NCBI GenBank assembly: GCA_003116975.1
Contig: BGKB01000003.1
Span: 310,001 to 374,000, forward strand
From: Aurantiochytrium sp. KH105
Lineage: Eukaryota; Sar; Bigyra; Thraustochytrida; Thraustochytriidae
Direction of reading: 5' to 3'
DNA: 64,000 bases
Shown: positions 1 to 64,000 of the stretch, one piece after another
How the letters are laid out: each line of letters begins with the position of its first letter
How positions within the stretch are numbered: the stretch's first letter is position 1
Notes under the pieces: model-generated
The model's input: the letters and a program-made list of their open reading frames with translations, nothing else
The model's database searches: none
Told to the model about the DNA's origin: nothing
Position numbers and translations under genes: made by a program

Positions 1-1227
1 ATGTCCGCTCATCGCCCAGAGCTCAAGCGGCAGTCGTCCGAGCTCTTCCTCGGCGTCGGCACGGCGTGCGAGCTACGTCTTATCAGCGTCGACGATGTCA
101 ATGAGATCTTCAAGGTAGCCGTCCTGGTCCATTGCCATTTCGAGAACCCCAACTACTGCCGTGCATCGGGCAATCCTGCCGAAGACGAATTCGTTCGCGA
201 CAAGAAATACGATATCGATGAATACTACGTCCCCAAAATTTCCTTGACGAATGTCATTGACGCCCAGTGGGAGGATGACGAAGTCACTGTCCGCGTGAAC
301 CGCTGCACGGGAATCATCTGGACGACCAACAAGAACACCTACGACATTAACGAGAGCCTCGAGCTCTTCTCCTTCCCCTTTGACCGTCAGCTGTTTCGTG
401 TTTGCTTCAAGTCGCCCAATGCAGCACTTCAGGAATGGGCTCTCCCCGTTGATATCCTCGATCTCGATCCCGTCATGAAGAACGGCAAGGTTATTTCTGA
501 GAACGATTCGAAATACTTTGTCAGCTGCGAAATGAACTCGTGGAGCATGGTCGACCTTCAGGTCACGTTGGATCAGCGAGATCCGGACCCGGTCTCACTC
601 ACCGCGGCCGAATTTGAGATCGCCATCATGGCCGAGCGCAACCCCATCTATTACTTGAACAACTACGTCGTTGTCATGTACATTATCGTACTGCTCAACA
701 TTGGCAACATGGCGCTCAGTCTTACCGAACAGGTCGGCGAGCGCCTTGCCGCTTCGCTCACTCTTTTGCTTTCTGCCGTCGCCTTCAAGTTCGTCCTCGG
801 CTCCACGCTTCCCAAGGTCGCCTACAGCACATGGGCTGACGCCTACGTGCGAATTTCCTTCATCACGCTCTTTATTGGCTGCGCTGAAAACTTTTTCGCT
901 GCTCCCAAGGTGTGGTGCTCGAGCCGCTACTTTGACAGCGGGGACGCGACCGCGGTCCTTGCTGGGGTCGAGTCTTGCATTGCTGACAACGCCCTTGCGG
1001 CCACCAAGCTCGATGTGATTTTCCAGAGCCTCTTTATCGTTTGGTGGACCCTGGTCAATCTTGTGGCCGCCATCGTCTGCTACTTTCCCACGCTCGTGCA
1101 GCCGTCCTGGAAGTACGTTCTCGAGAACCAGATTGGCGACACTGAGGCCACCACACGTCGTACGAACGACGTTATTCTCTTGATTGGGGACGACGAAGAT
1201 GATGACGGCGACGAGGGCGACCATTAG
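1..1227 (+). CDS. Cys-loop-like (pentameric ligand-gated) ion channel subunit, possibly 5'-incomplete
   Basis: The 408-residue product looks like a pentameric ligand-gated channel subunit that would conduct ions across a membrane after ligand binding. The first ~215 residues resemble the beta-sheet extracellular domain (segments YYVPKISLTNV, FPFDRQLFRVCF). Four hydrophobic spans follow at about 219-245, 248-275, 281-298 and 340-365; the first follows ERNPIYYLNN, as in protist family members. The TM3-TM4 linker is short and the tail is very acidic. No signal peptide is present although the family normally has one, and the ORF opens at base 1 of the window, so upstream exon sequence may be missing. 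The fold is inferred from layout; ligand and ion selectivity cannot be told. It converges with the RING gene downstream. Confidence 0.65.
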   Translation: MSAHRPELKRQSSELFLGVGTACELRLISVDDVNEIFKVAVLVHCHFENPNYCRASGNPAEDEFVRDKKYDIDEYYVPKISLTNVIDAQWEDDEVTVRVNRCTGIIWTTNKNTYDINESLELFSFPFDRQLFRVCFKSPNAALQEWALPVDILDLDPVMKNGKVISENDSKYFVSCEMNSWSMVDLQVTLDQRDPDPVSLTAAEFEIAIMAERNPIYYLNNYVVVMYIIVLLNIGNMALSLTEQVGERLAASLTLLLSAVAFKFVLGSTLPKVAYSTWADAYVRISFITLFIGCAENFFAAPKVWCSSRYFDSGDATAVLAGVESCIADNALAATKLDVIFQSLFIVWWTLVNLVAAIVCYFPTLVQPSWKYVLENQIGDTEATTRRTNDVILLIGDDEDDDGDEGDH

Positions 1228-1849
1228 AAATCGACGACTATCACTCCCTTTTTCTCCTGAATATATCTTTGACTTTGCTATACCATGACATACCATAGAC
1301 GTTGATCTCTAAAAAGTATGTTACGACGACTACCTCTGGCGCGTATGCCACAGACGTTGATCTCTAGAAAGTTTGTCACGACGACTACCTCTGGCGCTCT
1401 CTTCTTCTTCGTGGTCTTCTTACTGTTAATCTTTGTCATTGGTGCAAAAATGTCGTATGCACATTGCGAAGCCTTTCAAAGAATTGACGCAGACTCGAAG
1501 CCGTATCACTCGAGCTTACAAAACCGAAGCACCATCGTGGCGCGTCGAAGAGCCACATGCAAGCTCAGGACGTGAAAACAAAGTAATTTTTTTTTCTTGA
1601 AGTCAATCGGAATGACCAACGTCACCCTCATGTAGTTTTCTCATTGACTTTGACGCCTTGAGAAAGTGGAAGTAAGATGATAAAGTTACATTGCAATTCG
1701 ACGGCAGACATAAGGAATGCCGTCGTCTGCAGTACTCGGGCGTCTTGTGTGCAAGATGATTTGAATAAAGCAAAAGAGGCCAAAATATTGATTTGTACAG
1801 GTGGCCTGAGAATATCTCGCCCATCAATGGGCATGCGCAGGCAGTGTAC
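1228..1849. other. Convergent 3' intergenic region
   Basis: This gap separates the 3' ends of the channel gene and the RING gene. It contains the 46-bp direct duplication listed separately and AT-richer sequence. Short ORFs are present but none has a recognisable motif. Confidence 0.6.
1297..1397. repeat. 46-bp direct tandem duplication
   Basis: Copy 1 (1297-1342) and copy 2 (1352-1397) begin AGACGTTGATCTCTA and end CTACCTCTGGCGC, with a 55-bp period. They differ at about three positions. This looks like a recent local duplication just after the channel gene. Confidence 0.85.
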
Positions 1850-3001
1850 CTATTCGGAACTTTCGCGCAAGATGATAGACACCATCATACGCAAGTCATC
1901 GACGTCGTCAAACTCATCGTGCTCGACACCAATCTCGTCAAGTGCAGCACGCAAGGTTGTCTCGTCAACTGCATCAACATGCTGTCCATTTGGGAGCAGC
2001 ATCACGGGCGATCCGCGTTGAAAGCTTGGATGACCTTGCCTTACTTCGAGGCTTGACCGAGTCTCCGTGCCAGCCAAATGCCGTAAGAGTTCCTCAAGCA
2101 AAATGTCATCCTCGCTCCCCGTCGAGTGGGCATAAAGCGCATCAGGATGCGCACCCGCGTCAAAGTAGAAGTCGTCGTCGCCAGAGCCGTGAAAAAGCTC
2201 CTCGTCGCTCTCGCCCAGTCCATCGGAACTCGCGAGATCCAAAAGGTTGCTTATTGTGCTGTCATCACTTGCACTGTTTGCGCTGTTTGTGCTGTCCAAG
2301 CCGAGATTCAGTATGGAGATGTGGCGGCTAGGTCGTTGACGCCGTCTTGGACGCGCAGGGCTGCACTCTAACTTTGCAGAAGCCAACGAGACGTCGACCA
2401 TGTCGAATATCGCACAAGGATCACCAGGACAGCACGCAGACACAGCTGCGGCAGCTCCGTCTTGGGAAAGGGCTTCGCATACCATTGTGCGATTGGCCTC
2501 TCGCGCAAGCTCAATTTCCTCTTCCTTCGTTTGCTCTGGAAGTGCGTGCCGACACGTAGGGCACGTATGTTGGGCCCGAAACCAGCGCTCGACGCACTTG
2601 GCGTGAAAGGCGTGCCCGCACGGTAGTTGGATGCAGCAATCTCGCTTTGCATATGTTTCAAGGCAGATCGAGCATGTGGAATCCTGATTTTGTAGGTCGC
2701 ACGCGCGTTTACGCTCCAGCGCTCGCAGCGCTCGCACCGAGACTGGCCGAGGTTCCGCTTCCGCCTCCATGTACGTATCGTGCAACTGATTTACAATGAG
2801 GTCCGACATGTCCTCGAGATCATAATCAGCCGCAAGAATCAAGCGCAGCGCCTCAGGTCCAAGACCCGCTCTGCGAAAACGTCGAGGTCCGGCATTGTGC
2901 GACGAAATGCGACGACTGAACCTCGCGGACGCACCACCGTCACGCGCGAACCCGAGGGGGAGCTGATTTCCGCCTACGATAAAGTTAAAGTTGAAGTTCA
3001 T
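1850..3001 (-). CDS. RING-H2 finger protein, probable E3 ubiquitin ligase
   Basis: The 383-residue protein has one clear RING-H2 finger at about residues 110-151. The ligands are CSIC, then C-G-H-AF-H-AK-C, then CPTC, with the Trp (ERWF) typical of E2-binding RING-H2 fingers. It would transfer ubiquitin from an E2 to unknown substrates. No transmembrane segment is seen, so it is probably soluble. The rest is low complexity: a basic Arg-rich N-terminus and a long acidic/serine-rich C-terminal half. The start is an ATG at 2999-3001, and the gene is divergent from the MSS51-C gene. The family is certain; the pathway is unknown. Confidence 0.85.
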   Translation of the reverse strand: MNFNFNFIVGGNQLPLGFARDGGASARFSRRISSHNAGPRRFRRAGLGPEALRLILAADYDLEDMSDLIVNQLHDTYMEAEAEPRPVSVRALRALERKRACDLQNQDSTCSICLETYAKRDCCIQLPCGHAFHAKCVERWFRAQHTCPTCRHALPEQTKEEEIELAREANRTMVCEALSQDGAAAAVSACCPGDPCAIFDMVDVSLASAKLECSPARPRRRQRPSRHISILNLGLDSTNSANSASDDSTISNLLDLASSDGLGESDEELFHGSGDDDFYFDAGAHPDALYAHSTGSEDDILLEELLRHLAGTETRSSLEVRQGHPSFQRGSPVMLLPNGQHVDAVDETTLRAALDEIGVEHDEFDDVDDLRMMVSIILRESSE

Positions 3002-3456
3002 CTCGATGACACGATCCTCCCGTTTGCTCTTTTGCCTCCCGACTTGTCCTGCTGCAGCAAAAGTCTGTCTCCTGGTCCTCGCGGTCGCCGCGCGCGAGGT
3101 ACGCGAGAAAGATAGAGCAAAAGTCGTCCGACGCCGACCGACCTTACCCGAACCCTGCGCGATGGCGTCCCCAAACTCACAGTCAAGTCGCCTTCCGTGC
3201 CAGCGCGACGCGCGACGTGCGACGCGAGCCGCAGCTCCTGTCCCAGGCGCCCGGACGCCCGCCCTTCTCGTACACCAAGCTCAAGCGAGCCCCTGTTCCG
3301 CGCGTTGGAGATCTGCTGCTCAGCCGATCTATCCCTTTACTTGCTTGCTTTCTCTTGGCGACCTCAGACCCAGTCGCCCGCCTGAGACTGAACAAACAAA
3401 CAAACAACCATAGAACCTCGCAGGCATCGATCGAGGCATCGGCCTTTACGCAAGCC
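3002..3456. promoter_or_regulatory. Divergent intergenic region between RING and MSS51-C genes
   Basis: This 455-bp gap lies between two divergent start codons and must contain both promoters. I see no TATA-like box or strong repeat. The reading frame of the MSS51-C gene stays open upstream to 3217 but with no ATG there. Confidence 0.5.
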
Positions 3457-4320
3457 ATGGAGGCAGCGGGAAACGCAGCGGCCGGCAAGATGGGCACTGT
3501 CACTTGCGCTGGCAGCGTGGAAAAGAGTTCTGGCAGTGAAAGCTCGTCAAGGTTGCCACGAGGCGAGGACTCGCTGGACGGCTGGCCAGCAAACGAGGCG
3601 CCAGAAAGCACAGCTGCACGCTCGCGTGCGCTTACGACGGCACTTGGCATATCGCGGGCGGTCCTAGACTTTGACGGACAATGTGGTGATAAAGGACAAA
3701 AATCGTTTTGCATCCATGTTGTCGGTGCTGATTTCGTCGAAGCCAACGAAAGGGCAACACAGGTCTTCATCGAGCTCGCCAGCTGGCTGCGCCGCCATCG
3801 CGGCGTTCATCATCTTGAGATCGTATTGGTGGGCCCCAACGTTCCGCTTGCGCTCGATGGACGGACCATCGAATCCCAAGGCGAGACAACTATACGCGTT
3901 CGGATGATCACAGGCACTTATGAGGAAATGTTGGACCAATTTGATGATAATAAACATTCCCAAGTGCAGCAGGCGGCACTGGCGGTGCTTTTCAATGCCG
4001 GAATCTGGGGCTATGACTCTTGGGCTGTGACTCTTCGAACGTTGTGTTCTCGTGGCGTGCCGACCATTGTCACTTCGTACAATAAGTGGGAGGCTGACGA
4101 CGATCACGACAGTATCGAGGAGGCCCTCGAAGGTCACGCGATGCGTTGGTGCTGGGTTCCAGAGGAAAACCCTTACGGATCGCATGTACACCGTCCCTCA
4201 GGCGTTGGTGACCGAACATGCGCAGACAATGCGTACTGGCAGTGCTTTCAAGGAACACCAAGAGCAGCCGCTGCTGCAGCAACAACAGCAACAGCAACAG
4301 CTGCTCTCACAACCACATGA
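3457..4320 (+). CDS. MSS51 C-terminal-domain protein lacking a MYND finger
   Basis: The region from about residue 80 to 250 matches the C-terminal domain of MSS51 / MYND-type proteins. Landmarks are FCIHVVGAD, LEIVLVGPNV, the signature FNAGIWGYDSW, then VPTIVTSYNKWEAD. In yeast MSS51 acts in mitochondrial COX1 translation, and animal relatives are metabolic regulators; here only the domain is supported. The zinc MYND finger usual upstream is absent. The start is the ATG at 3457 in good context (caagccATGg); the frame is open upstream without ATG. The C-terminus is an Ala/Thr-rich tract encoded by a CAA/CAG-like repeat. Predicted length is 287 residues. Confidence 0.7.
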   Translation: MEAAGNAAAGKMGTVTCAGSVEKSSGSESSSRLPRGEDSLDGWPANEAPESTAARSRALTTALGISRAVLDFDGQCGDKGQKSFCIHVVGADFVEANERATQVFIELASWLRRHRGVHHLEIVLVGPNVPLALDGRTIESQGETTIRVRMITGTYEEMLDQFDDNKHSQVQQAALAVLFNAGIWGYDSWAVTLRTLCSRGVPTIVTSYNKWEADDDHDSIEEALEGHAMRWCWVPEENPYGSHVHRPSGVGDRTCADNAYWQCFQGTPRAAAAAATTATATAALTTT

Positions 4321-4600
4321 TCCCCTTTGGGGGGGGGGGAGGGGGGACCCTTGTGGAGGATGAATGCGTCGTTGATAGATGCAAGGTGTTGATGGGTGTT
4401 TTGCAGAAAAAGAGTGTATTGGTGGAGGACAGGAGAAAATCTATTGTGTCTTTTTTACTTTCACAAAGAGTAAATAGTTATGATGGGCGAACGGAAAGGG
4501 CTTGCAAACAGGACGGCAGCTTGTGCTCGACGGGAGAAGAGCCGTGGACTGGCTGGTCGCCTTTAGGGGCTGCTGCTTTTAGGACCAAACAAGCAAGCAA

Positions 4601-5488
4601 TCACTCCGCCTTGACAGTATCCTGGGCGGTCTGCACTTGCTGCGCTTCCACGGCCTGGTTCTTTTCCTGCGCAGTGGATCCAATGTTGGCCGTGGCCAGG
4701 GTACCGAACATCCAGTCCCAAATCCAGAACTGCTCACCAAGATTCTTGGCGCCCTTGCCGTAGTTGCTGTACCGGTGGTGGCAATCATGGAATGCAGGGG
4801 ACGTTCCGAAGGGAAGATAAGTCTTGAGCAAGAAGGCACGAATGATGGGCGAGTCAAGACCAGCGTGGTTCACCGCAGATTCGAGCGCGCGCATGAAGCC
4901 GTGCGCCGCGTAGAGAATGGGGTGCGCGCGCACAGACATGCAGGCAATGAGGATGGGGATGAATCCCTGGATGGCAATGTCGATTTCGCCAATCACGATC
5001 GTGCTCACGGCAGAAGGCGTCGTGAATGAGTGGTGGTATTGATGCCAGTGCCAGAACTTGTAGTGCTCGAGTGAGTGGAAGCAATAGAGGGCAAAGTCGT
5101 CAATGTATTCCATGAGGACCATGCTTACCACGAACTCGGTCAGCGTAGGGCACGGCTTGGTCGGTTTTCCCATGAGAAAGGGCAGGAACCAGATCCCCAA
5201 AATAGCATTGATGATCGCGCTCGGGCCAAACGAGTTCCACAGCGCTTCCTTGTACTGCCGCGACAGCGAAATCTTCTCGCGGACCTTTTCGAGGAGTTCG
5301 AGCCTCGGTTTGCGGCTGGCGCCGCCATACTCGATAAGGTACGGGGCCGCCCACGACTTGTTAATGGCCCAATCGAGCGTCAGGATCGGCGTCCACTGCC
5401 CGATGTTAATCGCCACAAAAGGCACCACTCCCCAGCTCAGCCACGGGTTCGCGATATAGTATTCGAGCGCCTTATCCAACGAGCTCAT
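4601..5488 (-). CDS. Fatty acid hydroxylase / sterol desaturase superfamily enzyme
   Basis: The 295-residue membrane protein carries the three histidine clusters of the di-iron sterol desaturase/hydroxylase family: HSLEH, HQYHH and HDCHH, in order from mid-protein onwards. These bind two irons that activate oxygen to hydroxylate or desaturate a sterol or lipid at the ER. Hydrophobic spans surround the clusters. C-4 sterol methyl oxidase-like or related hydroxylase is the best class; the substrate cannot be assigned. The start is the ATG at 5486-5488 (MSSLDKALEYY). The frame stays open upstream, but that extension is low complexity. It converges with the MSS51-C gene, leaving a 280-bp gap that holds a long G run. 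Confidence 0.85.
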   Translation of the reverse strand: MSSLDKALEYYIANPWLSWGVVPFVAINIGQWTPILTLDWAINKSWAAPYLIEYGGASRKPRLELLEKVREKISLSRQYKEALWNSFGPSAIINAILGIWFLPFLMGKPTKPCPTLTEFVVSMVLMEYIDDFALYCFHSLEHYKFWHWHQYHHSFTTPSAVSTIVIGEIDIAIQGFIPILIACMSVRAHPILYAAHGFMRALESAVNHAGLDSPIIRAFLLKTYLPFGTSPAFHDCHHRYSNYGKGAKNLGEQFWIWDWMFGTLATANIGSTAQEKNQAVEAQQVQTAQDTVKAE

Positions 5489-5866
5489 CTTTCTTTCTCC
5501 TCTTTCTCGGTCTTCTTTCCCTTTTCCCTCTTGTGCTCGTGTGCTAGCTGGCCAACACCACCAGCGACTTGGACTTTCGGGTTTGCGAAAGAGGCACGCC
5601 TCGGAAACGCTCTTTCGCCCAACAAACAAAACCAGCGGCAGCGGTGGCCAGCAGCAGCATGCAGCAGCAGCAGGATCAGCAGGATCTGCCAGATCTTGGA
5701 TTCACTATTCGGCGGGTGCAGGTCCGGCACCACCGCCAGTTACAGCAGCAGATAGTACCGCTAGCCTGCGACTGCAGAGTAGTTCGCTCGCGCTGGCCGA
5801 CATAGCTGGGATCCCGGGACGCGCGTCCCAGCCCGGCTCTGTCGGACGGAGCATCTCGGACCGTGC

Positions 5867-5881
5867 GCTGCTGCTACTGCT

Positions 5882-5912
<31 letters not shown>

Positions 5913-5914
5913 AT
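5867..5914. repeat. (CTG)n-(ATG)n compound trinucleotide repeat
   Basis: CTG units, one interrupted by CTA, run directly into about seven ATG units. Confidence 0.9.
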
Positions 5915-6065
5915 AGCGATGATTATGCGAGCTTGTGCAGCAGCGGCAGGGCCTTCGTCGTCGTCACGGTCGCCGGTCTGCTGGCATCATCATCACCGGA
6001 TCCGCGAGGCCTCTCTGGGACGATCGATGGCCGTCCGGCATCCGGTCGACGCGTGCCGTGCCGTG

Positions 6066-6100
6066 CAGTGCAGTGCAGAGCAGAGCAGAGCAGAGCAGAG
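6066..6100. repeat. CAGAG pentanucleotide repeat
   Basis: About five tandem CAGAG units follow two GTGCA units. A related AGAGC tract occurs at about 6923-6955. Confidence 0.85.
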
Positions 6101-6452
6101 CTTTGCGATGATCCCAGCGCAGTGCAATTTGTCGGTCGGTGCGACCTCGAAGGCCTCGGAGAGGTCGACGGCGGTCGCAGTCGAAGAGGGCGAGGCGCTC
6201 GAGCAGCCAGCGACACTGCGAGGCCGGGCTGGCAACAGCAGTGCAGACGAGCGCAGCAAGGCGAGCAAGCAGCGCGGTGGAGGCAAATTTAGCGAGGGCG
6301 ATGGTCCCAAGCCGCGCCGCGGACGGGCCCCCGGGGAGCTGGCTGCGGCGGCAGCGTCGTCTGCGACCCGAACGTGCGGTATATCCGCGCCACGCGCACC
6401 GAGATTGTGACGGAGCAGCAGCTGCAGCAGCTGCAGCTGCAGGTTGGAGAAG

Positions 6453-6453
<1 letters not shown>

Positions 6454-6491
<38 letters not shown>
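6454..6491. repeat. (TGC)n trinucleotide repeat
   Basis: About 12.7 uninterrupted TGC units, followed by a GGAGAAGGA-type purine tract. Confidence 0.95.
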
Positions 6492-6493
<2 letters not shown>

Positions 6494-7431
6494 GAAGGAG
6501 AAGGACGCGGAGAAGGACGCGGAGAAGGGCACCGGGATGACTGACAGAAAGACGAAGACAGGGCCGCCTCGGAGCGATCTTGGCGCGGCGGAACAGGTCC
6601 GACTGGCGCGGCCGCGACGCCAGCGCGGGCGGCGCGATGACGACCCGCGTGGGAGGGAGCGAGTGAGCGAGGGAGCGAGGGCCGCGAGGGAGGAGCAGCG
6701 CGCAAGGCCTGCGCGCGCGCGTGCATGCTCACGTTGGCGAGGGAGAAGATGGTTGGGAAATGAAATGAGGCCCGCGGGGTGAAGGCTGGAAGGAGATGGG
6801 CGCGGAGAGCGAAGAGCAGGCAGGCAGACAGGCAGGCAGGCGCAGGCAAGCGAGCGCCTCGCAGCCGCGCCGCGCTCGTGCTCGCGCTCGCGCTCGCGCT
6901 CTTGCCTGCGCGCGCAGATCAGAACAGAGCAGAGCAGAGCAGAGCAAAGCAGACCAGGAACTGAGATGTGACAAGATTCAAACACGAAGCCGCGACGGCG
7001 AAGACATCGTTCAACATCCTCAACAACGACGACATTCAACACCGACAGCATCACCGTCGCCCGCTGCCCGGAGCTCGTCTTCGAGGCCCCCGGCGGCCAA
7101 GTCTGCCGTCGCGGCTGCTCGCCTCCCTCCTTCGCCGCCGCCCATCCCTCGCAGCGAAATCGCAAGAGCGCGGCGGCGCCGGACGGGAGCGCGGGAGAAG
7201 GCGGCCTCGGCCCTCTGGTATCTTATCTTATCTTGGTGGTTGGCGAGCGCGCGCGAGCACCGTTTTGCGAAAGCCCGCGCGGCCGGAGCTGCTGCACCGG
7301 AGCTGCCTTGGCCTCGAGCCACAAGCGCTTGCTCCGTCTCGGCGCAAGAGTTGAGACCGAGGAGGAGGAGGAGGAGGAGGAGGCGGAGAAGGTCGCGACG
7401 ACCATGGAGCCACCGGCGTGCTAAAGGGTAG

Positions 7432-10400
7432 CTATCCTGGTTTGTGGCCAGGCGCACAGCGCGGGCGCAGCTTGCTGGTTCCGCTTCGGATGCGAGTCGC
7501 ATTTGCGAGCTGCAAGGACGCTGGCCTGGAGAGGGAGAAGACAGCGCCACATGTGGGTCCTGCTTCTCAGGCTTCGCCAGTGCGAATGGCCAGACAGGCC
7601 CGGGCTTTGGGGCGTGCAGGTATGCCAGCGAGGAGCTCCCTTCCTTTTCGCAAACGTCAGACGCATTATTGCTAATACTGTTTTCAGCAACCAGAATTAC
7701 AGGAAGTCGTTCCTGCGGTTCGCCGACCTTAACGGCGGTGGCCTCCTCGACGCGTTCCTTCTTGCTGACATAGTTTAGTCCAAATTTGGCGTTGCCTACC
7801 TGCACAACATTGGAAGCAAGAGCGCACCAGCCTTTGAAGCATCCACCAAAAAATCGAAAAGTACGATTGCCCACCCTTTCGCAAACGTGAAGCCGAGCTA
7901 TCGGAACGCTTTAGATACAACTTTTGACCTCGGCGATCTCGATGGGGACGGCTTTTGGACCGAATTTACTCTGACAGCTGGGGAAGACATAAAAATCCTT
8001 ACAGTCTCGACCGACGCCCTGTGGTTTATAATAATGATGGGAATGGCATCTTTAGAGCAGCTCCCGACGATTCGGCCAAAGACCATTTCCGAAATCTCAT
8101 TCCTGAAATGGTTAAAGAAACGAGCATTTGGGCGGATAGCGTGAATCTGATCGATATTGATCTTGACGGCGACCTTGATCTTCTTTGCGTGGTTGCTAGA
8201 TACAACCGAGGCACCGGAGATAATATCCTTCCCCAAGATATTACCATTTATGAAAACGTTGGCTCCAAAGAGTCCCCACTCTTCGAGACAAGCAACATTT
8301 CTTTCTCCAGTGTCGGCCAACTTACAGATGTGGCCGCTGTCGACCTTGATGGCGACGGTCTTCTCGATGTAATTGCGACGAGCAAGAGCTTCCAAACCTT
8401 TTTCTTCCGCAACATAGGGTCCTCCACCAAGGCTGTCTTTTCTTTGGTGGGTGATTCCGTAAATCCGCTGCATGGAGCGCATGAGATTGAGCCAAAATGT
8501 GATACATCTGACTGGCGCGATTATACATGCGCGACAACGCTTGCCTTTGCGGATCTCAATGGCAAGGGTACTGTCGATGCATTTTACGGCACCAATTTTC
8601 ACAGATTCCAGCGTCTTGCAAGGAGAAGCCAACGTCCAAGCGCTTTTGTGGCGATCGGCGTTGAAGATAACGTTAGCGCCAATCCGCTTGTGCACGTTGC
8701 CAAGTCGCTCAGAACATCGCTCAATGCGCTTAGTCTTTCATTCGCAGATGCAGATGGCGATGGGGATCTCGAGGCTTTTTTCGGTAACGACGCAGACCGT
8801 AAATTCCATTTCTTTCGCAACGACGGTGCAGCTTCTAGCTTTACGCATGTCGGGCCCGACAATGTTCGAAATATTTTCGCTAGCGCGGGCGAGTTTCCAG
8901 GCCACGTTCATGCCAACTTTCTGCCCCGCAGAGCAAACTCTGATACTGCCACGCTGAACGCAATTGTACTTTCACGATATGGAACATCCTACGACAAATA
9001 CGACGTCGATGCCTCCTGGTGGGAGCAGGACGCCTCCGGCCAAAATGAAAAACATGGGCGACGTCACTTTTGTCAAAGGAGACGTTAGGGGTGCCATATG
9101 CCTTGCATTTGGCGACCTCGACGGTGAAGGAAACTTGCTTTTGTCGTGAACTAGATCACTGGGAAGATCATTGCCTACCGAATTGACTTCGACAAACGCG
9201 ATCTGACTCGTCTCGACGACACTGCAAATCCGCTTGGAGACAATGCCATCATTTCGAAATGCGAGCGCCAGGAATGCCAGATGACATTCTTTAATATTGA
9301 CAGCGAAAGAGACCTCGATATCTTGGTGGTCGGAGGAGAAAATAACTTTCTTCAGCTATTCATCAACCATGGCACACCGAGCAAACCAACTTTCTCCTTG
9401 GGTGAAGCCAGCCAGCTCCCTGACACATTAGGAAGATACCACTTCGGGTCCGGAAAATCTCGTTTCGTCATCGCAGACACGGATGGAGACGGGGATCTCG
9501 ACCTCTGGGTCGCAACCAGTCATGGCGTTGATCTCTTTGAGAATACCGCCGCAGATTGCGCATCGCAATGCACGCGAGGCCGTGGGGTCTGCGCAAATGA
9601 AGGCCTTTCAAGTACTTTTAATGACGAGCGGGATAGCTTCGGCCTCTCCTCCACGTCCTTTGCCGCCGGGGTCTGTGACTGCCAGCCCAAGTTCGCTGGC
9701 GTCGCCTGCGAGCAGTGCGATGACACACATTATGGCCAAAACTGCGCGGACAAATGTCCTCAAAACTCTGCTCGATCAAGTCCGCCGGGAGCCTTTGTAC
9801 ACCCAGTGTATCCGACGATCGAAGATTGTGCATGCCTCGGCAACTTTGTCCAAAACCCGAGCGCGACTGACCTCGAGTGCTCCTGCGCGCCAGGACTCAC
9901 TCTCGAAGGGTCGGCATGCCAGCTGTGCCGCGTGGGCAGCTTCAAGCCCGCATATGGTATGCAAGCATGCGAGGCGTGCCCGCACACCATGGTCACAGAA
10001 GACGCAGGATCGACTGCGTGCACGTGTGCGCCCGGCCAGGAGTACACTGGAAATGGCTGCAAAGCTTGTGCACTTGGATTCTTCAAGGCTAACTTTGGGC
10101 TTGAGGTTTGCGAGCCGTGCTCAAATGGGACGACGACGATTGCGATTGGCTCAACGCGATGCATTGATGATTTCACCTGCCCACCCGGACAGGAAAACAG
10201 CGATGCCACTAGTTGTACGCCTTGCAAGGCCGGCTTTTACAATGACGGCGCGTCGCTCGCATGTTTGCAGTGCCCGTCCTCACGCCCCGAGACCGAAGGA
10301 GAGGGCTCAACCTCGATTGATGCTTGTCTGGCAGAGGAGGGCACCTTTTACAACCAAGATACTGGGACTGCACTTGCCTGTGACGATGACTGGTTTCCTG

Positions 10401-12103
10401 AAGGCGCGCTCCAGTGCAACAGCACTGGTCTCAATATCGACACGGTGCCATTAAGCGCCGGATTTTGGCGGTTCTCTAATCGCAGTCTCGACATTCACGA
10501 GTGCAGAAGGGCCACATATTGCGAACCGGAGCGAGCTGGCGCGCGGCGACTGGACGATAAGCCGAGTTCTATTTCGGGGTCTGACATTCACTGCACGACC
10601 TTTCACACGGGTGTTCTGTGCTCGTTGTGTCACGATGGCTTTGGGATCCGATTAAAAGGTGTATGTGAGGAGTGCACGGATGAGGCGTCGCGCATGGATG
10701 GAATCCTCTTTAATGTTTGGATCGCAAGCATGGCAGTCATGGGTCTTCCATTTGTGGCGATTATCGTGTTCTGGGGAGGCTTAAAGAGATCGAGATCTTC
10801 TTCGGTCCAACGTGAATTACTAAGTCCAACTTTTTGTGCCACAGCGTTCTGCGCCTCATACATATCACGCTTGGAGAGTATTTCCGTCAAGGCGCGTTTA
10901 GCGATTGTTTTTCTTCAAATCTACTGCGAGTTTCTCGTGACCACCGATTTTCTTACGTCGAGCGGGATAAATGGTGCGGCGTTAACTTTTATCACCTCGG
11001 GGAATCTGGGCGGCCTGACAACGTTCTTTAGAATTGGGTGTGCGAGCGTGGAAGTGAACTTTTACAGCTCGCTCCTGGCTGTAACTCTTTGGCCTCTCGC
11101 CGTTCTTGCTCTCATGGGCCTCACCGCATTGTGCTTCCGTTGGCGGGGCAATTACGACGCTGCGCTCGGATGGGCCATTTGGCTTGGGCTCGAATTGCTC
11201 CTTGTCGTGTACTCGAGCGTGTCGGCGCAAATTGTACGCGCCTTTTTGAAGGAGCCCTTCGAGCGCTTTGAAGGCGACACCGATCCCTTTGAAACGCTGC
11301 AAGCTGACCACAAAATCGACTTTGCATCGACCGAAAGCGCCATTTTTCGCGCCTATGCGGGCATCATGATTGCTGTCTACCCGATCGGCATAGCTCTCTT
11401 GTTCTTTGGTCTTTGGTTCAAGCAAAAATCGCTCGGACCCGTCTGAAAGAGGGCCTCAAACTTTTTGTGGACTCCATACAAAGAACGCGTTGGCTTCTAT
11501 GAGAGTATTGAGCTCGCGAGGCGATTTTTGCTCACGTCAGGCTTTGTGCTAATGACCCAAACGCATGCGGCCATTGCAGTGGTTTGCTTTGTGGCCTTTG
11601 TCTCGTTCTTTCTCTCCGTGGTGCAGGTGGTCAAGCCCTATGATGACTCGAGAACAGGTGGAGTCATCTCCAATCAGCACTTTGCGCAGCTCATGCTTAT
11701 CCTTTTGCTGCTTCTCGGCCTATGCGGACTAACGCATTCACTCGTTACGGAAAGTAGAAGCGAGAAAACTCTTCAGAGTGTCGTCATTGCGCTCGGGTGC
11801 CTCGGGGCAGCCCTCTCGATCTTTGCTATTCTTGCGGAGCTACGAGCTCCCGGAAGAGGCAGCGATGCAGAAGAATCGGGGCAGTCTGGCCCTGCCGAAG
11901 ATGCTTCCAGGCCACTCAAGGAGACTTCCTCAGAAACGAGAGCACCTAGCAAGGGCATCTCGATTGATCTTCACCGCGAGGAAATAGCAGCGGCGGCCGG
12001 TTTGCTGCCGCAAGCAACTTCGATGGTGTATGTGACAAACGTAGAAATTCTGGATACCGAGTCGAGTCAGACGCACGCGCAAGCACCTCAAAATACACCC
12101 TAA
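7432..12103 (+). pseudogene. Disrupted FG-GAP / GCC2-GCC3 cysteine-rich multi-TM receptor-like gene
   Basis: This was a large surface protein with FG-GAP/VCBS beta-propeller repeats (many DxDGDGxxD motifs, 7688-9540), then EGF-like and ephrin-receptor-type GCC2/GCC3 cysteine-rich units (about 9550-10350), then 7-8 hydrophobic spans (10700-11830) and a cytoplasmic tail. A 68-nt intron at 7620-7687 (GTATGC...CTAAT...TTTTCAG) joins a Cys-rich exon in frame to the first propeller blade. The frame is then broken by TAG at 7776-7778, a frameshift near 7951-7956, another near 9040-9060, TGA at 9147-9149 with TAG at 9152-9154 in the next frame, and TGA at 11444-11446. Homologous-looking sequence continues across every break, so these are lesions, not gene ends. 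No start codon is identified. Assembly error is possible, but five breaks in one gene and none in its neighbours favours decay. Confidence 0.8.
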
Positions 12104-12286
12104 GCGGAAACGTCCTCGATCGCAAGAGCCGCGTCTCTCGAGGACTGCAGGAGCACGTCGCTCGATTATGTGTGATTGCTAGACTAGGTAATCTTCTCTT
12201 TAAGGTAACGGAAACAAATGAGCTTCCAAAGTTTATAGCGTAAATTCTATTATGAGAAGCCTTGCGCGGGCTTTTAAGGGGATTTT

Positions 12287-13144
12287 CTAAAGATCTTCGT
12301 CGAGGAGGAATGGGTGCGCCGAGACTTCGCGCCAGCCTTCGTGATATCCAAGCCGCTCCTCGGGATCTTTGAAAGCAAGCATCTCGTGAAGGAGGTCATT
12401 GCAGGCCTCTTCTTCGTTGTCGAGCTCTTCATTCTCAGCCACAGTCTCTTCGTCGCCAGGAATGCAGAGAGGAGTCTCGCAAATCAAGCTGCAGGTTTCT
12501 TCCGGGGTTGATCCCAGCCAGGGCAACTCGTTGTGAGCGAGCTCGAAGAGCACGACAGCAAACCCCCACCAGTCAACTTCGAAACCGTGCGGCTTGCCTT
12601 GCAGCTTTTCCGGGCTCGAGTATGCAGTCGTACCACATGAGCTGACAATCTTGCAAAGCTTGCCCTCTTCATCGGCCTGGACAACTGTCGCGAGACCAAA
12701 ATCGAAAATGCGAATGTGCCCGTCTTCCGCAATGCCAATGTTCTCAGGCTTGATGTCACCATGAATGATTAGATTTTCATGAAGAAAACGAATGCCTCCG
12801 GTTATTTCTTTCGCAATGTCGCGAATCTGCCGGAGTGATGGCGAGCCGTGCTCCATCAAAGTGACTAGGTCCCCACGGGCACAGAATTCGACCCCAATGA
12901 AAGGTTGCTGGACATAGAGCTTTGGGCGCACCACGAACGGACACTTTTTCTCCTCGATGATGCGGAGGACCTCAAGTTCCTGCTCGCGCTCTCGCTTTCC
13001 TCGCGCAGATCCTTCATACGCTTTGAGAGCAACGGGCTCTCCTGTGCCACAGATCTCACCGACATATACTCTACTGCATGGACCGCGTGAGATATTGCAA
13101 AGTACGCGCAGACGAGCATACACGCCAACTTGTTGGTCTGTCAT
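12287..13144 (-). CDS. Protein kinase-like protein with HGD catalytic loop
   Basis: The 285-residue protein is essentially one kinase domain. Visible elements are a degenerate Gly loop (ISRGPCSRVYVG), VALK with the ATP-binding Lys, catalytic loop HGDIKPEN (usual HRD has become HGD, Asp and Asn kept), DFG, and SSPEK in place of APE. DWWGF and the C-terminal Arg region (ERLGYH) follow. Activity is plausible because Lys, Asp, Asn and DFG Asp are all present, but the HRD Arg change suggests no activation-loop phosphorylation control. The start is the ATG at 13142-13144; the frame is open upstream only with non-ATG codons. It is clearly paralogous to the divergent kinase at 15527-16582, sharing PFIGxExC, KPENIG and HGFEVDWW. 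Substrates are unknown. Confidence 0.85.
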   Translation of the reverse strand: MTDQQVGVYARLRVLCNISRGPCSRVYVGEICGTGEPVALKAYEGSARGKREREQELEVLRIIEEKKCPFVVRPKLYVQQPFIGVEFCARGDLVTLMEHGSPSLRQIRDIAKEITGGIRFLHENLIIHGDIKPENIGIAEDGHIRIFDFGLATVVQADEEGKLCKIVSSCGTTAYSSPEKLQGKPHGFEVDWWGFAVVLFELAHNELPWLGSTPEETCSLICETPLCIPGDEETVAENEELDNEEEACNDLLHEMLAFKDPEERLGYHEGWREVSAHPFLLDEDL

Positions 13145-15526
13145 TTCTCTGAATAATGCTGCGCAACGGTTGCTTGTTATACGTCTACGCCATGTCGTAG
13201 CCACTGTTCGGGATTTGCTTGAGAAGTTCTCGCTGCCAGATCTTGCCGGAACGTCTCACTTGCGAGGCCGGTCTTGGGGGGTTCTCGTCTGTATTACAGA
13301 TACTCATTTCCAGCTTCGCCGTTTCGCCACATGCTTACAAACCTGACCACATGTATGGGCGTTGAGAAATCTATCTCCGCGGTATCTCCGGGATATGGAC
13401 TGCATAGAAAGACGGTCAGACTTTTCGTTCCGGAGGCTTTTCAAATCTTGCTGCCTAGGATTGAGCAATGCGAGCCTTGGGTCTGAGGTGCGTTGAAGAT
13501 TTCAGTCAGATCCAATTTGCATGGTGGTAAACTTGTGGGACTGAATTCACAGTTCTGCGCTACGATTTTTGCAAATTCCTAACAAAGTAAGTTCGGTGAG
13601 ATTTAACAAAGCAAGCGACCTTTCCTTTGGGGAGGGAGGGGATGGAGGGAGGGGTAAATAAAGATGCAGATGCGCAATTTGAAGATTTTCGTCGGTAGCC
13701 AGTTGCATCTGTGAAAGTATGCTTCCTTGAACGTTAGCATATTTTTACCAATATCGGGAATGAGGACCGTATGATACCACTGTGATGCGCGCGTGCACCT
13801 ATCGTTCAGATTCACGTTCTTGCAAGGCAGAGCTTTGCCAGATATGTCGAACAGCCGGTGTACGACTCAGCGTGACACACTTAAATCGCGCAGTAAAGCT
13901 TTCTGGTCGCGTTTCTCACCCGCTCGATCCTCTTGTAGTCATTTGTTCACCAGAGTCCAATTGCGTCACAAGCCTGCAGCCCCACACTTGAAAATGGATT
14001 CTCCTTCACGTCGCCTTTGCCATCACACGGTGGCCTTGACCTTCCACAAATCCCCTCCCCTCCGCCTCCACCCCCCAGCCCCCACAGTCTGCATGATGCT
14101 GTTGGGTGCAAGAGTTTTCCCCCTCAAAGGCAAGCCGCTTCAGCGGCGCGAGGCTACGCTTGGACGAAAGATACAACCACAGGTATGTCCACATAAGCTG
14201 GGCAGATTTCTGCGCGCCGGCGAGGCTCGCGAGGGCGTTGGCTGTCTGGATGGGTGGGTGGCGAGACTTGTGAGAGACTTTGCCCATCTGCAGGCCCTCG
14301 TGCTTGTGTACACTTTGAAGGGGCGAAACAGAAAGGCGCCGGTTAGGCCAGGCCATCTTGGCTAGCAAGGAGGGAGGCCACCTGGTAGGAAGCCAACGTC
14401 GCAGTTTGTTGGGTCGCTACACCATGCTTCATTCTGCGTCGAAAGCGGGTGAAACATCCGCGACGCGGGAAGGTTGGACGCGAACGCAAGCAGACTCCAT
14501 TTTGGGGGTCGGAGGAAAGGAGGACTCTACATGGGTCCAATCCCAACAACTTGTGAATGGAAACCGATACAACTGGGCCCGCTACTTTGCTCCGCCCACA
14601 GTCGTTTGATGCACATGGGTCGAGAGCATCTGCGCACGAGCAAGGCAGTTGCCAAGAGCCATGGTCTTGGCAAGCCGCTTGTCCTACGCTCGTAACGGCG
14701 GCAGCGCACCTCAGAGGGTACGATCGACATCGATTGCCAGCTTCCTCACTCACAGAACGTACAATGGTGGGGGGAAGCAGGTAGGAAGAAATGAAACGTG
14801 TAGTACGGTAAAGGCGCAGGAGAATGGGTGACGAGAGTATCTTGGGGAATCGCTGTCAGATGCGTAGCCTGCGATGCGTACGAAAAAGATACGCGAAGCC
14901 GCGGTTGGAACTCCAATGGCGGGGCAAATTACCCGTAGCCACTTGATCGACCATAGCAAAAGGGTGACGAGAGAGCGCCGAAACGTGTTGTAGAGCCAGG
15001 TATTCGACTGGCTACGCGCGAAAAGCTTCCGGACGTATTTTCGCCTTTCGGACAGCAGCAGCTGCAACAGCAGTACAGCAGCGGCAAGCGCCCTTGCACA
15101 CCCTTTCGTCTTGGTGGATGTACGGTTCCCTTGCCGGGTTAAAAGGGTCTGAATCATTAGTTCGGGCTACGCAAGATGGCTCCGGAAAAAATGGATTCGC
15201 ATTTTTTTTTAAAAGTGTACCTTACACATTTCAATCCTTTGACGAAAGCGGCCCATGTCATTCGCCCGCATACATTTGATGGGCACGTGTGCGTATGAGG
15301 ACAGTCACTAGCTTTCGTAGGCTTTCCTGCTGGCTTCTGGAGAAAACTGGCTGGCCCCCAAGCTCATCACATACCGTGACTCCACACATGCCATATATGA
15401 TACGAGGGCAACACACTGACACTTCTCACGAAGGCATGGACGCAAGACCTAATGGCTTGACCAGCCCTCTTCGATCAAGCTTCAGACCTCTATCCGTTGT
15501 TGGGTGCTGCATCTTCAATCACCAAC
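13145..15526. other. 2.4-kb divergent intergenic region between paralogous kinases
   Basis: The promoters of both kinases must lie here. Several 60-190-codon ORFs occur on both strands, but none has a domain, motif or convincing composition. Polypyrimidine/polypurine stretches sit near 13630-13660 and 14045-14090. I see no tRNA, rRNA or transposon signature. Confidence 0.55.
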
Positions 15527-16582
15527 ATGGGGTCAGCCGCGGTCAAGCCTGTGTCCTTCGACGCCTTCATCACTCGAAACGAACAACAAGACCAGGCTGA
15601 AACCAACACCGACAAGAAGACCGGCACGGACGCGCAACGGCATGTATCAACGCACGGCATGAGCGACTCAATATCCTCTTTCGACAGGACAAGCTATGCG
15701 GTGACGAGATTTCGAAGAAGAAAAAGAGCACGCGTTCGAGTAAACCGTCAGATCTCTGCCGGAACTTGCTGCAAGCTCTTTCTTGGCGAGATTGAGGACA
15801 CAGGGGAAACAGTCGCCCTCAAATTGTACACGAAGACCTCGAGAGGCTCACGCGAGCGCAAGAATGAACTCAAGGTACTCCGGATAATTGAGTCGGCTCT
15901 GGAGGTCTGCGAGTTTGTCGTCACGCCGAAGATTAGCGTACAGGAGCCTTTCATTGGGTTGGAATACTGCGTCGGGAGCGATCTCACGCACTATCTCCGC
16001 CGAGGGCTTCCATGCCTCCTCGAACTGCAGAGGCTCGGACGCGAGATTGCGCTCGGTCTAGCTTTTCTCCATCGCTGCAACATTGTTCACGAAGACCTCA
16101 AGCCCGAGAACATTGGCCTCACCGCAGATAATCACGTCCGTATACTTGACTTTGGGCTTTCGGTAGCCATGGAAGCGCCAGTTGTAAATTTGAATGCGCC
16201 GGACGGCGTGGAACTCACGCACTCCCGTGTTTTCTGCCGGTATGGAACAGCGCCGTACACAAGCCCTGGAAAGCTGCTTGGTGAGCTCCATGGGTTTGAA
16301 GTCGACTGGTGGAGCTTTGGAGTGATCATGTTCGAAATGGCATACGGGGCATTACCTTGGTACGCGCCAGACGACCTCGAATTGTGCGAGATGATATGCT
16401 CGAGTCCGCTCTCCATTCCTTCTCCAACAGCATCGAATCCGAGCTGTTCTCTCGTAGATGACCTCATCACTTGCCTCTTGGGAAGCAAAGAGCCGGAGAT
16501 ATGTCTCGGTTATCATGGCGGGGCAAACGCAGTGCTCGACCACGCCTTCTTCAAAGAGGAGATTTGTCCGCAGCAATTGTAG
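15527..16582 (+). CDS. Protein kinase-like protein with HED catalytic loop
   Basis: The 351-residue protein has an N-terminal extension of ~70 residues rich in Gln, Lys and Ser, then a kinase domain. It has a weak Gly loop (ISAGTCCKLFLG), VALKLY with the ATP Lys, catalytic loop HEDLKPEN (HRD changed to HED), DFG, and TSPGK where APE is expected. HGFEVDWWSFG and a final LGYHGG element follow. It is a diverged paralogue of the opposite-strand kinase at 12287-13144. Catalytic Lys, Asp, Asn and DFG are kept, so it may be active. The start is the ATG at 15527 (MGSAAVKP); upstream codons in frame lack ATG. Confidence 0.85.
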   Translation: MGSAAVKPVSFDAFITRNEQQDQAETNTDKKTGTDAQRHVSTHGMSDSISSFDRTSYAVTRFRRRKRARVRVNRQISAGTCCKLFLGEIEDTGETVALKLYTKTSRGSRERKNELKVLRIIESALEVCEFVVTPKISVQEPFIGLEYCVGSDLTHYLRRGLPCLLELQRLGREIALGLAFLHRCNIVHEDLKPENIGLTADNHVRILDFGLSVAMEAPVVNLNAPDGVELTHSRVFCRYGTAPYTSPGKLLGELHGFEVDWWSFGVIMFEMAYGALPWYAPDDLELCEMICSSPLSIPSPTASNPSCSLVDDLITCLLGSKEPEICLGYHGGANAVLDHAFFKEEICPQQL

Positions 16583-17260
16583 AAGTTGATACATATTACT
16601 ACTGTAATGAGTACCTTTTCACTTTTCCCTATCTCAGAGCCCCTGCTTAACTTTGGGTATGAAACTGCGTTCTTTGTCGGTTCCGCGACGATTTAAAAAC
16701 GTTTTAATCCTTCCCATATAAACCTTGGGTTTAAAACTGCAAAATTTGTCTACTTTTAAAATACAGTGGGAGATCGTGCAGAATGCGTGCGAGGCGATGC
16801 TAAACGTAGCACCGCAAACCTTGAAGCGCGCGCTTTCATTTGCTCAAACTTCTGGATTCGTGGGCGCAGTAGAAGTGGTGCGAGGGCAGTGCGCGGGAGG
16901 AATCCCTTCGGATCATCACATGTTTTACCGCCACAGCGGCCGCGGAGGACGGGGTGGTGGTCTTGGAAAAAGACTTTCAACCCGAATGAAAAGACACTTA
17001 TCATGTGTCCCTTTGATTAATATGGGGCTTCGGCAAAGAATGCAGTTTCATTGCGCAATTTTTTAGCTTCTATCATTTGAAGCCCAATTTTGTTAGGAAT
17101 AAGCAGTAGGCCTACTTTGCAGTTAAAACTGCAATATTGTCTGAGATAGGGATAAGGAAGACGGTCGCCGGCGGCGTGGAGCCGAGCGCGGATACGCCAA
17201 AGCAGAGCGCCTTCCTCGCCTGCCTGCCTGCCTGCCTCGGCGGCGCGCGCGGGGGCGAAG
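16583..17260. other. Intergenic region upstream of STK32-like kinase, with inverted repeat ends
   Basis: AT-rich sequence contains a 13-bp inverted pair (TCCCTATCTCAGA at 16626-16638 and its complement at 17140-17152), a TGCAGTT-AA-AACTGCA hairpin at about 17118-17133, and a TAGGCCTA palindrome at 17107-17114. The short ORFs here look spurious. Confidence 0.5.
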
Positions 17261-19882
17261 ATGGGCAACGCCGGCGGCAGCTCGCGGCGGTCCCGCAGGA
17301 GCGGCGGCATGGGCGGCACGAGCGGCATGGGCGGGGGCCGCCGCGGCCGCGGCATGCGCGGGTCGAGCCGGTCCTCGCCCGAGCTCTGCCTGGACGACTT
17401 CAAGCTGCCCAAGGGCTTCCCGGCCAACATCGGCGAGGGAGGCTTCGGCCGCGTCCTCGCCATGGTCAAGCGCGACGAGCCGTCGCGGAGATTCGCGGTC
17501 AAGTGCATGAACAAGGGCAAGATTATCCACAAGGGCCAGGTCGAAAACGTGCTCAATGAACTCAACATCCTGCGGCGCCTCGAGCACTACCCGTACCTCG
17601 TCAACCTCTTTTACGCCTTCCAAGACAAGAACAACGTCTACATGTGCACGGATCTTATGCTCGGCGGCACGCTCCAGCGAGCCATGCGCAAGACAGACAC
17701 CGGCACCTTCGCGGGCGACCCGGAGCGCATCAAGCTCTACGCCGCAGAACTCTCGCTTGCCGTCCAGTTCCTACACGCCAACAACGTCGTGCACCGCGAC
17801 ATCAAGCCTGACAACGTCCTCCTCGACGCCAACGGCCACGTACACCTCACCGACTTTAACGTTTCCATCTACGTTGAGCCCGGGCAAGAAGAGTCGCAAA
17901 AGCACAACGACGGATGGGGCACGCGCGGTTATCGTGCCCCGGAAGTCTACCTGCGCACCGGCGCCGGTTTCATCTTTGCGTGCGACTGGTGGAGCCTTGG
18001 CTCGCTCATCTTTGAAATGTTCACTGGTCGCGTTCCGTACTCGCGACAGTCCAAGGACGAACCGAGCTCGGACCTTTTGCTGCGCATGAACGCCGAAAAC
18101 GCCGACTTTTACCAGATTGAGGACGACATTTCGCGCGACTTCCTGCGCAAGCTCCTTCGCTTTGACCCGGAGGTCCGCCTTGGCTGCCAGCACGGATCGA
18201 ACAGCGAAGTCATGATTCTCGCGCACCCCTTCTTCAACGGAACGGACTGGGACGCACTTGAAAAGTATTGCAACCCCAATGAGGTCGACCTTCGCGGCGT
18301 CACCAGCGAGGGCAGCCGCACCACGGACAACTCCGAGATGCTCCCAGAAGTACCCGCAAGCGTGGCTGGCACGGAAGCCTCCATACACGGAGATAACAGA
18401 GGTTCTCGCGGCAGAAATCCTCCGCCAGGGAACATTGTACCCGACGCAGGTGCTCCCGATGCAATGGTGTCCTCTGCGAGTCTAGGATCTCGATCCGTAG
18501 GCCCAGACCATCATCATCAACAATCACAACATCAGCACCGCACAAGCATGCGGGGGCCTTCCGCGGGAACGCCTGACATTCGCGACTATATGGACAACTT
18601 TGACCAGTCGCTCGATCAAAAGGAAAAGCTCCGTATTCTCCAGCGCAACATGGGCATTCTTGGTCTCAACGGCTTTGAGAATTTCGAGGAAGACGAAGTC
18701 AACTATCCCCCATTGACGCACGAGCAGCAAAATCTCTTCAAAGACTGGCAGTTCAACGTCGACTTCAAGCTCGAACAACTCCAGATGCCGCAATACACGC
18801 TGCTGCAGATGGTTTCCTCCATGGCGCCGGACGAAATCAAATCGTGGGTTGGCAGCAGCAAGACTGAATCGATTCGCGCTCTTTGCACGGAAATGAAATC
18901 CTACAGGGAGCAGGCCATGAAGGAAAACTTTGACCACGTCATGGCCGAAATGCGAATAGACCGCCTCATTGAGGAAAATCTTAGACTCACGCGTCGCGTT
19001 GCGCAGCTCGAACAGCACATTGGTATACGTCAAATTCAGGACGATCCACTCGCCGAGTCCGAGTTTGGGTTCCAGTCTCCTAGTTCACTGCCGCTCTCGC
19101 GTAAGTCATCTCGCTCATCCAAAGCATCCTCGACACATGCGTTCATGGCAGCCGCAGAGGTAGGCGCCAGCTTCCCCGATGTGGCGCGCCAGCCGTCAAT
19201 GGAGTCTTCTGGCGCGGCCTCGACCACATCGGCCGTCCAGATCACGCCGGCAGATGCAGCGCAAGGCTCGCCGAGCGGAAGACGGAATGGGCCCAAGCAG
19301 CCCTCCGAGCTCACCTCCGTACAAGGTCAGGCCGCCCAAGCAAAGGACGTTAGGTCGCCCACAGGGAACTCTTCCGTTGTGCTTTTTGACGCAGACAATG
19401 AAAATCTTGATGCACCAATGCCTGCACCCAGCGTGTCTTCGTCCATGGAAAAGAGTCAAGATGGCGCCGTAAATATTGGTGAGGATGCCACGCTCATGGC
19501 CAGCGGCCCGCTAGCTCCAGCCAAAACGCAAGAGCTTGGCGCCCCAGACGCTCTCCCAAATCAAGATATTACAGGAAGCAAGGCAGTTGAGCATGACGAT
19601 AAGGTCGATCTCGGAAGTGATGCCAAGAACGATGATTCATTGAAAGAAGAAGCACTCCAAGTTGAAGATGTCAACAAAGACATTGTCGATCGCGAAGTAA
19701 ATGTCGTAGACCACAATGATGCGGAAGATGACAGCGATGTGAATGCTCACAAAGAGGTCAATGGCGAGATCGTCGACGAGGGCGTAGGTGAGGTTAACAA
19801 TGACGAAGCAGCTGTGATGGAAGCTCAGGATGCAGATATAATGGAAGCAAGACCGGCGAGCCGAACTTTCACCGAGGAGTAG
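17261..19882 (+). CDS. STK32/YANK-like serine/threonine kinase with long C-terminal extension
   Basis: The 873-residue product begins MGNAGGSS, a good N-myristoylation site, then a Gly/Arg/Ser-rich linker. The kinase domain spans about 45-330: Gly loop GEGGFGRV, FAVKCMNK, HRDIKPDN, and DFN in place of DFG, then RAPE. DFN and an MG N-terminus are hallmarks of the YANK (STK32) branch of AGC kinases, which suggests membrane attachment. About residues 440-590 form a helical region ending in a coiled coil (LIEENLRLTRRVAQLEQH). The last 250 residues are Ser-rich, then strongly acidic Asp/Asn/Val-rich and probably disordered. Animal STK32 proteins are near 400 residues, so the C-terminal half is lineage-specific. 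The start is the ATG at 17261. Confidence 0.87.
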   Translation: MGNAGGSSRRSRRSGGMGGTSGMGGGRRGRGMRGSSRSSPELCLDDFKLPKGFPANIGEGGFGRVLAMVKRDEPSRRFAVKCMNKGKIIHKGQVENVLNELNILRRLEHYPYLVNLFYAFQDKNNVYMCTDLMLGGTLQRAMRKTDTGTFAGDPERIKLYAAELSLAVQFLHANNVVHRDIKPDNVLLDANGHVHLTDFNVSIYVEPGQEESQKHNDGWGTRGYRAPEVYLRTGAGFIFACDWWSLGSLIFEMFTGRVPYSRQSKDEPSSDLLLRMNAENADFYQIEDDISRDFLRKLLRFDPEVRLGCQHGSNSEVMILAHPFFNGTDWDALEKYCNPNEVDLRGVTSEGSRTTDNSEMLPEVPASVAGTEASIHGDNRGSRGRNPPPGNIVPDAGAPDAMVSSASLGSRSVGPDHHHQQSQHQHRTSMRGPSAGTPDIRDYMDNFDQSLDQKEKLRILQRNMGILGLNGFENFEEDEVNYPPLTHEQQNLFKDWQFNVDFKLEQLQMPQYTLLQMVSSMAPDEIKSWVGSSKTESIRALCTEMKSYREQAMKENFDHVMAEMRIDRLIEENLRLTRRVAQLEQHIGIRQIQDDPLAESEFGFQSPSSLPLSRKSSRSSKASSTHAFMAAAEVGASFPDVARQPSMESSGAASTTSAVQITPADAAQGSPSGRRNGPKQPSELTSVQGQAAQAKDVRSPTGNSSVVLFDADNENLDAPMPAPSVSSSMEKSQDGAVNIGEDATLMASGPLAPAKTQELGAPDALPNQDITGSKAVEHDDKVDLGSDAKNDDSLKEEALQVEDVNKDIVDREVNVVDHNDAEDDSDVNAHKEVNGEIVDEGVGEVNNDEAAVMEAQDADIMEARPASRTFTEE

Positions 19883-20181
19883 GCTTCGATGTCACTTGGT
19901 GTTCAATCATCCCAAATGCCTCGTTTCGCAGCTCAATCGAAGACGCCGCCAGAGGATGGGGATGCTGTCTAGCTATTGTGCGGGAGTCGTGAGGCGGTCT
20001 CAGAGTCTCCCCATTTGCCATTTATTTGCTGTCAAAAGCATAACACATTTGGAAATTGATTGCTATACTTTGTAAATCTGATTGCCATCGATTCCCCTTT
20101 TTTTGGGGGAGGTGAGGTGGGTGGGGTTGCGCACGAGCAGAATGGGAAGAATGACGAAGTTAACATTTTTGAGGCGTCCAG

Positions 20182-22353
20182 TCAAGCAGCAACAGAAGAA
20201 GAAGCAGTGGCATCAGCAGCAGGGGGAAGCTTGAAAATGTGCAACGACTTTGAACCCACAAGAGTCGCCTCTTCAAGGGCCTCCTCGAGATCTTCGTCCG
20301 TCGCGAGAACAACGAGGTCTCCGTCCGCATTATAATATGCAAAGAGTTCATTGTCGTTTCTACCTTGTATTGGCAATTTGGCTCCAGCAAAGGGCGGATC
20401 TGCCAGCGCCTCTCGAAGAAAGAGGTTCTCGTCAAGCTCGAGTCCTAAGCTCTTGTCCTTGTTCTTGTTCTTGTTGTTCTTGCGAGGCCTTGCGTTGCGC
20501 CTCGTTTTGCTCTTGCGTTTGACAGTCTCTTCAGTAGAACCTTTTACGACGGCATTCGTCGCAGGATTCTTTGTTGCAGACGCAACTTTTGCAGAGTCCT
20601 CCGTGACGCCATTCTTGTCCGCAACCTTTGGGAGCGAAAGGGCCATCTCCTGGCACACAGGCATGGGGCAATAGAATACAAGGTGGTCGCCGATGTGCAA
20701 ATGCAGCTTTTCCATCTCGCGCGCAGATAGATCCTCGCAGTACAATGCACGCGCCAGCTCACAAGACGGGAACTGACGCGCAGTGCGACCCAGGCACTCG
20801 AGGTGCATGCGCATGCCGCAGCTCGGATTTCCGCACGTGACCCAGTCGTCACTATCCGTAGAAGACATACAGCCCCAACACTCTGCCCCGGCCCATCGGC
20901 CGTCAGCATGCTCGGCAAACTTGGCGCGCCGCCTTGCGGGAAAATTAAACAAGCTCTGCTCGTGAACAGAAATAGGGATGCCATCAACGCGATGGAAACC
21001 GAATTCATCAAAGAAATGCCCATCCTTGAATTGGACAATGCAGCGAATCCCCCCTAGATGCGCCATGGCATTCAACGTTACTGCAAAGGGCAAAAGCGGA
21101 GACTGTGCTGGCCACGTCCACCAACCAAGGCCATGCTGCTTGCCCTCGCGGAAGAATCCGACGTAGCGAATGCGCTCTTTCGACGTGCTGACTGCACTCA
21201 GCCCGGACGCCTGCTTTGATAGATACACGGACCCCAATCCATGACGAGCGCCGTTCCGCCACCAGCCTTCGTACACCTCGCCCGTGTCTGTGCTTCCTGT
21301 CCGCAGCTCCAGTCCAAAACCATGTCGAAGTCCGTGCCTCCACCCCCCCACGTAGACAATCTTGCCAGATCTTTCGTCGATTACCTGGCCAACGCCGTGG
21401 CGCTCGCCGTTCTTCCACTCGCCAGTGTACAGCAAATATCCTCGTTCATCGAGAAGCTGGCCTCCAACACCATGAGGGCGCCCCTGCGCATCCGTGTCGC
21501 CATCGTATGCAGCTGGATCCAGGAGACGAGGCGGGAACAATCGCGACCAAGGCTCGCCTCGACTTTGAATGAGATCGAGAAGATTATTATCCTTGCCGTG
21601 CGCAGCATGTTCTCTTCCTAGTTGTGAGGCGGCAGCACTGTCGCCGAGCAAAGCATTTTGCAGCGAATCAAGGTCCGTATTGATTCGCTGCGCACTGCTC
21701 GAGCGAAGTTCAAAGGGCGCCTCCTGAGCCGGGAGATGCCACGCCTGCGCAAGATTTTCCATTGCCGAGGTAACTACCAGAATATTACCGCACGCGGACA
21801 GCGCAATCGCGTCAATTGTATTCGTTTTCGTCCCGATCCCGCCCACATAATCGACCTGAATCGAAGCTTGTGATTCCGGCTTGAGCCAGAACCGCCACAG
21901 GTGCGCTTTGCCAATACCACGTCCACAAGCCACGAGAACTGCCTGTCCTAGCTCTGGATCTCTTGATGCATTTGCTACGGCTCGAACAGCGCCAAGACCA
22001 CGATGTTTGGTGTGCGAGTCGAACGCGACCGAGAGGCTGTCTGGTGAAGAGGCGCGCAGAGCAGAAGCGTTACCAAGTACCGGGCCAACATTAAAGACTT
22101 GCAGCACATTGCGTGTGCCGCGTTTGGCGCCTACGAACACGAATTGGCCCAAACACGTCAGCACTTTGACGTCGGCATCCTGCAAACTCGTCCCCGCGAC
22201 CGTGCCGAGTTGAATCCGGATCCCTGTTTTCTCGTCGAGCATCCAAATTTCGCCATGTGCAAAGCCTACAAGGAAGCCCAACCTTGTTTGCCCTGCCGCG
22301 ATGCTCTCGCTCGACTCTCGTTCGCCGGGACACCGTGCAAGCTGGTCGCTCAT
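20182..22353 (-). CDS. Beta-propeller-like / MORN-repeat / zinc-finger protein with PB1-like C-terminus
   Basis: The 723-residue multidomain protein has an N-terminal region (~20-240) that looks like WD-type beta strands. Four or more MORN repeats follow (~285-415; e.g. YTGEWKNGERHGVGQ, YEGWWRNGARHGLG), typical of membrane-associated scaffolds. A Cys/His cluster at ~490-570 (CWGC, CGNPSCGM, HLEC, CPMPVC) resembles a PHD-like zinc fold. A basic Lys/Asn linker comes next, and the end (ADGDLVVLATDEDLEEAL) resembles the acidic motif of PB1 domains. The last assignment is weak because the N-terminal half of PB1 is not clear. The start is the ATG at 22351-22353; a GTG three codons upstream is in frame. 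The combination suggests an adaptor; partners are unknown. Confidence 0.75.
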   Translation of the reverse strand: MSDQLARCPGERESSESIAAGQTRLGFLVGFAHGEIWMLDEKTGIRIQLGTVAGTSLQDADVKVLTCLGQFVFVGAKRGTRNVLQVFNVGPVLGNASALRASSPDSLSVAFDSHTKHRGLGAVRAVANASRDPELGQAVLVACGRGIGKAHLWRFWLKPESQASIQVDYVGGIGTKTNTIDAIALSACGNILVVTSAMENLAQAWHLPAQEAPFELRSSSAQRINTDLDSLQNALLGDSAAASQLGREHAAHGKDNNLLDLIQSRGEPWSRLFPPRLLDPAAYDGDTDAQGRPHGVGGQLLDERGYLLYTGEWKNGERHGVGQVIDERSGKIVYVGGWRHGLRHGFGLELRTGSTDTGEVYEGWWRNGARHGLGSVYLSKQASGLSAVSTSKERIRYVGFFREGKQHGLGWWTWPAQSPLLPFAVTLNAMAHLGGIRCIVQFKDGHFFDEFGFHRVDGIPISVHEQSLFNFPARRRAKFAEHADGRWAGAECWGCMSSTDSDDWVTCGNPSCGMRMHLECLGRTARQFPSCELARALYCEDLSAREMEKLHLHIGDHLVFYCPMPVCQEMALSLPKVADKNGVTEDSAKVASATKNPATNAVVKGSTEETVKRKSKTRRNARPRKNNKNKNKDKSLGLELDENLFLREALADPPFAGAKLPIQGRNDNELFAYYNADGDLVVLATDEDLEEALEEATLVGSKSLHIFKLPPAADATASSSVAA

Positions 22354-22905
22354 GGTGCTCACAATGCACTCGCCTTTACCTCAAAGCTGCTGCACTCTCT
22401 TGGCTGATAAATCGTGTTCACGACGAGCGCCTTTGCAGCTCTGCGCTGGCTAGGCCACTTTCCGCTTCCCGCTTCCCGCGCCGGCCTGCGCACGGCTCAC
22501 GCGTCTCGGCGAGCGAGCTCTGTCGCAAAAGTCTGACTCCGGTCGTTAACCCGGTCATTGTCCTACTAGGCCTCCTGGAGAAGAACTCGCGCACACGAGC
22601 GAGCGGACAGCGCTCTTTCGCGGGCGAGCAATTTTTTGGACCCTCGTTTTTGTTTTTTTTCGGTCAACAAAAATCTCGTGGGCTGTCAACGATGGGAGAC
22701 TTGCGAGCAACAACCAAATGGCTATCAGCAGCAGCTGCAGAGGCCGCGCCACTCGCAGCTCGAGCGGGAGACCTTGCGCGGGCGCGCGGGCGAAGGGCGA
22801 GGACGAGCCGCGAGGACAGACGCGGGACCGCCTCGCTGCACAATATCTCAGAACGGAAAAGGGCCCGAGCGAGTCTGGGAGAGCGGAGGACCGGGGGAAG
22901 CGAGC
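22354..22905. promoter_or_regulatory. Divergent promoter/leader between MORN protein and MTFP1 genes
   Basis: This 552-bp gap holds both promoters. An ATG at 22692 opens a frame different from MTFP1 and runs to 23105, overlapping the MTFP1 start. If transcribed in the leader it would act as an inhibitory upstream ORF; otherwise transcription starts downstream of it. Confidence 0.45.
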
Positions 22906-23433
22906 ATGGCGGGAGATTCGCAGATGACAGCAAGGGCGGACGTCGATCTCGAGGCCGCGACGGAAGAGCTGGGCAAAGACGTCTTTCGAGACACGCCGTT
23001 GCGGCTTGCAGGGTACGCGAACGAGGTCGGGGAAGCCTTTCGGCCGATCTTCCCGCGCTGGGTCCTGCCATCGTACTGCGCGGCGTTTGGCTATGTCTTT
23101 GCTGACACAGCCGACAAGGGTCTCAAGCTTGGGACGTTTGCGGCGGCCGATACGCTCGTATGGCAAACCTTTGCGAGCGTGCTGCTGCCTGGTATGATTA
23201 TTAACCGCGTGGTCTGGGCGGCGTCGCACGCATACTCCTCGCCCGCTCTCGTGTCTCGCGTGTCGCCGAGCGTACTCCGTTTCGCCCCGGTGATGACGGG
23301 TCTCGCTGCCATTCCTTTTATCGTCGAGCCTATTGACAACTTTGTGCATGCAGCAATGGACAAAACCTATCGTATCGCTGTTGCTGGGTTGCGCTCGGAA
23401 GAGCCAAGCGAGGGCAAGGAACACTCAAGCTAG
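22906..23433 (+). CDS. MTFP1: Mitochondrial fission process protein 1
   Basis: The 175-residue protein matches MTFP1/MTP18, an inner-membrane protein that promotes mitochondrial division. Diagnostic segments are RLAGYANEVGEAFRPIFPRW near the start, YVFADTADKG, WQTFASVLLPGMIINRVVW in the middle and PFIVEPIDNFVHAAMDKTY near the end. Length agrees with the animal protein (~166). Two or three hydrophobic spans are visible. The ATG at 22906 (gcgagcATGg) is chosen because the conserved part starts soon after; no earlier in-frame ATG gives family-like sequence. It is divergent from the MORN protein gene. Confidence 0.9.
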   Translation: MAGDSQMTARADVDLEAATEELGKDVFRDTPLRLAGYANEVGEAFRPIFPRWVLPSYCAAFGYVFADTADKGLKLGTFAAADTLVWQTFASVLLPGMIINRVVWAASHAYSSPALVSRVSPSVLRFAPVMTGLAAIPFIVEPIDNFVHAAMDKTYRIAVAGLRSEEPSEGKEHSS

Positions 23434-24247
23434 GCGTGGTGCAGGCAAGACCCTCTCAAATCATCAAACTCGTAGTCATCTCTTTGTGGGTGGGTAAGCG
23501 GGCGAGCACCACCACTCTGGTCCTGACTAGCAGGACCAATACACCTCACACAGAAGCCTGAGAGGCGAAGCGACTGGCAAACCCGCGAAATAGCTTCCAC
23601 TCTTTCTGCGTTGAGGCGCAAACGAGAACAAGGCGTGAATTGTAATTTTTTCTTGCAAGACCTTAACGCATCCTCGTCAATTCGTGCATCCATCCATAAT
23701 CACGGACCCAAGATGTAGCATCGCAATCTTTGCTCCATTCTATTTCCTGAAGCTCTCCCTGCCTTACTCTGCCTGGCGTAAGCTCTGCCTGAGCTGAGCT
23801 GAGCTGAGCTGAGCTGAGCCAAGCTGTGCTGAGCTCGGGGTCCTCTTATTTTGGGCCTAAATTTCATTTCGTAAAAAGTGGCCCAAACACCCGGTCGCGT
23901 CGCCACGTGACCCCGCACCTTGGCGACGAGGCCAGGCTCAAGACCAATCGCCGACACCTCTCCCCGCTCGGCGCGCAAGCTGCCACGCCCGTCGCGTAAG
24001 CGCGCAGCGACTCCACCGCGGAACTCGCACTGCATCCGACCGTCGTGAGCTCTTGGTGAGCAGCGTTGAGGCGTCCAAAGGTCGTTTCCACACCTCGGAA
24101 GGTGACGACCTCGTTCATCTCCCCGAGCTCCAAGCCCCTTTCGCCTCCTCAGCTCGCTCGCCGGGGCGCTGCGCAGCCGTGTGAGCAGCCTCGCAGCAGA
24201 CTCTCAAGAGCGTACAGCAAGGCCCGTCCAAGTTGCCGATTGGGACC
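23434..24247. other. Intergenic region between MTFP1 and MMADHC
   Basis: No convincing gene. It contains the GAGCT repeat and the promoter of the MMADHC-like gene. The frame of the latter is open a few codons upstream of its ATG only with TTG. Confidence 0.5.
23791..23820. repeat. (GAGCT)6 pentanucleotide repeat
   Basis: Six tandem GAGCT units, the last imperfect. Confidence 0.9.
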
Positions 24248-25048
24248 ATGATGCCCACGCAAGCCACGACGTCGACGCCGCGTGAGACGGCGCCTTTAAC
24301 CTCGTCACCCGGGGAGGCGAAGACGCCTGAAACGACGAGCGTGCTCTCTGACGCCATCAAGGAGGAGGTCCTCCGGGCCATGCTGGAGCCACAGGAAGAT
24401 GATGGGACCCAGGAAACAACTTGCAACGATTCTGCGACAAAGGCAAACTCGACGGGACCAGGAACGCATGAAATTTGCAACAATGAGGAAAGCAAGTCTC
24501 TCGCGCCGCAAGAGCACCTCTTTCAGTTCAACCTTGACGATGCAGCGTGGGATCTCTCTGTGCATGAGGCGCCTAAGGCGGTGGTTCGGGACCTCAAGGT
24601 TGTTTTTCGAAGCGCGATCAAGGAACATAAGTTTGACCCGGCTCGCTTCAAGGTGGTGCCAACGGTGCAGCGCACAAGTTTGAGCACGCTTGCAATCAAC
24701 GAGGAGACGGCCAAGGAGAAGGACATTTGCTTGGAGAGATTCGCGCGGCTCGCAGATCGATTTTGCGATGCGCTCGAGGCTCGCGGCTTTTGGGCGGACT
24801 ATACCGACCCTTGCTGCGGACTCCCCATGCGTTCAAACGGCAACACTGTATATCCTGACATTCAAGGTCTTGTACGTCTCCGGAACTTTCCAACTTCGGC
24901 TGTGGGCGCCTGCCATGTGGCGCTCCACCCATCGTGGGGCGAGTGCATGTACCCTGCGACAATGTTCACCGTGGCTCCTATGGAGACCGTCGTCGAGGTC
25001 GTCGACAGCATTCTTCTCGAGTCTGCCTCGTTGTCTTCAACTTTGTAA
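24248..25048 (+). CDS. MMADHC: MMADHC-like cobalamin trafficking protein (cblD)
   Basis: The 266-residue protein has a Thr/Glu-rich N-terminal third with no clear fold, then the MMADHC domain (about 85-260). Landmarks are the helix ending CDALEARGFWADYTDPCCGLPM, matching the family's ALRxxGxWADxIDPxxGL, and WGECMYPATMFTVAP near the end. In animals MMADHC works with MMACHC to direct vitamin B12 to methionine synthase and methylmalonyl-CoA mutase. The start is taken as the ATG at 24248; a second ATG follows directly. The N-terminus could be a poor mitochondrial presequence, but this is not clear. Confidence 0.8.
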   Translation: MMPTQATTSTPRETAPLTSSPGEAKTPETTSVLSDAIKEEVLRAMLEPQEDDGTQETTCNDSATKANSTGPGTHEICNNEESKSLAPQEHLFQFNLDDAAWDLSVHEAPKAVVRDLKVVFRSAIKEHKFDPARFKVVPTVQRTSLSTLAINEETAKEKDICLERFARLADRFCDALEARGFWADYTDPCCGLPMRSNGNTVYPDIQGLVRLRNFPTSAVGACHVALHPSWGECMYPATMFTVAPMETVVEVVDSILLESASLSSTL

Positions 25049-25286
25049 TGTCTTTTTCTTCTCTCCTTTTTAAAATGCATGTTTCATTTCTTCTTCACCA
25101 CTCCCTTTTACTCCCTGCACCTCTCCTTTCTTATGATTTTGGAAATAGCAAATGGCGACGGTCCTGGTTCATAGTCATGATCATGGTCATGATTATGATG
25201 CTTGGTTGACCATGGGCATACAAAGAATGAGTCGTTTTCCTTTATCTTTTCCCCTTCGGTTTTTCGTAAGACTGCTTGGGCGCTGC

Positions 25287-26306
25287 TTAAAGTTCACGTC
25301 GGCGCGCGGCCGCATTGGCGCTCTGGATCATCTCTTTCGCAAATTGAAGACTTCGACCCCGCGCGAGGAAGCCGTACTGAAGAGCAACGGAGCTCCCTGA
25401 ATCTTGAAGCCCTTGCGAATCCTTAAATTGCATGAGGCCTTGGTCGAAAAGAGCCGTCTGTGTTTCTGTCAGGTCGACTTGATCCGGGTTGAACACGAGC
25501 TTAAAGAACTCATCGACGTCTTGTGCGTCAAGCGTGTCTTCATTCTTTTGTTCGGCAAGATGAAAGTACGCATAATGCATGTTACGAATGAGCTCCGTTT
25601 CGGGCACGGCCGCAAAGGGTGCTCGAGCGGCACATCGACCACTGACACAAGATCCACTGAGGCAATCGGCGCCGATTTCGCACTGCTGTGCAAATCCGCA
25701 GCGTCGCGGAAACCAAAGTCCACGGTCGAGAACAGTCACATCTCTGCACTCGCCACCGCAGTCCACATCTGTGTCAAAGCCCGCGTCGAGTTTGCTGTTA
25801 TCGCAAGACGGCTTGGAGGTCTCTTCCTGCAAACGGCGACCTGTGCGCGCTTCTTGGTGCTCAACTTTTCGGGCCTCGGCAGCAGCTTCCTCTAGGATTC
25901 TTCGTCTCGATTGCCTGCGCTTTTCCTTTTCGAGTGCTCTACGCTCGTGCTTTGGTTTGGTACGATGAAGCGCGTCAACACGTGCTTCCTCGGCTTCTGC
26001 AGCGAGATCTCTCGTGGGCTTGCCTTCTTGCTGCAGTTTGGCACGCTCGCGAGCGCGAAGACGAGCAGCTTCGCGCAGACGCTGGCCCTCGGCAAGAGCA
26101 CGCGCACGCTGTGCACTTGCTTCATCTGTCTCTGTTCCAAAGGATGCCAAAGTCGATGCAAATCCGGAGCCAGCGTCAGTTTGCGCCAGGGTCTGGTGCG
26201 GCGCAAAGCCTACACAGACGAGAGCGAGAATGGTCAAGGCCAGTCGCGAAACCCGAGAAGAGGCTACAGACCTTAATGGCCTTCGGGGGCTTTTCGTTCC
26301 TGTCAT
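25287..26306 (-). CDS. Secreted Cys-rich protein with coiled-coil region
   Basis: The 339-residue product starts at the ATG at 26304-26306. A basic N-terminus leads into a hydrophobic core (LALTILALVCVGF) ending near ALAQ-like TLAQ, a good signal peptide. Residues ~60-150 are Arg/Glu/Ala-rich and helical. A Cys-rich module follows (~165-220: CDNS, DVDCGGEC, CGFAQQC, DCLSGSCVSGRC), a pattern of secreted or surface protist proteins. The C-terminal ~100 residues are helical and include an EF-hand-like stretch (EDTLDAQDVDEFF) without a complete calcium loop. No transmembrane anchor is seen after the signal. Function not recognised. Confidence 0.7.
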   Translation of the reverse strand: MTGTKSPRRPLRSVASSRVSRLALTILALVCVGFAPHQTLAQTDAGSGFASTLASFGTETDEASAQRARALAEGQRLREAARLRARERAKLQQEGKPTRDLAAEAEEARVDALHRTKPKHERRALEKEKRRQSRRRILEEAAAEARKVEHQEARTGRRLQEETSKPSCDNSKLDAGFDTDVDCGGECRDVTVLDRGLWFPRRCGFAQQCEIGADCLSGSCVSGRCAARAPFAAVPETELIRNMHYAYFHLAEQKNEDTLDAQDVDEFFKLVFNPDQVDLTETQTALFDQGLMQFKDSQGLQDSGSSVALQYGFLARGRSLQFAKEMIQSANAAARRREL

Positions 26307-26795
26307 GGCAGAAAGCTGGGCCTTTGACGTCTCGAACGTTGTCTTGCTTGGGTCAAGCAAGTCTGGGTCAAACAAGTCTTGGCCATGCACGAGCGATTCA
26401 AAAGGAAACCTGGCGCGTCAAGCTTTCGAGCAAAGGAAAGCAAACCAGAGGCGACGGCTTTGCCGGGCCTCTCGCTTTCGCCTAATGGACGAATGACCGC
26501 GTTTGCACGTTCGTACGTCTGTCTCTGTCTGTCTGTCTGCCTGACTGACTGACTGTCTGACTGTCTGTCCAAAGAGTTTGTGCGCGGAAGGGATTGTTCG
26601 TTCATCTGCAGAGGCCTTTGTCACAGCGTGTCCGTTCAGAACTCTTGGAACCTCTTCGATGGACTTATTCGAATAACATTCCCCTTCTCAGCTATCATCG
26701 ATGTAGGCCTATGTTCGAGATGACTTCGTCCTCCCCAGTAGCCCGCACACATCGTGCATAGGCCTACAACAAACGTCTGGGCTCAACTTTAAGAA
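26307..26795. other. Intergenic region with TCTG/ACTG repeat and two TAGGCCTA palindromes
   Basis: It contains a (TCTG)n/(ACTG)n tract at 26517-26570 and two TAGGCCTA palindromes, at 26704-26711 and 26759-26766, 55 bp apart. It should include the promoter of the secreted protein gene. Confidence 0.55.
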
Positions 26796-27473
26796 TTAAC
26801 TTGTGTCCTCAATTCCCAGCTCCAACGTCTTCGCCAACAAACGCGTCCAATATAAAAAAAACTGTGCCTCACTCGCTCGTAAAGCTGCGGATTCATCTCC
26901 GAGTTCATTTATCCAACTCGTCCACAGCGGCAGAATAATTTTAACCCCAAAACGCTCCGCTCGTGCGCCATGGGCTTGCTGCTGCTGACGCCCTTGTCTT
27001 GCTTGCACAGCGTACATGTCGCGCATCTCATACATGTTCACCGCGCAGCCCATTTGTCTGAGCATCTCCAGAACCTTCAGTCCCTCTAGATCGTCTGCCG
27101 CTTTGGGAGCGCGAAGAGGCCCAGCGCGACAGGAAAAGGGAGAAAGCAAGGGGAGAAGCAGCGGCGGCGGCGGCGCAGAGGCAGACCCTCTCCGCCGCCC
27201 GCGCCGCGCCGCCCCGCCGCAGAGCGCCGCCCGCGAGGCCCCGCGAGGCACGCCGCCCCGACCGAAGCGCGCGAGGCACGCCGCGCCGGCAGCGAGCGCG
27301 CGCGCGCCCGGCCCGGCAGGGGGCGAGGGAGGTAATTCAAACGGCAGCGCGCGAGGAAAGGCGAGCCACGTGGCGGCGTCGACGTCGCTCTCGCCGCCGC
27401 TCCCGCCGCAGCTGCTGCTGCTGCTGCTCCTGCTGCGCGTGGAGGAGGAGCGCGCGCTGCTCGGGGCGCGCAA
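26796..27473 (-). CDS. Putative protein-coding exon, unknown function
   Basis: The last ~95 codons (to about 27080) look like real protein: balanced composition with LEGLKVLEMLRQMGCAVNMYEM and FGVKIILPLWTSWINELGDE. The part upstream is Ala/Arg/Gly/Ser-rich and follows the GC bias. The frame has no ATG at its 5' end; the first ATG gives only 89 residues (27065). An intron within 27080-27200 with a further upstream exon is likely, but I cannot place it. No family is recognised. A chance ORF remains possible. Confidence 0.35.
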   Translation of the reverse strand: MRAPSSARSSSTRSRSSSSSSCGGSGGESDVDAATWLAFPRALPFELPPSPPAGPGARALAAGAACLARFGRGGVPRGASRAALCGGAARRGRRRGSASAPPPPLLLPLLSPFSCRAGPLRAPKAADDLEGLKVLEMLRQMGCAVNMYEMRDMYAVQARQGRQQQQAHGARAERFGVKIILPLWTSWINELGDESAALRASEAQFFLYWTRLLAKTLELGIEDTS

Positions 27474-27785
27474 GAAGGCCGAGGATAAGCCCTGTGCGAC
27501 CGGGCGCTCGGTAAAAGCGCGCGTGGGATCTGGCCTGAGACGTGCAAAGCGGGCGTGACGCTCCTGACTCTCACGGATTGCATTTGCTCCTTGAGAACGG
27601 CGCGCGCGGCAGCGATTTCCGCGAGCCGCTCGCAGATTGCTGCAAGCGAGCTTGTGGCGACCTGCAGGGGTGCGCGTACGTGTGAGCTTCCTCGTTCGTG
27701 TGCGAGTGCGTGTTTGTGTCCCTGGGCATCGGAAAGGACCTGATCGACTCGCCCGGAAAATTCAAATTTCTGAGGCAGAACAGCA

Positions 27786-28988
27786 ATGACATCCTCTGGC
27801 GGAGCGCGAGAAGCGTCAAGCCCACCGACAGGATGGATGTTTAGCCCTATTACAGCGCTCCTGAACGAGCGGCACCCACTCGCGATCATCGTCTTGATAC
27901 CGGTGGTGATTCTTGTGCTTCGATTGATTCTTCGATGGATCTCTTTCTTGCAGCACATTATTCTCCACCGCGGTAACGTCTTGTCGCCTGGGCTCTTCAT
28001 GCCCAGACGTGTAGAGGGCGCGGTGCATGGATACGGCGTAGTCGAGCTCAAGGGAAGGCGACCATACATGGAAGACAGACACATGGTAGTGCCACGGCTG
28101 AACGGGAATCCCAATCTGACGCTCTACGGCGTTTTCGACGGTCATGGCGGAGACGCTGCCGCCGAGTTCTGTGCCAAGTACCTTGGCGCCATGCTGACAG
28201 AGGCGCCCGTGGATATTTCCGTAAAACCACAGCAGGCGTTGACTCACGCGTTCAAGGCAATCGATAATAAGTTCCTCGAGTACGCGCACGTAAAGAAGAT
28301 GGATGATGGAACCACTGCGATTGCTGCGCTCGCCAATGGAGACAGCGTCGTCGTCGCAAACACGGGAGACTCTCGCGCTGTGCTCGTCCAGGGCTCTGGA
28401 AGGGTGCTGCCTCTATCAAAGGATCACAAGCCAGATCGCAATGACGAGCGGGATCGCATTGCAAAACTAGGGGGCTCTGTTGTCCACTGGGGGGTCTGGC
28501 GCGTTGAGGGAATTCTCGCGGTGTCCCGAGCGATTGGAGACAGACTTCTCAAGGAGTATGTCATTCCTGACCCCGAATTTAAAGAGTGGGTTTGCGGCCC
28601 GGACGATATGTACATTGTCTTGGCCACGGACGGTCTCTGGGACGTGATCGACAACGATTCAGTCGCTCGTCTCATCCTTAATTGCAGGGATGCGCAGGAT
28701 GGCGCAGAGATTCTCACACAGGAGGCCTTTAAGCAGGGCTCCATGGACAATGTCACTGTGCTTGTAATTGATGTGCGAGCTGCTGCAGAGAGGTCACGTG
28801 GGGACGAGCAAAGAAAAAGTGCGGGCCCTTCGTCGTCCTCTTCTTCCTTTACTGCTGCGAGTGCATCGTTAACACCATCAGACCCCTCTCCGGAGGAAGC
28901 TGCTTCAAGCGAGAGAGCCCCGGCGCTGTTGGACGGCGCTCGGAAATCCTCAAAGCCTGCTCCCCCCAACGACAAGAAAAATTCATAG
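27786..28988 (+). CDS. Membrane-anchored PP2C-type protein phosphatase
   Basis: The 400-residue protein has a hydrophobic anchor at about 31-52 (LAIIVLIPVVILVLRLIL) and a complete PP2C domain (~78-335). The metal-binding and catalytic motifs are all present: RRPYMEDRH, VFDGHGGD, DDGTTAIAAL, NTGDSRAVL, SRAIGD, LATDGLWDVI and DNVTVLV. It removes phosphate from Ser/Thr using two Mn/Mg ions; a single N-terminal anchor suggests attachment to an internal or plasma membrane with the catalytic domain in the cytosol. The tail is Ser/Pro-rich and probably disordered. The start is the ATG at 27786. Substrates are unknown. Confidence 0.93.
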   Translation: MTSSGGAREASSPPTGWMFSPITALLNERHPLAIIVLIPVVILVLRLILRWISFLQHIILHRGNVLSPGLFMPRRVEGAVHGYGVVELKGRRPYMEDRHMVVPRLNGNPNLTLYGVFDGHGGDAAAEFCAKYLGAMLTEAPVDISVKPQQALTHAFKAIDNKFLEYAHVKKMDDGTTAIAALANGDSVVVANTGDSRAVLVQGSGRVLPLSKDHKPDRNDERDRIAKLGGSVVHWGVWRVEGILAVSRAIGDRLLKEYVIPDPEFKEWVCGPDDMYIVLATDGLWDVIDNDSVARLILNCRDAQDGAEILTQEAFKQGSMDNVTVLVIDVRAAAERSRGDEQRKSAGPSSSSSSFTAASASLTPSDPSPEEAASSERAPALLDGARKSSKPAPPNDKKNS

Positions 28989-29395
28989 GTCGGCAAAGAA
29001 TCTGCTGTAAGAGTTCAAGAGCATGTGACACATTTCGTTATGATTAGTTCTTTTCCTTTTTTCTTTTTTGAGGGGCGGGGGGAAGGGCGAAAGGGCAAAA
29101 GCAGTTTTAGGTAAGGTAAGGTAAGGTGAAGAGGGGGGGCAAAGGGAACCTGTCCATCCATTCTTCTTTGTGTGGATGTCGAGCGAAAGCGAGTTGGCAG
29201 GTGAAGAGGATGAGCGCGCAAATGCCCTGATTTATTTCTAGGTGTATAGTGTATACGATGCGTTTCACATGACAAAAAATTGCACACACAGCCAGGTTCC
29301 ACGAGTAGTTTATTGTTCAGCCTCTTTGATGCGCTCTCGGTACGTATCGAGAGACCATCGTTCGCTTTTGCTGGCTAGTCCAAAACAGAATGCTT
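28989..29395. other. Convergent intergenic region
   Basis: It separates the 3' ends of the PP2C and ankyrin genes. Poly-T and poly-G runs and a short GGTAA repeat (29109-29127) are present; no gene is seen. Confidence 0.55.
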
Positions 29396-30649
29396 TCAGA
29401 TTCCATGCATAATTTCTTCCATCTCAGTCATTGCAGCGTTTTGCGCAAACTGCATTGGCGACAAACCTGTTGATGGGTCAGGGATATTCGCGTGAGCTCC
29501 TGCCTCGATAAGCCTCGAAACGCAGTCCACTTCGCCGGCACGGCACGCGTGCGTCAGAGGGAGGCTGCATGTTCCACAGGTATAGTTCGGATCCGCTCCT
29601 GCGGCCAAAAGATCGAGGACGAGGTCGCTCTCGCCCGTTTCGCACGCCACGGCCAACGGCCCCTCGCAGCCCAAGGCTGCTCTGATCTCGGAACTTCTGT
29701 CACAAAGGCAAGCGTTCACTTCGCTTCCTGCATCGAGCAAAAGCTTGATCATACTGAGAGCACCTTTTCTGCATGCCTGCGTTAGCAGTGAAACATCGCT
29801 CTTGACCATAGGAATCAACTCAGCTCTACACTTGGAAAGCAAGAGCGAGGCGCTGCGAGGCGCAGTCGACATTATTGCCTGGCGAAAGGCAGCTTCCAAG
29901 GCAGCCACGTCTGCCGCGCCAGAAAATGCTGGCTCTGAAAGTAGCAAGTCAACAATACCGACGTGTTCGTTCACGGAGGCAGCCGCAAGTGGCCGCATAT
30001 GCTGCTTACGGTCCGCCTTGATGTTGTATATCAAACTGGGCTTGAAAAGGTTTGACATGTTCTCGGGTGGTCGCTCGTGCAGGTCTCGCGCAAGCGCGCG
30101 AACAAAGTCCTCAAGACCCTCCATGCACGCATGATGCAACGCTGTGCAGCCATCCTCGTTGAAATGCGTCACGTTCGCACCGCGTTGCAAAAGCTCCAAT
30201 GCAACGCTTTCTCGTCGATTGGCGCATGCATAAATAAGGGCTGTGTTACCCCACATGCCGCGTGTGTTGAGATCTTCAGGATGGGAATCAAGGTGTCCAC
30301 GCAGCAGATCAAGCTTTCCGGACTTGCTCAAGGACATGATCTTTCTTTGATTGGTACCACGGATGGAAGCACCGGCAAGGTCCTCGGCACGTACCCTTTC
30401 TGTTGCTTGAGTATTTTGTTGTGTCACTTCATTTGGGGACGATCTTTGCTTTGATGGAATGGTCTTACCGCTTGTCGGCCGCACGTCTCGAGGATCAAGA
30501 CCTGGTGCAATGCTTTCGCTTTTGCGCCACGGCAAGCAACCAAAACATCCCACTGACTTTGGCTCACTTTTTCCCGAAGATGAGATGTGCTTATTATCCT
30601 CGGGCGCAGGCGCAGGGGCCGTCTTCGAGGCTGGTCGCACTTCTGCCAT
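29396..30649 (-). CDS. Ankyrin-repeat protein
   Basis: The 417-residue protein starts at the ATG at 30647-30649. The first ~115 residues are Pro/Ser/Lys-rich with a Cys pair motif (VGCFGCLPW) that could be lipidated. Ankyrin repeats fill most of the rest: GNTALIYACANRRESVALELLQRGANV, GCTALHHACMEGLEDF, and three further units including LLTQACRKGALSMIKLLLDAGSEVNA near the end. Ankyrin repeats bind other proteins; the partner is unknown. No transmembrane or enzymatic domain is visible. Confidence 0.85.
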   Translation of the reverse strand: MAEVRPASKTAPAPAPEDNKHISSSGKSEPKSVGCFGCLPWRKSESIAPGLDPRDVRPTSGKTIPSKQRSSPNEVTQQNTQATERVRAEDLAGASIRGTNQRKIMSLSKSGKLDLLRGHLDSHPEDLNTRGMWGNTALIYACANRRESVALELLQRGANVTHFNEDGCTALHHACMEGLEDFVRALARDLHERPPENMSNLFKPSLIYNIKADRKQHMRPLAAASVNEHVGIVDLLLSEPAFSGAADVAALEAAFRQAIMSTAPRSASLLLSKCRAELIPMVKSDVSLLTQACRKGALSMIKLLLDAGSEVNACLCDRSSEIRAALGCEGPLAVACETGESDLVLDLLAAGADPNYTCGTCSLPLTHACRAGEVDCVSRLIEAGAHANIPDPSTGLSPMQFAQNAAMTEMEEIMHGI

Positions 30650-31164
30650 TCTCGCGTCGACTGCCGCGCTTGTGGCCGACCGTCTGGCGCAGTCCGGATC
30701 GATGTTACGGCCTTGCGTCCGCGGCCTCGAACCTCACGGCCTCGAGCTGCCAGACTTCTTTCGTTCTCTCTCTCTCAGCAGGGGCCAGCGGGGCCGTCTT
30801 TCCTGCCGCGTCGCTAGAAAAGATGACGCGTGGCAGCATTTGCTCGCAATGACCTGCGCGCCAGAGCCAAAATCAAGCACGTGCACCACCCAGCAGATAT
30901 AGCCGTTGGCGACAGGAATCTTGTTCCGTTTCGTTCTCCAAGCTAAACGAACTAGGGTCGTCCCAGTTGGGTGAGATAGGAGGGCAGATCGACCGAGCAG
31001 CGTCGAGGCAAGCCCAAAACCGACGGAGCTGCTCGCTCTGGAGCGCAAGACAGCGACAGATCGCCGCCCGCGCGCCTGGGCATTCCAGGCCAGAGTTCCT
31101 TTCGCGCATTCATACATACGGACTGGACTTGCGGCCAACGCGAGCGCACGGGCGCCGTTGCTCA
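30650..31164. promoter_or_regulatory. Divergent intergenic region
   Basis: It contains the promoters of the ankyrin gene and the acidic protein gene. I see no repeats or RNA genes. Confidence 0.4.
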
Positions 31165-32235
31165 ATGGAGGAGACGACAGGGAAAACGGTCGAGCAAGCT
31201 GGCGCCGAGGTCGAGTTGTTCGAGGACGAGGCCGCAAACGGGCGACAGCACGACCCGCGGAGCGAGAACGCAAAGACGAGAGAGAAGAAGAAGAAGACGA
31301 AGGCTCTCATGAACGACTCTCACGAAGAAGAGTTGTCTTCTGAGCGTGCCGATGGGCATTTTTCCGAGGGCAGCGTGAGCACCGAGAATGAGCAGAAGAT
31401 GCGCGCACAGGATCAGCTCCTGCACGGAGAGGAAACAACACAACGTAAAGGAAGCAACAACAGCGAGAACGAACAGCATTTAGCTGAAGAATCGGATGAC
31501 CAAGAACATTTGTGGTCCCAGAGTGAGGAGGGAGAAGAAGAAGAAGAAGCATTTCACGATGATGAGGAGAACGAAGATTTCAAAAGCAATGTAGACGCAG
31601 AGTTTCGGGACGAATACACGAGACATAAAACCCCCGACGAAGGTGATGCGAATGATGAGTCGCCGCCCCAAGTCGGCATCGTCGCATTGCTGCCCGAAGG
31701 AATTCATCTGCCCAGGACTGCCTACGATGCTGCATGGACCCGTCTCATGGATAAAGTTGCGGCGCGCAGCGCCGAAGAGACCATGCTTACACAACTTCAA
31801 CATCGCTCTGAGGACCTTGAGTTCTCACTCGAGGCCTTTCGCGCAGATGTCGAAGCCGAAATCGCTCGCCATCGTGCTCGTTCCTCCAATTATTTCAAAT
31901 CAAACGATCTCGCGAGCGTTGACGGAGACGCATGTAGCATCGAGTCCAAGTTCACACGCACGAGCTCGTCGTCTTTAGGCATGTCTGGACGCTCGAGCGC
32001 CATGCGCACTCCTTTGTCAGTTCGGCGGACACCTCTTGCGTCGCGGAGATCGCGAGGCGCGGACGCTCGTCTATTCACCCCATTGCCTGGCGAGCAGCCA
32101 GCAGAACGCCCGGCAGGGATGGTTCCTGCTTTGGAAATGGATCGAGCCATGGAAGGCTATCTTCGTGCAGCCCAGATGGCCCGATTCCGGTCACGCAGGC
32201 TTCATGCGGGTGGCAAGCCGCCCATTTTTGGCTAA
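31165..32235 (+). CDS. Acidic, largely disordered protein of unknown function
   Basis: The 356-residue product starts at the ATG at 31165 (ctcaATGg). The first ~160 residues are Glu/Asp/Lys/Ser-rich, with a basic EKKKKTK block and an EEGEEEEE block, and no hydrophobic core. A short ordered region follows (~165-235: GIVALLPEGIHLPRTAYDAAW and a helix). Thereafter it is Ser/Arg-rich with MRTPLSVRRTPLASRR, two TP sites likely to be kinase targets. The end (MEGYLRAAQMARFRSRRL) is an amphipathic helix. No known family. Composition suggests a nuclear or scaffold role, but that is weak inference. Confidence 0.7.
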   Translation: MEETTGKTVEQAGAEVELFEDEAANGRQHDPRSENAKTREKKKKTKALMNDSHEEELSSERADGHFSEGSVSTENEQKMRAQDQLLHGEETTQRKGSNNSENEQHLAEESDDQEHLWSQSEEGEEEEEAFHDDEENEDFKSNVDAEFRDEYTRHKTPDEGDANDESPPQVGIVALLPEGIHLPRTAYDAAWTRLMDKVAARSAEETMLTQLQHRSEDLEFSLEAFRADVEAEIARHRARSSNYFKSNDLASVDGDACSIESKFTRTSSSSLGMSGRSSAMRTPLSVRRTPLASRRSRGADARLFTPLPGEQPAERPAGMVPALEMDRAMEGYLRAAQMARFRSRRLHAGGKPPIFG

Positions 32236-32795
32236 TTCTTTGTGTTGTCCTATCACGACAGCTTGAAACTAAAATTGATGATGATGAACATGTTGATGAA
32301 ATGGATTGTTGTATAACCGATGTCTGGCCCATGACGAGCCAGTCTGCGAAAAAGGTCGAGAGTCCGTCTGCAAAAGCAGTCGAAGGCCCTGGCTGCTTAT
32401 TGTGACTGTGACTGTGATTGTGCTTGTCTTGTCTTGTCGTTGCGAAAGAAGGAGCGCTGGGTTCTTATTCTCGTTCTCTATGGTCAGCTGTTCTAGTTGT
32501 CTATCCGCTTTGTCTCTGTGTGCTTGTAGGCCTATGAAGCGTGACGAATGACGAGCAGCCTTTTAGGATTCTGCGGTCGCTCGGATTCGGACAATTTTCC
32601 CACCATTTCGTGCCATTTCGCCGCGCATTGCATGAATGAATGCACTGGGATAAAATTAGAAATCAATCCCGAATTCGGCAGGCGGCTAGGCCTGGCCTAG
32701 AACGGAGAGGCTCGGCCCGCGCGGTCGTGCCCTGTCATCAGAGCTTGGGTTCACAGGGCGATCGGCGCCGAAGCGGAGCCGAGTCTGGCGAGAAG
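32236..32795. promoter_or_regulatory. Intergenic region upstream of the SBP2-like gene
   Basis: It holds GTGACT-type repeats (about 32400-32440), TAGGCCTA at 32527-32534 and the 15-bp palindrome CTAGGCCTGGCCTAG at 32686-32700. An ATG at 32640 is in frame with the SBP2-like gene. Confidence 0.5.
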
Positions 32796-35749
32796 ATGAA
32801 CAGCAGCCACGACGACGACGATGATGGCGGCGGATGGGAGGTCGCTGGCATAAGGCGCCAAGCGCAGCGACCCAAGGGCGCTGGCCCACGAGCTCCTGCT
32901 GCGCCAGGACACAAGGCCCAAGGCCGCGGCAGAGGCCGAGCTGCACATAAAGCACGTGGCAAAGACGATGGCAAGCAACGAACTCGTACACAAACCCAGC
33001 AGAGAGAGCAAACCCAGAGGCGAAATGTGGCGCGAGGTGGTCTTGGGGGTAGTCTAAAACCCGCCCAACGAAAAGAAGACCGCGAACGTGCAGCAGCCTC
33101 CGCTTCTGCACAAACTCGAGCTTATTCAGGAACAGCTCGGCTTTTGCAACATCCCCACTCGAGAATCGATAGCACGCAAAACAAACTTGTCCCAATGGCT
33201 TCACCAAGTATCACCGCTGTTCCGTCCGTTTGGGGTCCAAACCCATCACTTCCGCCACAATCTGTCGACGGCTCTATCCCCGAGATACAGTACCCCAAAG
33301 ACACAACGAAAGAGCCCCCTCGTCCGCGGGACCCATCACAAGCTGCACATCAGGTGAAAGCCTCGGGCAAGGTTGCCCAGAAGCCGCAGAAGTCGCGGCC
33401 GAAGCCGACCCCCTCGGCCGAGATTGGTCTTGGCGGCTACCTCACGTCTGCTCTCGTCAAAAAGAAACAGAAAAGACAGACGACAGGTAGACCTACCGAG
33501 CACGAGACGTCAGGCCAGCGAAAACCCCCAGCCAAGACCACTTCGACGGGATCCAAAATGCTTCGAGCAAATCCAAATGCATTGGACTCGACCGTGCGGA
33601 GCATGGTCCGCTCGGGGAAATCTCGCGCCCCTGGAACAAAGAAGCGTAAGAAGCTGTCGACTTTGAAGAAGCAGCTGTTACGCGATCGTGCTTTGCGGTG
33701 GAAGCTTTTGTGTCCTGGAATCTCCCCAATACCCTTGCAAGTTCACCCAGCCATGTATGATTACGTTCGCGTACATTTGGCCAGTCATGCGTCGTTGCCG
33801 TCCTCATCGCTCTCGGCTGATGCCACTGTTGCTATGCGCGACGACGATGGTTCGGAAGCGTCATCTGAGGCTGAGGAATGGGTTCTTATGGATGCTCGAG
33901 ATGCAGCTGACAGCGACGATGAGGTCAATACCGGTGACATTGAGGATGGTGAGACCGATTCGGAGAATAGCGAAGGCGATTTGGGCGCCGAGGGCGACTT
34001 TGTGACCACCGAGGTAGGCCAGAGTCACCTAAGTCACGAGGAGGAGGATTTGGATTCCCCTGAAGGTGATGGTGTTCATAGCAACGACCAGACGTTTCAG
34101 TCAGGTCTCTACGAGACTGATACAGATGCTGATGTGAATGCTGATGTGGATGCTGATAATATCTTAGATGCTGATGCTGACGATGATGCAGATGCTTCTG
34201 TCGATGAGGAAGGTGTGGGCAATCTTATGGTTACTTCGAAAAGCAAGGGACTAGACGGCAACGACTCCGGCGACAAAGATGACCAAGGAAAGAAAGAAGA
34301 GGCTGTTGGCGGTAACGACGGTACCTTGGCAGCAAAATTCGTTGCAGAGTTCGCTACAGCGGACTCTTGGGATGCGAAACGCGTCTCACCGATGTTCTTT
34401 GGGTGTCCTCTTGTCCCTCTCAGTCTCGTTCAAAGCAGCAAGGACAGCAATTTATGCACCGAACAAGTTGTACCTGCCGCTTTGCCAGAGACAAGTCGTC
34501 GCGATCGTAGAAATGGTCTCCAAACAAAGCTGCGGCCGCAAGCGCTCGCACGGAGCTACGTGGACCAAGCTCTCAGTCCAGCATTGGACGAAGTGGTGAC
34601 CAGAATGCTTTCACGTCTGATGGCGCTTCAGGAACGTTTGCGACTCAAGGATCAGGTGAAATCCCAAATGCGGCGTCGACTCGTATTTGGACTGCGTGAA
34701 GTGATGCGTGGCATCCGCAGTCGTCGGTGTGTTTGCATTGTGGTGGCTTACAATATTGAGCAAGGGCGCGGGGAAGAGCTCAAGGGAATCGACCAAACTG
34801 TGCGGGAGATGATCGATCGCTGTACCCCAACGGAAGACGAGATCGAGATGGGCAAAGATGGCATCCCCGTTGTCTTTGCCTTGACCAAAACAAGACTCGG
34901 AAAGGCTTTGAACAAGCGCACGCAAGTGAGCGCTGTCGGAATTTATTCTGCGGATGGCGCTTTCGATGACTACAAAAGCATGTTGCGAATGCGCGAGACC
35001 TTGCGCAGCTTTTGGACGTCCACGGTCGATGCCGAGCGGGAAGCTGGACTTATCCCATTATGCGATGACTGCAAAAAATCCCTTTCGCCTGGCCGATTCG
35101 AGTGCATGGCGTGCCGTCGTGTAAGGTGTCAATCCTGCGCAGCTTCAGCGCGTGCCCGTCGGACTGTGTGTCAGGCCAACGTTCCCTTACATGGGGTCAC
35201 CAAGACCGTGCGAAAGCCTGCTCCATCGAAGAACTCGAAATCCAAGTCCTTGACGAGTCAAATGATTGAGGGCTCGACCACGACAGGATTCGTGCTTGGA
35301 GCGGATGCAAACGGGCAAAGCAGAAAGATGAAGAAAAAGCGCAAGGAAGCTTCTCACTTGACCGACGAGGAACCCAGCGTTCCAGAACCCTGCGACATTG
35401 TGCAAATTTCTCGAATGGTCCCTGCGAGTTTGGCTGAGGATGCGCAACGCCGGTCAGTGGAAGCGAAGAAAGCTCTGGCTGCAGGTGGCACCAACCGTGG
35501 TGGTGGACGGCGAACAGCAGGTACTGCCCCTTCGAAGCCCAGATCTGACACGAGCACCCCGAGTGCAGATGATGCCACCACCGCCGCCAGTACTTTGGAA
35601 CCTACCGCACCAGGTACTTCCGAGCCTGTAAAGTGGAACGTGGATGCGCCCGAATTCATTCCTACGACGAGCACGAATACGTTTGATGCCTCGGATGCCG
35701 GTGCAATGCAAGCCCAAGAACAACTGCAGCAACTCCTCCCCCGCCAGCA

Positions 35750-35795
<46 letters not shown>

Positions 35796-35867
35796 CAACT
35801 TATGATGATGATGATGATGGGGGGTCAGATACATCCCGGGGGAAATCCTTCGCAAGGATACTGGTGA
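32796..35867 (+). CDS. SECISBP2: SECIS-binding protein 2-like (L7Ae domain) with C-terminal Cys cluster
   Basis: The 1023-residue protein has a C-terminal L7Ae/SECISBP2 RNA-binding domain (~600-745). The run MRRRLVFGLREVMRG, then PVVFALTKTRLGKALNK and VSAVGIYSADGAFDDY, follows the SBP2 family closely. SBP2 binds SECIS hairpins in selenoprotein mRNAs and recruits the factor that inserts selenocysteine at UGA, so this organism probably makes selenoproteins. The first ~600 residues are disordered: basic Gln/Arg-rich, then acidic with a VDADAD-type tract. After L7Ae there is a C-rich segment (CDDC...CMACRRVRCQSC), unusual for SBP2 and perhaps a zinc ribbon. The end carries a poly-Gln/poly-Met tract. 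The start is ATG 32796; ATG 32640 would add 52 low-complexity residues. Confidence 0.82.
35744..35820 (+). repeat. (CAG/CAA)n-(ATG)n coding trinucleotide repeat
   Basis: Within the SBP2-like gene, CAG then CAA units encode a poly-Gln run that passes directly into ATG units encoding poly-Met. The same CAG-type/ATG order occurs at 5867-5914. Confidence 0.9.
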
Positions 35868-36205
35868 AAAGACACAGATTCACCCACCAGCCAGCCAGGT
35901 GTTTTATTTTTCATAAAGACAGCGCAAGACTTGCGTTTTGCGTTCTGCACACGTGCGCATTGTCAGGATGGTCTTTCCAATAATGCAAAGAATGGACCCA
36001 CGAAATTTTATTGTAGTAAAAAAAAAAATTAGCGCAAAGACCTCTGTGTTCCTTCGGTCACAAAAAAAAAACCTACATTGCTTTTGGGAGTGATCGTTTG
36101 GGCGAAAATGATGAATAAGACGAGATGACAAGATACAAGAAAAAGCGAAGACAAGCAAAAGACCAAGGTGAGCGAAACAATGTGCATGCATAGCGGATAA
36201 GTTGT
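35868..36205. other. Convergent 3' region of SBP2-like and RPL23 genes
   Basis: AT-rich with poly-A runs near 36020-36070; no gene seen. Confidence 0.5.
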
Positions 36206-36811
36206 TTAAACGATGGAGCCAGCGTTGCTTGCAATACGGGGCCAGAGGTCAGCGCACTCCTTGCCGACGGGGCCAGTGATGGCGGAGCCCTTCATCTCAC
36301 CCTTGGGGTTGACGATGACACCGGCGTTGTCCTCGAAGTAAATGTAGGTACCGTCCTTTCGGCGCCAAGCCTTGCGCTGGCGGACGACAATACCGGGCAT
36401 CATCTTCTTGCGGAGCTCGGGCTTGCCCTTCTTCACGGAGCACAGGATCATGTCACCGACGCTGGCAGCCGGGAGACGATTCAGGCGGCCGCGGATGTTG
36501 GTCACGGCGACGACGTACTGTTGTTACATTTCAGGCAACGAGGTAACCATCGAGAGTTAGTTCAAGGTTCATTATCCGCGCTCGGATCGACCAAAGTCAT
36601 GACGCGGAAGCACAGCCCCGCTGACAGGGGAGCTTCTCTGCTCGAGTACATCTCGCCAGGAAGATCACCGCCATCTGCGAAAAAAGTATAAAGCACTTAC
36701 GAGGTTCTTGGCACCGGTGTTGTCGGCGCAGTTGAGGAGGGCCGCGGTCGGGAGACCGACGGTCATCCGGTACTTGGTGCCGGCGGCACCGGCGCGTCCA
36801 CGGGTGGGCAT
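36206..36811 (-). CDS. RPL23: 60S ribosomal protein L23 (uL14), two exons
   Basis: A two-exon gene. Exon 1 is 36811-36701 (37 codons, ATG at 36811; [14 protein letters not shown]..., ending NTGAKNL). The intron is 36700-36518 (183 nt), beginning GTAAGT and ending AACAACAG. Exon 2 is 36517-36206, opening [23 protein letters not shown] and ending [12 protein letters not shown]. The spliced protein is 140 residues, the usual length, and matches uL14 throughout, including [26 protein letters not shown] and [15 protein letters not shown]. It is a core large-subunit protein near the factor-binding site. It is divergent from RPS10. Confidence 0.97.
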
Positions 36812-37321
36812 CTTGCTGAAGAGGTGTGCTTGACCCTTTCCCTACTGTCTGCATCCACGAAAGCGTTCCGTCCTTCGTCAGTCCTCCTCGTCCTCCTCCT
36901 TCCCCTTCTCCTCTCCTCTCCTCTCCTCTCCCGCCGCCGCCACGGCCAGCCAGCCAGCCAGCCAGCCAGCTCTCGCCGTCGTCGTCCTCCTCGTGCTCGT
37001 CGCGGTCGCGGTAGCCGTCGTCGCGCGGCCTCCATCCACGCGCATCCGATGCATCTCCGCCGCGGAGCCGCGGGTGCGGCGCGCGCCGCGCACGGCTCTC
37101 CCCGCCGCGGCTCTCCTCTCCGCCCGCCGCGCCGCGCGCAGCCGCCGGCCGCGCGGCGTCTCTCTCGCCCGCGCCGGCCACGTACGCTGCGAAGTCTCGA
37201 CTCGAGTCTGATTGGTCTGGCCGCCGCGCAGATTGATGGGCGCCGGGCGGGGGCGCCTTTTCTCGGTCTCGCAATCGGAGTGGCGACGCGCGCCGCCCGG
37301 CCCCTTGCGCCGCGCACTCCG

Positions 37322-37438
37322 CACTTGCCGCCGCGCATACGCCACTTGCCGCCGCGCATACTCCACTTGCCGCCGCGGGCAAAGACGCCGCGCCGCGCAT
37401 AGCCCACTTGCCGCCGCGCATAACCCACTTGCCGCCGA
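37322..37438. repeat. 21-bp tandem repeat array, left (RPL23) side
   Basis: About six copies with a 21-bp period. The core CACTTGCCGCCGCGCATA begins at 37322, 37343, 37364, 37405 and 37426, with a degenerate unit between the third and fourth. Copies at 37364 and 37426 are shortened. Confidence 0.9.
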
Positions 37439-37709
37439 CCGCGCCTCACTTGCGACGCGCGCCACAGTGGCGCTTTCACCGACGCAAGTGGACAATGCGC
37501 TGCCGCAAGTCGACCTCACCGCCGATAACCCACTTACGCCCGCTGTCCTCCCTGCCCCACGCTTGCTCTCCCCCCCTACCCCCCTCTGATTCTCCCGACG
37601 CGGTTTCCAAACCCTCTTCCCCTATTTTCCCGGAGGCCCCCGCGCACCTTCCCCGCGCCCCGCGCCCCGTTCCCTCCCGTTCTCCCGCATGCTTTCGCCC
37701 CCTTTAAAG

Positions 37710-37754
37710 CCCTAACCCTAGCCCAACCCCGCGCCCTCGCCCATAGGGTTAGGG
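37710..37754. promoter_or_regulatory. Inverted pair of telomere-like boxes
   Basis: CCCTAACCCTA at 37710-37720 is matched by TAGGGTTAGGG at 37744-37754, separated by 23 nt. The sequence equals two telomere repeats of TTAGGG type. In plants, short telomere-like boxes are frequent in ribosomal protein gene promoters; a similar role here is inference. Confidence 0.7.
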
Positions 37755-37882
37755 TACTAATTTCGCCGGCGGGCGGCTTGGGCGCGCCGACTTGCCGCGC
37801 GCATAGCCTACTTGCGTGCGGCGTTTGCGGCACTTGCGGCGGCGACTGCGGCAGTGCGGGCGGCGGCGCAAGCGCGGAATGG

Positions 37883-37937
37883 GCGGCGGCAAGTGGGCTA
37901 TGCGCGGCGGCAAGTGGAGTATGCGCGGCGGCAAGTG
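37883..37937. repeat. 21-bp repeat array, right (RPS10) side, inverted
   Basis: Three copies of TATGCGCGGCGGCAAGTG-type sequence, ending at 37895, 37916 and 37937 with a 21-bp period. They are the exact complement of the left array core. A single + orientation partial copy is near 37789-37807. Confidence 0.9.
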
Positions 37938-38085
37938 CGGAAAGGCGGCGAAGGCGGGCAAGGGGGCAAAGAGAGAGAGGCAAGGAAGGGGAGAGGGAGA
38001 AAGAGGGGAGGCGAGAAGCGGCGGCGGCCAGGAGCAGAACGGAGTCGAGAGCAGAAGACCCAGCGGCGTCGCAGAGCCCGGCAAG

Positions 38086-38976
38086 ATGCTCGTCTCCAAG
38101 AAGGACCGCCTCGCGGTGTACTCGCACCTCTTCAAGGGTACGTGCACGGCCGACGTCGCGCCTGCCGCGCGCGAGGGCCGCGCGTCCGCCGCGTCGCGGG
38201 ATGAGCGGGGGGAATGATGATGAGGCGTGCGGCTGCGAGGGGATGAATGAACGAACGAAAGGCCACGGCGAAGGCAGGCAGCGCGGGCTTGCTTGCGTGC
38301 GGGCGGGCAGGCAGGCGTGCCGTGCGGGAGAAGAGGGAGGCAAGAGAGAGGGAGAGGGAGCGCAGGAGAGTCTTTCCTGGGAAAGGGCCCCGTCGCGAAC
38401 GATAGAGAAAGGAGGAGAAGACTGACTTTTGAAAATGTGACCTTGACGACGACAATGACGATGCTGCTTGCTGATCTTGTTGCTCCTCTTCATCGCGAAA
38501 TGTACACGTGTACACACACAGAGGGTGTTGTTGTGGCCCAGAAGGACTTCGTCAAGCCCAAGCACGAGTCCATCGATGTTTCTAACCTCATTGTCATCAA
38601 GATGATGACCTCGCTCAAGTCCCGCGGCTACGTGCGCGAGACCTTCAACTGGCAGTGGTACTACTGGTACCTTACGGAGGAGGGCATCGCCTACCTCAGG
38701 GAATTCCTCCACCTCCCCGAGGAGATCGTGCCGCAGACTCACAAGAAGCAGCAGGCCCAGGCTGCCCGCCCCGCCGGCCCTGGCGGCTTCGGCAGCGGCG
38801 ATGCCCGTGGCGCCTTTGGCGGTGACAGGTACGGCGAGCGCGGCGGCTTCTCCAAGGACGGTGGTGCCGGCCGTGACTTCAACCCCCGCTTCCGCGATGG
38901 TGGCTTTGGCCGCGGCGGTGGCGGCTTCGGCGGCGACAACTACCGGAGGGAGGGTGGCTTTGGCCGTGGCCAGTAA
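38086..38976 (+). CDS. RPS10: 40S ribosomal protein S10 (eS10), two exons
   Basis: Exon 1 is 38086-38137 (MLVSKKDRLAVYSHLFK), the intron 38138-38521 (384 nt, GTACGT...ACACACACAG) and exon 2 38522-38976, giving 168 residues. The junction codon gives K-E-G-VVVAQKDF, as in other eS10 proteins. Conserved segments are MTSLKSRGYVRETFNWQWYYWYLT and YLREFLHLPEEIVP. The C-terminal third is a Gly/Arg/Phe-rich tail (GGFGRGG) typical of eS10 and likely disordered. It is a small-subunit head protein near the mRNA entry site. Start at ATG 38086. Confidence 0.96.
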
Positions 38977-39060
38977 AGCATAGGTATTACCACATAACTA
39001 CTCTTCTATCCTGGGAAAATCTGAAACAAAAACATTGATCTTCTTGGCGTCTCGTCCCGC

Positions 39061-40038
39061 TCAGAAGCGATGCTCCTTGAACTGGACGTGTTTAGCTCGA
39101 CTTTCGCTTTCCACCAGCGTCTCCAGCACCTGGTTGGAAAAGACAAATTGCCTGATTGCATAAATCAAGGCGAAAAACAGCGCAAACAGCGCAAGATATT
39201 GAATCCAGGCAAATTTGAGCACCTCTGCCAAGTCAGGCGTGTATGTGAGCTCGTCTACCGGGACGTGCACGGTCAAGTTGAGAGCAAAGCCACCTGCTGT
39301 CGAATGAAACGAGTCGGCGCCGCGCGAGACCTCCCACACCTTGTACTCATTCGCAAGCACCATGGTAAAGTTTCGCTTTGCATAGCTTGCCATCATCGCC
39401 CCCACTGACGATGATCGCATGGAGGCCAGACCACGCCCGGCGTTAAAGCGCAACATCGGGTTCGCGTTCGCCCGTCGCACCGACAACGGCGCCCTCTGAT
39501 GCAACCTTGCCTCGCCCTCCACCTGCAACCCGCGCCCCGGTAATGGGTTGCTGTAATCCACGTACACGAGTCCATCCATGTCGAGCTCTGCTGAACCGAG
39601 CAAAGAATAATCAAAAGCTGCCACGGCCTGCACGTGCATGACCTTTTCGTCCGCGTCGAGCGGCATGTGTACAGCCAAAGTCCAGCGGTCCGCAAGGCCG
39701 TCAAGATTGTCATCTTCTGGCCACGCTCGAATCAGGGGCGCGCGCAAATAAGGTTCGTACACGTCGCGCACGTCTTCGTTTGAGGCCCACGCCCATGTCT
39801 GTGTTTCGCCGTCGCTTCCCGAGATCCCATGCAGCAACAACAGCATGTCATACTTGAACTGCAGCTGCGGCTGCTCCCAGAGCGTGCCCTTTTTCAGCCA
39901 AAAGTTTCGTGAGGCGAACGCAACGTAAAAGGGTGCAAGGACGGCACCTACGAGCGTTGCCAGACTAAAGCAGAACGAAAGCGAGCACGCCGGCGCCGTG
40001 TATCGCCTCTGCACGGGCTCGGAAAACACCGTCACCAT
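39061..40038 (-). CDS. TMEM231: TMEM231-like ciliary transition-zone protein
   Basis: The 325-residue protein has two transmembrane helices, near the N-terminus (~20-42) and C-terminus (~275-300), with a large intervening domain, the TMEM231 layout. Matching features are the N-terminal FSEPVQRRYTA, FWLKKGTLWEQP after TM1, the region EDDNLDGLADRWTL, RNFTMVLAN, and KFAWIQYLALF...FVFSNQVLETL at the end. TMEM231 belongs to the MKS module that gates the base of cilia and flagella, which implies a flagellated stage. The start is the ATG at 40036-40038; the frame is open upstream from a GTG only. It converges with RPS10 with an 84-bp gap. Confidence 0.85.
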   Translation of the reverse strand: MVTVFSEPVQRRYTAPACSLSFCFSLATLVGAVLAPFYVAFASRNFWLKKGTLWEQPQLQFKYDMLLLLHGISGSDGETQTWAWASNEDVRDVYEPYLRAPLIRAWPEDDNLDGLADRWTLAVHMPLDADEKVMHVQAVAAFDYSLLGSAELDMDGLVYVDYSNPLPGRGLQVEGEARLHQRAPLSVRRANANPMLRFNAGRGLASMRSSSVGAMMASYAKRNFTMVLANEYKVWEVSRGADSFHSTAGGFALNLTVHVPVDELTYTPDLAEVLKFAWIQYLALFALFFALIYAIRQFVFSNQVLETLVESESRAKHVQFKEHRF

Positions 40039-40837
40039 GGCAGATAGATTGCTGGACGGACGCAAGGGCACAGAACTTGCCTTCTCTTTTCCTGAGGCTT
40101 GACCTTGCGATCGTCGCGCTCACGTTGCGCTCGCGTCGCGTGCAAGACGAGGCGTACCGCGCGCCCCTTTGTGATTGCGCGAAGTGCTGCGCTGCGGCCT
40201 GGGTCTGCGCGACGCAAGACGAAAGCAACAGCAGAAAAAGAAAATGCTTTTTTGGGACACTTTACCGTTGAACCAGTTTGGGACTCGGACTCCCGGACTC
40301 GGACTCGGACTCACAGACAGTCAGACTCGGGTATGTTATCGTCCCAAAGAGGACTATGCAAGTATCTGTGGCGGGCGCTACACTACGCATGCGGCACTAG
40401 TAAACGCGCACTTTGAGCGGACTCGAGGGCTCGAGGGGGAAAAGGAAAGGTGACTTGCTTGACCTGCTTCCTTTGGACCACGAGCAAGAGCGAGCGAACT
40501 CGCTCGATACTAGGCCGTCACGGACTGGGACCGCTCACCTACGACGCCGCGCGTTCGTGTAAACTCTGCGGAGTGCCGTTGCCTGACTGGGACGCGACGC
40601 TGAGACTTGCGTGAAAACGCTCTCGGGCAGCAGACGCTGTGCACTATAGGCCTACTTCTTCTTCTTGCTCAGACGTCATTGGAAAGTCAAGAGCCAGTAA
40701 ACAAAGCCAGAGAGCGAGAGAGACTTGCGGTATCCGCGCATGCTCGCAAGAAGTGAAAGTTGACGAGGCAAAGACGAAAGCAAAACGAAAAGTGCCGCTA
40801 CAGGTCAAGCCAGCGTTGTGGCCGGCCGCGGAGAGCG
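40039..40837. promoter_or_regulatory. Divergent intergenic region between TMEM231 and repeat/J-domain genes
   Basis: This 799-bp gap contains a GGACTC hexanucleotide tract (40281-40312) and the palindrome TAGGCCTA at 40647-40654, about 190 bp before the ATG of the J-domain gene. No gene is seen. Confidence 0.5.
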
Positions 40838-43800
40838 ATGAGCACAATGCGAGCCATTGCGAGCTTGACCGTGGTGATGGCCATCGCCGCCGTAACAGTG
40901 CAGGAGACCTTTGCGCAAAGCCACGGGCTGCCGAATCCATGCGGAAACGCCCCATCTTTGGCAGCCTGGTCCACGGCGCACCGGCGCCGACTTTGTGCGC
41001 AAGGACCTGACGCCAGCGCCGAGGCCGTAAGCTGTGTCGCCACCTTGGCAGACGTCTTTGGTCAGACCGAGCTTATCGAGCTCTGCGCAGACGCAACAAG
41101 TGCTCTTGCTGTAGAAGACTGCGTTCAATCAATGTCCAATGCTGCGTGGAACAAACGGGACGTGATCCGACTCTGCGCAGGCGCCAGCTCTTCTGCCGTT
41201 GGTCAGTGCGCCAATCTCATGCGCGAAGACCCACGCTTCTCCAAATTCCAGGTGGCTAGTCTATGCGCCATGACACCACAAGGCGCCGGCGCCTCAAGAG
41301 CCTCATGTGCCAGGAAAGCGCTCCGACTGGCTTCCTTTGATACCGACTACGCTGTTGAGCTCTGCCGGCTACCTGAACGAGCAGCTGCCGCCTGCGCCGA
41401 GACGGCGAGCACTGGGAATCGTGCGCTCACCGCCTTAGAGGTAGTCAGAGTTTGTCAGGGCGCAGACACGCTTGCTCCAGGGCAATGCGTTTCAGCATGT
41501 GGGAACATCTCCCCGAGCCTTTGCGCAGACATTTGCAGAGGCGCCAAATCTTCCGAGCCGGGTCGCTGTGCGTGGAACGCAGTGAAGGCAAATCACGACG
41601 AAAGTACCACACTTCGCGCCTGCAGGGATGCAACATCTGACGCGCCCGTGGCTTGTCTCGCGCAAAATCAATGGCAGCAGCTGTCAAGCTCCTATACAAT
41701 GCTCGACCGAGCTTCTTTGTGCGCTGGCGTTGACTCGAGCGAAGCCGCCGCCGGCCGTCTCAAGTGCGTGAAGCAGACCCCGCAGCAAGTCGAAACAATG
41801 TCCCGACTCGCACTCTGCAATGGGACAACCTCGGAAACCTCAACTTCGCAGACAGGACCGAGCACCTGTATTCGCGACATGTTGCGCTCCAACGCACCAA
41901 TATCGCTTTCAGACATGCTCCGCCTCTGTCAGGCAGATGGCTCGTGGTCAAGGGCAGAAGAGCATGGCGCTGCGCGCGCAAAGTGCATGCGTTCATTTCG
42001 CCAGCGTAACCCACCTCTTGAGGCTGCGCTTGCACTCTGCCGCTCGCCCGAGCGAGCCAGGGGCATCTCTGGAGATATGCAGCTGCGATGTCTCGCCGAT
42101 GCAGCAAAAGTTGACAGCACACTTTCGACGAACTTGCTTCTTGACCTCTGCACAGGTGCTCAGGACACGGGGCCAAGCTACTGTTTGCAGCGGGCCTACA
42201 AGTTGGGTTTTGTTCTCAACTCAGGTGAGGCAACCACGCTCCTGTCCACGTGCGCGAAGGACGCGCTCGCCGGTATTTGCTGTGTGGAGGCGCTGCATCG
42301 TGCCATCTCGCGCCCAGAACTCGCGCAAGTGGCAAATTTTGGCGCGCTGGCGTGTCAAAGTCCACCAGCAGCGCATTGCCACGGTCCTGCCGACTGTTTC
42401 GCCGATGCCGTCGCGAAAAAGCTTCACCCCTCATTTGCTGCGCAGCTCTGCGTTGCTGCAAAAGACTCTTACCCCGCGCAATGTGCCACGCAGCTGCGAA
42501 AGGCCAATGTGGCGGGCAAATTCCACATTGCAGACGACCGCATTTTGGACATTTGCACTCAAGAAAAAGCCCCGATGGACCTTGGAATTGAACGACGAGA
42601 CCCCGCGGCGTGTCTTGTGGCGGGCAGACCGCTTCTCAAAGCACGCGTTTTTGACCGCCCGCAAACCAAACTCGAAGAGCTCTGCCTTCGTGCAGCCTAT
42701 GGACTCGACGCTGTTGACTGTGTGATGACCCATAAGCAACTTATAGGCGCTGCCAAAACGGAAAGTGGCACGCTTGTCGACCTGTGTACAAGTGTTCCGA
42801 ATGGAACTCGAGCGATAACAGATTGCGTGGTCCAGGCACCCCTCGGGACGCCTTTCCGAGAGCGTCTCTGCCTGGGCAGTGAGTTTTCCGCACCAGCCAC
42901 ATGTGCGTCGGTCCTCAAGTCATCCACACGGCTCGATGATGAGCTCATTGTCCAGGCATGCCAGGTTGCCACAGATGATGGCGACGCTGTTGCGCGATGC
43001 GTCATTGACGGGATTGAAGCCAAGGTCAAACGCGTCACCAAGCGCGCCGTGATTCAGCTGTGCAAGCCGGGTGAAGAAAAAGACAGTTTTGTCACAATGC
43101 CAGGAGCAGAACGAGCGCAACGGGCTGCGCAGTTGGCAGAAGTCTTGGGAGTAAAGCCCTCGGAAATTACGATGCTTGTGCGGGCATCCGTGTCGCCAGA
43201 ATGCGCTCGCGCAACCTCGCAACGAGGATTCCCTCTCGCTGAAATTGCCCGTGTTTGCGGTGGTGAATCGCAAGACAATCCCACAGTTGCGTGCCTCCAG
43301 ACGCTATCGCCATCGTTCTCGTTAACGCAGGCGTTGAGACTCTGTGCACGGTCTTCGTCTGAGCGCAATGCACGTATTGCTCGGTGCATTCAGGCAGGGT
43401 CCAGTGGTGGACTGGACAATCCAGCTTCGATCACCACACTATGCGAGGGGGCTCCAAGCTTGGATCGCTCGCGAGACATTTCATCTTGCCTTCGCTTTGG
43501 GCTCGAGATCGGCGTCGCCCAAGCCAATGCAGCGCGTCTTTGCGCGAACGCGACATCTGAAACCCCCATCCGGTGCTTTGCCGAGTTGCAGCGCAACTCG
43601 GCCATAATTGATGAAGTTGAGACTCTCTCACTCTGTAGTGTTGATCCTCAAGAGGCCCCTTCCTGTGTCGCCAATGTCTTTGCGAGCGCCCGAGACTTTG
43701 AGAAGCGAAATTTGGCCAGCTTTTGCGCAACGCCGACAGCCAATGCGTCACTCGCGTGCGTCCAGGCGGCCCCATTCACCTGGAGTTTACATGAGAAGAC

Positions 43801-45052
43801 CATCTTGTGTAGAGATACCATGGGTGCCGGTCCTGGCCAATGCGCGTCAGCTGCTGGGACGAGGCTATCGCGCATGTCGAGAGGTCAGATCATCAAACTC
43901 TGCCAAAACGCCACCGACCTTCGTCCCGTATCCTGTGCGCAGACGCTGTTTCCCATGGGTGGTACAATGCTTGCCTTAGCCGTGTGTCGGCAGCCGGAGC
44001 GCTCAATTCACGAGTCTGGCGTTGAAAGTGCACCAGAGAAATGCGCGTCGCATGGTCTCATTGGACATCATGCTCCAATGGCAGGCGGGAGTGGCTTGAG
44101 TCGTCGCGCAATCGAAACGTGCCGAAAAGCAGCTTGCGTCCCTTTCAGACTTGCCGTGATTCAGACACGGGAACTGTATGAAACAATCACTTCGGGGAAG
44201 CTTCTCGCTGGCCAGAACCTGGGACCTCTCCATTTCCAGCTTGTTGACCAATTTGACTTTCCCATCAATGCGACGCAGACGTCGTCGCCTGAAGGATCGC
44301 AGCAGCTCAAGGTCTTGCTTCGAATGCGACGCGTAGGTGCTGCCGAATATCTGCCTGCGGCAAACTTGGACACAACTGAGGTCGTGTACGAGCCCGGCGC
44401 GTGGATTAGCTTTCCCACAGTGCGTGTCATTGACGTTTCGGGTGACTTTGAGTTTTTTGCGAGCTTTGCGTCCTTACCGCACATTCGCTCGTCCACCATC
44501 AAGCTCTCTGTTCACCGCGACATGGACGAAGCGCTGCGCGCAATGTCGCGTTGCGCATCAATTCCGGTGCGTCTTCAATGCGAGCTTGGGGCTTCGCCGA
44601 CGAGCTCGAACGAAACTGACTTGCATTTTGTCTCTCGTCCGTGGGCATGGTGGCTGCTCGCGCGAGCATGCGAGGATGAGCTCGCGAATATTGGCGTGCA
44701 GCTGCTGCACAGTCCGCAACCCATCGCACATGGCGTATTTTTGCATATCAAGAGCGGACCTGCAAAACTACTCGCAGGCATCGGCGTCCCCACGGAAGAA
44801 ATGTCCGCAGAGGAGATTCTCGGTGTGGAGGCGAATGCCACGTCCTCGCAACTCCGAAAAGCCTACTATCGGGCCTCGCTGGAATGGCATCCTGATCGAT
44901 GGGTCTCTTTCCACCCAGACTTGCAGTCTCAGGCCGCAGACGTTTTCCAGCGAATTGCCACGGCAAGTCGGGAGCTGCAGGATCGGCTCTCCTCGCAGGT
45001 CAAAGACGGTAGCGCTGAAGACGCTGATCGCAATTGTCAATCGTCAGCTTAG
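40838..45052 (+). CDS. Secreted/ER repeat protein (LC...C repeats) with C-terminal J domain
   Basis: The 1404-residue product starts MSTMRAIASL and has a clear signal peptide (TVVMAIAAVTVQETFAQ). From about 35 to 1100 it is built of roughly 30 diverged units of 30-45 residues, each with an LC-(G/A)-A-x-S-x-x-P-x-x-C core, e.g. LCAGASSSAVGQC, VCQGADTLAPGQC, LCANATSETPIRC; paired Cys suggest a disulfide per unit. Next comes a beta-rich Ig-like segment (~1120-1230). The end (~1320-1385) is a J domain (EILGVEANATSSQLRKAYYRASLEWHPDRW) with the HPD motif that stimulates Hsp70 ATPase. No transmembrane helix or KDEL is seen. A J domain after a signal peptide implies work with the ER Hsp70. The repeat is not one I recognise. 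Confidence 0.8.
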   Translation: MSTMRAIASLTVVMAIAAVTVQETFAQSHGLPNPCGNAPSLAAWSTAHRRRLCAQGPDASAEAVSCVATLADVFGQTELIELCADATSALAVEDCVQSMSNAAWNKRDVIRLCAGASSSAVGQCANLMREDPRFSKFQVASLCAMTPQGAGASRASCARKALRLASFDTDYAVELCRLPERAAAACAETASTGNRALTALEVVRVCQGADTLAPGQCVSACGNISPSLCADICRGAKSSEPGRCAWNAVKANHDESTTLRACRDATSDAPVACLAQNQWQQLSSSYTMLDRASLCAGVDSSEAAAGRLKCVKQTPQQVETMSRLALCNGTTSETSTSQTGPSTCIRDMLRSNAPISLSDMLRLCQADGSWSRAEEHGAARAKCMRSFRQRNPPLEAALALCRSPERARGISGDMQLRCLADAAKVDSTLSTNLLLDLCTGAQDTGPSYCLQRAYKLGFVLNSGEATTLLSTCAKDALAGICCVEALHRAISRPELAQVANFGALACQSPPAAHCHGPADCFADAVAKKLHPSFAAQLCVAAKDSYPAQCATQLRKANVAGKFHIADDRILDICTQEKAPMDLGIERRDPAACLVAGRPLLKARVFDRPQTKLEELCLRAAYGLDAVDCVMTHKQLIGAAKTESGTLVDLCTSVPNGTRAITDCVVQAPLGTPFRERLCLGSEFSAPATCASVLKSSTRLDDELIVQACQVATDDGDAVARCVIDGIEAKVKRVTKRAVIQLCKPGEEKDSFVTMPGAERAQRAAQLAEVLGVKPSEITMLVRASVSPECARATSQRGFPLAEIARVCGGESQDNPTVACLQTLSPSFSLTQALRLCARSSSERNARIARCIQAGSSGGLDNPASITTLCEGAPSLDRSRDISSCLRFGLEIGVAQANAARLCANATSETPIRCFAELQRNSAIIDEVETLSLCSVDPQEAPSCVANVFASARDFEKRNLASFCATPTANASLACVQAAPFTWSLHEKTILCRDTMGAGPGQCASAAGTRLSRMSRGQIIKLCQNATDLRPVSCAQTLFPMGGTMLALAVCRQPERSIHESGVESAPEKCASHGLIGHHAPMAGGSGLSRRAIETCRKAACVPFRLAVIQTRELYETITSGKLLAGQNLGPLHFQLVDQFDFPINATQTSSPEGSQQLKVLLRMRRVGAAEYLPAANLDTTEVVYEPGAWISFPTVRVIDVSGDFEFFASFASLPHIRSSTIKLSVHRDMDEALRAMSRCASIPVRLQCELGASPTSSNETDLHFVSRPWAWWLLARACEDELANIGVQLLHSPQPIAHGVFLHIKSGPAKLLAGIGVPTEEMSAEEILGVEANATSSQLRKAYYRASLEWHPDRWVSFHPDLQSQAADVFQRIATASRELQDRLSSQVKDGSAEDADRNCQSSA

Positions 45053-45208
45053 AAAAAGTATGTGAAAAGGGCGGATGGATCAGTGGCATGAACGACTCTG
45101 AACACAATCGAGTTTTTGCTTTCGTTTCTGTTTTTGTAGTACTACACACCGAAATAAGTCAACATTCACTTGGTGGTTGGACCGACTCGCCCACCAGCGG
45201 CGAAAACA

Positions 45209-47594
45209 TCATGAAAAGAGCTTACGCTTTCGCTGCAAGAAAACTGCCTTGAGTCCAACTGCGCGCGACTTGTCAGCGGGGGAGACCGAGGGATCGCATA
45301 GCAGCAGCTCCAAGAGACCAACTGCAGTGTCAAGAGCAATGCCTGCAGCTTGTTTCGCAGCCAAGGGAGAACTGTCTGCAGAATCGCGAGGGTCCCCCAC
45401 TGCAAAAGAGTCGCTCGTGCTCACACGAGCAAGTTGGAGAGCCACTTCGACCATGAGAGACTCCGCACTTGGCACCTGGTCGATCGCGGCGCCTTGACGC
45501 GCCTGAGTCCGGAAGCGCTCTCCGTGCGTCACAACTTCTGCGTACAATGTACGCACGTCTATACGCGTAGCACGTGCAGCGCGGATAAGTGATTGATCAG
45601 AGACGCCGGCAGCCCTTTCTATGGCATCAAGGGCAAGTGTGAGAAGCTTGAGAGCCTTGACGGTGAGGACCAGCGCAATGGCTGCCATGTTGCGATAGTG
45701 GGACATGGTCAGATGTGCAGCGATGCCACGGTTCGCCTCATTTTCCGCCAAAGCAAGTCCTTGGGCGATATCTACAAACGACCGAACTCGTTTTGCAAGC
45801 TCTCCAGCGAACCGGAGCGCCTGCACTGCCTGTGTGGTCTTTGGGCTCGAGGTTTGCTCCATAGCTCCCGCCCCAGAACCCGTGTCGGGAGCTCCTCGTC
45901 TTCTTCCATGGAGTGGGGGAGATCGTAAAACGCGTTCGCTCTGCGTACGCTTGCGAAGCGAGCTAGGTCTTCGCGCCGTTTTTGGTATGATCTCCCACGC
46001 CTCATCGCCAGGAGAATCTGTTCGCATAACGTGTGGTCCGGCCGTGGAGGACGCATACTCGCGACCGTCTTGTGGCGAAGTGCGCCGCGCGAAACCCGCT
46101 CGTCCATACGCCGCACCGTGAGCGTCCCCTTTATCATCGTTGCCATCGTTGTCGTCATCATTGTCGCTGTCTCCGACTTCGTCTGCAGAGTCGGGCAGCT
46201 CCGAGTCTTCACTGTCGCTGCGTGCCATAGAGATGACAAGAGATTCAGCATTGGGAGGATCGCCTTCGCGTAGGAATGGATGGTTGTAAAAGGCCTCAAA
46301 ACCAATACGCTCGGCCGGATTGGCGCGTAGCAGGCTTTCCAGGAGATCAACGCAGTCTTGCGGACAGGGCCGTTTCTCGGTCGGATAGCGAAATGGCGCA
46401 CGAAGAATGTTTCGCAAGAGCTGGCGCGGTGAACCGCCTTGAAAAGGTGGTGTTCCAACAAGCATTTCGAAGAGAATGGTTCCCGCGGACCAAAGGTCTG
46501 CGCTACTGTCGTAGCGCTTGCCGTCAAGAACTTCCGGAGCCTTTGGTGCGTGTGGAAAAGCGAGCACGTTAGAAAGAATGATAATCAACGGGGATATGAG
46601 ATCTCGTCATGTGACAACGCCACCAGGGCATTTTTCAACGTACCATATAGAGAGGGCTGCCACACATGGTGTCCGCCATTGCTGCAGCCTCGAGGTGTGT
46701 GGCAAAGCCAAAGTCGGCAATTTTCAAGACGCCGCGGATAGATCGCTCCGTCAGCAGCAGATTGTGAGGTTTGAGGTCGCGGTGGATGAGATTTTGGGAC
46801 CACAAAAAGTGCATACCTTCCGAGAGCTGACCTACGAAGTGCCTTGCAAGGTCCACAGGCATCGGGCCCGTGCTTCGAAGCAGGGCATGCAAGTCACCTC
46901 CAGCGCAATACTCCATGACCAGATAAATATGACGATGCGTCTCTACCGTTTCATAGAGAGCAACAATGTTGATATGGGTCAGACCCTGCAGGATCGACAC
47001 CTCTTTTTGCAGATTGCGCTCCAACTTTTTCGTGAGTTTGGCGCGTGAGATCGCCTTGATTGCGACATGATCAGGCCACAACCTCGGATCATCGCGCACC
47101 AAGGCGTATTTTTTCTCCTCGGCCCCGTGAGCTCCATCATCTCCTGACTCGGGTAAGGACTTTGTCTGCTGTGCTTTGGGTTGCAACGCGGTCAAAGACG
47201 TAGCAGCAGTAGGAGGTGGTGTTTGCAACGAAGATTTGCTTGAGGTTCCCGCATTGACGTCTTTATTGGCGTCTTCCTCGATGTACGCATTCGCGTTCGC
47301 GCCTGCGTTGGCGGCGAAAGCGGTCGTTTCCTTTCCGTCTGACGGCGCGCGGTCCCGCCGTGCCTCTACGCCGTTCTCTGAGGTTGTGTCGGCGCGAGCG
47401 TCTGACGAGGCGGCGAGTTCCGGAACGTGGTCGGGTCGGTCGGCGGCGGCGGCGAGACCATGGCGCGACCTCGAGTCCGTTCCGGCGGGCGGCGCGGCGG
47501 CGAGCGACCTTCTTCCCGCAAGGAAGACGCTGGCGAACGAGCCCGCGCCCAGGCGCCGCTCCAGCTGCCAGCGGCCGACGACCTTTTGCGACAT
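45209..47594 (-). CDS. ATG1/ULK-like protein kinase, two exons, with N-lobe insertion
   Basis: Exon 1 is 47594-46644 (317 codons, ATG at 47594), the intron 46643-46541 (103 nt, GTACGT, branch-like CTAAC, CCAAAG) and exon 2 46540-45209; the spliced protein has 760 residues. The splice joins CGSPLYM to APEVLDGKRYD in frame, and APE completes the activation segment. The Gly loop (LGAGSFASVF) is separated from VAIKAI by ~140 low-complexity residues, an unusual N-lobe insertion. HRDLKPHNLLL and DFGFA are intact. CGSPLYMAPEVL, the domain order and helical C-terminal repeats (~580-740, MIT-like) favour Atg1/ULK, which starts autophagy. An acidic/Ser linker separates them. It is followed by PhoD on the same strand. 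Confidence 0.8.
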
Positions 47595-47627
47595 TTCCGG
47601 CGATTCGTGAATTACTCATGTTCTGAC

Positions 47628-47718
<91 letters not shown>

Positions 47719-47719
47719 A
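47628..47719. repeat. (GAAA)23 tetranucleotide repeat in the leader of the ATG1-like kinase
   Basis: Ninety-two bases of uninterrupted AGAA/GAAA units end 33 bp upstream of the kinase ATG. On the coding strand it reads (TTTC)n. It is the longest perfect microsatellite in the window. Confidence 0.97.
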
Positions 47720-47834
47720 CGAACTTGATGCAAAGGTTTTTTATATTTCGAGCTGATTGCTTACTAACTACGGGACTGACTTGATTGAAGATGAGATCAT
47801 CGCCATCGTCTTCGCCAAAACTACAAGCGACGCG

Positions 47835-47864
47835 CATGTCATGTCATGTCATGTCATGTCATGT
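47835..47864. repeat. (CATGT)6 pentanucleotide repeat
   Basis: Six perfect CATGT units between the ATG1-like and PhoD-like genes. Confidence 0.95.
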
Positions 47865-47972
47865 CTTCAAACAAGAGGGATAATGGATATTATCCACTGA
47901 CGGTAACTTTAGCGATGAATGGATAGGATAGGATGATCATGCGCATTGCCTTTCGACTTGTGCAAGAACTCA

Positions 47973-49319
47973 CTATGCCTGCTTCGGCTTGGACGAGGTC
48001 TGTGCTCCGCAGCAAAGCTTCAGAAGGAAGTAAAGCAGCATACCAGCGACGGCGAAGAACGCCAAGACCGGGGTGAGCGTGGCAGCGAACCAGAGTGCGA
48101 CAAATCCAAGCTCGATCGTTTTGGCAGGGGGTGGGCCGCGAAAGCCAATCTCCTCGCAAGCCTGAAACCCTGTCGCAGGCTTGAGTTCATCTGCACGCCA
48201 TGTGCGCTCGATCCGAATATCGCCGCGTACGTCAAAGATGCGCATTGTGACCTGGGAAAAGTTCTCGTCAAAGTCGAGTTCTCCAAAGTTGAGATCCAGG
48301 TAGTAATCCATTGTTTCCTGCCAGGGAAGAACACGATGGGCGCACTGCATGGCCCAGGTCATGAGCCGCGGGTACGTCTTCCACGAGTGCGTCATGCCGG
48401 AGCTCGTCATTTCCGGCACGACAAAGCGAGCGTTGTCTCCACATGTAAGATTTGCGCTCATGAGCTCGGCCATGTGGACGTCTCCACTAAGGAAAAAGAC
48501 GCCACGAGCTGAGGATTCGGTGAGCAGCTTCATGAGCCGCGCCCGGCTCTTGGGCATGCGCTCCCAGTTCTCGCCCTTGGTACTGCGTAAAAACATGCGT
48601 GGGAGTACTTGAATGCCGCTCACGAGCACATTAAAGTCGGCTTTGGTCTCCGTGAGCGTTTTTTCGAGCCATGTCCACTGTTCCTCGCCAAGCATGTCGC
48701 CCGAAGCCGAGTACTCGTCACGATGGTAGCGATTATCGAGCAAGATAAGCTTGACGCGGCCACCTGCCAAGTCAACGTCTGTGTAAATTCCTGCGCGTGT
48801 CCATCTAGGATCGTCCTGGGGCACGCCCATAAACTTGAGAAATGCCTCTTGCGACGCCTCGCGATGCTCGTACTCGCTTCCGCCATCGTTGATCCCGTAG
48901 TCGTGATCGTCCCAGATGCCGTGGACATTTTCAGCGCCAACGGTACGGAGCAGGTCTTGGTATCCTGGCATTTCAAGCTGCCTCTTGTACAAGGTGGCAA
49001 GGATCTCTGGCGTAGCCCCGTACCATGGTGGTTGCGGGAAGTACTTTTTGACGAGCTCCTGGTCCTCCTTGAGGACTTTGAGAAAGGCCTCGCCGGTGCG
49101 GGGCCTCCAGTCTGCGTAGATATTGTCTCCGCCCCAAACCCAGGCGTCTGGAGCGCGTTCCACGATGAGAGGCCAGAGCGGCTGCGAGAGGTTAACATTG
49201 TTGCAGCTCCCAAAATCGATACGGAACCCGCTGCGACGAGCCGACGCTGCCGCTGTTGCCGCGATCTCGAGTGCCAGTACAAGCCCAGGCAAGACGTGCA
49301 GCAAAAGTTTTCCAACCAT
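47973..49319 (-). CDS. PhoD-type phosphatase/phosphodiesterase, membrane-anchored
   Basis: The 448-residue protein has a signal peptide (VGKLLLHVLPGLVLALEIAATAAA), a PhoD-like metallophosphatase domain and one C-terminal membrane helix (~410-435, FVALWFAATLTPVLAFFAVAGMLLYF), so it is a type I membrane protein with the enzyme outside or in a lumen. Metal-site motifs are FGSCNN, VWGGDNIYAD, GIWDDHDYGINDGG, LLDNRYHRDE and FLSGDVHMAEL. PhoD enzymes hydrolyse phosphomonoesters or diesters, often for phosphate scavenging; some eukaryotic relatives act on lipids. The start is the ATG at 49317-49319. It is divergent from the WD protein gene with 257 bp between them. Confidence 0.9.
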   Translation of the reverse strand: MVGKLLLHVLPGLVLALEIAATAAASARRSGFRIDFGSCNNVNLSQPLWPLIVERAPDAWVWGGDNIYADWRPRTGEAFLKVLKEDQELVKKYFPQPPWYGATPEILATLYKRQLEMPGYQDLLRTVGAENVHGIWDDHDYGINDGGSEYEHREASQEAFLKFMGVPQDDPRWTRAGIYTDVDLAGGRVKLILLDNRYHRDEYSASGDMLGEEQWTWLEKTLTETKADFNVLVSGIQVLPRMFLRSTKGENWERMPKSRARLMKLLTESSARGVFFLSGDVHMAELMSANLTCGDNARFVVPEMTSSGMTHSWKTYPRLMTWAMQCAHRVLPWQETMDYYLDLNFGELDFDENFSQVTMRIFDVRGDIRIERTWRADELKPATGFQACEEIGFRGPPPAKTIELGFVALWFAATLTPVLAFFAVAGMLLYFLLKLCCGAQTSSKPKQA

Positions 49320-49576
49320 GGCGAGGAAGTCTCTCTCGCTGGCTTGCTTCTCGTTCTTGCCGAGTACTACGCAAGAAAGAACTCGCTTTCTTTCTTGCGT
49401 GCTTGTTTGTTCGCTCGCTTGCTTCCTTCTCGCTCGCTAACCTGCTCGGGTGCTTGTGCACAGGCGTGCGAGCAAGCTAGCGAACGAAGCCGTACTGCTG
49501 TCAAGATCGTGCAGACGATGATCACGAGGCGGACGAGGCAGATCGGTATTTGCTTGCTTGCTTGTGCGGCTTTCCC

Positions 49577-50764
49577 ATGGCGACGCTCGCACCAGCGACT
49601 CGGAACGGGCAGGCGACGCTCCTGCGGCACGCGGAGGCGGTGCAAGCCGTGTGCTTTCTTCCCCGCGTCGCGCAAAAGGCCAGCGACACAGGCGCAACTG
49701 GCGACGGCGCCCAGGAGGGTGCAGTAGAGCCCGAGCGCGTGGTCACGGGCGACGCAGCTGGCACGCTTCGCGTGTGGGACACGTATACACGTCGCGCGAC
49801 GCTCACGCAGGAGGCTGCTCATGACGGGGAGTTTGGGATCCTTTATGTGACAGCGCTCGATGTGTCCGAGCCCTCGTCAAATGCTGAAGATGCCAATCCT
49901 TCTACGGGCGGTGCAAGACAAACCTTGGTGCTCAGCCAGGGACGTGATGGAAAGGTCCGGGCTTGGACGGCACGATCGTTGGAGCCCCGGTGGACTGCGC
50001 AAACGAGTTCATTCGGCTTTTGCCTCTTGAGCGCTTCAGACACGCGATTTGCTTGTCCCAAGGGGGAGGATGGCAAGTTGGCTCTCTGGAACTTATCCAC
50101 TGGGGATCTTGAGGAGGAGATTTCCAGCGAAGCGATCTTGCGAGACTACATGGACCGAGGGGCACTACCTCGCGACGTTTCACAGCGAGATGCAAGCCTA
50201 GGTCTCTGCATGAGTCTCTGTTTCCAAGATCGCGTGTTGTTTGCGCTTTTCGAGTGTGGATCTCTTGGCATCTATGAGCTTGAGAAGAAGGCATGGGCTG
50301 CGGAAGTCTGTCTCCACGCCCTCTCACGCGAGGTTCCTATTGCTATGAGCATTGTCTCAGCTGGCGCTGGGAAACCGCACAAATATCTTGGGGCTGCAGT
50401 GGGCGCAGACTCTGAGTTTGCGCCTTTTATTGTAGATTTGACCAAGCGCAAAGCCAAGTGCGTGGACCGAAGGGCTCCTTTACGCGAGTCAGGGCCGACG
50501 TCAGCATCGCGCCAAGGCGCATCGGGGATTGCGGTGCGCGCTGATCTTGACCTCGTCGCGGTGGGCTGTTGGGATGGGAGCGTGCGCGCCTATCAGTGGT
50601 CTTCCCTTTCTTCACGGGGTGTTCTCCATCAACACAAGGGCGCCATTCGCGCTGTGAGCTTTTCCTGCGGTGATCCAGCAGTACTCGCTGCTGCTAGCGA
50701 GGATGGAAATGTGAGCCTCGTAACGAATTACCCGCATGCTTGCAGTTTATTTGGCGTTGAATAA
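49577..50764 (+). CDS. WD40 protein of the GNB1L/ASA1 type
   Basis: The 395-residue protein is a single WD beta-propeller with about seven diverged blades. The pattern fits GNB1L (WDR14) / ASTRA-associated protein 1: an opening LLRHAEAVQAVCF, GDAAGTLRVWD, LSQGRDGKVRAW, a middle FGFC/CPKGEDGK region, and final blades GIAVRADLDLVAVGCWDGSVRAY and HKGAIRAVSF. These proteins help the TELO2 chaperone pathway mature PIKK kinases. Start is ATG 49577 (cccATGg); the frame is open upstream without a better start. Orthology is likely but not certain because WD proteins are hard to tell apart. Confidence 0.75.
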   Translation: MATLAPATRNGQATLLRHAEAVQAVCFLPRVAQKASDTGATGDGAQEGAVEPERVVTGDAAGTLRVWDTYTRRATLTQEAAHDGEFGILYVTALDVSEPSSNAEDANPSTGGARQTLVLSQGRDGKVRAWTARSLEPRWTAQTSSFGFCLLSASDTRFACPKGEDGKLALWNLSTGDLEEEISSEAILRDYMDRGALPRDVSQRDASLGLCMSLCFQDRVLFALFECGSLGIYELEKKAWAAEVCLHALSREVPIAMSIVSAGAGKPHKYLGAAVGADSEFAPFIVDLTKRKAKCVDRRAPLRESGPTSASRQGASGIAVRADLDLVAVGCWDGSVRAYQWSSLSSRGVLHQHKGAIRAVSFSCGDPAVLAAASEDGNVSLVTNYPHACSLFGVE

Positions 50765-50953
50765 TTTTCGGGAACACGGGATTACGGGACATGGTTTGAA
50801 GGCTCGAAGATAAAACAAGGCTGACGCAAAGTTAGTCAGTCAGTGGGTCACGGTGAGTAAATTGAGTGAGTGAATGAGTGCCAGTGAGTGAGTAGTAAAT
50901 AGGTGTCATTTCTATTTTTGTATTATACATGACTGTTTTCTATCTATCGTCAG

Positions 50954-50977
50954 GGAATCGAGCTCTCGTTCGATTCC
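50954..50977. terminator. Hairpin between convergent genes
   Basis: GGAATCGA (50954-50961) pairs with TCGATTCC (50970-50977) over an 8-nt loop. It lies in the 234-bp gap between the 3' ends of the WD gene and the second PP2C. A 3'-processing or insulating role is possible; the role is inference. Confidence 0.35.
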
Positions 50978-50997
50978 GGATGGCACTTGCCGCGAGT

Positions 50998-52863
50998 CTA
51001 GCGTGCAAGCTTGGCTCGCTGGGCGGCAGGCGAGCATGCAAGTGAACCTGCACGCTTGCGATCGCGCTTGCAAGTCTGCTCTGCCTTGGAGAAAAAGGTA
51101 ACAATGACAACGCTCATGTTGTCGGTACCTGGGTCGACCTGTGGGTCGTCAGCAAGACAAGTTCGGCAAAGGTCCTCGGAAATCTCGGCAAGTGACATGC
51201 CCTGTGCGAGACGTGGGCGAATAAAGTCAACGACCTCTTGTGAAGTCATAGTGTCCCAGATGCCGTCGCACGCGAGCACCATGAACTCATCAATGCCTTC
51301 GTAGACCCAAGTTTCCCGCACGTCGGCCCAGGAGGTGACGACCTGCTTGCGTGAAGGGTGTCGCCGATCTTTAAAGCGGTGATCACCGATGGCGCGCGAA
51401 AGGTTGAGCTTGCCAAAAATTCGACCGTCTTCCGTGATGGCCCCGCCAGCTTGCTCGATGCGTGCGCGCTCACCATCGAGATGGGGGGCGTGGTCAATGG
51501 ACATTTCCACGGCCTTGGAGCCGCGTGCAAGCACGCAGCGCGAGTCACCGGCGTTCACCACCGTGAGTCGCTTGACGCGCAGGTCTGTTGTGGGCTCTAC
51601 AACTGCCACGAGGGCAGTAGACCCGCTATCGTAGCCCGGGACCTTGCTGGAGAGATCGCCCTTATCGATAACGACCATCTCCTTGGTGTCGCGAAGATGT
51701 AGCTTGGCCCGCGGGACGATCTCAATGCCAACGCCGCTTGAGCCCGGGCGCCGCTTGGCAGACGTCTCGCTTTTCTTTAGCGTAGGGACCGGGGCCGGGA
51801 TTGCGGAGAGATCTGCCGGCGCGATGCCGCGTTCAACTCCGATTTGTCGAATGCGCTCCCACACGGGATTTACCCGTTTGAGAACTTTACGCGTGCGTTT
51901 CTTGCGACTGGTTTCTACAATGATGTTGGAAGGCGCCCCGATTGATGGTTTTCCCACTTCGGCCCTCGACTGCTGCAGAACGTCTTCGAAGGGGTTAACA
52001 GCGACAGAGGTCGCCGTCGCCGTCGTCAGCGTCGTTGCTGCAAGCGGTGCAGATGCCTGGGCCTCGCTATGATGAGGATTTTGGATTGCGGTGTTTCGTT
52101 TTGATGTCGAGGTAACTTGGAGTGACCGCGGCGAGCGCGGGGGTTGGGTTTGTGAAAGCAAGGATGAAAGCGATTCCGGGCCCGGTAGTGCGGGGTTCGG
52201 ATGATCTTGCGATGAGAGTGACGAAACGGAGTCTTTTCGGCGCGCAATGGAGCCCTCGAGGGAGGCCGAGGGCGAGGTCGGCACCGAGTACAAGGTCTCG
52301 AGGTCCCCGCAGAAGCTTCCAAAGGGTGCCGTGGAACCGTCGTCGCCAGCTTCGTAGGGCTCCTCGCACAAGGAGGTGCTTGAGAAGCGGCGTGGAACGC
52401 GGGCCAAAGGATCGAGCACGGGGAGAGGCGAGCCCGGTGTGCCGAGGAAGAGGAAGATGTCGCGATGTATGCATACAACGACGTCCTCCTCGTTCTGGAG
52501 GCGTTGCAGCGAAGACTGGCCCTTGGGTGAGACGAGGCTGGTGTCGAGTCTGAGCAGCGCGTCGCGGAAGCACTCCCCGATGGCCACGTCCGGGGACTGC
52601 CAGCGCGGGTTGGCGCGAAGGGACCTGAGCAGGTATTTTGCGCAGAATTGCGAGACCTCCTTGCCCCCGTGTCCGTCAAAGACGGCGAACACGCCGTCGA
52701 CGCGGCGGTGCGCGTCCACGAGGTCGAAGACGGCCATGTGCGCGTCCTCCATTTTGGGTCTCCAGCCCTGCATGCACGCGCTCCCGTGCCGCAGCCTCGA
52801 GCCCGCCCCCGCGCCCTCGTCTCTGAGCACGCGGTCGTTCGGCTTGTCCAGGTACCCGCCCAT
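50998..52863 (-). CDS. PP2C-type protein phosphatase with large internal insertion
   Basis: The 621-residue protein begins MGGYLDKPN, a good N-myristoylation context. The PP2C domain is split: the N-terminal part (~30-110) has WRPKMEDAHMAVFD and VFDGHGGKEV, the C-terminal part (~400-600) has SGSTALVAVV, NAGDSRCVLARG, LSRAIGDHRFK, LACDGIWDTMTS and DNMSVVIV. Between them lie about 290 Ser/Pro/Arg-rich, low-complexity residues. All metal-binding Asp are kept. Start at ATG 52861-52863: the frame continues far upstream (to ~55428) but as Arg/Ala/Ser-rich sequence without family similarity, and a GCCT microsatellite abuts the ATG. The C-terminal tail is basic. Confidence 0.88.
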   Translation of the reverse strand: MGGYLDKPNDRVLRDEGAGAGSRLRHGSACMQGWRPKMEDAHMAVFDLVDAHRRVDGVFAVFDGHGGKEVSQFCAKYLLRSLRANPRWQSPDVAIGECFRDALLRLDTSLVSPKGQSSLQRLQNEEDVVVCIHRDIFLFLGTPGSPLPVLDPLARVPRRFSSTSLCEEPYEAGDDGSTAPFGSFCGDLETLYSVPTSPSASLEGSIARRKDSVSSLSSQDHPNPALPGPESLSSLLSQTQPPRSPRSLQVTSTSKRNTAIQNPHHSEAQASAPLAATTLTTATATSVAVNPFEDVLQQSRAEVGKPSIGAPSNIIVETSRKKRTRKVLKRVNPVWERIRQIGVERGIAPADLSAIPAPVPTLKKSETSAKRRPGSSGVGIEIVPRAKLHLRDTKEMVVIDKGDLSSKVPGYDSGSTALVAVVEPTTDLRVKRLTVVNAGDSRCVLARGSKAVEMSIDHAPHLDGERARIEQAGGAITEDGRIFGKLNLSRAIGDHRFKDRRHPSRKQVVTSWADVRETWVYEGIDEFMVLACDGIWDTMTSQEVVDFIRPRLAQGMSLAEISEDLCRTCLADDPQVDPGTDNMSVVIVTFFSKAEQTCKRDRKRAGSLACSPAAQRAKLAR

Positions 52864-52980
52864 GGCGCCTGCCTGCCTGCCTGCCTGCCTGCGTGCCTGC
52901 CGGCCTGCTCGCCTGCGCAGAGCTGGCCCAGCCGCTTCTGGCGTTGCCGCTTTGCTTTGCTTTCTCTGCCCTCGGCTTGC

Positions 52981-53040
52981 TTTGCGTTGCGTTGCGTTGC
53001 CTTGCCTTGCCTTGCCTTGCCTTGCGTTGCTTTGCTTTGC
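52981..53040. repeat. TTGCG/TTGCC/TTTGC pentanucleotide repeat
   Basis: About twelve five-base units, first TTGCG, then TTGCC, then TTGCG and TTTGC, as a diverged tandem array. Confidence 0.9.
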
Positions 53041-53707
53041 ACAACCAAGTCGACCTGATCGAATCTGTCCCGCCGCGAGCGAGGAAACTCGTCCCCGCTT
53101 GCGCGCTCGGCCCCGCCCGCCCGCCCGCCCGCGCTGCGTCGCTGGCTCGCTAGCTGGCTGGCGGCCCGGCCGGGTTTGCTGCGCCTCGACGCGCGGCGGG
53201 CCCGCGCCTGCGTCTCGCGGCGCGCTCGCCCGCGTCTCGCGCCTCGCGGGCCGCGCGCAATGGGCACGCGCCCCGATCTCGTCGATGCCGCACGTGCAGC
53301 CGCCGCCATGCCGCCGTCCCATGCAGCCATGCAGCCACGCCATGCCTCGCCTCGCCGCGCCGCCTCGCCGCGCAGCGCCTCGCGAGCGGACGCCGCGCTC
53401 GCCCGCGCGGGCAGACGCGGCGGCGCGGGACGGGCGCGCGGTCGGCGGCGGTGCAGCGGCGCGGGCGGGCGTGCGTGCGAGGGCGTGCGCCTCTGCACAA
53501 CTCGATTCCTTTCCACGCGACTCGTCTCCGCTCCACACAGGCGACCGCCGCCGACCCTGCGCGGCCAGTGCCTGGGACGCGCGCAACCTGCGACCCATCT
53601 GCGCCGCGCGAGCCCTCGGAGGCGCCCTGCGCGACGAAGCGGGCGCGCGCGGCTCGGCCCGGCGTGCGAGGGAGGGCGCGAGCGAAGGCGAGCAGGCACG
53701 AGGAGAC

Positions 53708-53775
53708 GAGATGAGATGAGATGAGATGAGTTGAGGCGAGACGAGATGAGATGAGATGAGATGAGATGAGATGAG
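53708..53775. repeat. (GAGAT)n pentanucleotide repeat
   Basis: About twelve GAGAT units in two perfect blocks interrupted by GAGTTGAGGCGAGAC. Confidence 0.92.
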
Positions 53776-55906
53776 CGCGCGCCCAGCTTGCTCGCTCGCT
53801 CCCGCGCTCGCTACGGCTGGTTGCACGTGCGCGCAGGGCGCTTGCGCAGAGGAGGCCGCGCCGCGCGGGCCGGCCGGCGCGGCGGTGGACGGTACCGACG
53901 GTGGCGGTGGCGGTGGCGGAGATGGGGATAGGTAGGCCCAGGCCGAGTGGGTGGGTGGGTGGGTGGGTGGGTGGCGATGATGCTCTTGACCTGAGGCCCA
54001 AAACGAGCTTCGAGGACGGTCGCGTGTGGGAGGCAACAGGGCCGCGGCGAAGAGGCGTGCGCCAAGAAAGCCAACTTCGAAAGCGGTCCGGGCGCGGGCG
54101 CGCAAGGTCGGCGCGAGCGGAGGAATACGCACGCACGCACGCGGGAGGGAAGGAAGGAAGGAAGGAAGGAAGGAATTAAGGAAGGGAGCGAGGGCCTTGG
54201 GCCTGCAGGCTGGCTGTCTGTCGGCAAGGGGGTTTCGTCTCGCGTCTTCGCGCACTCTGGGCGTGCATAGATGGGTGTGCGTCGAGAACGAAACGTGTGC
54301 CAGGTACGCGCGCCATGTCGAAAGACCCGCAGAGCGAAAAGAAAGTAAGTATCTCGTACCGGCAACCTTTTGCGGCCCTGGACGAGGAGTCGGTCGGTGT
54401 CGGCAGCAGGTTGCAGCTGCATGCAGCCTGCCCGCGACGAAGGAAACGAGGACGGACGCGTACAGCAGTACGCGCGCCCACGTCGGCCTCGCGCACCCTA
54501 CGGCGGGACCGGGGCCCGAGCAACTCCAAGCATTCGTGCATCCCGTCCCGAGGACCTGGCGTTTTGGCGCCGCGCTTCGTGGGCGCGCGCTTCCCACCGC
54601 GGCTCCGCTGTGGGCGGCCAAGGGGGCTCCGCACGCCCCACAGCGGACCGGCCCACCGCGACGAAAACGCAGAGTAGGCGCACGCCCGTCTCTGCGCCCT
54701 CCCTCGGCCCGGCTGTTCGAAGGAAGACGAGTGCGCACGGCAAGCAAGCCCGACCTGGCTCCCCGGGGGCCCGGGGCCGAGGTGGCACAGGCCCACATGG
54801 CGCAGAATCCCGGCGGTATGGGCCACGCGGGCACCGGATCAAGAATCTCGAAGTCCTTGGGCGTGACTTCGTTGGCCATACTTGTGCGCCTCATCCGCCT
54901 GCCCGGGCCTCCGACCAACGAATCGCTTCGAGAGAAGCGGACGAAAGTGCATCGACTCCGGCCCTTGCCTGAAGCATGCATACACACGAGAGGCTGCAGA
55001 CGGAGCAAGGCAATGTCCGCGGAGCGCGAGGAAACTTCATGGGCCAAGGATACAGCATGATGCACAAACCGCCATTTTGCCTTTTCGTCGCAACGGCATC
55101 TATGCTCGCCGAGAATCTCCTCTCGCGTCACGCCGCGTCCATCCATCATGGCAGGCAGGCAGGCAGGCAGGCGGGCGGGCCTTGGGCCCCAGCCCTGCCT
55201 CCCTGACGCTCTGGGCTCTTGGCGGGACGAAAGGAGACGTGACGATGCGCGACGAGGCATGACGGGTGGAGATGAGCGGGCCGCGGCCTGCCAGTCTCGG
55301 ACCGTTGATGCGTGCGCTCGATTTCGGGGCCATCTCGGTCGGTGCCTGGGACGCAGATGGGTGGGTCTTTCGACTTCTGGGCCATCCCAGTCAAGTGGCC
55401 CGCGGGACGCACGACCAGTCAGCTTCATGCCGCCCAGACGCGCCGGCCTGCTTGCTTGACCGCTTGCTTGGCGCTGTCCGCCAGGCCAAATTGCACCTTA
55501 GATGCTTGTAGCTGGACCAACACAGACACTTCTTATACTCATACGCAGGTGTACACATGTGAAAATACGGACGGACGGGCTGGCTGGCTGGCGGGCTGGC
55601 TGACTGCGTCGAAGCGTAAAGCCGGCGGACGTACAGTCTTTACTCGATGCGTAGCCAGGTGCATGCACAATCGAGCCGGCTATGTGACTATCGGTCTGAA
55701 TGTTGGGCAAGGGACAATCAATGCATGATCCTACGCAAGGGTATACAATCGAGCTGAAGAGGACGCATAACGTCCTGCGTACTCTAGGCTAGTTTGTACG
55801 AAGGGCAATGGCTCTCAGGATCTTCTTTGCATCTACTAGGCGTATTAAAATTCATCTTCGAATCTAGAAAATCGTCGGCTCATCATCCAAGGTGTTAAGA
55901 GTCTTT

Positions 55907-56962
55907 CTAGAGTCTCGAAGAATTGAGAAACGCGACGTCCGCGATGGCGTCCGAACAATACCGACGATGTTGCGGAGAGAGCCGCGCGAAGCCCTCTCGA
56001 AGCTGCAAGAGGCATCGCTGCTGGTACTTGAAAGGCGGCTGCGTGTGCACGAAGCGGCCATCGAAAATAGGCACGCGAACCTTCGCGGTGCCACCTTTAT
56101 TCCCCGAAGCAAGGGCCTTTTCGTTGTGCACGAGAAAAGGAAAATATGTGCGCGACGCGAGCGATAGCAGTGCTTTCACAGCAGGCGTCGCCGATGTTCG
56201 CGTGTGCGCGCTGGCCACTTCTGCCCGGGACTCAAAGCCGCTGAGGTCGTCAACACGCCACACCCAGGCCCAAGCCATGGGAAACTCGTACATGATTTTA
56301 GCAGGCAATGGGTCCTGAATGGTTTGTCGAAGCTGGCCATACAAGGCAAAGTCTGCCGCCGATGGCGTGTCGCCAAAGAGAAAGGCTTGTCCACTTTTCA
56401 CCATGTCCGAGAGAATTCGGCAAATTTCCCGAAGAGTTTCCTCCATGGGAGCCCAATCCAAAGCTCCCACCATGTCACGCCGGCCACGCTGCCGTTGCGC
56501 GAAGACTTGCGGATCAATGCCTGCTGCTGCCGCCTCGGGCGATTGCCAAAGCTGCCATGCGGCGCCAAAGGTTGCATCCTCTGGCGATTTGAAGCGCCCT
56601 GCAAACATGACCTTGGTACCCCATTCGTCTGCAAAGTCTTCGAGAACTTGAGACAAGAAACGATCGCCTTCATGCGCGGGGTTGGCGCTGCGCTGAGGGT
56701 CTGGGACGAGCTCTTCGAGATCTTGGATAAGGGGTGTCGAGTCGTTGCCGTATTTCCCATCGGGTCGCACAAGAACGGGAATCACCTTGGCGCGAAGGTC
56801 TGGGAATTTTTCGCGCCAAAAGTCCCCGTCAGTGCCTTGCATGAGTCCAAAGGTTCGTACCCAGCGAAAAGGGATGCGCCGGTAGCGCAAGAGCGCGCGC
56901 ATTTTACACGAATACGGGCTCCCATCTGCGCCTACAAGCTCAAAGACCGCATCCTGCTGCAT
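55907..56962 (-). CDS. Glutathione S-transferase-like protein
   Basis: The 351-residue protein starts at the ATG at 56960-56962. The N-terminal ~90 residues form a thioredoxin-like GST domain: FELVGADGSPYSCKMRALLRYRRIPF, VIPVLVRPDG and the substrate-binding end NDSTPLIQDLEE. A helical GST-C domain follows (~100-240) with FLFGDTPSAADFALYGQL, a typical GST-C motif. The catalytic residue is probably the Ser or Cys of SPYSC. The last ~100 residues extend beyond usual GST length (200-250) and are basic with no known domain. Conjugation of glutathione to small molecules is likely; the substrate is unknown. Confidence 0.8.
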   Translation of the reverse strand: MQQDAVFELVGADGSPYSCKMRALLRYRRIPFRWVRTFGLMQGTDGDFWREKFPDLRAKVIPVLVRPDGKYGNDSTPLIQDLEELVPDPQRSANPAHEGDRFLSQVLEDFADEWGTKVMFAGRFKSPEDATFGAAWQLWQSPEAAAAGIDPQVFAQRQRGRRDMVGALDWAPMEETLREICRILSDMVKSGQAFLFGDTPSAADFALYGQLRQTIQDPLPAKIMYEFPMAWAWVWRVDDLSGFESRAEVASAHTRTSATPAVKALLSLASRTYFPFLVHNEKALASGNKGGTAKVRVPIFDGRFVHTQPPFKYQQRCLLQLREGFARLSPQHRRYCSDAIADVAFLNSSRL

Positions 56963-57492
56963 CGTCTTGACTTGACTTGACTGGTCTTGACTTGACGTAC
57001 TTGGCTTGGTTTGATGTGGCTTCGCAATAAATTCTTGTCGTCTCCTCCTACCTAGCTTATGGGACCTTGCGTCGAGAGCTCAAGGCTTGCTCTCTGCAGT
57101 CGCAGCTGGTGTGGCGTCAAGAGAGGTTTTACGTGCCTCACCGTGATGAACTTGCCAAAGAACGCCCCGGAGGCAAGCTCAAGCTTTGCTTCCGCCCACC
57201 GCCCCCAACCCAGAAGAAGCCACGCTTCAGCAAGCAAGCAGGCAAGCAACGAAGTCTCGGCAACGAAAAAGTCCTCCCGTGCCAAGGCAGGCGAAACCAA
57301 GTTGGCGAGGGCGTGGCGGACTTTGATGACCTCGACCTCCAAGTCCGACTTTTGCAAGCTCAGCCGCATCGTCAACCTTGGCTACTACTACTACTACCAC
57401 TCTTACGACAAGAACAGCAGCAAGAATCAGCAGAATCCTAACCAAATCGAAGCTGCCGCGGACAGACAATCGAGCACGCGAGACCAGACGCC
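56963..57492. promoter_or_regulatory. Divergent region between GST and Nudix genes
   Basis: 530 bp with a CTTGA repeat close to the GST start (56972-56997) and a CTA repeat at about 57384-57400. An overlapping + strand ORF (57059-57934) in another frame is low complexity and judged spurious. Confidence 0.45.
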
Positions 57493-58623
57493 ATGCGCGT
57501 GGCGGAGCTGCGAGAGCTGCTGGGCCGCGCGACGCTGCTGCCCGGGAGCAAGCGCGCGTGCGTGGCGCTCCTGCTCAGAGTCGCACCGAAGGCAAGGTCC
57601 GCCAAGCCCGAGCTGCAGCAGCTACTATCGGCGGGCGCCGCGCCCGACGACGACAGCGGCGGCCTTGCCGGGGAAGGCCGCGCCGCGCATGCGCGCAAGG
57701 TCTTTGCTGCTGCTGATGTGCGCGACCTCGAGGCATTCTTCATCCTCCGCGCAAGCAACGACGACGACCGCTGGGGCGGACAAGTCGGGCTCCCAGGCGG
57801 CCGTCAGAACGCGGGCGAAGAGGATCGCGCCACCGCTGCGCGCGAGGTCTTTGAGGAAGTTGGTCTTGTGCTTCCCGAGCTCGACAAGAGCCTCTTGCCA
57901 AATCCTCGAAAGAATTCGCCCTTTGCATTTGTAGGCCGCATCCACGATCGCAAGGTCCTGCAAGGCAAGAATGCCCTCATTGTGTGCTCCTTTGTGTACC
58001 TGCAGGTCACGGATGAGACGTTGACCCTGATGCCAGAGCCCAGCGAGGTTGGGGCCTGTGGGTGGTCGCCACTCGACATGTTTCTTGAAGACGATGTGGC
58101 ACAGCCGCTCAGCTTTAGCGTTGGCGACATGGGCTTTCCAAAGGAGAACCCAAAGGCTTTCAAGCTCATGCAACTTCTTCGACTTGACCGCATGTTTTTC
58201 ACAATGGTCCCACTACGCGTCGACCCGCTCTACATTTCAGCTGAAGTCGACACCAGGACAGGCCATGCACAGCCCGCAAGTCCAAGTCTCACACCGCCAG
58301 AAGACGAAAAAGCTGTACGTCAAGCTTTTTATCTATGGGGCATGACACTTGGTATCGTCAACGATCTTCTCGTGGATATGTCAGGTATTCGCACCGAGCG
58401 AATCGGCGTGACGGACAGAATTCTTCCGGGCTTCAAAGTGGAAAAGCTTTTTGGCAGCAAGGCGCACAATTTATTACTTCACAGTTTGCGGCGCGGATAT
58501 CATATGGCTTTCGACGAGCCCATGCCTTGGAGCATGTATATGCGCACATACCCTATGCTTGTACTGGCACTAACTTCCGCCACGCCAGTCATTTTAGGTA
58601 CTTCGTTCCTGTCTCGCTTGTGA
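57493..58623 (+). CDS. Nudix hydrolase, CoA-diphosphatase-like (NUDT7/8 type)
   Basis: The 376-residue protein has a full Nudix box (GRQNAGEEDRATAAREVFEEVGLV, GX5EX7REUXEEXGU) at about 102-125, just after LPGG. The upstream RWGGQVGLPGG and ARxVFEE context is like CoA pyrophosphatases of the NUDT7/NUDT8 group, which cleave CoA or acyl-CoA to 3',5'-ADP and phosphopantetheine. The domain ends near residue 210; the C-terminal ~150 residues (AFYLWGMTLGIVNDLLVDMSGI, then a hydrophobic LVLALTSATPVIL tail) resemble the C-terminal part of this group and may attach to a membrane. Start ATG 57493. No peroxisomal SKL is present (it ends SRL, an accepted PTS1 variant). Confidence 0.87.
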   Translation: MRVAELRELLGRATLLPGSKRACVALLLRVAPKARSAKPELQQLLSAGAAPDDDSGGLAGEGRAAHARKVFAAADVRDLEAFFILRASNDDDRWGGQVGLPGGRQNAGEEDRATAAREVFEEVGLVLPELDKSLLPNPRKNSPFAFVGRIHDRKVLQGKNALIVCSFVYLQVTDETLTLMPEPSEVGACGWSPLDMFLEDDVAQPLSFSVGDMGFPKENPKAFKLMQLLRLDRMFFTMVPLRVDPLYISAEVDTRTGHAQPASPSLTPPEDEKAVRQAFYLWGMTLGIVNDLLVDMSGIRTERIGVTDRILPGFKVEKLFGSKAHNLLLHSLRRGYHMAFDEPMPWSMYMRTYPMLVLALTSATPVILGTSFLSRL

Positions 58624-58753
58624 TATTTCTTTGCTTTTATTCTCTTTTTGTTTCTACGACATCTCTGCGGCGAGGTTGACCATTCTAGAGCTGGTCTTTG
58701 CATCCGTATGAGCTCGAGGCGGCGGCACGTACCTGCTTATCATCCTTACAGTG

Positions 58754-60721
58754 TCAATGATATTGCTGACCTGCGGTCGGAGGCAGGCGTTGCGGCGCAG
58801 AACGTCTCGGCGCAGCTCTGAGTGGCGCAGCTCTGAGTGGCGCAGCTCTCGGTGGCGGAGGGGGTGGCGTGCTTGATCCCATATGTGAAGGCGGAGGAGG
58901 AGGCGCCGCGTGAGGCTGCGCTCGCACTGGGGGAGCTCGAGGTGGCGGCGGAGGTGCATTTTGTGGATTGCGTGCCGGTGGACTTCGATTTGGTGCGGCT
59001 CGTGACGGTGCGGCTCGTGACGGCGGCGCGGCTCGTGTCGGCGCCGCTCGTCCTGGCGCTTGTCGCATCGGTGCAGAGTGTGTTGCTGGTGCTGATGGCG
59101 GCGGTGGCGGCGGCGGCTGTTGCTGGTATTGCTGTTGCTGGTATTGTTGCTGATACGAATGTTGCTGATGAGCAGGCTGCGAAGGGGGCTGATGAACAGG
59201 AGGTCCAAGCGACGAAGGCGGAGGAGGAGCTTGCTGTGGGACAGCTGTCGAATGTCCGCTGTTCTGCGAGAACGCCGAGTGCGACGCAGCAGGTGCTTGG
59301 CGCGCCGGCGCCGGCGCTGGAGTTTGATAGGAGGGGGTTTGCTGTTGCTGTTGCTGTTGTTGTTGCTGTTGCTCTTGGTGATGATGTTGAGGAGGAGGAG
59401 GAGGAGGAGGGGGACCGCTTGAAGACGGGGGCGCGGGGGGCGGCGCCGCGCTCGATGAAGCAAAGGGCGGAGGCGGAGGCGCGCTTGAACTTTGAGAGTA
59501 TGTCTGCGAAGTGGAACTTGTGTTCTCCTCCGCATTGTGAAGCGCGGGCGCCGCACGTTGCGCTGCAAAAGGTTGGCTATGCGGAACCGGTTGCGGACTC
59601 GTCGGCTTTGGCTGAGAAGTAGGCGCACCACTTTCGTGAGCAGCTTTCATCTCACGTTGCTTACGCATCCACTCGGGTTCCTGGCTCTCGCCATTAGCAC
59701 CGTGTGCTGGAGCGTGTTCGGTCGTATCCTCTGCACCTTGGCGCTGCTTGCGAGCCAGGGCCTTGGCTTGGATCATGCTCATCATGTCGTTCGCAGGCGC
59801 AGCAGGCTTTGGCGCCTCTTGCGGTTTTGGCTTGGGAGCTGACTTTTTCAGTTTGTTCTTGTTGAAGCCTTGGATGCCTGCGAGCAGAGGATTGCCACCA
59901 ACAGCCGGGGGGCTGTCTTGCTGCTGCGACGGCGGCGGCGGCGCGTTAGTTTCCGACGCATGGAGCTTGCTCTTGTCAAAGCCCTGGATTCCCGCAAGTA
60001 AAGGATTGCCTCCGGGGGGAGGACCAGAGGGCTGATCTTGCTGCGGTTGCTGTGCTTGCGGCATGGCTGGAGGCGCACCACCAGCATTGCCTCCACCGCC
60101 CGAGAAGAAGTCTCCAGGAAGCGATACACCGTCGCGCTGCGCCGCCTGCGCCACAGCGCCTTCCGGAAGTCCAGCTTTGAGCATTTTGGCATATTTGGCA
60201 TATTGCGGGTCAGCCTGCGACCCACCTCCCATTGAACCGGACTGGGCAGAAGCGCCCGGGCCGCTGTTGCCGCCCCCGCCTGAGAAAAAGTCACTAGGCA
60301 GCGTGACATTGTCGCGTTGCGCGGCTTGCATGACAGCACCCTCGGGGAGACCTGCCTTGAGCATTTTGCGATACTTGGCAAACTCGGCCTCTAAGGCCTG
60401 ATCGGCGACCGCGGCCGGCGGTGGAGGTTGCTGCTGATACTGTTGCGGCTGCTGAAACTGCTGAGACTGCTGATACTGCGGTTGTTGGTATTGCGCCTCC
60501 TGCCCATGGTGCTGCGGCGGTGGCGGAGCCGGGGCCGCAGATGCCTCAGACAAATACGTCGAGGGAACAGCACCCCGAAGTCCCGATCCGTCTGTAAAGG
60601 CAACCTCGGTCCAGCCGTCGCCGTAGTCCTGAACAAACTCCACGACCTGTCCCGAGTTCACAGTCACTGTGCTCTGCGCAGGGTCGCCCTGAAAGTCGTA
60701 CATGACGTTCATTATGGTCAT
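58754..60721 (-). CDS. SH3 / CCDC53-like / WH2 proline-rich actin-regulator candidate
   Basis: The 655-residue protein opens with an SH3 domain (~5-58: MYDFQGDPAQS, DGWTEVAF, GAVPSTYL). Two copies of a ~35-residue unit follow, with core AKYxKMLKAGLPEGAVxQAAQRD and ending DFFSGGG (near 115 and 175), similar to the WASH subunit CCDC53 helix. Two WH2-like motifs then repeat NPLLAGIQGF(D/N)KxKL (about 240 and 280), which bind actin monomers. The C-terminal half is proline-rich with poly-Gln and Arg-Ala-Ala-Pro repeats, suited to profilin and SH3 binding. It should act in actin assembly, as WASP/WASH relatives do, but no Arp2/3 CA tail is seen. The start is ATG 60721 (MTIMNVMYDF). Confidence 0.75.
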   Translation of the reverse strand: MTIMNVMYDFQGDPAQSTVTVNSGQVVEFVQDYGDGWTEVAFTDGSGLRGAVPSTYLSEASAAPAPPPPQHHGQEAQYQQPQYQQSQQFQQPQQYQQQPPPPAAVADQALEAEFAKYRKMLKAGLPEGAVMQAAQRDNVTLPSDFFSGGGGNSGPGASAQSGSMGGGSQADPQYAKYAKMLKAGLPEGAVAQAAQRDGVSLPGDFFSGGGGNAGGAPPAMPQAQQPQQDQPSGPPPGGNPLLAGIQGFDKSKLHASETNAPPPPSQQQDSPPAVGGNPLLAGIQGFNKNKLKKSAPKPKPQEAPKPAAPANDMMSMIQAKALARKQRQGAEDTTEHAPAHGANGESQEPEWMRKQREMKAAHESGAPTSQPKPTSPQPVPHSQPFAAQRAAPALHNAEENTSSTSQTYSQSSSAPPPPPFASSSAAPPPAPPSSSGPPPPPPPPQHHHQEQQQQQQQQQQQTPSYQTPAPAPARQAPAASHSAFSQNSGHSTAVPQQAPPPPSSLGPPVHQPPSQPAHQQHSYQQQYQQQQYQQQPPPPPPPSAPATHSAPMRQAPGRAAPTRAAPPSRAAPSRAAPNRSPPARNPQNAPPPPPRAPPVRAQPHAAPPPPPSHMGSSTPPPPPPRAAPLRAAPLRAAPRRSAPQRLPPTAGQQYH

Positions 60722-61275
60722 GGTTCTGCTAGGTAAATAAAATGAAATGTGGAGACCCTCTTCTTACTCGAGGCTCTTCGGCTGCGCTGCAAAAGCTGCA
60801 AGTACGCTCTCTTTCGCGCCGCCAGCGCAAGCCGCACACTTCGCGGTCGCGTCTCGAGCTCTCGCCAATCTCGCAAGAGTCACGTCAACTTTTGTCCGGG
60901 CTGCCGAGGTCGGCGTGGCTCGTGGCTCAGCTTCGGAGCTGCCGATCAGTCGCTCGCCCTTCGAAGAGCTAGCGCTCTCGCGGCGGCGCCGCGGCCGAGC
61001 GCCCTCGCGCGTGGCCTTCCCGCGCGCTTCCTCTCGCCCCTCCCCGCGCGTCGTCCGCGGCCCGGGGTCCGTCCGCGTCCCGCTCGAGCTCCGGCTCGAG
61101 TCGCGGCCTGGGAGCGACGATATCCAGTCTGCTTCTGCATGCATTTGAATCGATTCGAATTCAAAATCGTTCAAAAATTCAAATTCCTGCCACACTCAAA
61201 TCAACGCAGCGCAGCTTTTGCATTCCTAGATCGATCGAGCGATCGATCGATCGATCTCTGCGGCGGCAGAGCGCC
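60722..61275. promoter_or_regulatory. Divergent region between SH3/WH2 and F-box genes
   Basis: It contains a GATC repeat (61229-61256) just before the F-box start; low-complexity ORFs here are judged spurious. Confidence 0.45.
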
Positions 61276-62274
61276 ATGGGCTCCGTCGCGGCGCAGGTGC
61301 ACGCGGCGCTGGCGGGGCTGGGCTTCCGCGCGGCGCCCGGGCAGGCCCCGCTCGGCGACGCCTTCGGCGTCGCCGCCGTGTACGCGAGCGACCAGCCCGC
61401 GCCGCGGCAGCGCGAGGACCACGGTCCGCGAGGGACGCGCGCATCCGCGACAGCGACGGCAGCGACAGCGGCGACGACGACGAAGAAAACGGAGGCGGCG
61501 GCCCCGGAGCACGTCCTGGTGCGCGTGCTCGTGGTGCGCGCGTCCCCGCGGGCGAGCCGCTACATTGTGTACGCGCAGGCGGTCGACCCGTTGGCTTTTG
61601 GCGCGTGGGAGCGTCGTCGAGCCTCCGTCAAGGCCTCGCAAGGGAAGAACCACGACGCCCGAGCTGCTGCAGGACCTGGCGAGCCAGAAGGCGAAGACGA
61701 GGATGGATTCTTGAACGGGACGAGCAGCTGTGAACGAGGAGCAATAAATGACGGCAGCGAAATTGACTCGAAACATGCACATGGCGCCACGGAACAAGCA
61801 CGTGGCGCCTCGGAATATGCGCATGGCGCCTCGTCCTCCAGCGTTGCGTCATGTGCGGATTGCGATGATAAGGACGATGACGACGATGATGAGGTGCCTG
61901 GCATGGGAACCATACACACGCTTAAAGTTCACGCGAGAGGACTGAGCCAGGCTCGTTTGGAGCGACTTATCGCGTACCATCTCCTTCGTGATGCGCTCGA
62001 TCCATACGGGAACAGGCAAACGAATCTTCAGACGTTACCGCGTCATTTGTGGCTCTCTGTCATGGAACATCTCGAAATGGGTGATGTCTTGGCTACACTC
62101 AAGGTCTGCAAACGCTCACACGCATGGCACCAAGACAATCTGCTCTGGAAAACGCTACTTGAGCGAGATCGGATTGTGCAAGAGAGTGGTGACCTTCGAC
62201 TGCAAGTTTGGGGCCCTCGCCTTCCTGCTGGACTTGTAAGGAGGATTTCCACGCTTGCTCAATCGCTTTCTTGA
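61276..62274 (+). CDS. F-box protein
   Basis: The 332-residue protein starts at the ATG at 61276 (gccATGg). The F-box is near the C-terminus (~260-305): LPRHLWLSVMEHLEMGDVLATLKVCKRSHAW and DNLLWKTLLERD. It would bind Skp1 and bring substrates to an SCF ubiquitin ligase. The N-terminal ~80 residues are Ala/Arg-rich with weak strands; the middle is acidic with a short HGA-type repeat (AHGATEQARGASEYAHGAS) and an Asp run. No LRR, WD or Kelch substrate domain is visible, so targets are unknown. Confidence 0.78.
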   Translation: MGSVAAQVHAALAGLGFRAAPGQAPLGDAFGVAAVYASDQPAPRQREDHGPRGTRASATATAATAATTTKKTEAAAPEHVLVRVLVVRASPRASRYIVYAQAVDPLAFGAWERRRASVKASQGKNHDARAAAGPGEPEGEDEDGFLNGTSSCERGAINDGSEIDSKHAHGATEQARGASEYAHGASSSSVASCADCDDKDDDDDDEVPGMGTIHTLKVHARGLSQARLERLIAYHLLRDALDPYGNRQTNLQTLPRHLWLSVMEHLEMGDVLATLKVCKRSHAWHQDNLLWKTLLERDRIVQESGDLRLQVWGPRLPAGLVRRISTLAQSLS

Positions 62275-63928
62275 CTTTCTCGTCCATTGGCTGGCGATGG
62301 ATGTTTCTGCTCCCGTTGACCTCGGCCCGGCGCGGACAGCGCCGAGGCATTTGTATGATACGCGTACATTATGTAGATAAAAAGAAAAAGGGAAAAATCA
62401 CAAGTCCTATGAGCCCTCATCACTCGTAAGGTAAAGGATTGGAACTCACTGCTCGATTGTGCTTTACATATTTGCAGCAAATTTGCAAAAGAAGTCATTC
62501 CTTGACTTTCATGTCCTCACGCAAGGCTAGGCCTAGCTCTCTAGGGTCGGCATTGCAAAATACCGCAAGGCTCAACGATCAATCAGGGACAGTTGGCTCG
62601 CGACTCGCTGTCGCTCGCAAGGTGATCCGGTGAATGTGATTCGTGGCCGAACGAGGAGAGAGTGAGAGAGTGTGAAAAAAAGAAGCTTCACTTCGTTTTC
62701 TCCTCATTCAAACAGAACGACAAATCATTGGAACAACTTGAGACAAGACCAGTGAGTATCGCTTGTTCAGCCGTGTGATCTTCTTTGGGGGCCATTCTTC
62801 ATCCTCGAGATTTGGATTTGCCGCTTGGTGGTGTGACAGATGTTGATCCCCCACTTTCCCTAACCCTGAATGAGCAGATAAAAAGCAGATGCTTGGTGGC
62901 CCTTGGTGCTTAAGTATCTTGACATGAAGGCATTGGCATAGCTGTTGGTCAAATCAGAATTGTTGAGCGACCGTTGCCTGAACTTTGGCCAGAATGCATG
63001 TGATATCGCAATGCCTCGGCGTTTTGCGATGGGATTCGAAAGATGTCGTACACAACGGAGCAATCGTTTCTCATGATTGGTTGTTGCAGTATACAGATCA
63101 CGCCTGCCCAACAGAGATTGACTGCTTTGTTCGGCCGTCGCCCTCGTCCCTTTCAGTCTCAACGATGATCGTCGTTACGATTTTGCCTGGTGACGTCTTC
63201 GGTGAGATGTCTTTCTTGCGCCGGGGGCCGGGCAAAACAGTTACGTAGCGTCACCCCTACCTACCGCCACAATTTCCAATCTGTCACGCCATACAAAACA
63301 CCTTGTTGGTGACATTTTTTCCTGACACTTTGTCGTGACCAAACCAAGAATGACAATGGCCATCTTGTAGACCAACAAGCAGATGAAAAGCAACGACGAG
63401 CCATCAACTTGAGCCTATTCCTTCAGGATGGGTACAAGTTTTGTTTCCCAGTCAACAAACCCCCTTCGTTGGCTCGTCCTTTACATCGCCTTCTTGAGGC
63501 GTTTCGAACGAGTCCTGCTGGTGTTGCTCCTCATTGCCTTGAAGCGCTGGCGGCTTGCCTTGCCCATCCATCGCCACCTTCCCACTTGCAGGTGCGCCCG
63601 CCTCATCCACCATCCCAGGCGCTTCGGTTGCCATGATAGCAGTTGCCCGCCTGCGTCGCCACCACGCCTTGTGGATCTTTTTCGATCTTTCTACTGAGAA
63701 GCAGGGAAGTAGGCAAGCAAACCAGCAACCGCGCAGGCAGGGAGGCAGGCAGGGAGGCAGGCAGACCAGCAACCGCGCAGGGAGGCAGTGTCACGCAGCC
63801 ACGCAGACCAACAACCGAGCAGACCGCGCACGCAGGCACACAGGAACAAACGCCTTGCCGGGCCTTTTCCTGGCTACACAAATCAAGAATTGATCCAAGG
63901 CAACTCTTGACGGTACCGGTACGATACG
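62275..63928. other. Terminal gene-poor region with a CNBD remnant
   Basis: About 1.65 kb with few clear features: TAGGCCTA at 62528-62535, a TTAGGG-like CCCTAACCC at 62860-62868, the cyclic-nucleotide-binding remnant, and a 16-bp direct repeat (63721-63736 and 63765-63780) in a GGCA-rich tract. Confidence 0.5.
62985..63248 (+). pseudogene. Cyclic nucleotide-binding domain remnant
   Basis: One frame ends in LPGDVFGEMSFLRRGPGKTVT then TAG. GDxFGEMSFL is the phosphate-binding core of cyclic-nucleotide-binding domains, where an Arg-Ala-Thr or similar would follow. The preceding ~60 residues include weak strand patterns (VVHNGAIVSHDWLL). There is no ATG-led intact gene, and the frame stops just after the core. 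This could be a decayed domain or an exon of an unseen spliced gene. Confidence 0.35.
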
Positions 63929-64000
63929 ATGGCGTGCGGAATCTGTGGTCAAGGTGGACACAACTCGTCGACGTGTCCGAACTCGAACAAGTGTGGCAAT
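63929..64000 (+). CDS. Zinc-knuckle (CCHC) protein, 5' part only
   Basis: An ATG at 63929 opens MACGICGQGGHNSSTCPN, a clean CX2CX4HX4C zinc knuckle, and the frame is open to the window end (24 codons). Zinc knuckles of the CGxCGxxGHNxxTC type bind single-stranded nucleic acid or proteins and occur in transposase-, nuclease- and RNA-binding proteins. The rest lies outside the window, so no family can be given. Confidence 0.6.
   Translation, partial: MACGICGQGGHNSSTCPNSNKCGN

Follow-up and report, generated by a model that had tools for sequence, protein, structure and literature searches.

Phased arrays of candidate regulatory sites and telomere-like boxes between divergent ribosomal-protein genes of Aurantiochytrium sp. 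KH105

The gap between the divergent ribosomal-protein (RP) genes RPL23 and RPS10 in Aurantiochytrium sp. KH105 contains two mirrored arrays of a 21-bp unit. These arrays are probably phased, promoter-proximal sites for a candidate DNA-binding regulator, to which telomere-like boxes (teloboxes) add a second kind of site. Each array would be a promoter-proximal cluster of predicted sites for one sequence-specific DNA-binding regulator, spaced ~21.3 bp (two helical turns) apart in any relative orientation; because the sites lie two helical turns apart, the bound proteins would share one face of the DNA and might touch one another. The putative factor would serve hundreds of promoters, with RP genes far above average, and in the gap two such promoters would adjoin back to back, the left directed at RPL23 and the right at RPS10, with a telobox pair between them. 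The observations that underlie this reading are the sequence itself, the genome-wide excess of the unit, its spacing rule, its enrichment at RP genes, its conservation between haplotypes and its intergenic position in the loci examined; that a protein binds the sites, that bound neighbours touch, that the arrays activate and which array belongs to which gene are predictions.

The window is the whole stretch of DNA that was analysed, 64,000 nucleotides long; the genome searched comprises 76 Mb in 367 contigs, with the reversed pattern serving as control. Contigs are labelled C and fetched loci L, and locus L021 on contig C19 (the C19 copy) is the other haplotype of the window. The genes on the two sides of the gap were identified by Pfam as RPL23/uL14 (PF00238, E 5.7e-32) and RPS10 (PF03501, E 1.6e-36). 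The features of the gap and its flanks are as follows:

36212..36812, - strand: RPL23/uL14 start, with ATG at 36812 and a coding exon at 36212-36520 (PF00238)
36849..37185, - strand: possible RPL23 5'UTR intron, with GTACGTG donor and AG acceptor; found by eye, ends approximate
37211..37215, - strand: single CCAAT box in the RPL23 direction, the sole ATTGG/CCAAT in the gap; kept in the C19 copy
37322..37453, + strand: left array, six CACTTG units and one decayed unit; reads GCAAGTG towards RPL23
37484..37510, - strand: inner weak units, GCAAGTG at 37484 and then GCAAGTC; opposite in direction to the left array
37710..37720, + strand: telobox CCCTAACCCTA, exact 11-mer; kept in the C19 copy
37744..37754, - strand: telobox, inverted copy, exact 11-mer; kept in the C19 copy
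37789..37836, + strand: inner weak units GACTTG, TACTTG and CACTTG in 21-bp steps; towards RPL23, opposite to the right array
37868..37937, - strand: right array, three CACTTG units and a decayed fourth; reads GCAAGTG towards RPS10
38085..38976, + strand: RPS10, with ATG at 38085, an intron after the first exon and a second exon to 38976 (PF03501)

The hexamer CACTTG occurs in the left array on the + strand at 37322, 37343, 37364, 37405, 37426 and 37447, the 41-bp step from 37364 to 37405 containing a unit without its hexamer. In the right array it lies on the - strand at 37890, 37911 and 37932, and the decayed fourth - strand unit is near 37868. Exact copies of the 18-mer CACTTGCCGCCGCGCATA are found at 37322, 37343 and 37405 (+) and at 37899 and 37920 (-). 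With up to three mismatches allowed, the 18-mer has seven matches in the window against 0.09 expected, a count reached in 0 of 100 shuffles, and TRF reports a period of 21 at 37304-37437 and 37879-37937. The two teloboxes between the arrays, laid out as CCCTAACCCTA-N23-TAGGGTTAGGG, are the sole exact copies of CCCTAACCCTA in the window. The original prediction had described a 21-bp unit in two mirrored arrays between RPL23 and RPS10, with the same orientation when each is read in its own gene's direction and with an 11-bp inverted pair between them, and on all of these points it holds. Both sets of inner weak units had been overlooked. The CCAAT box at 37211 sits between the possible 5'UTR intron and the left array; the intron, if real, would place the RPL23 start site near that array.

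Two long open frames elsewhere in the window were also noted. One, of 1075 aa (32640-35867), adjoins RPL23, and its residues 674-771 match an L7Ae-type domain (PF01248, E 2.7e-7), which we take to be of the kind found in SECIS-binding proteins. The other, of 1404 aa (40838-45052), has many short cysteine-containing repeats, recognized by eye; a DnaJ domain (PF00226, E 7.8e-10) follows close to its end.

Searched across the genome with up to three mismatches, the 18-mer gives 314 matches, versus 82 for the reversed pattern, and the stricter pattern CACTTGC-N14-CACTTG gives 537 versus 1. Pairs of hexamers are in excess in every relative orientation: direct pairs with a gap of N4-34 number 1358 versus 27 in the reversed control, facing pairs 258 versus 14 and back-to-back pairs 306 versus 3. 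Spacing is narrow as well. Steps of 20-23 bp account for 82 of the first 100 direct pairs listed, and the mean distance between hexamer centres in the main peak is 21.35 bp for direct pairs (83 of the first 100 listed), 23.98 bp for facing pairs (45 of the first 50 listed) and 18.51 bp for back-to-back pairs (37 of the first 50 listed); the last two means average 21.25 bp. A site centre displaced by 1.4 bp from that of the hexamer towards the AT-rich side, combined with a ~21.3-bp lattice that accepts sites in any orientation, explains all three spacings.

Over the 82 listed direct pairs the consensus of the unit is CATWSYSCACTTGCG, and CATWSYS is favoured in the bases preceding the second hexamer, so the site would be ~15 bp long, roughly CGCAAGTGSRSWATG in the gene direction. 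Unit cores vary among loci and the hexamer is retained; CACTTG fits the E-box core CANNTG, a comparison of the core letters alone. Several arrays have a terminal reversed unit 23-24 bp away (L022:4941-4986, L029:5166-5189 and L057, where it lies 24 bp before the array), which is the facing arrangement found genome-wide.

An array of similar units could also be a neutral tandem repeat, in this case a GC-rich 21-bp minisatellite that arose by slippage or was dispersed as a mobile element. The units of a given array do resemble one another, and short BLAST similarities connect array loci, but in the 25 best of 305 rows these similarities extend over ~50-180 nt at the arrays or their GC-rich flanks and over nothing longer. 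The unit-free stretch, compared in register between the left and right arrays, matches at 19 of 30 positions (shuffle mean 10.9, P 0.0015), a degree of likeness that could stem from a local inverted duplication. Slippage alone does not explain the arrays because it gives direct copies only, whereas facing and back-to-back pairs occupy the same lattice; further, the hexamer is retained while the cores differ among loci. Considering also the conservation between haplotypes and the enrichment at RP genes described below, we find a neutral repeat very unlikely. As an origin for the mirrored layout, the inverted duplication of one half-promoter was considered and set aside: the 19/30 match is at most suggestive, and the similarity stops soon on both sides.

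The assembly looks like two haplotypes or homeologs of ~38 Mb each. Fourteen of twenty 10-kb loci pair with one another, and L021 pairs with the window; no partner locus was fetched for L028, L029, L035, L036 and L037. Aligned columns are 94.6-97.0% identical between copies. Both arrays and both teloboxes recur in the C19 copy, where one hexamer, that at 37911 in the right array, is changed. In this comparison, which is with the second haplotype of the same genome, 29 of 32 array hexamers are identical, versus 303 of 552 hexamers of matched composition in the vicinity. CACTTG hexamers that stand alone in these loci are identical in 34 of 47 cases, and the difference between arrays and isolated hexamers is not significant (P 0.08). 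Because the loci had been chosen partly by their match, a separate count was made of the 17 hexamers that had played no part in the selection, and 15 of them are identical (P 0.004 versus matched hexamers). The genome also has a gene for a polyunsaturated fatty acid synthase of the PfaA type, as would be expected of a thraustochytrid; it scores 930 bits against TIGR02813, short of the curated cut-off of 1010. Pieces of such a gene are on C72, C155, C290 and C61, those on C61 and C155 lying at the end of the contig or close to it, as if the assembly had broken inside the gene.

The genes beside the arrays were sought first on the side that the array faces and later, by codon score in all loci, on the other side. 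Faced-side open frames scanned by Pfam had a match in 10 of 20 cases, and the other-side scan covered one frame each in L029, L035 and L037. The neighbours of phased arrays include an ankyrin protein, a Kelch-RING protein, a protein kinase, mitochondrial ATP synthase d, Syf1, a lipase-like protein, FAU/eS30 and an mRNA capping enzyme. An element specific to RP genes was rejected in view of this diversity, most of the arrays examined having non-RP neighbours. Upstream of one three-domain frame (L039:4747-8622, + strand, 1292 aa), which joins NIF-type phosphatase, mRNA capping-enzyme and mRNA cap guanine-N7 methyltransferase domains, there is a phased array. Loci L028, L032 (kinesin) and L036 (TMEM131-like), whose units are solitary or 122 bp apart, were excluded from the array tallies.

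In all ten distinct loci with a phased array (the window, L022, L024, L026, L027, L029, L030, L035, L037 and L039, the last nine being 10-kb loci), the array lies between codon-scored genes, and for the pairs tested the haplotype substitution patterns agree with intergenic placement. The original prediction had treated the arrays as promoter-associated and had named, as grounds for giving this up, dispersal of the unit through the genome with no link to promoters. The unit is dispersed genome-wide, but the link to promoters is kept, with intergenic arrays at 10/10 loci.

Seven of the ten gaps are divergent and three are tandem (L026, L037 and L039). By hand count, divergent gaps make up 11 of the 17 that bear promoters in the window (11 of 20 when fragmented gene calls stay unmerged); since divergent gaps are this common, 7/10 is no excess, and the idea that arrays are enriched in divergent gaps was dropped. 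Among the tandem loci, L026 and L039 fit an orientation in which the array faces the gene, and L037, next to HSP70, runs counter to it; at L024, L027, L029 and L035, whose gaps are divergent, the array is nearer to the gene that it does not face. The same figures bear on a chromatin-opening or boundary element, in which an architectural factor would keep shared promoters nucleosome-free with little gene specificity. The use of all three relative orientations and the seven divergent gaps are what such an element would lead one to expect, but seven of ten does not exceed the background of common divergent gaps, and the RP enrichment suggests a function tied to a class of genes. We judge this explanation improbable.

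RP loci were found with PF01248 and two chimeric yeast RP queries; among the PF01248 matches, eL30 and eL8 were named from further scans and eS12 is a guess. With RPL23, RPS10, RPLP2 and FAU excluded, the set has 23 members. Array information is available for 16 of them, from the matches listed at 21-bp steps (C1-C19), those listed at N4-34 (C1 to C8:410k) or fetched DNA; uL5, uL18, uL22, uS9 and uL13 were assessed for direct pairs at 21-bp steps only, and for uS11, uL11 and eL15 1 kb was read. A source of RP genes that was tried and rejected is PF00467, whose six matches are paired long frames (~1000 aa and 271-376 aa).

A direct pair lies upstream of 6 of these 16 RPs (uL2, uL16, eS6, eS12, eL8 and uS12), compared with 0.29 expected in 16 kb by density (P 6e-7, or P 3e-5 with both gene copies taken as chances). 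Facing pairs upstream of uS9 (C10:565488) and uL13 (C16:452757) bring the number with a direct or facing pair to 8/16. The ten assessable RPs without a direct pair include uL11, which has two decayed units, and eL30, uL5, eS4, uL22, uL18, uS11 and eL15, which have neither a direct nor a listed facing pair. Outside the RP set, arrays were found at 0 of 10 proteasome promoters fetched and at none of the PF01248 genes that we take to be NHP2-like and SNU13-like. A search upstream of RP genes had been proposed with the original prediction, and its outcome is divided: the unit is enriched there but is not private to RPs.

GCAAGTG points towards the RP gene in five of the six cases (uL2, uL16, eS6, eS12 and eL8). 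The uS12 array is opposite to uS12 and faces its divergent neighbour RPLP2 (PF00428, E 6.9e-16). Orientation towards the gene is not a firm rule. The RPLP2-RPS23/uS12 gap (C94:163343-164342, locus L057) is another place where a 60S and a 40S gene diverge, and it contains six units facing RPLP2, on one side only and without an exact telobox.

Teloboxes mark RP promoters in this genome, in support of the original prediction. The exact 11-mer occurs 69 times genome-wide, versus 15 for the reversed pattern, and lies within 1 kb upstream of 7 of the 23 RPs (uS8, uS13, eS4, uS3, uS5, uS4 and uL18), an enrichment by density with P 3e-16, or P 4e-14 when both copies are counted (45 RP copies). It is found at 0 of 29 proteasome gene copies; set gene against gene, RP versus proteasome (15 proteasome genes) gives a Fisher P of 0.03. 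RP genes account for 17 of the 69 places, 13 at the seven RPs and 4 in the RPL23-RPS10 pairs of the window and C19, and eL15 has a telobox with one mismatch. Orientation is mixed at RP genes, and no paired telobox is listed beyond the window and the C19 copy.

On C1-C19, a listed array lies no more than 700 bp from four of the 11 telobox places, or six of 13 rows, namely those at C3, C19, C8:195619 and C13:455916. For this telobox and RP comparison each array was entered by the start of its cluster, with steps of 20-23 bp required and other spacings omitted; three second-exon matches were also dropped from it. Among the RPs examined, telobox and array occur together at RPL23-RPS10 only, with five of the seven telobox RPs being without array assessment. 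These results support the telobox as a separate RP promoter mark in the KH105 genome.

The symmetry of the RPL23-RPS10 gap had originally suggested a dedicated bidirectional element that balances the output of a 60S and a 40S protein. Such an element would agree with the retention of the mirrored arrays and the inverted telobox pair in the other haplotype, and RPLP2-RPS23 provides another divergent 60S/40S pair with an array. The array of that second pair is one-sided and lacks an exact telobox, however, and arrays also occur at many non-RP genes and in tandem gaps (L026, L037 and L039). Nor does the gap have a single centre: the array dyads are at ~37630 and ~37660 and the telobox dyad is at 37732. 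With divergent gaps commonplace in addition, the balancing element is improbable, and we do not retain that part of the original prediction. Because divergent gene pairs are common, the mirrored arrays are best read as two back-to-back promoters.

RP promoters have undergone repeated evolutionary rewiring, and their wiring is little known beyond fungi, plants and animals. A genome-wide motif with strict spacing, together with a telobox tied to RP genes, amounts to a testable promoter code, and the spacing rule predicts the layout of bound proteins along the DNA. The KH105 genome also adds a lineage to those in which telomere-like boxes accompany RP genes. Tentatively, we suggest that the arrays may belong to a thraustochytrid general regulatory factor that would bind ~15-bp sites on a ~21.3-bp, orientation-independent lattice as a one-faced stack, and that would form, with a telobox-binding protein, a two-part RP code, equivalent to what Rap1/Tbf1 provide in yeasts and telobox/site II in plants.

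The array element was not found described in the literature searched by title and start of abstract, a partial coverage that does not establish its absence from print. Several known systems can be compared with it, in each case from the part of the source that was available. An ATAC-seq study of Schizochytrium limacinum names, in that part, motif families other than the KH105 array element (PMC10840233). The PhRiboBox of Phytophthora infestans is 12 nt long and is present in 68 of 85 RP promoters at a median of 64 nt from the start codon (PMC4696810). Compared by description only, it resembles the present element as a stramenopile RP-promoter motif that also occurs at many other genes, but the available text of that paper describes no array.

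In Candida albicans, the Tbf1 palindrome TTAGGG-N6-CCCTAA is required at RP genes, according to the portion of the report at hand (PMC2834713). The likeness lies in a TTAGGG-type element at RP genes and in inverted pairs; the window differs in that CCCTAACCCTA-N23-TAGGGTTAGGG has another order and spacing and does not form that palindrome. In rice, a telo box is reported for 209 of 252 RP genes in the accessible part of the source (PMC3022908). Plant telobox promoters share with KH105 a telomere-like box near RP genes and a second repeated motif; here, however, the second motif is a phased array rather than a TGGGCY-like arrangement, the exact 11-mer is found at 7/23 RPs and the two elements are mostly at separate RPs.

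The Rap1 sites of Saccharomyces cerevisiae RP genes are, as far as the available text goes, paired, mostly in tandem and then head-to-head, with 2-6 bp between 15-letter sites (PMC2585575); by our own arithmetic from that gap, their centres are ~17-21 bp apart. Rap1 is also described, in the consulted part of another source, as a generalist factor (PMC2834713). KH105 likewise has closely spaced, paired sites upstream of RP genes (direct pairs at 6/16 RPs) and uses them beyond RP genes. The consensus given for Rap1 in the available text, WACAYCCRTAACATY (PMC2585575), is different from CGCAAGTGSRSWATG/CATWSYSCACTTGCG, and here the sites form arrays of up to six units, in three orientations and in another lineage.
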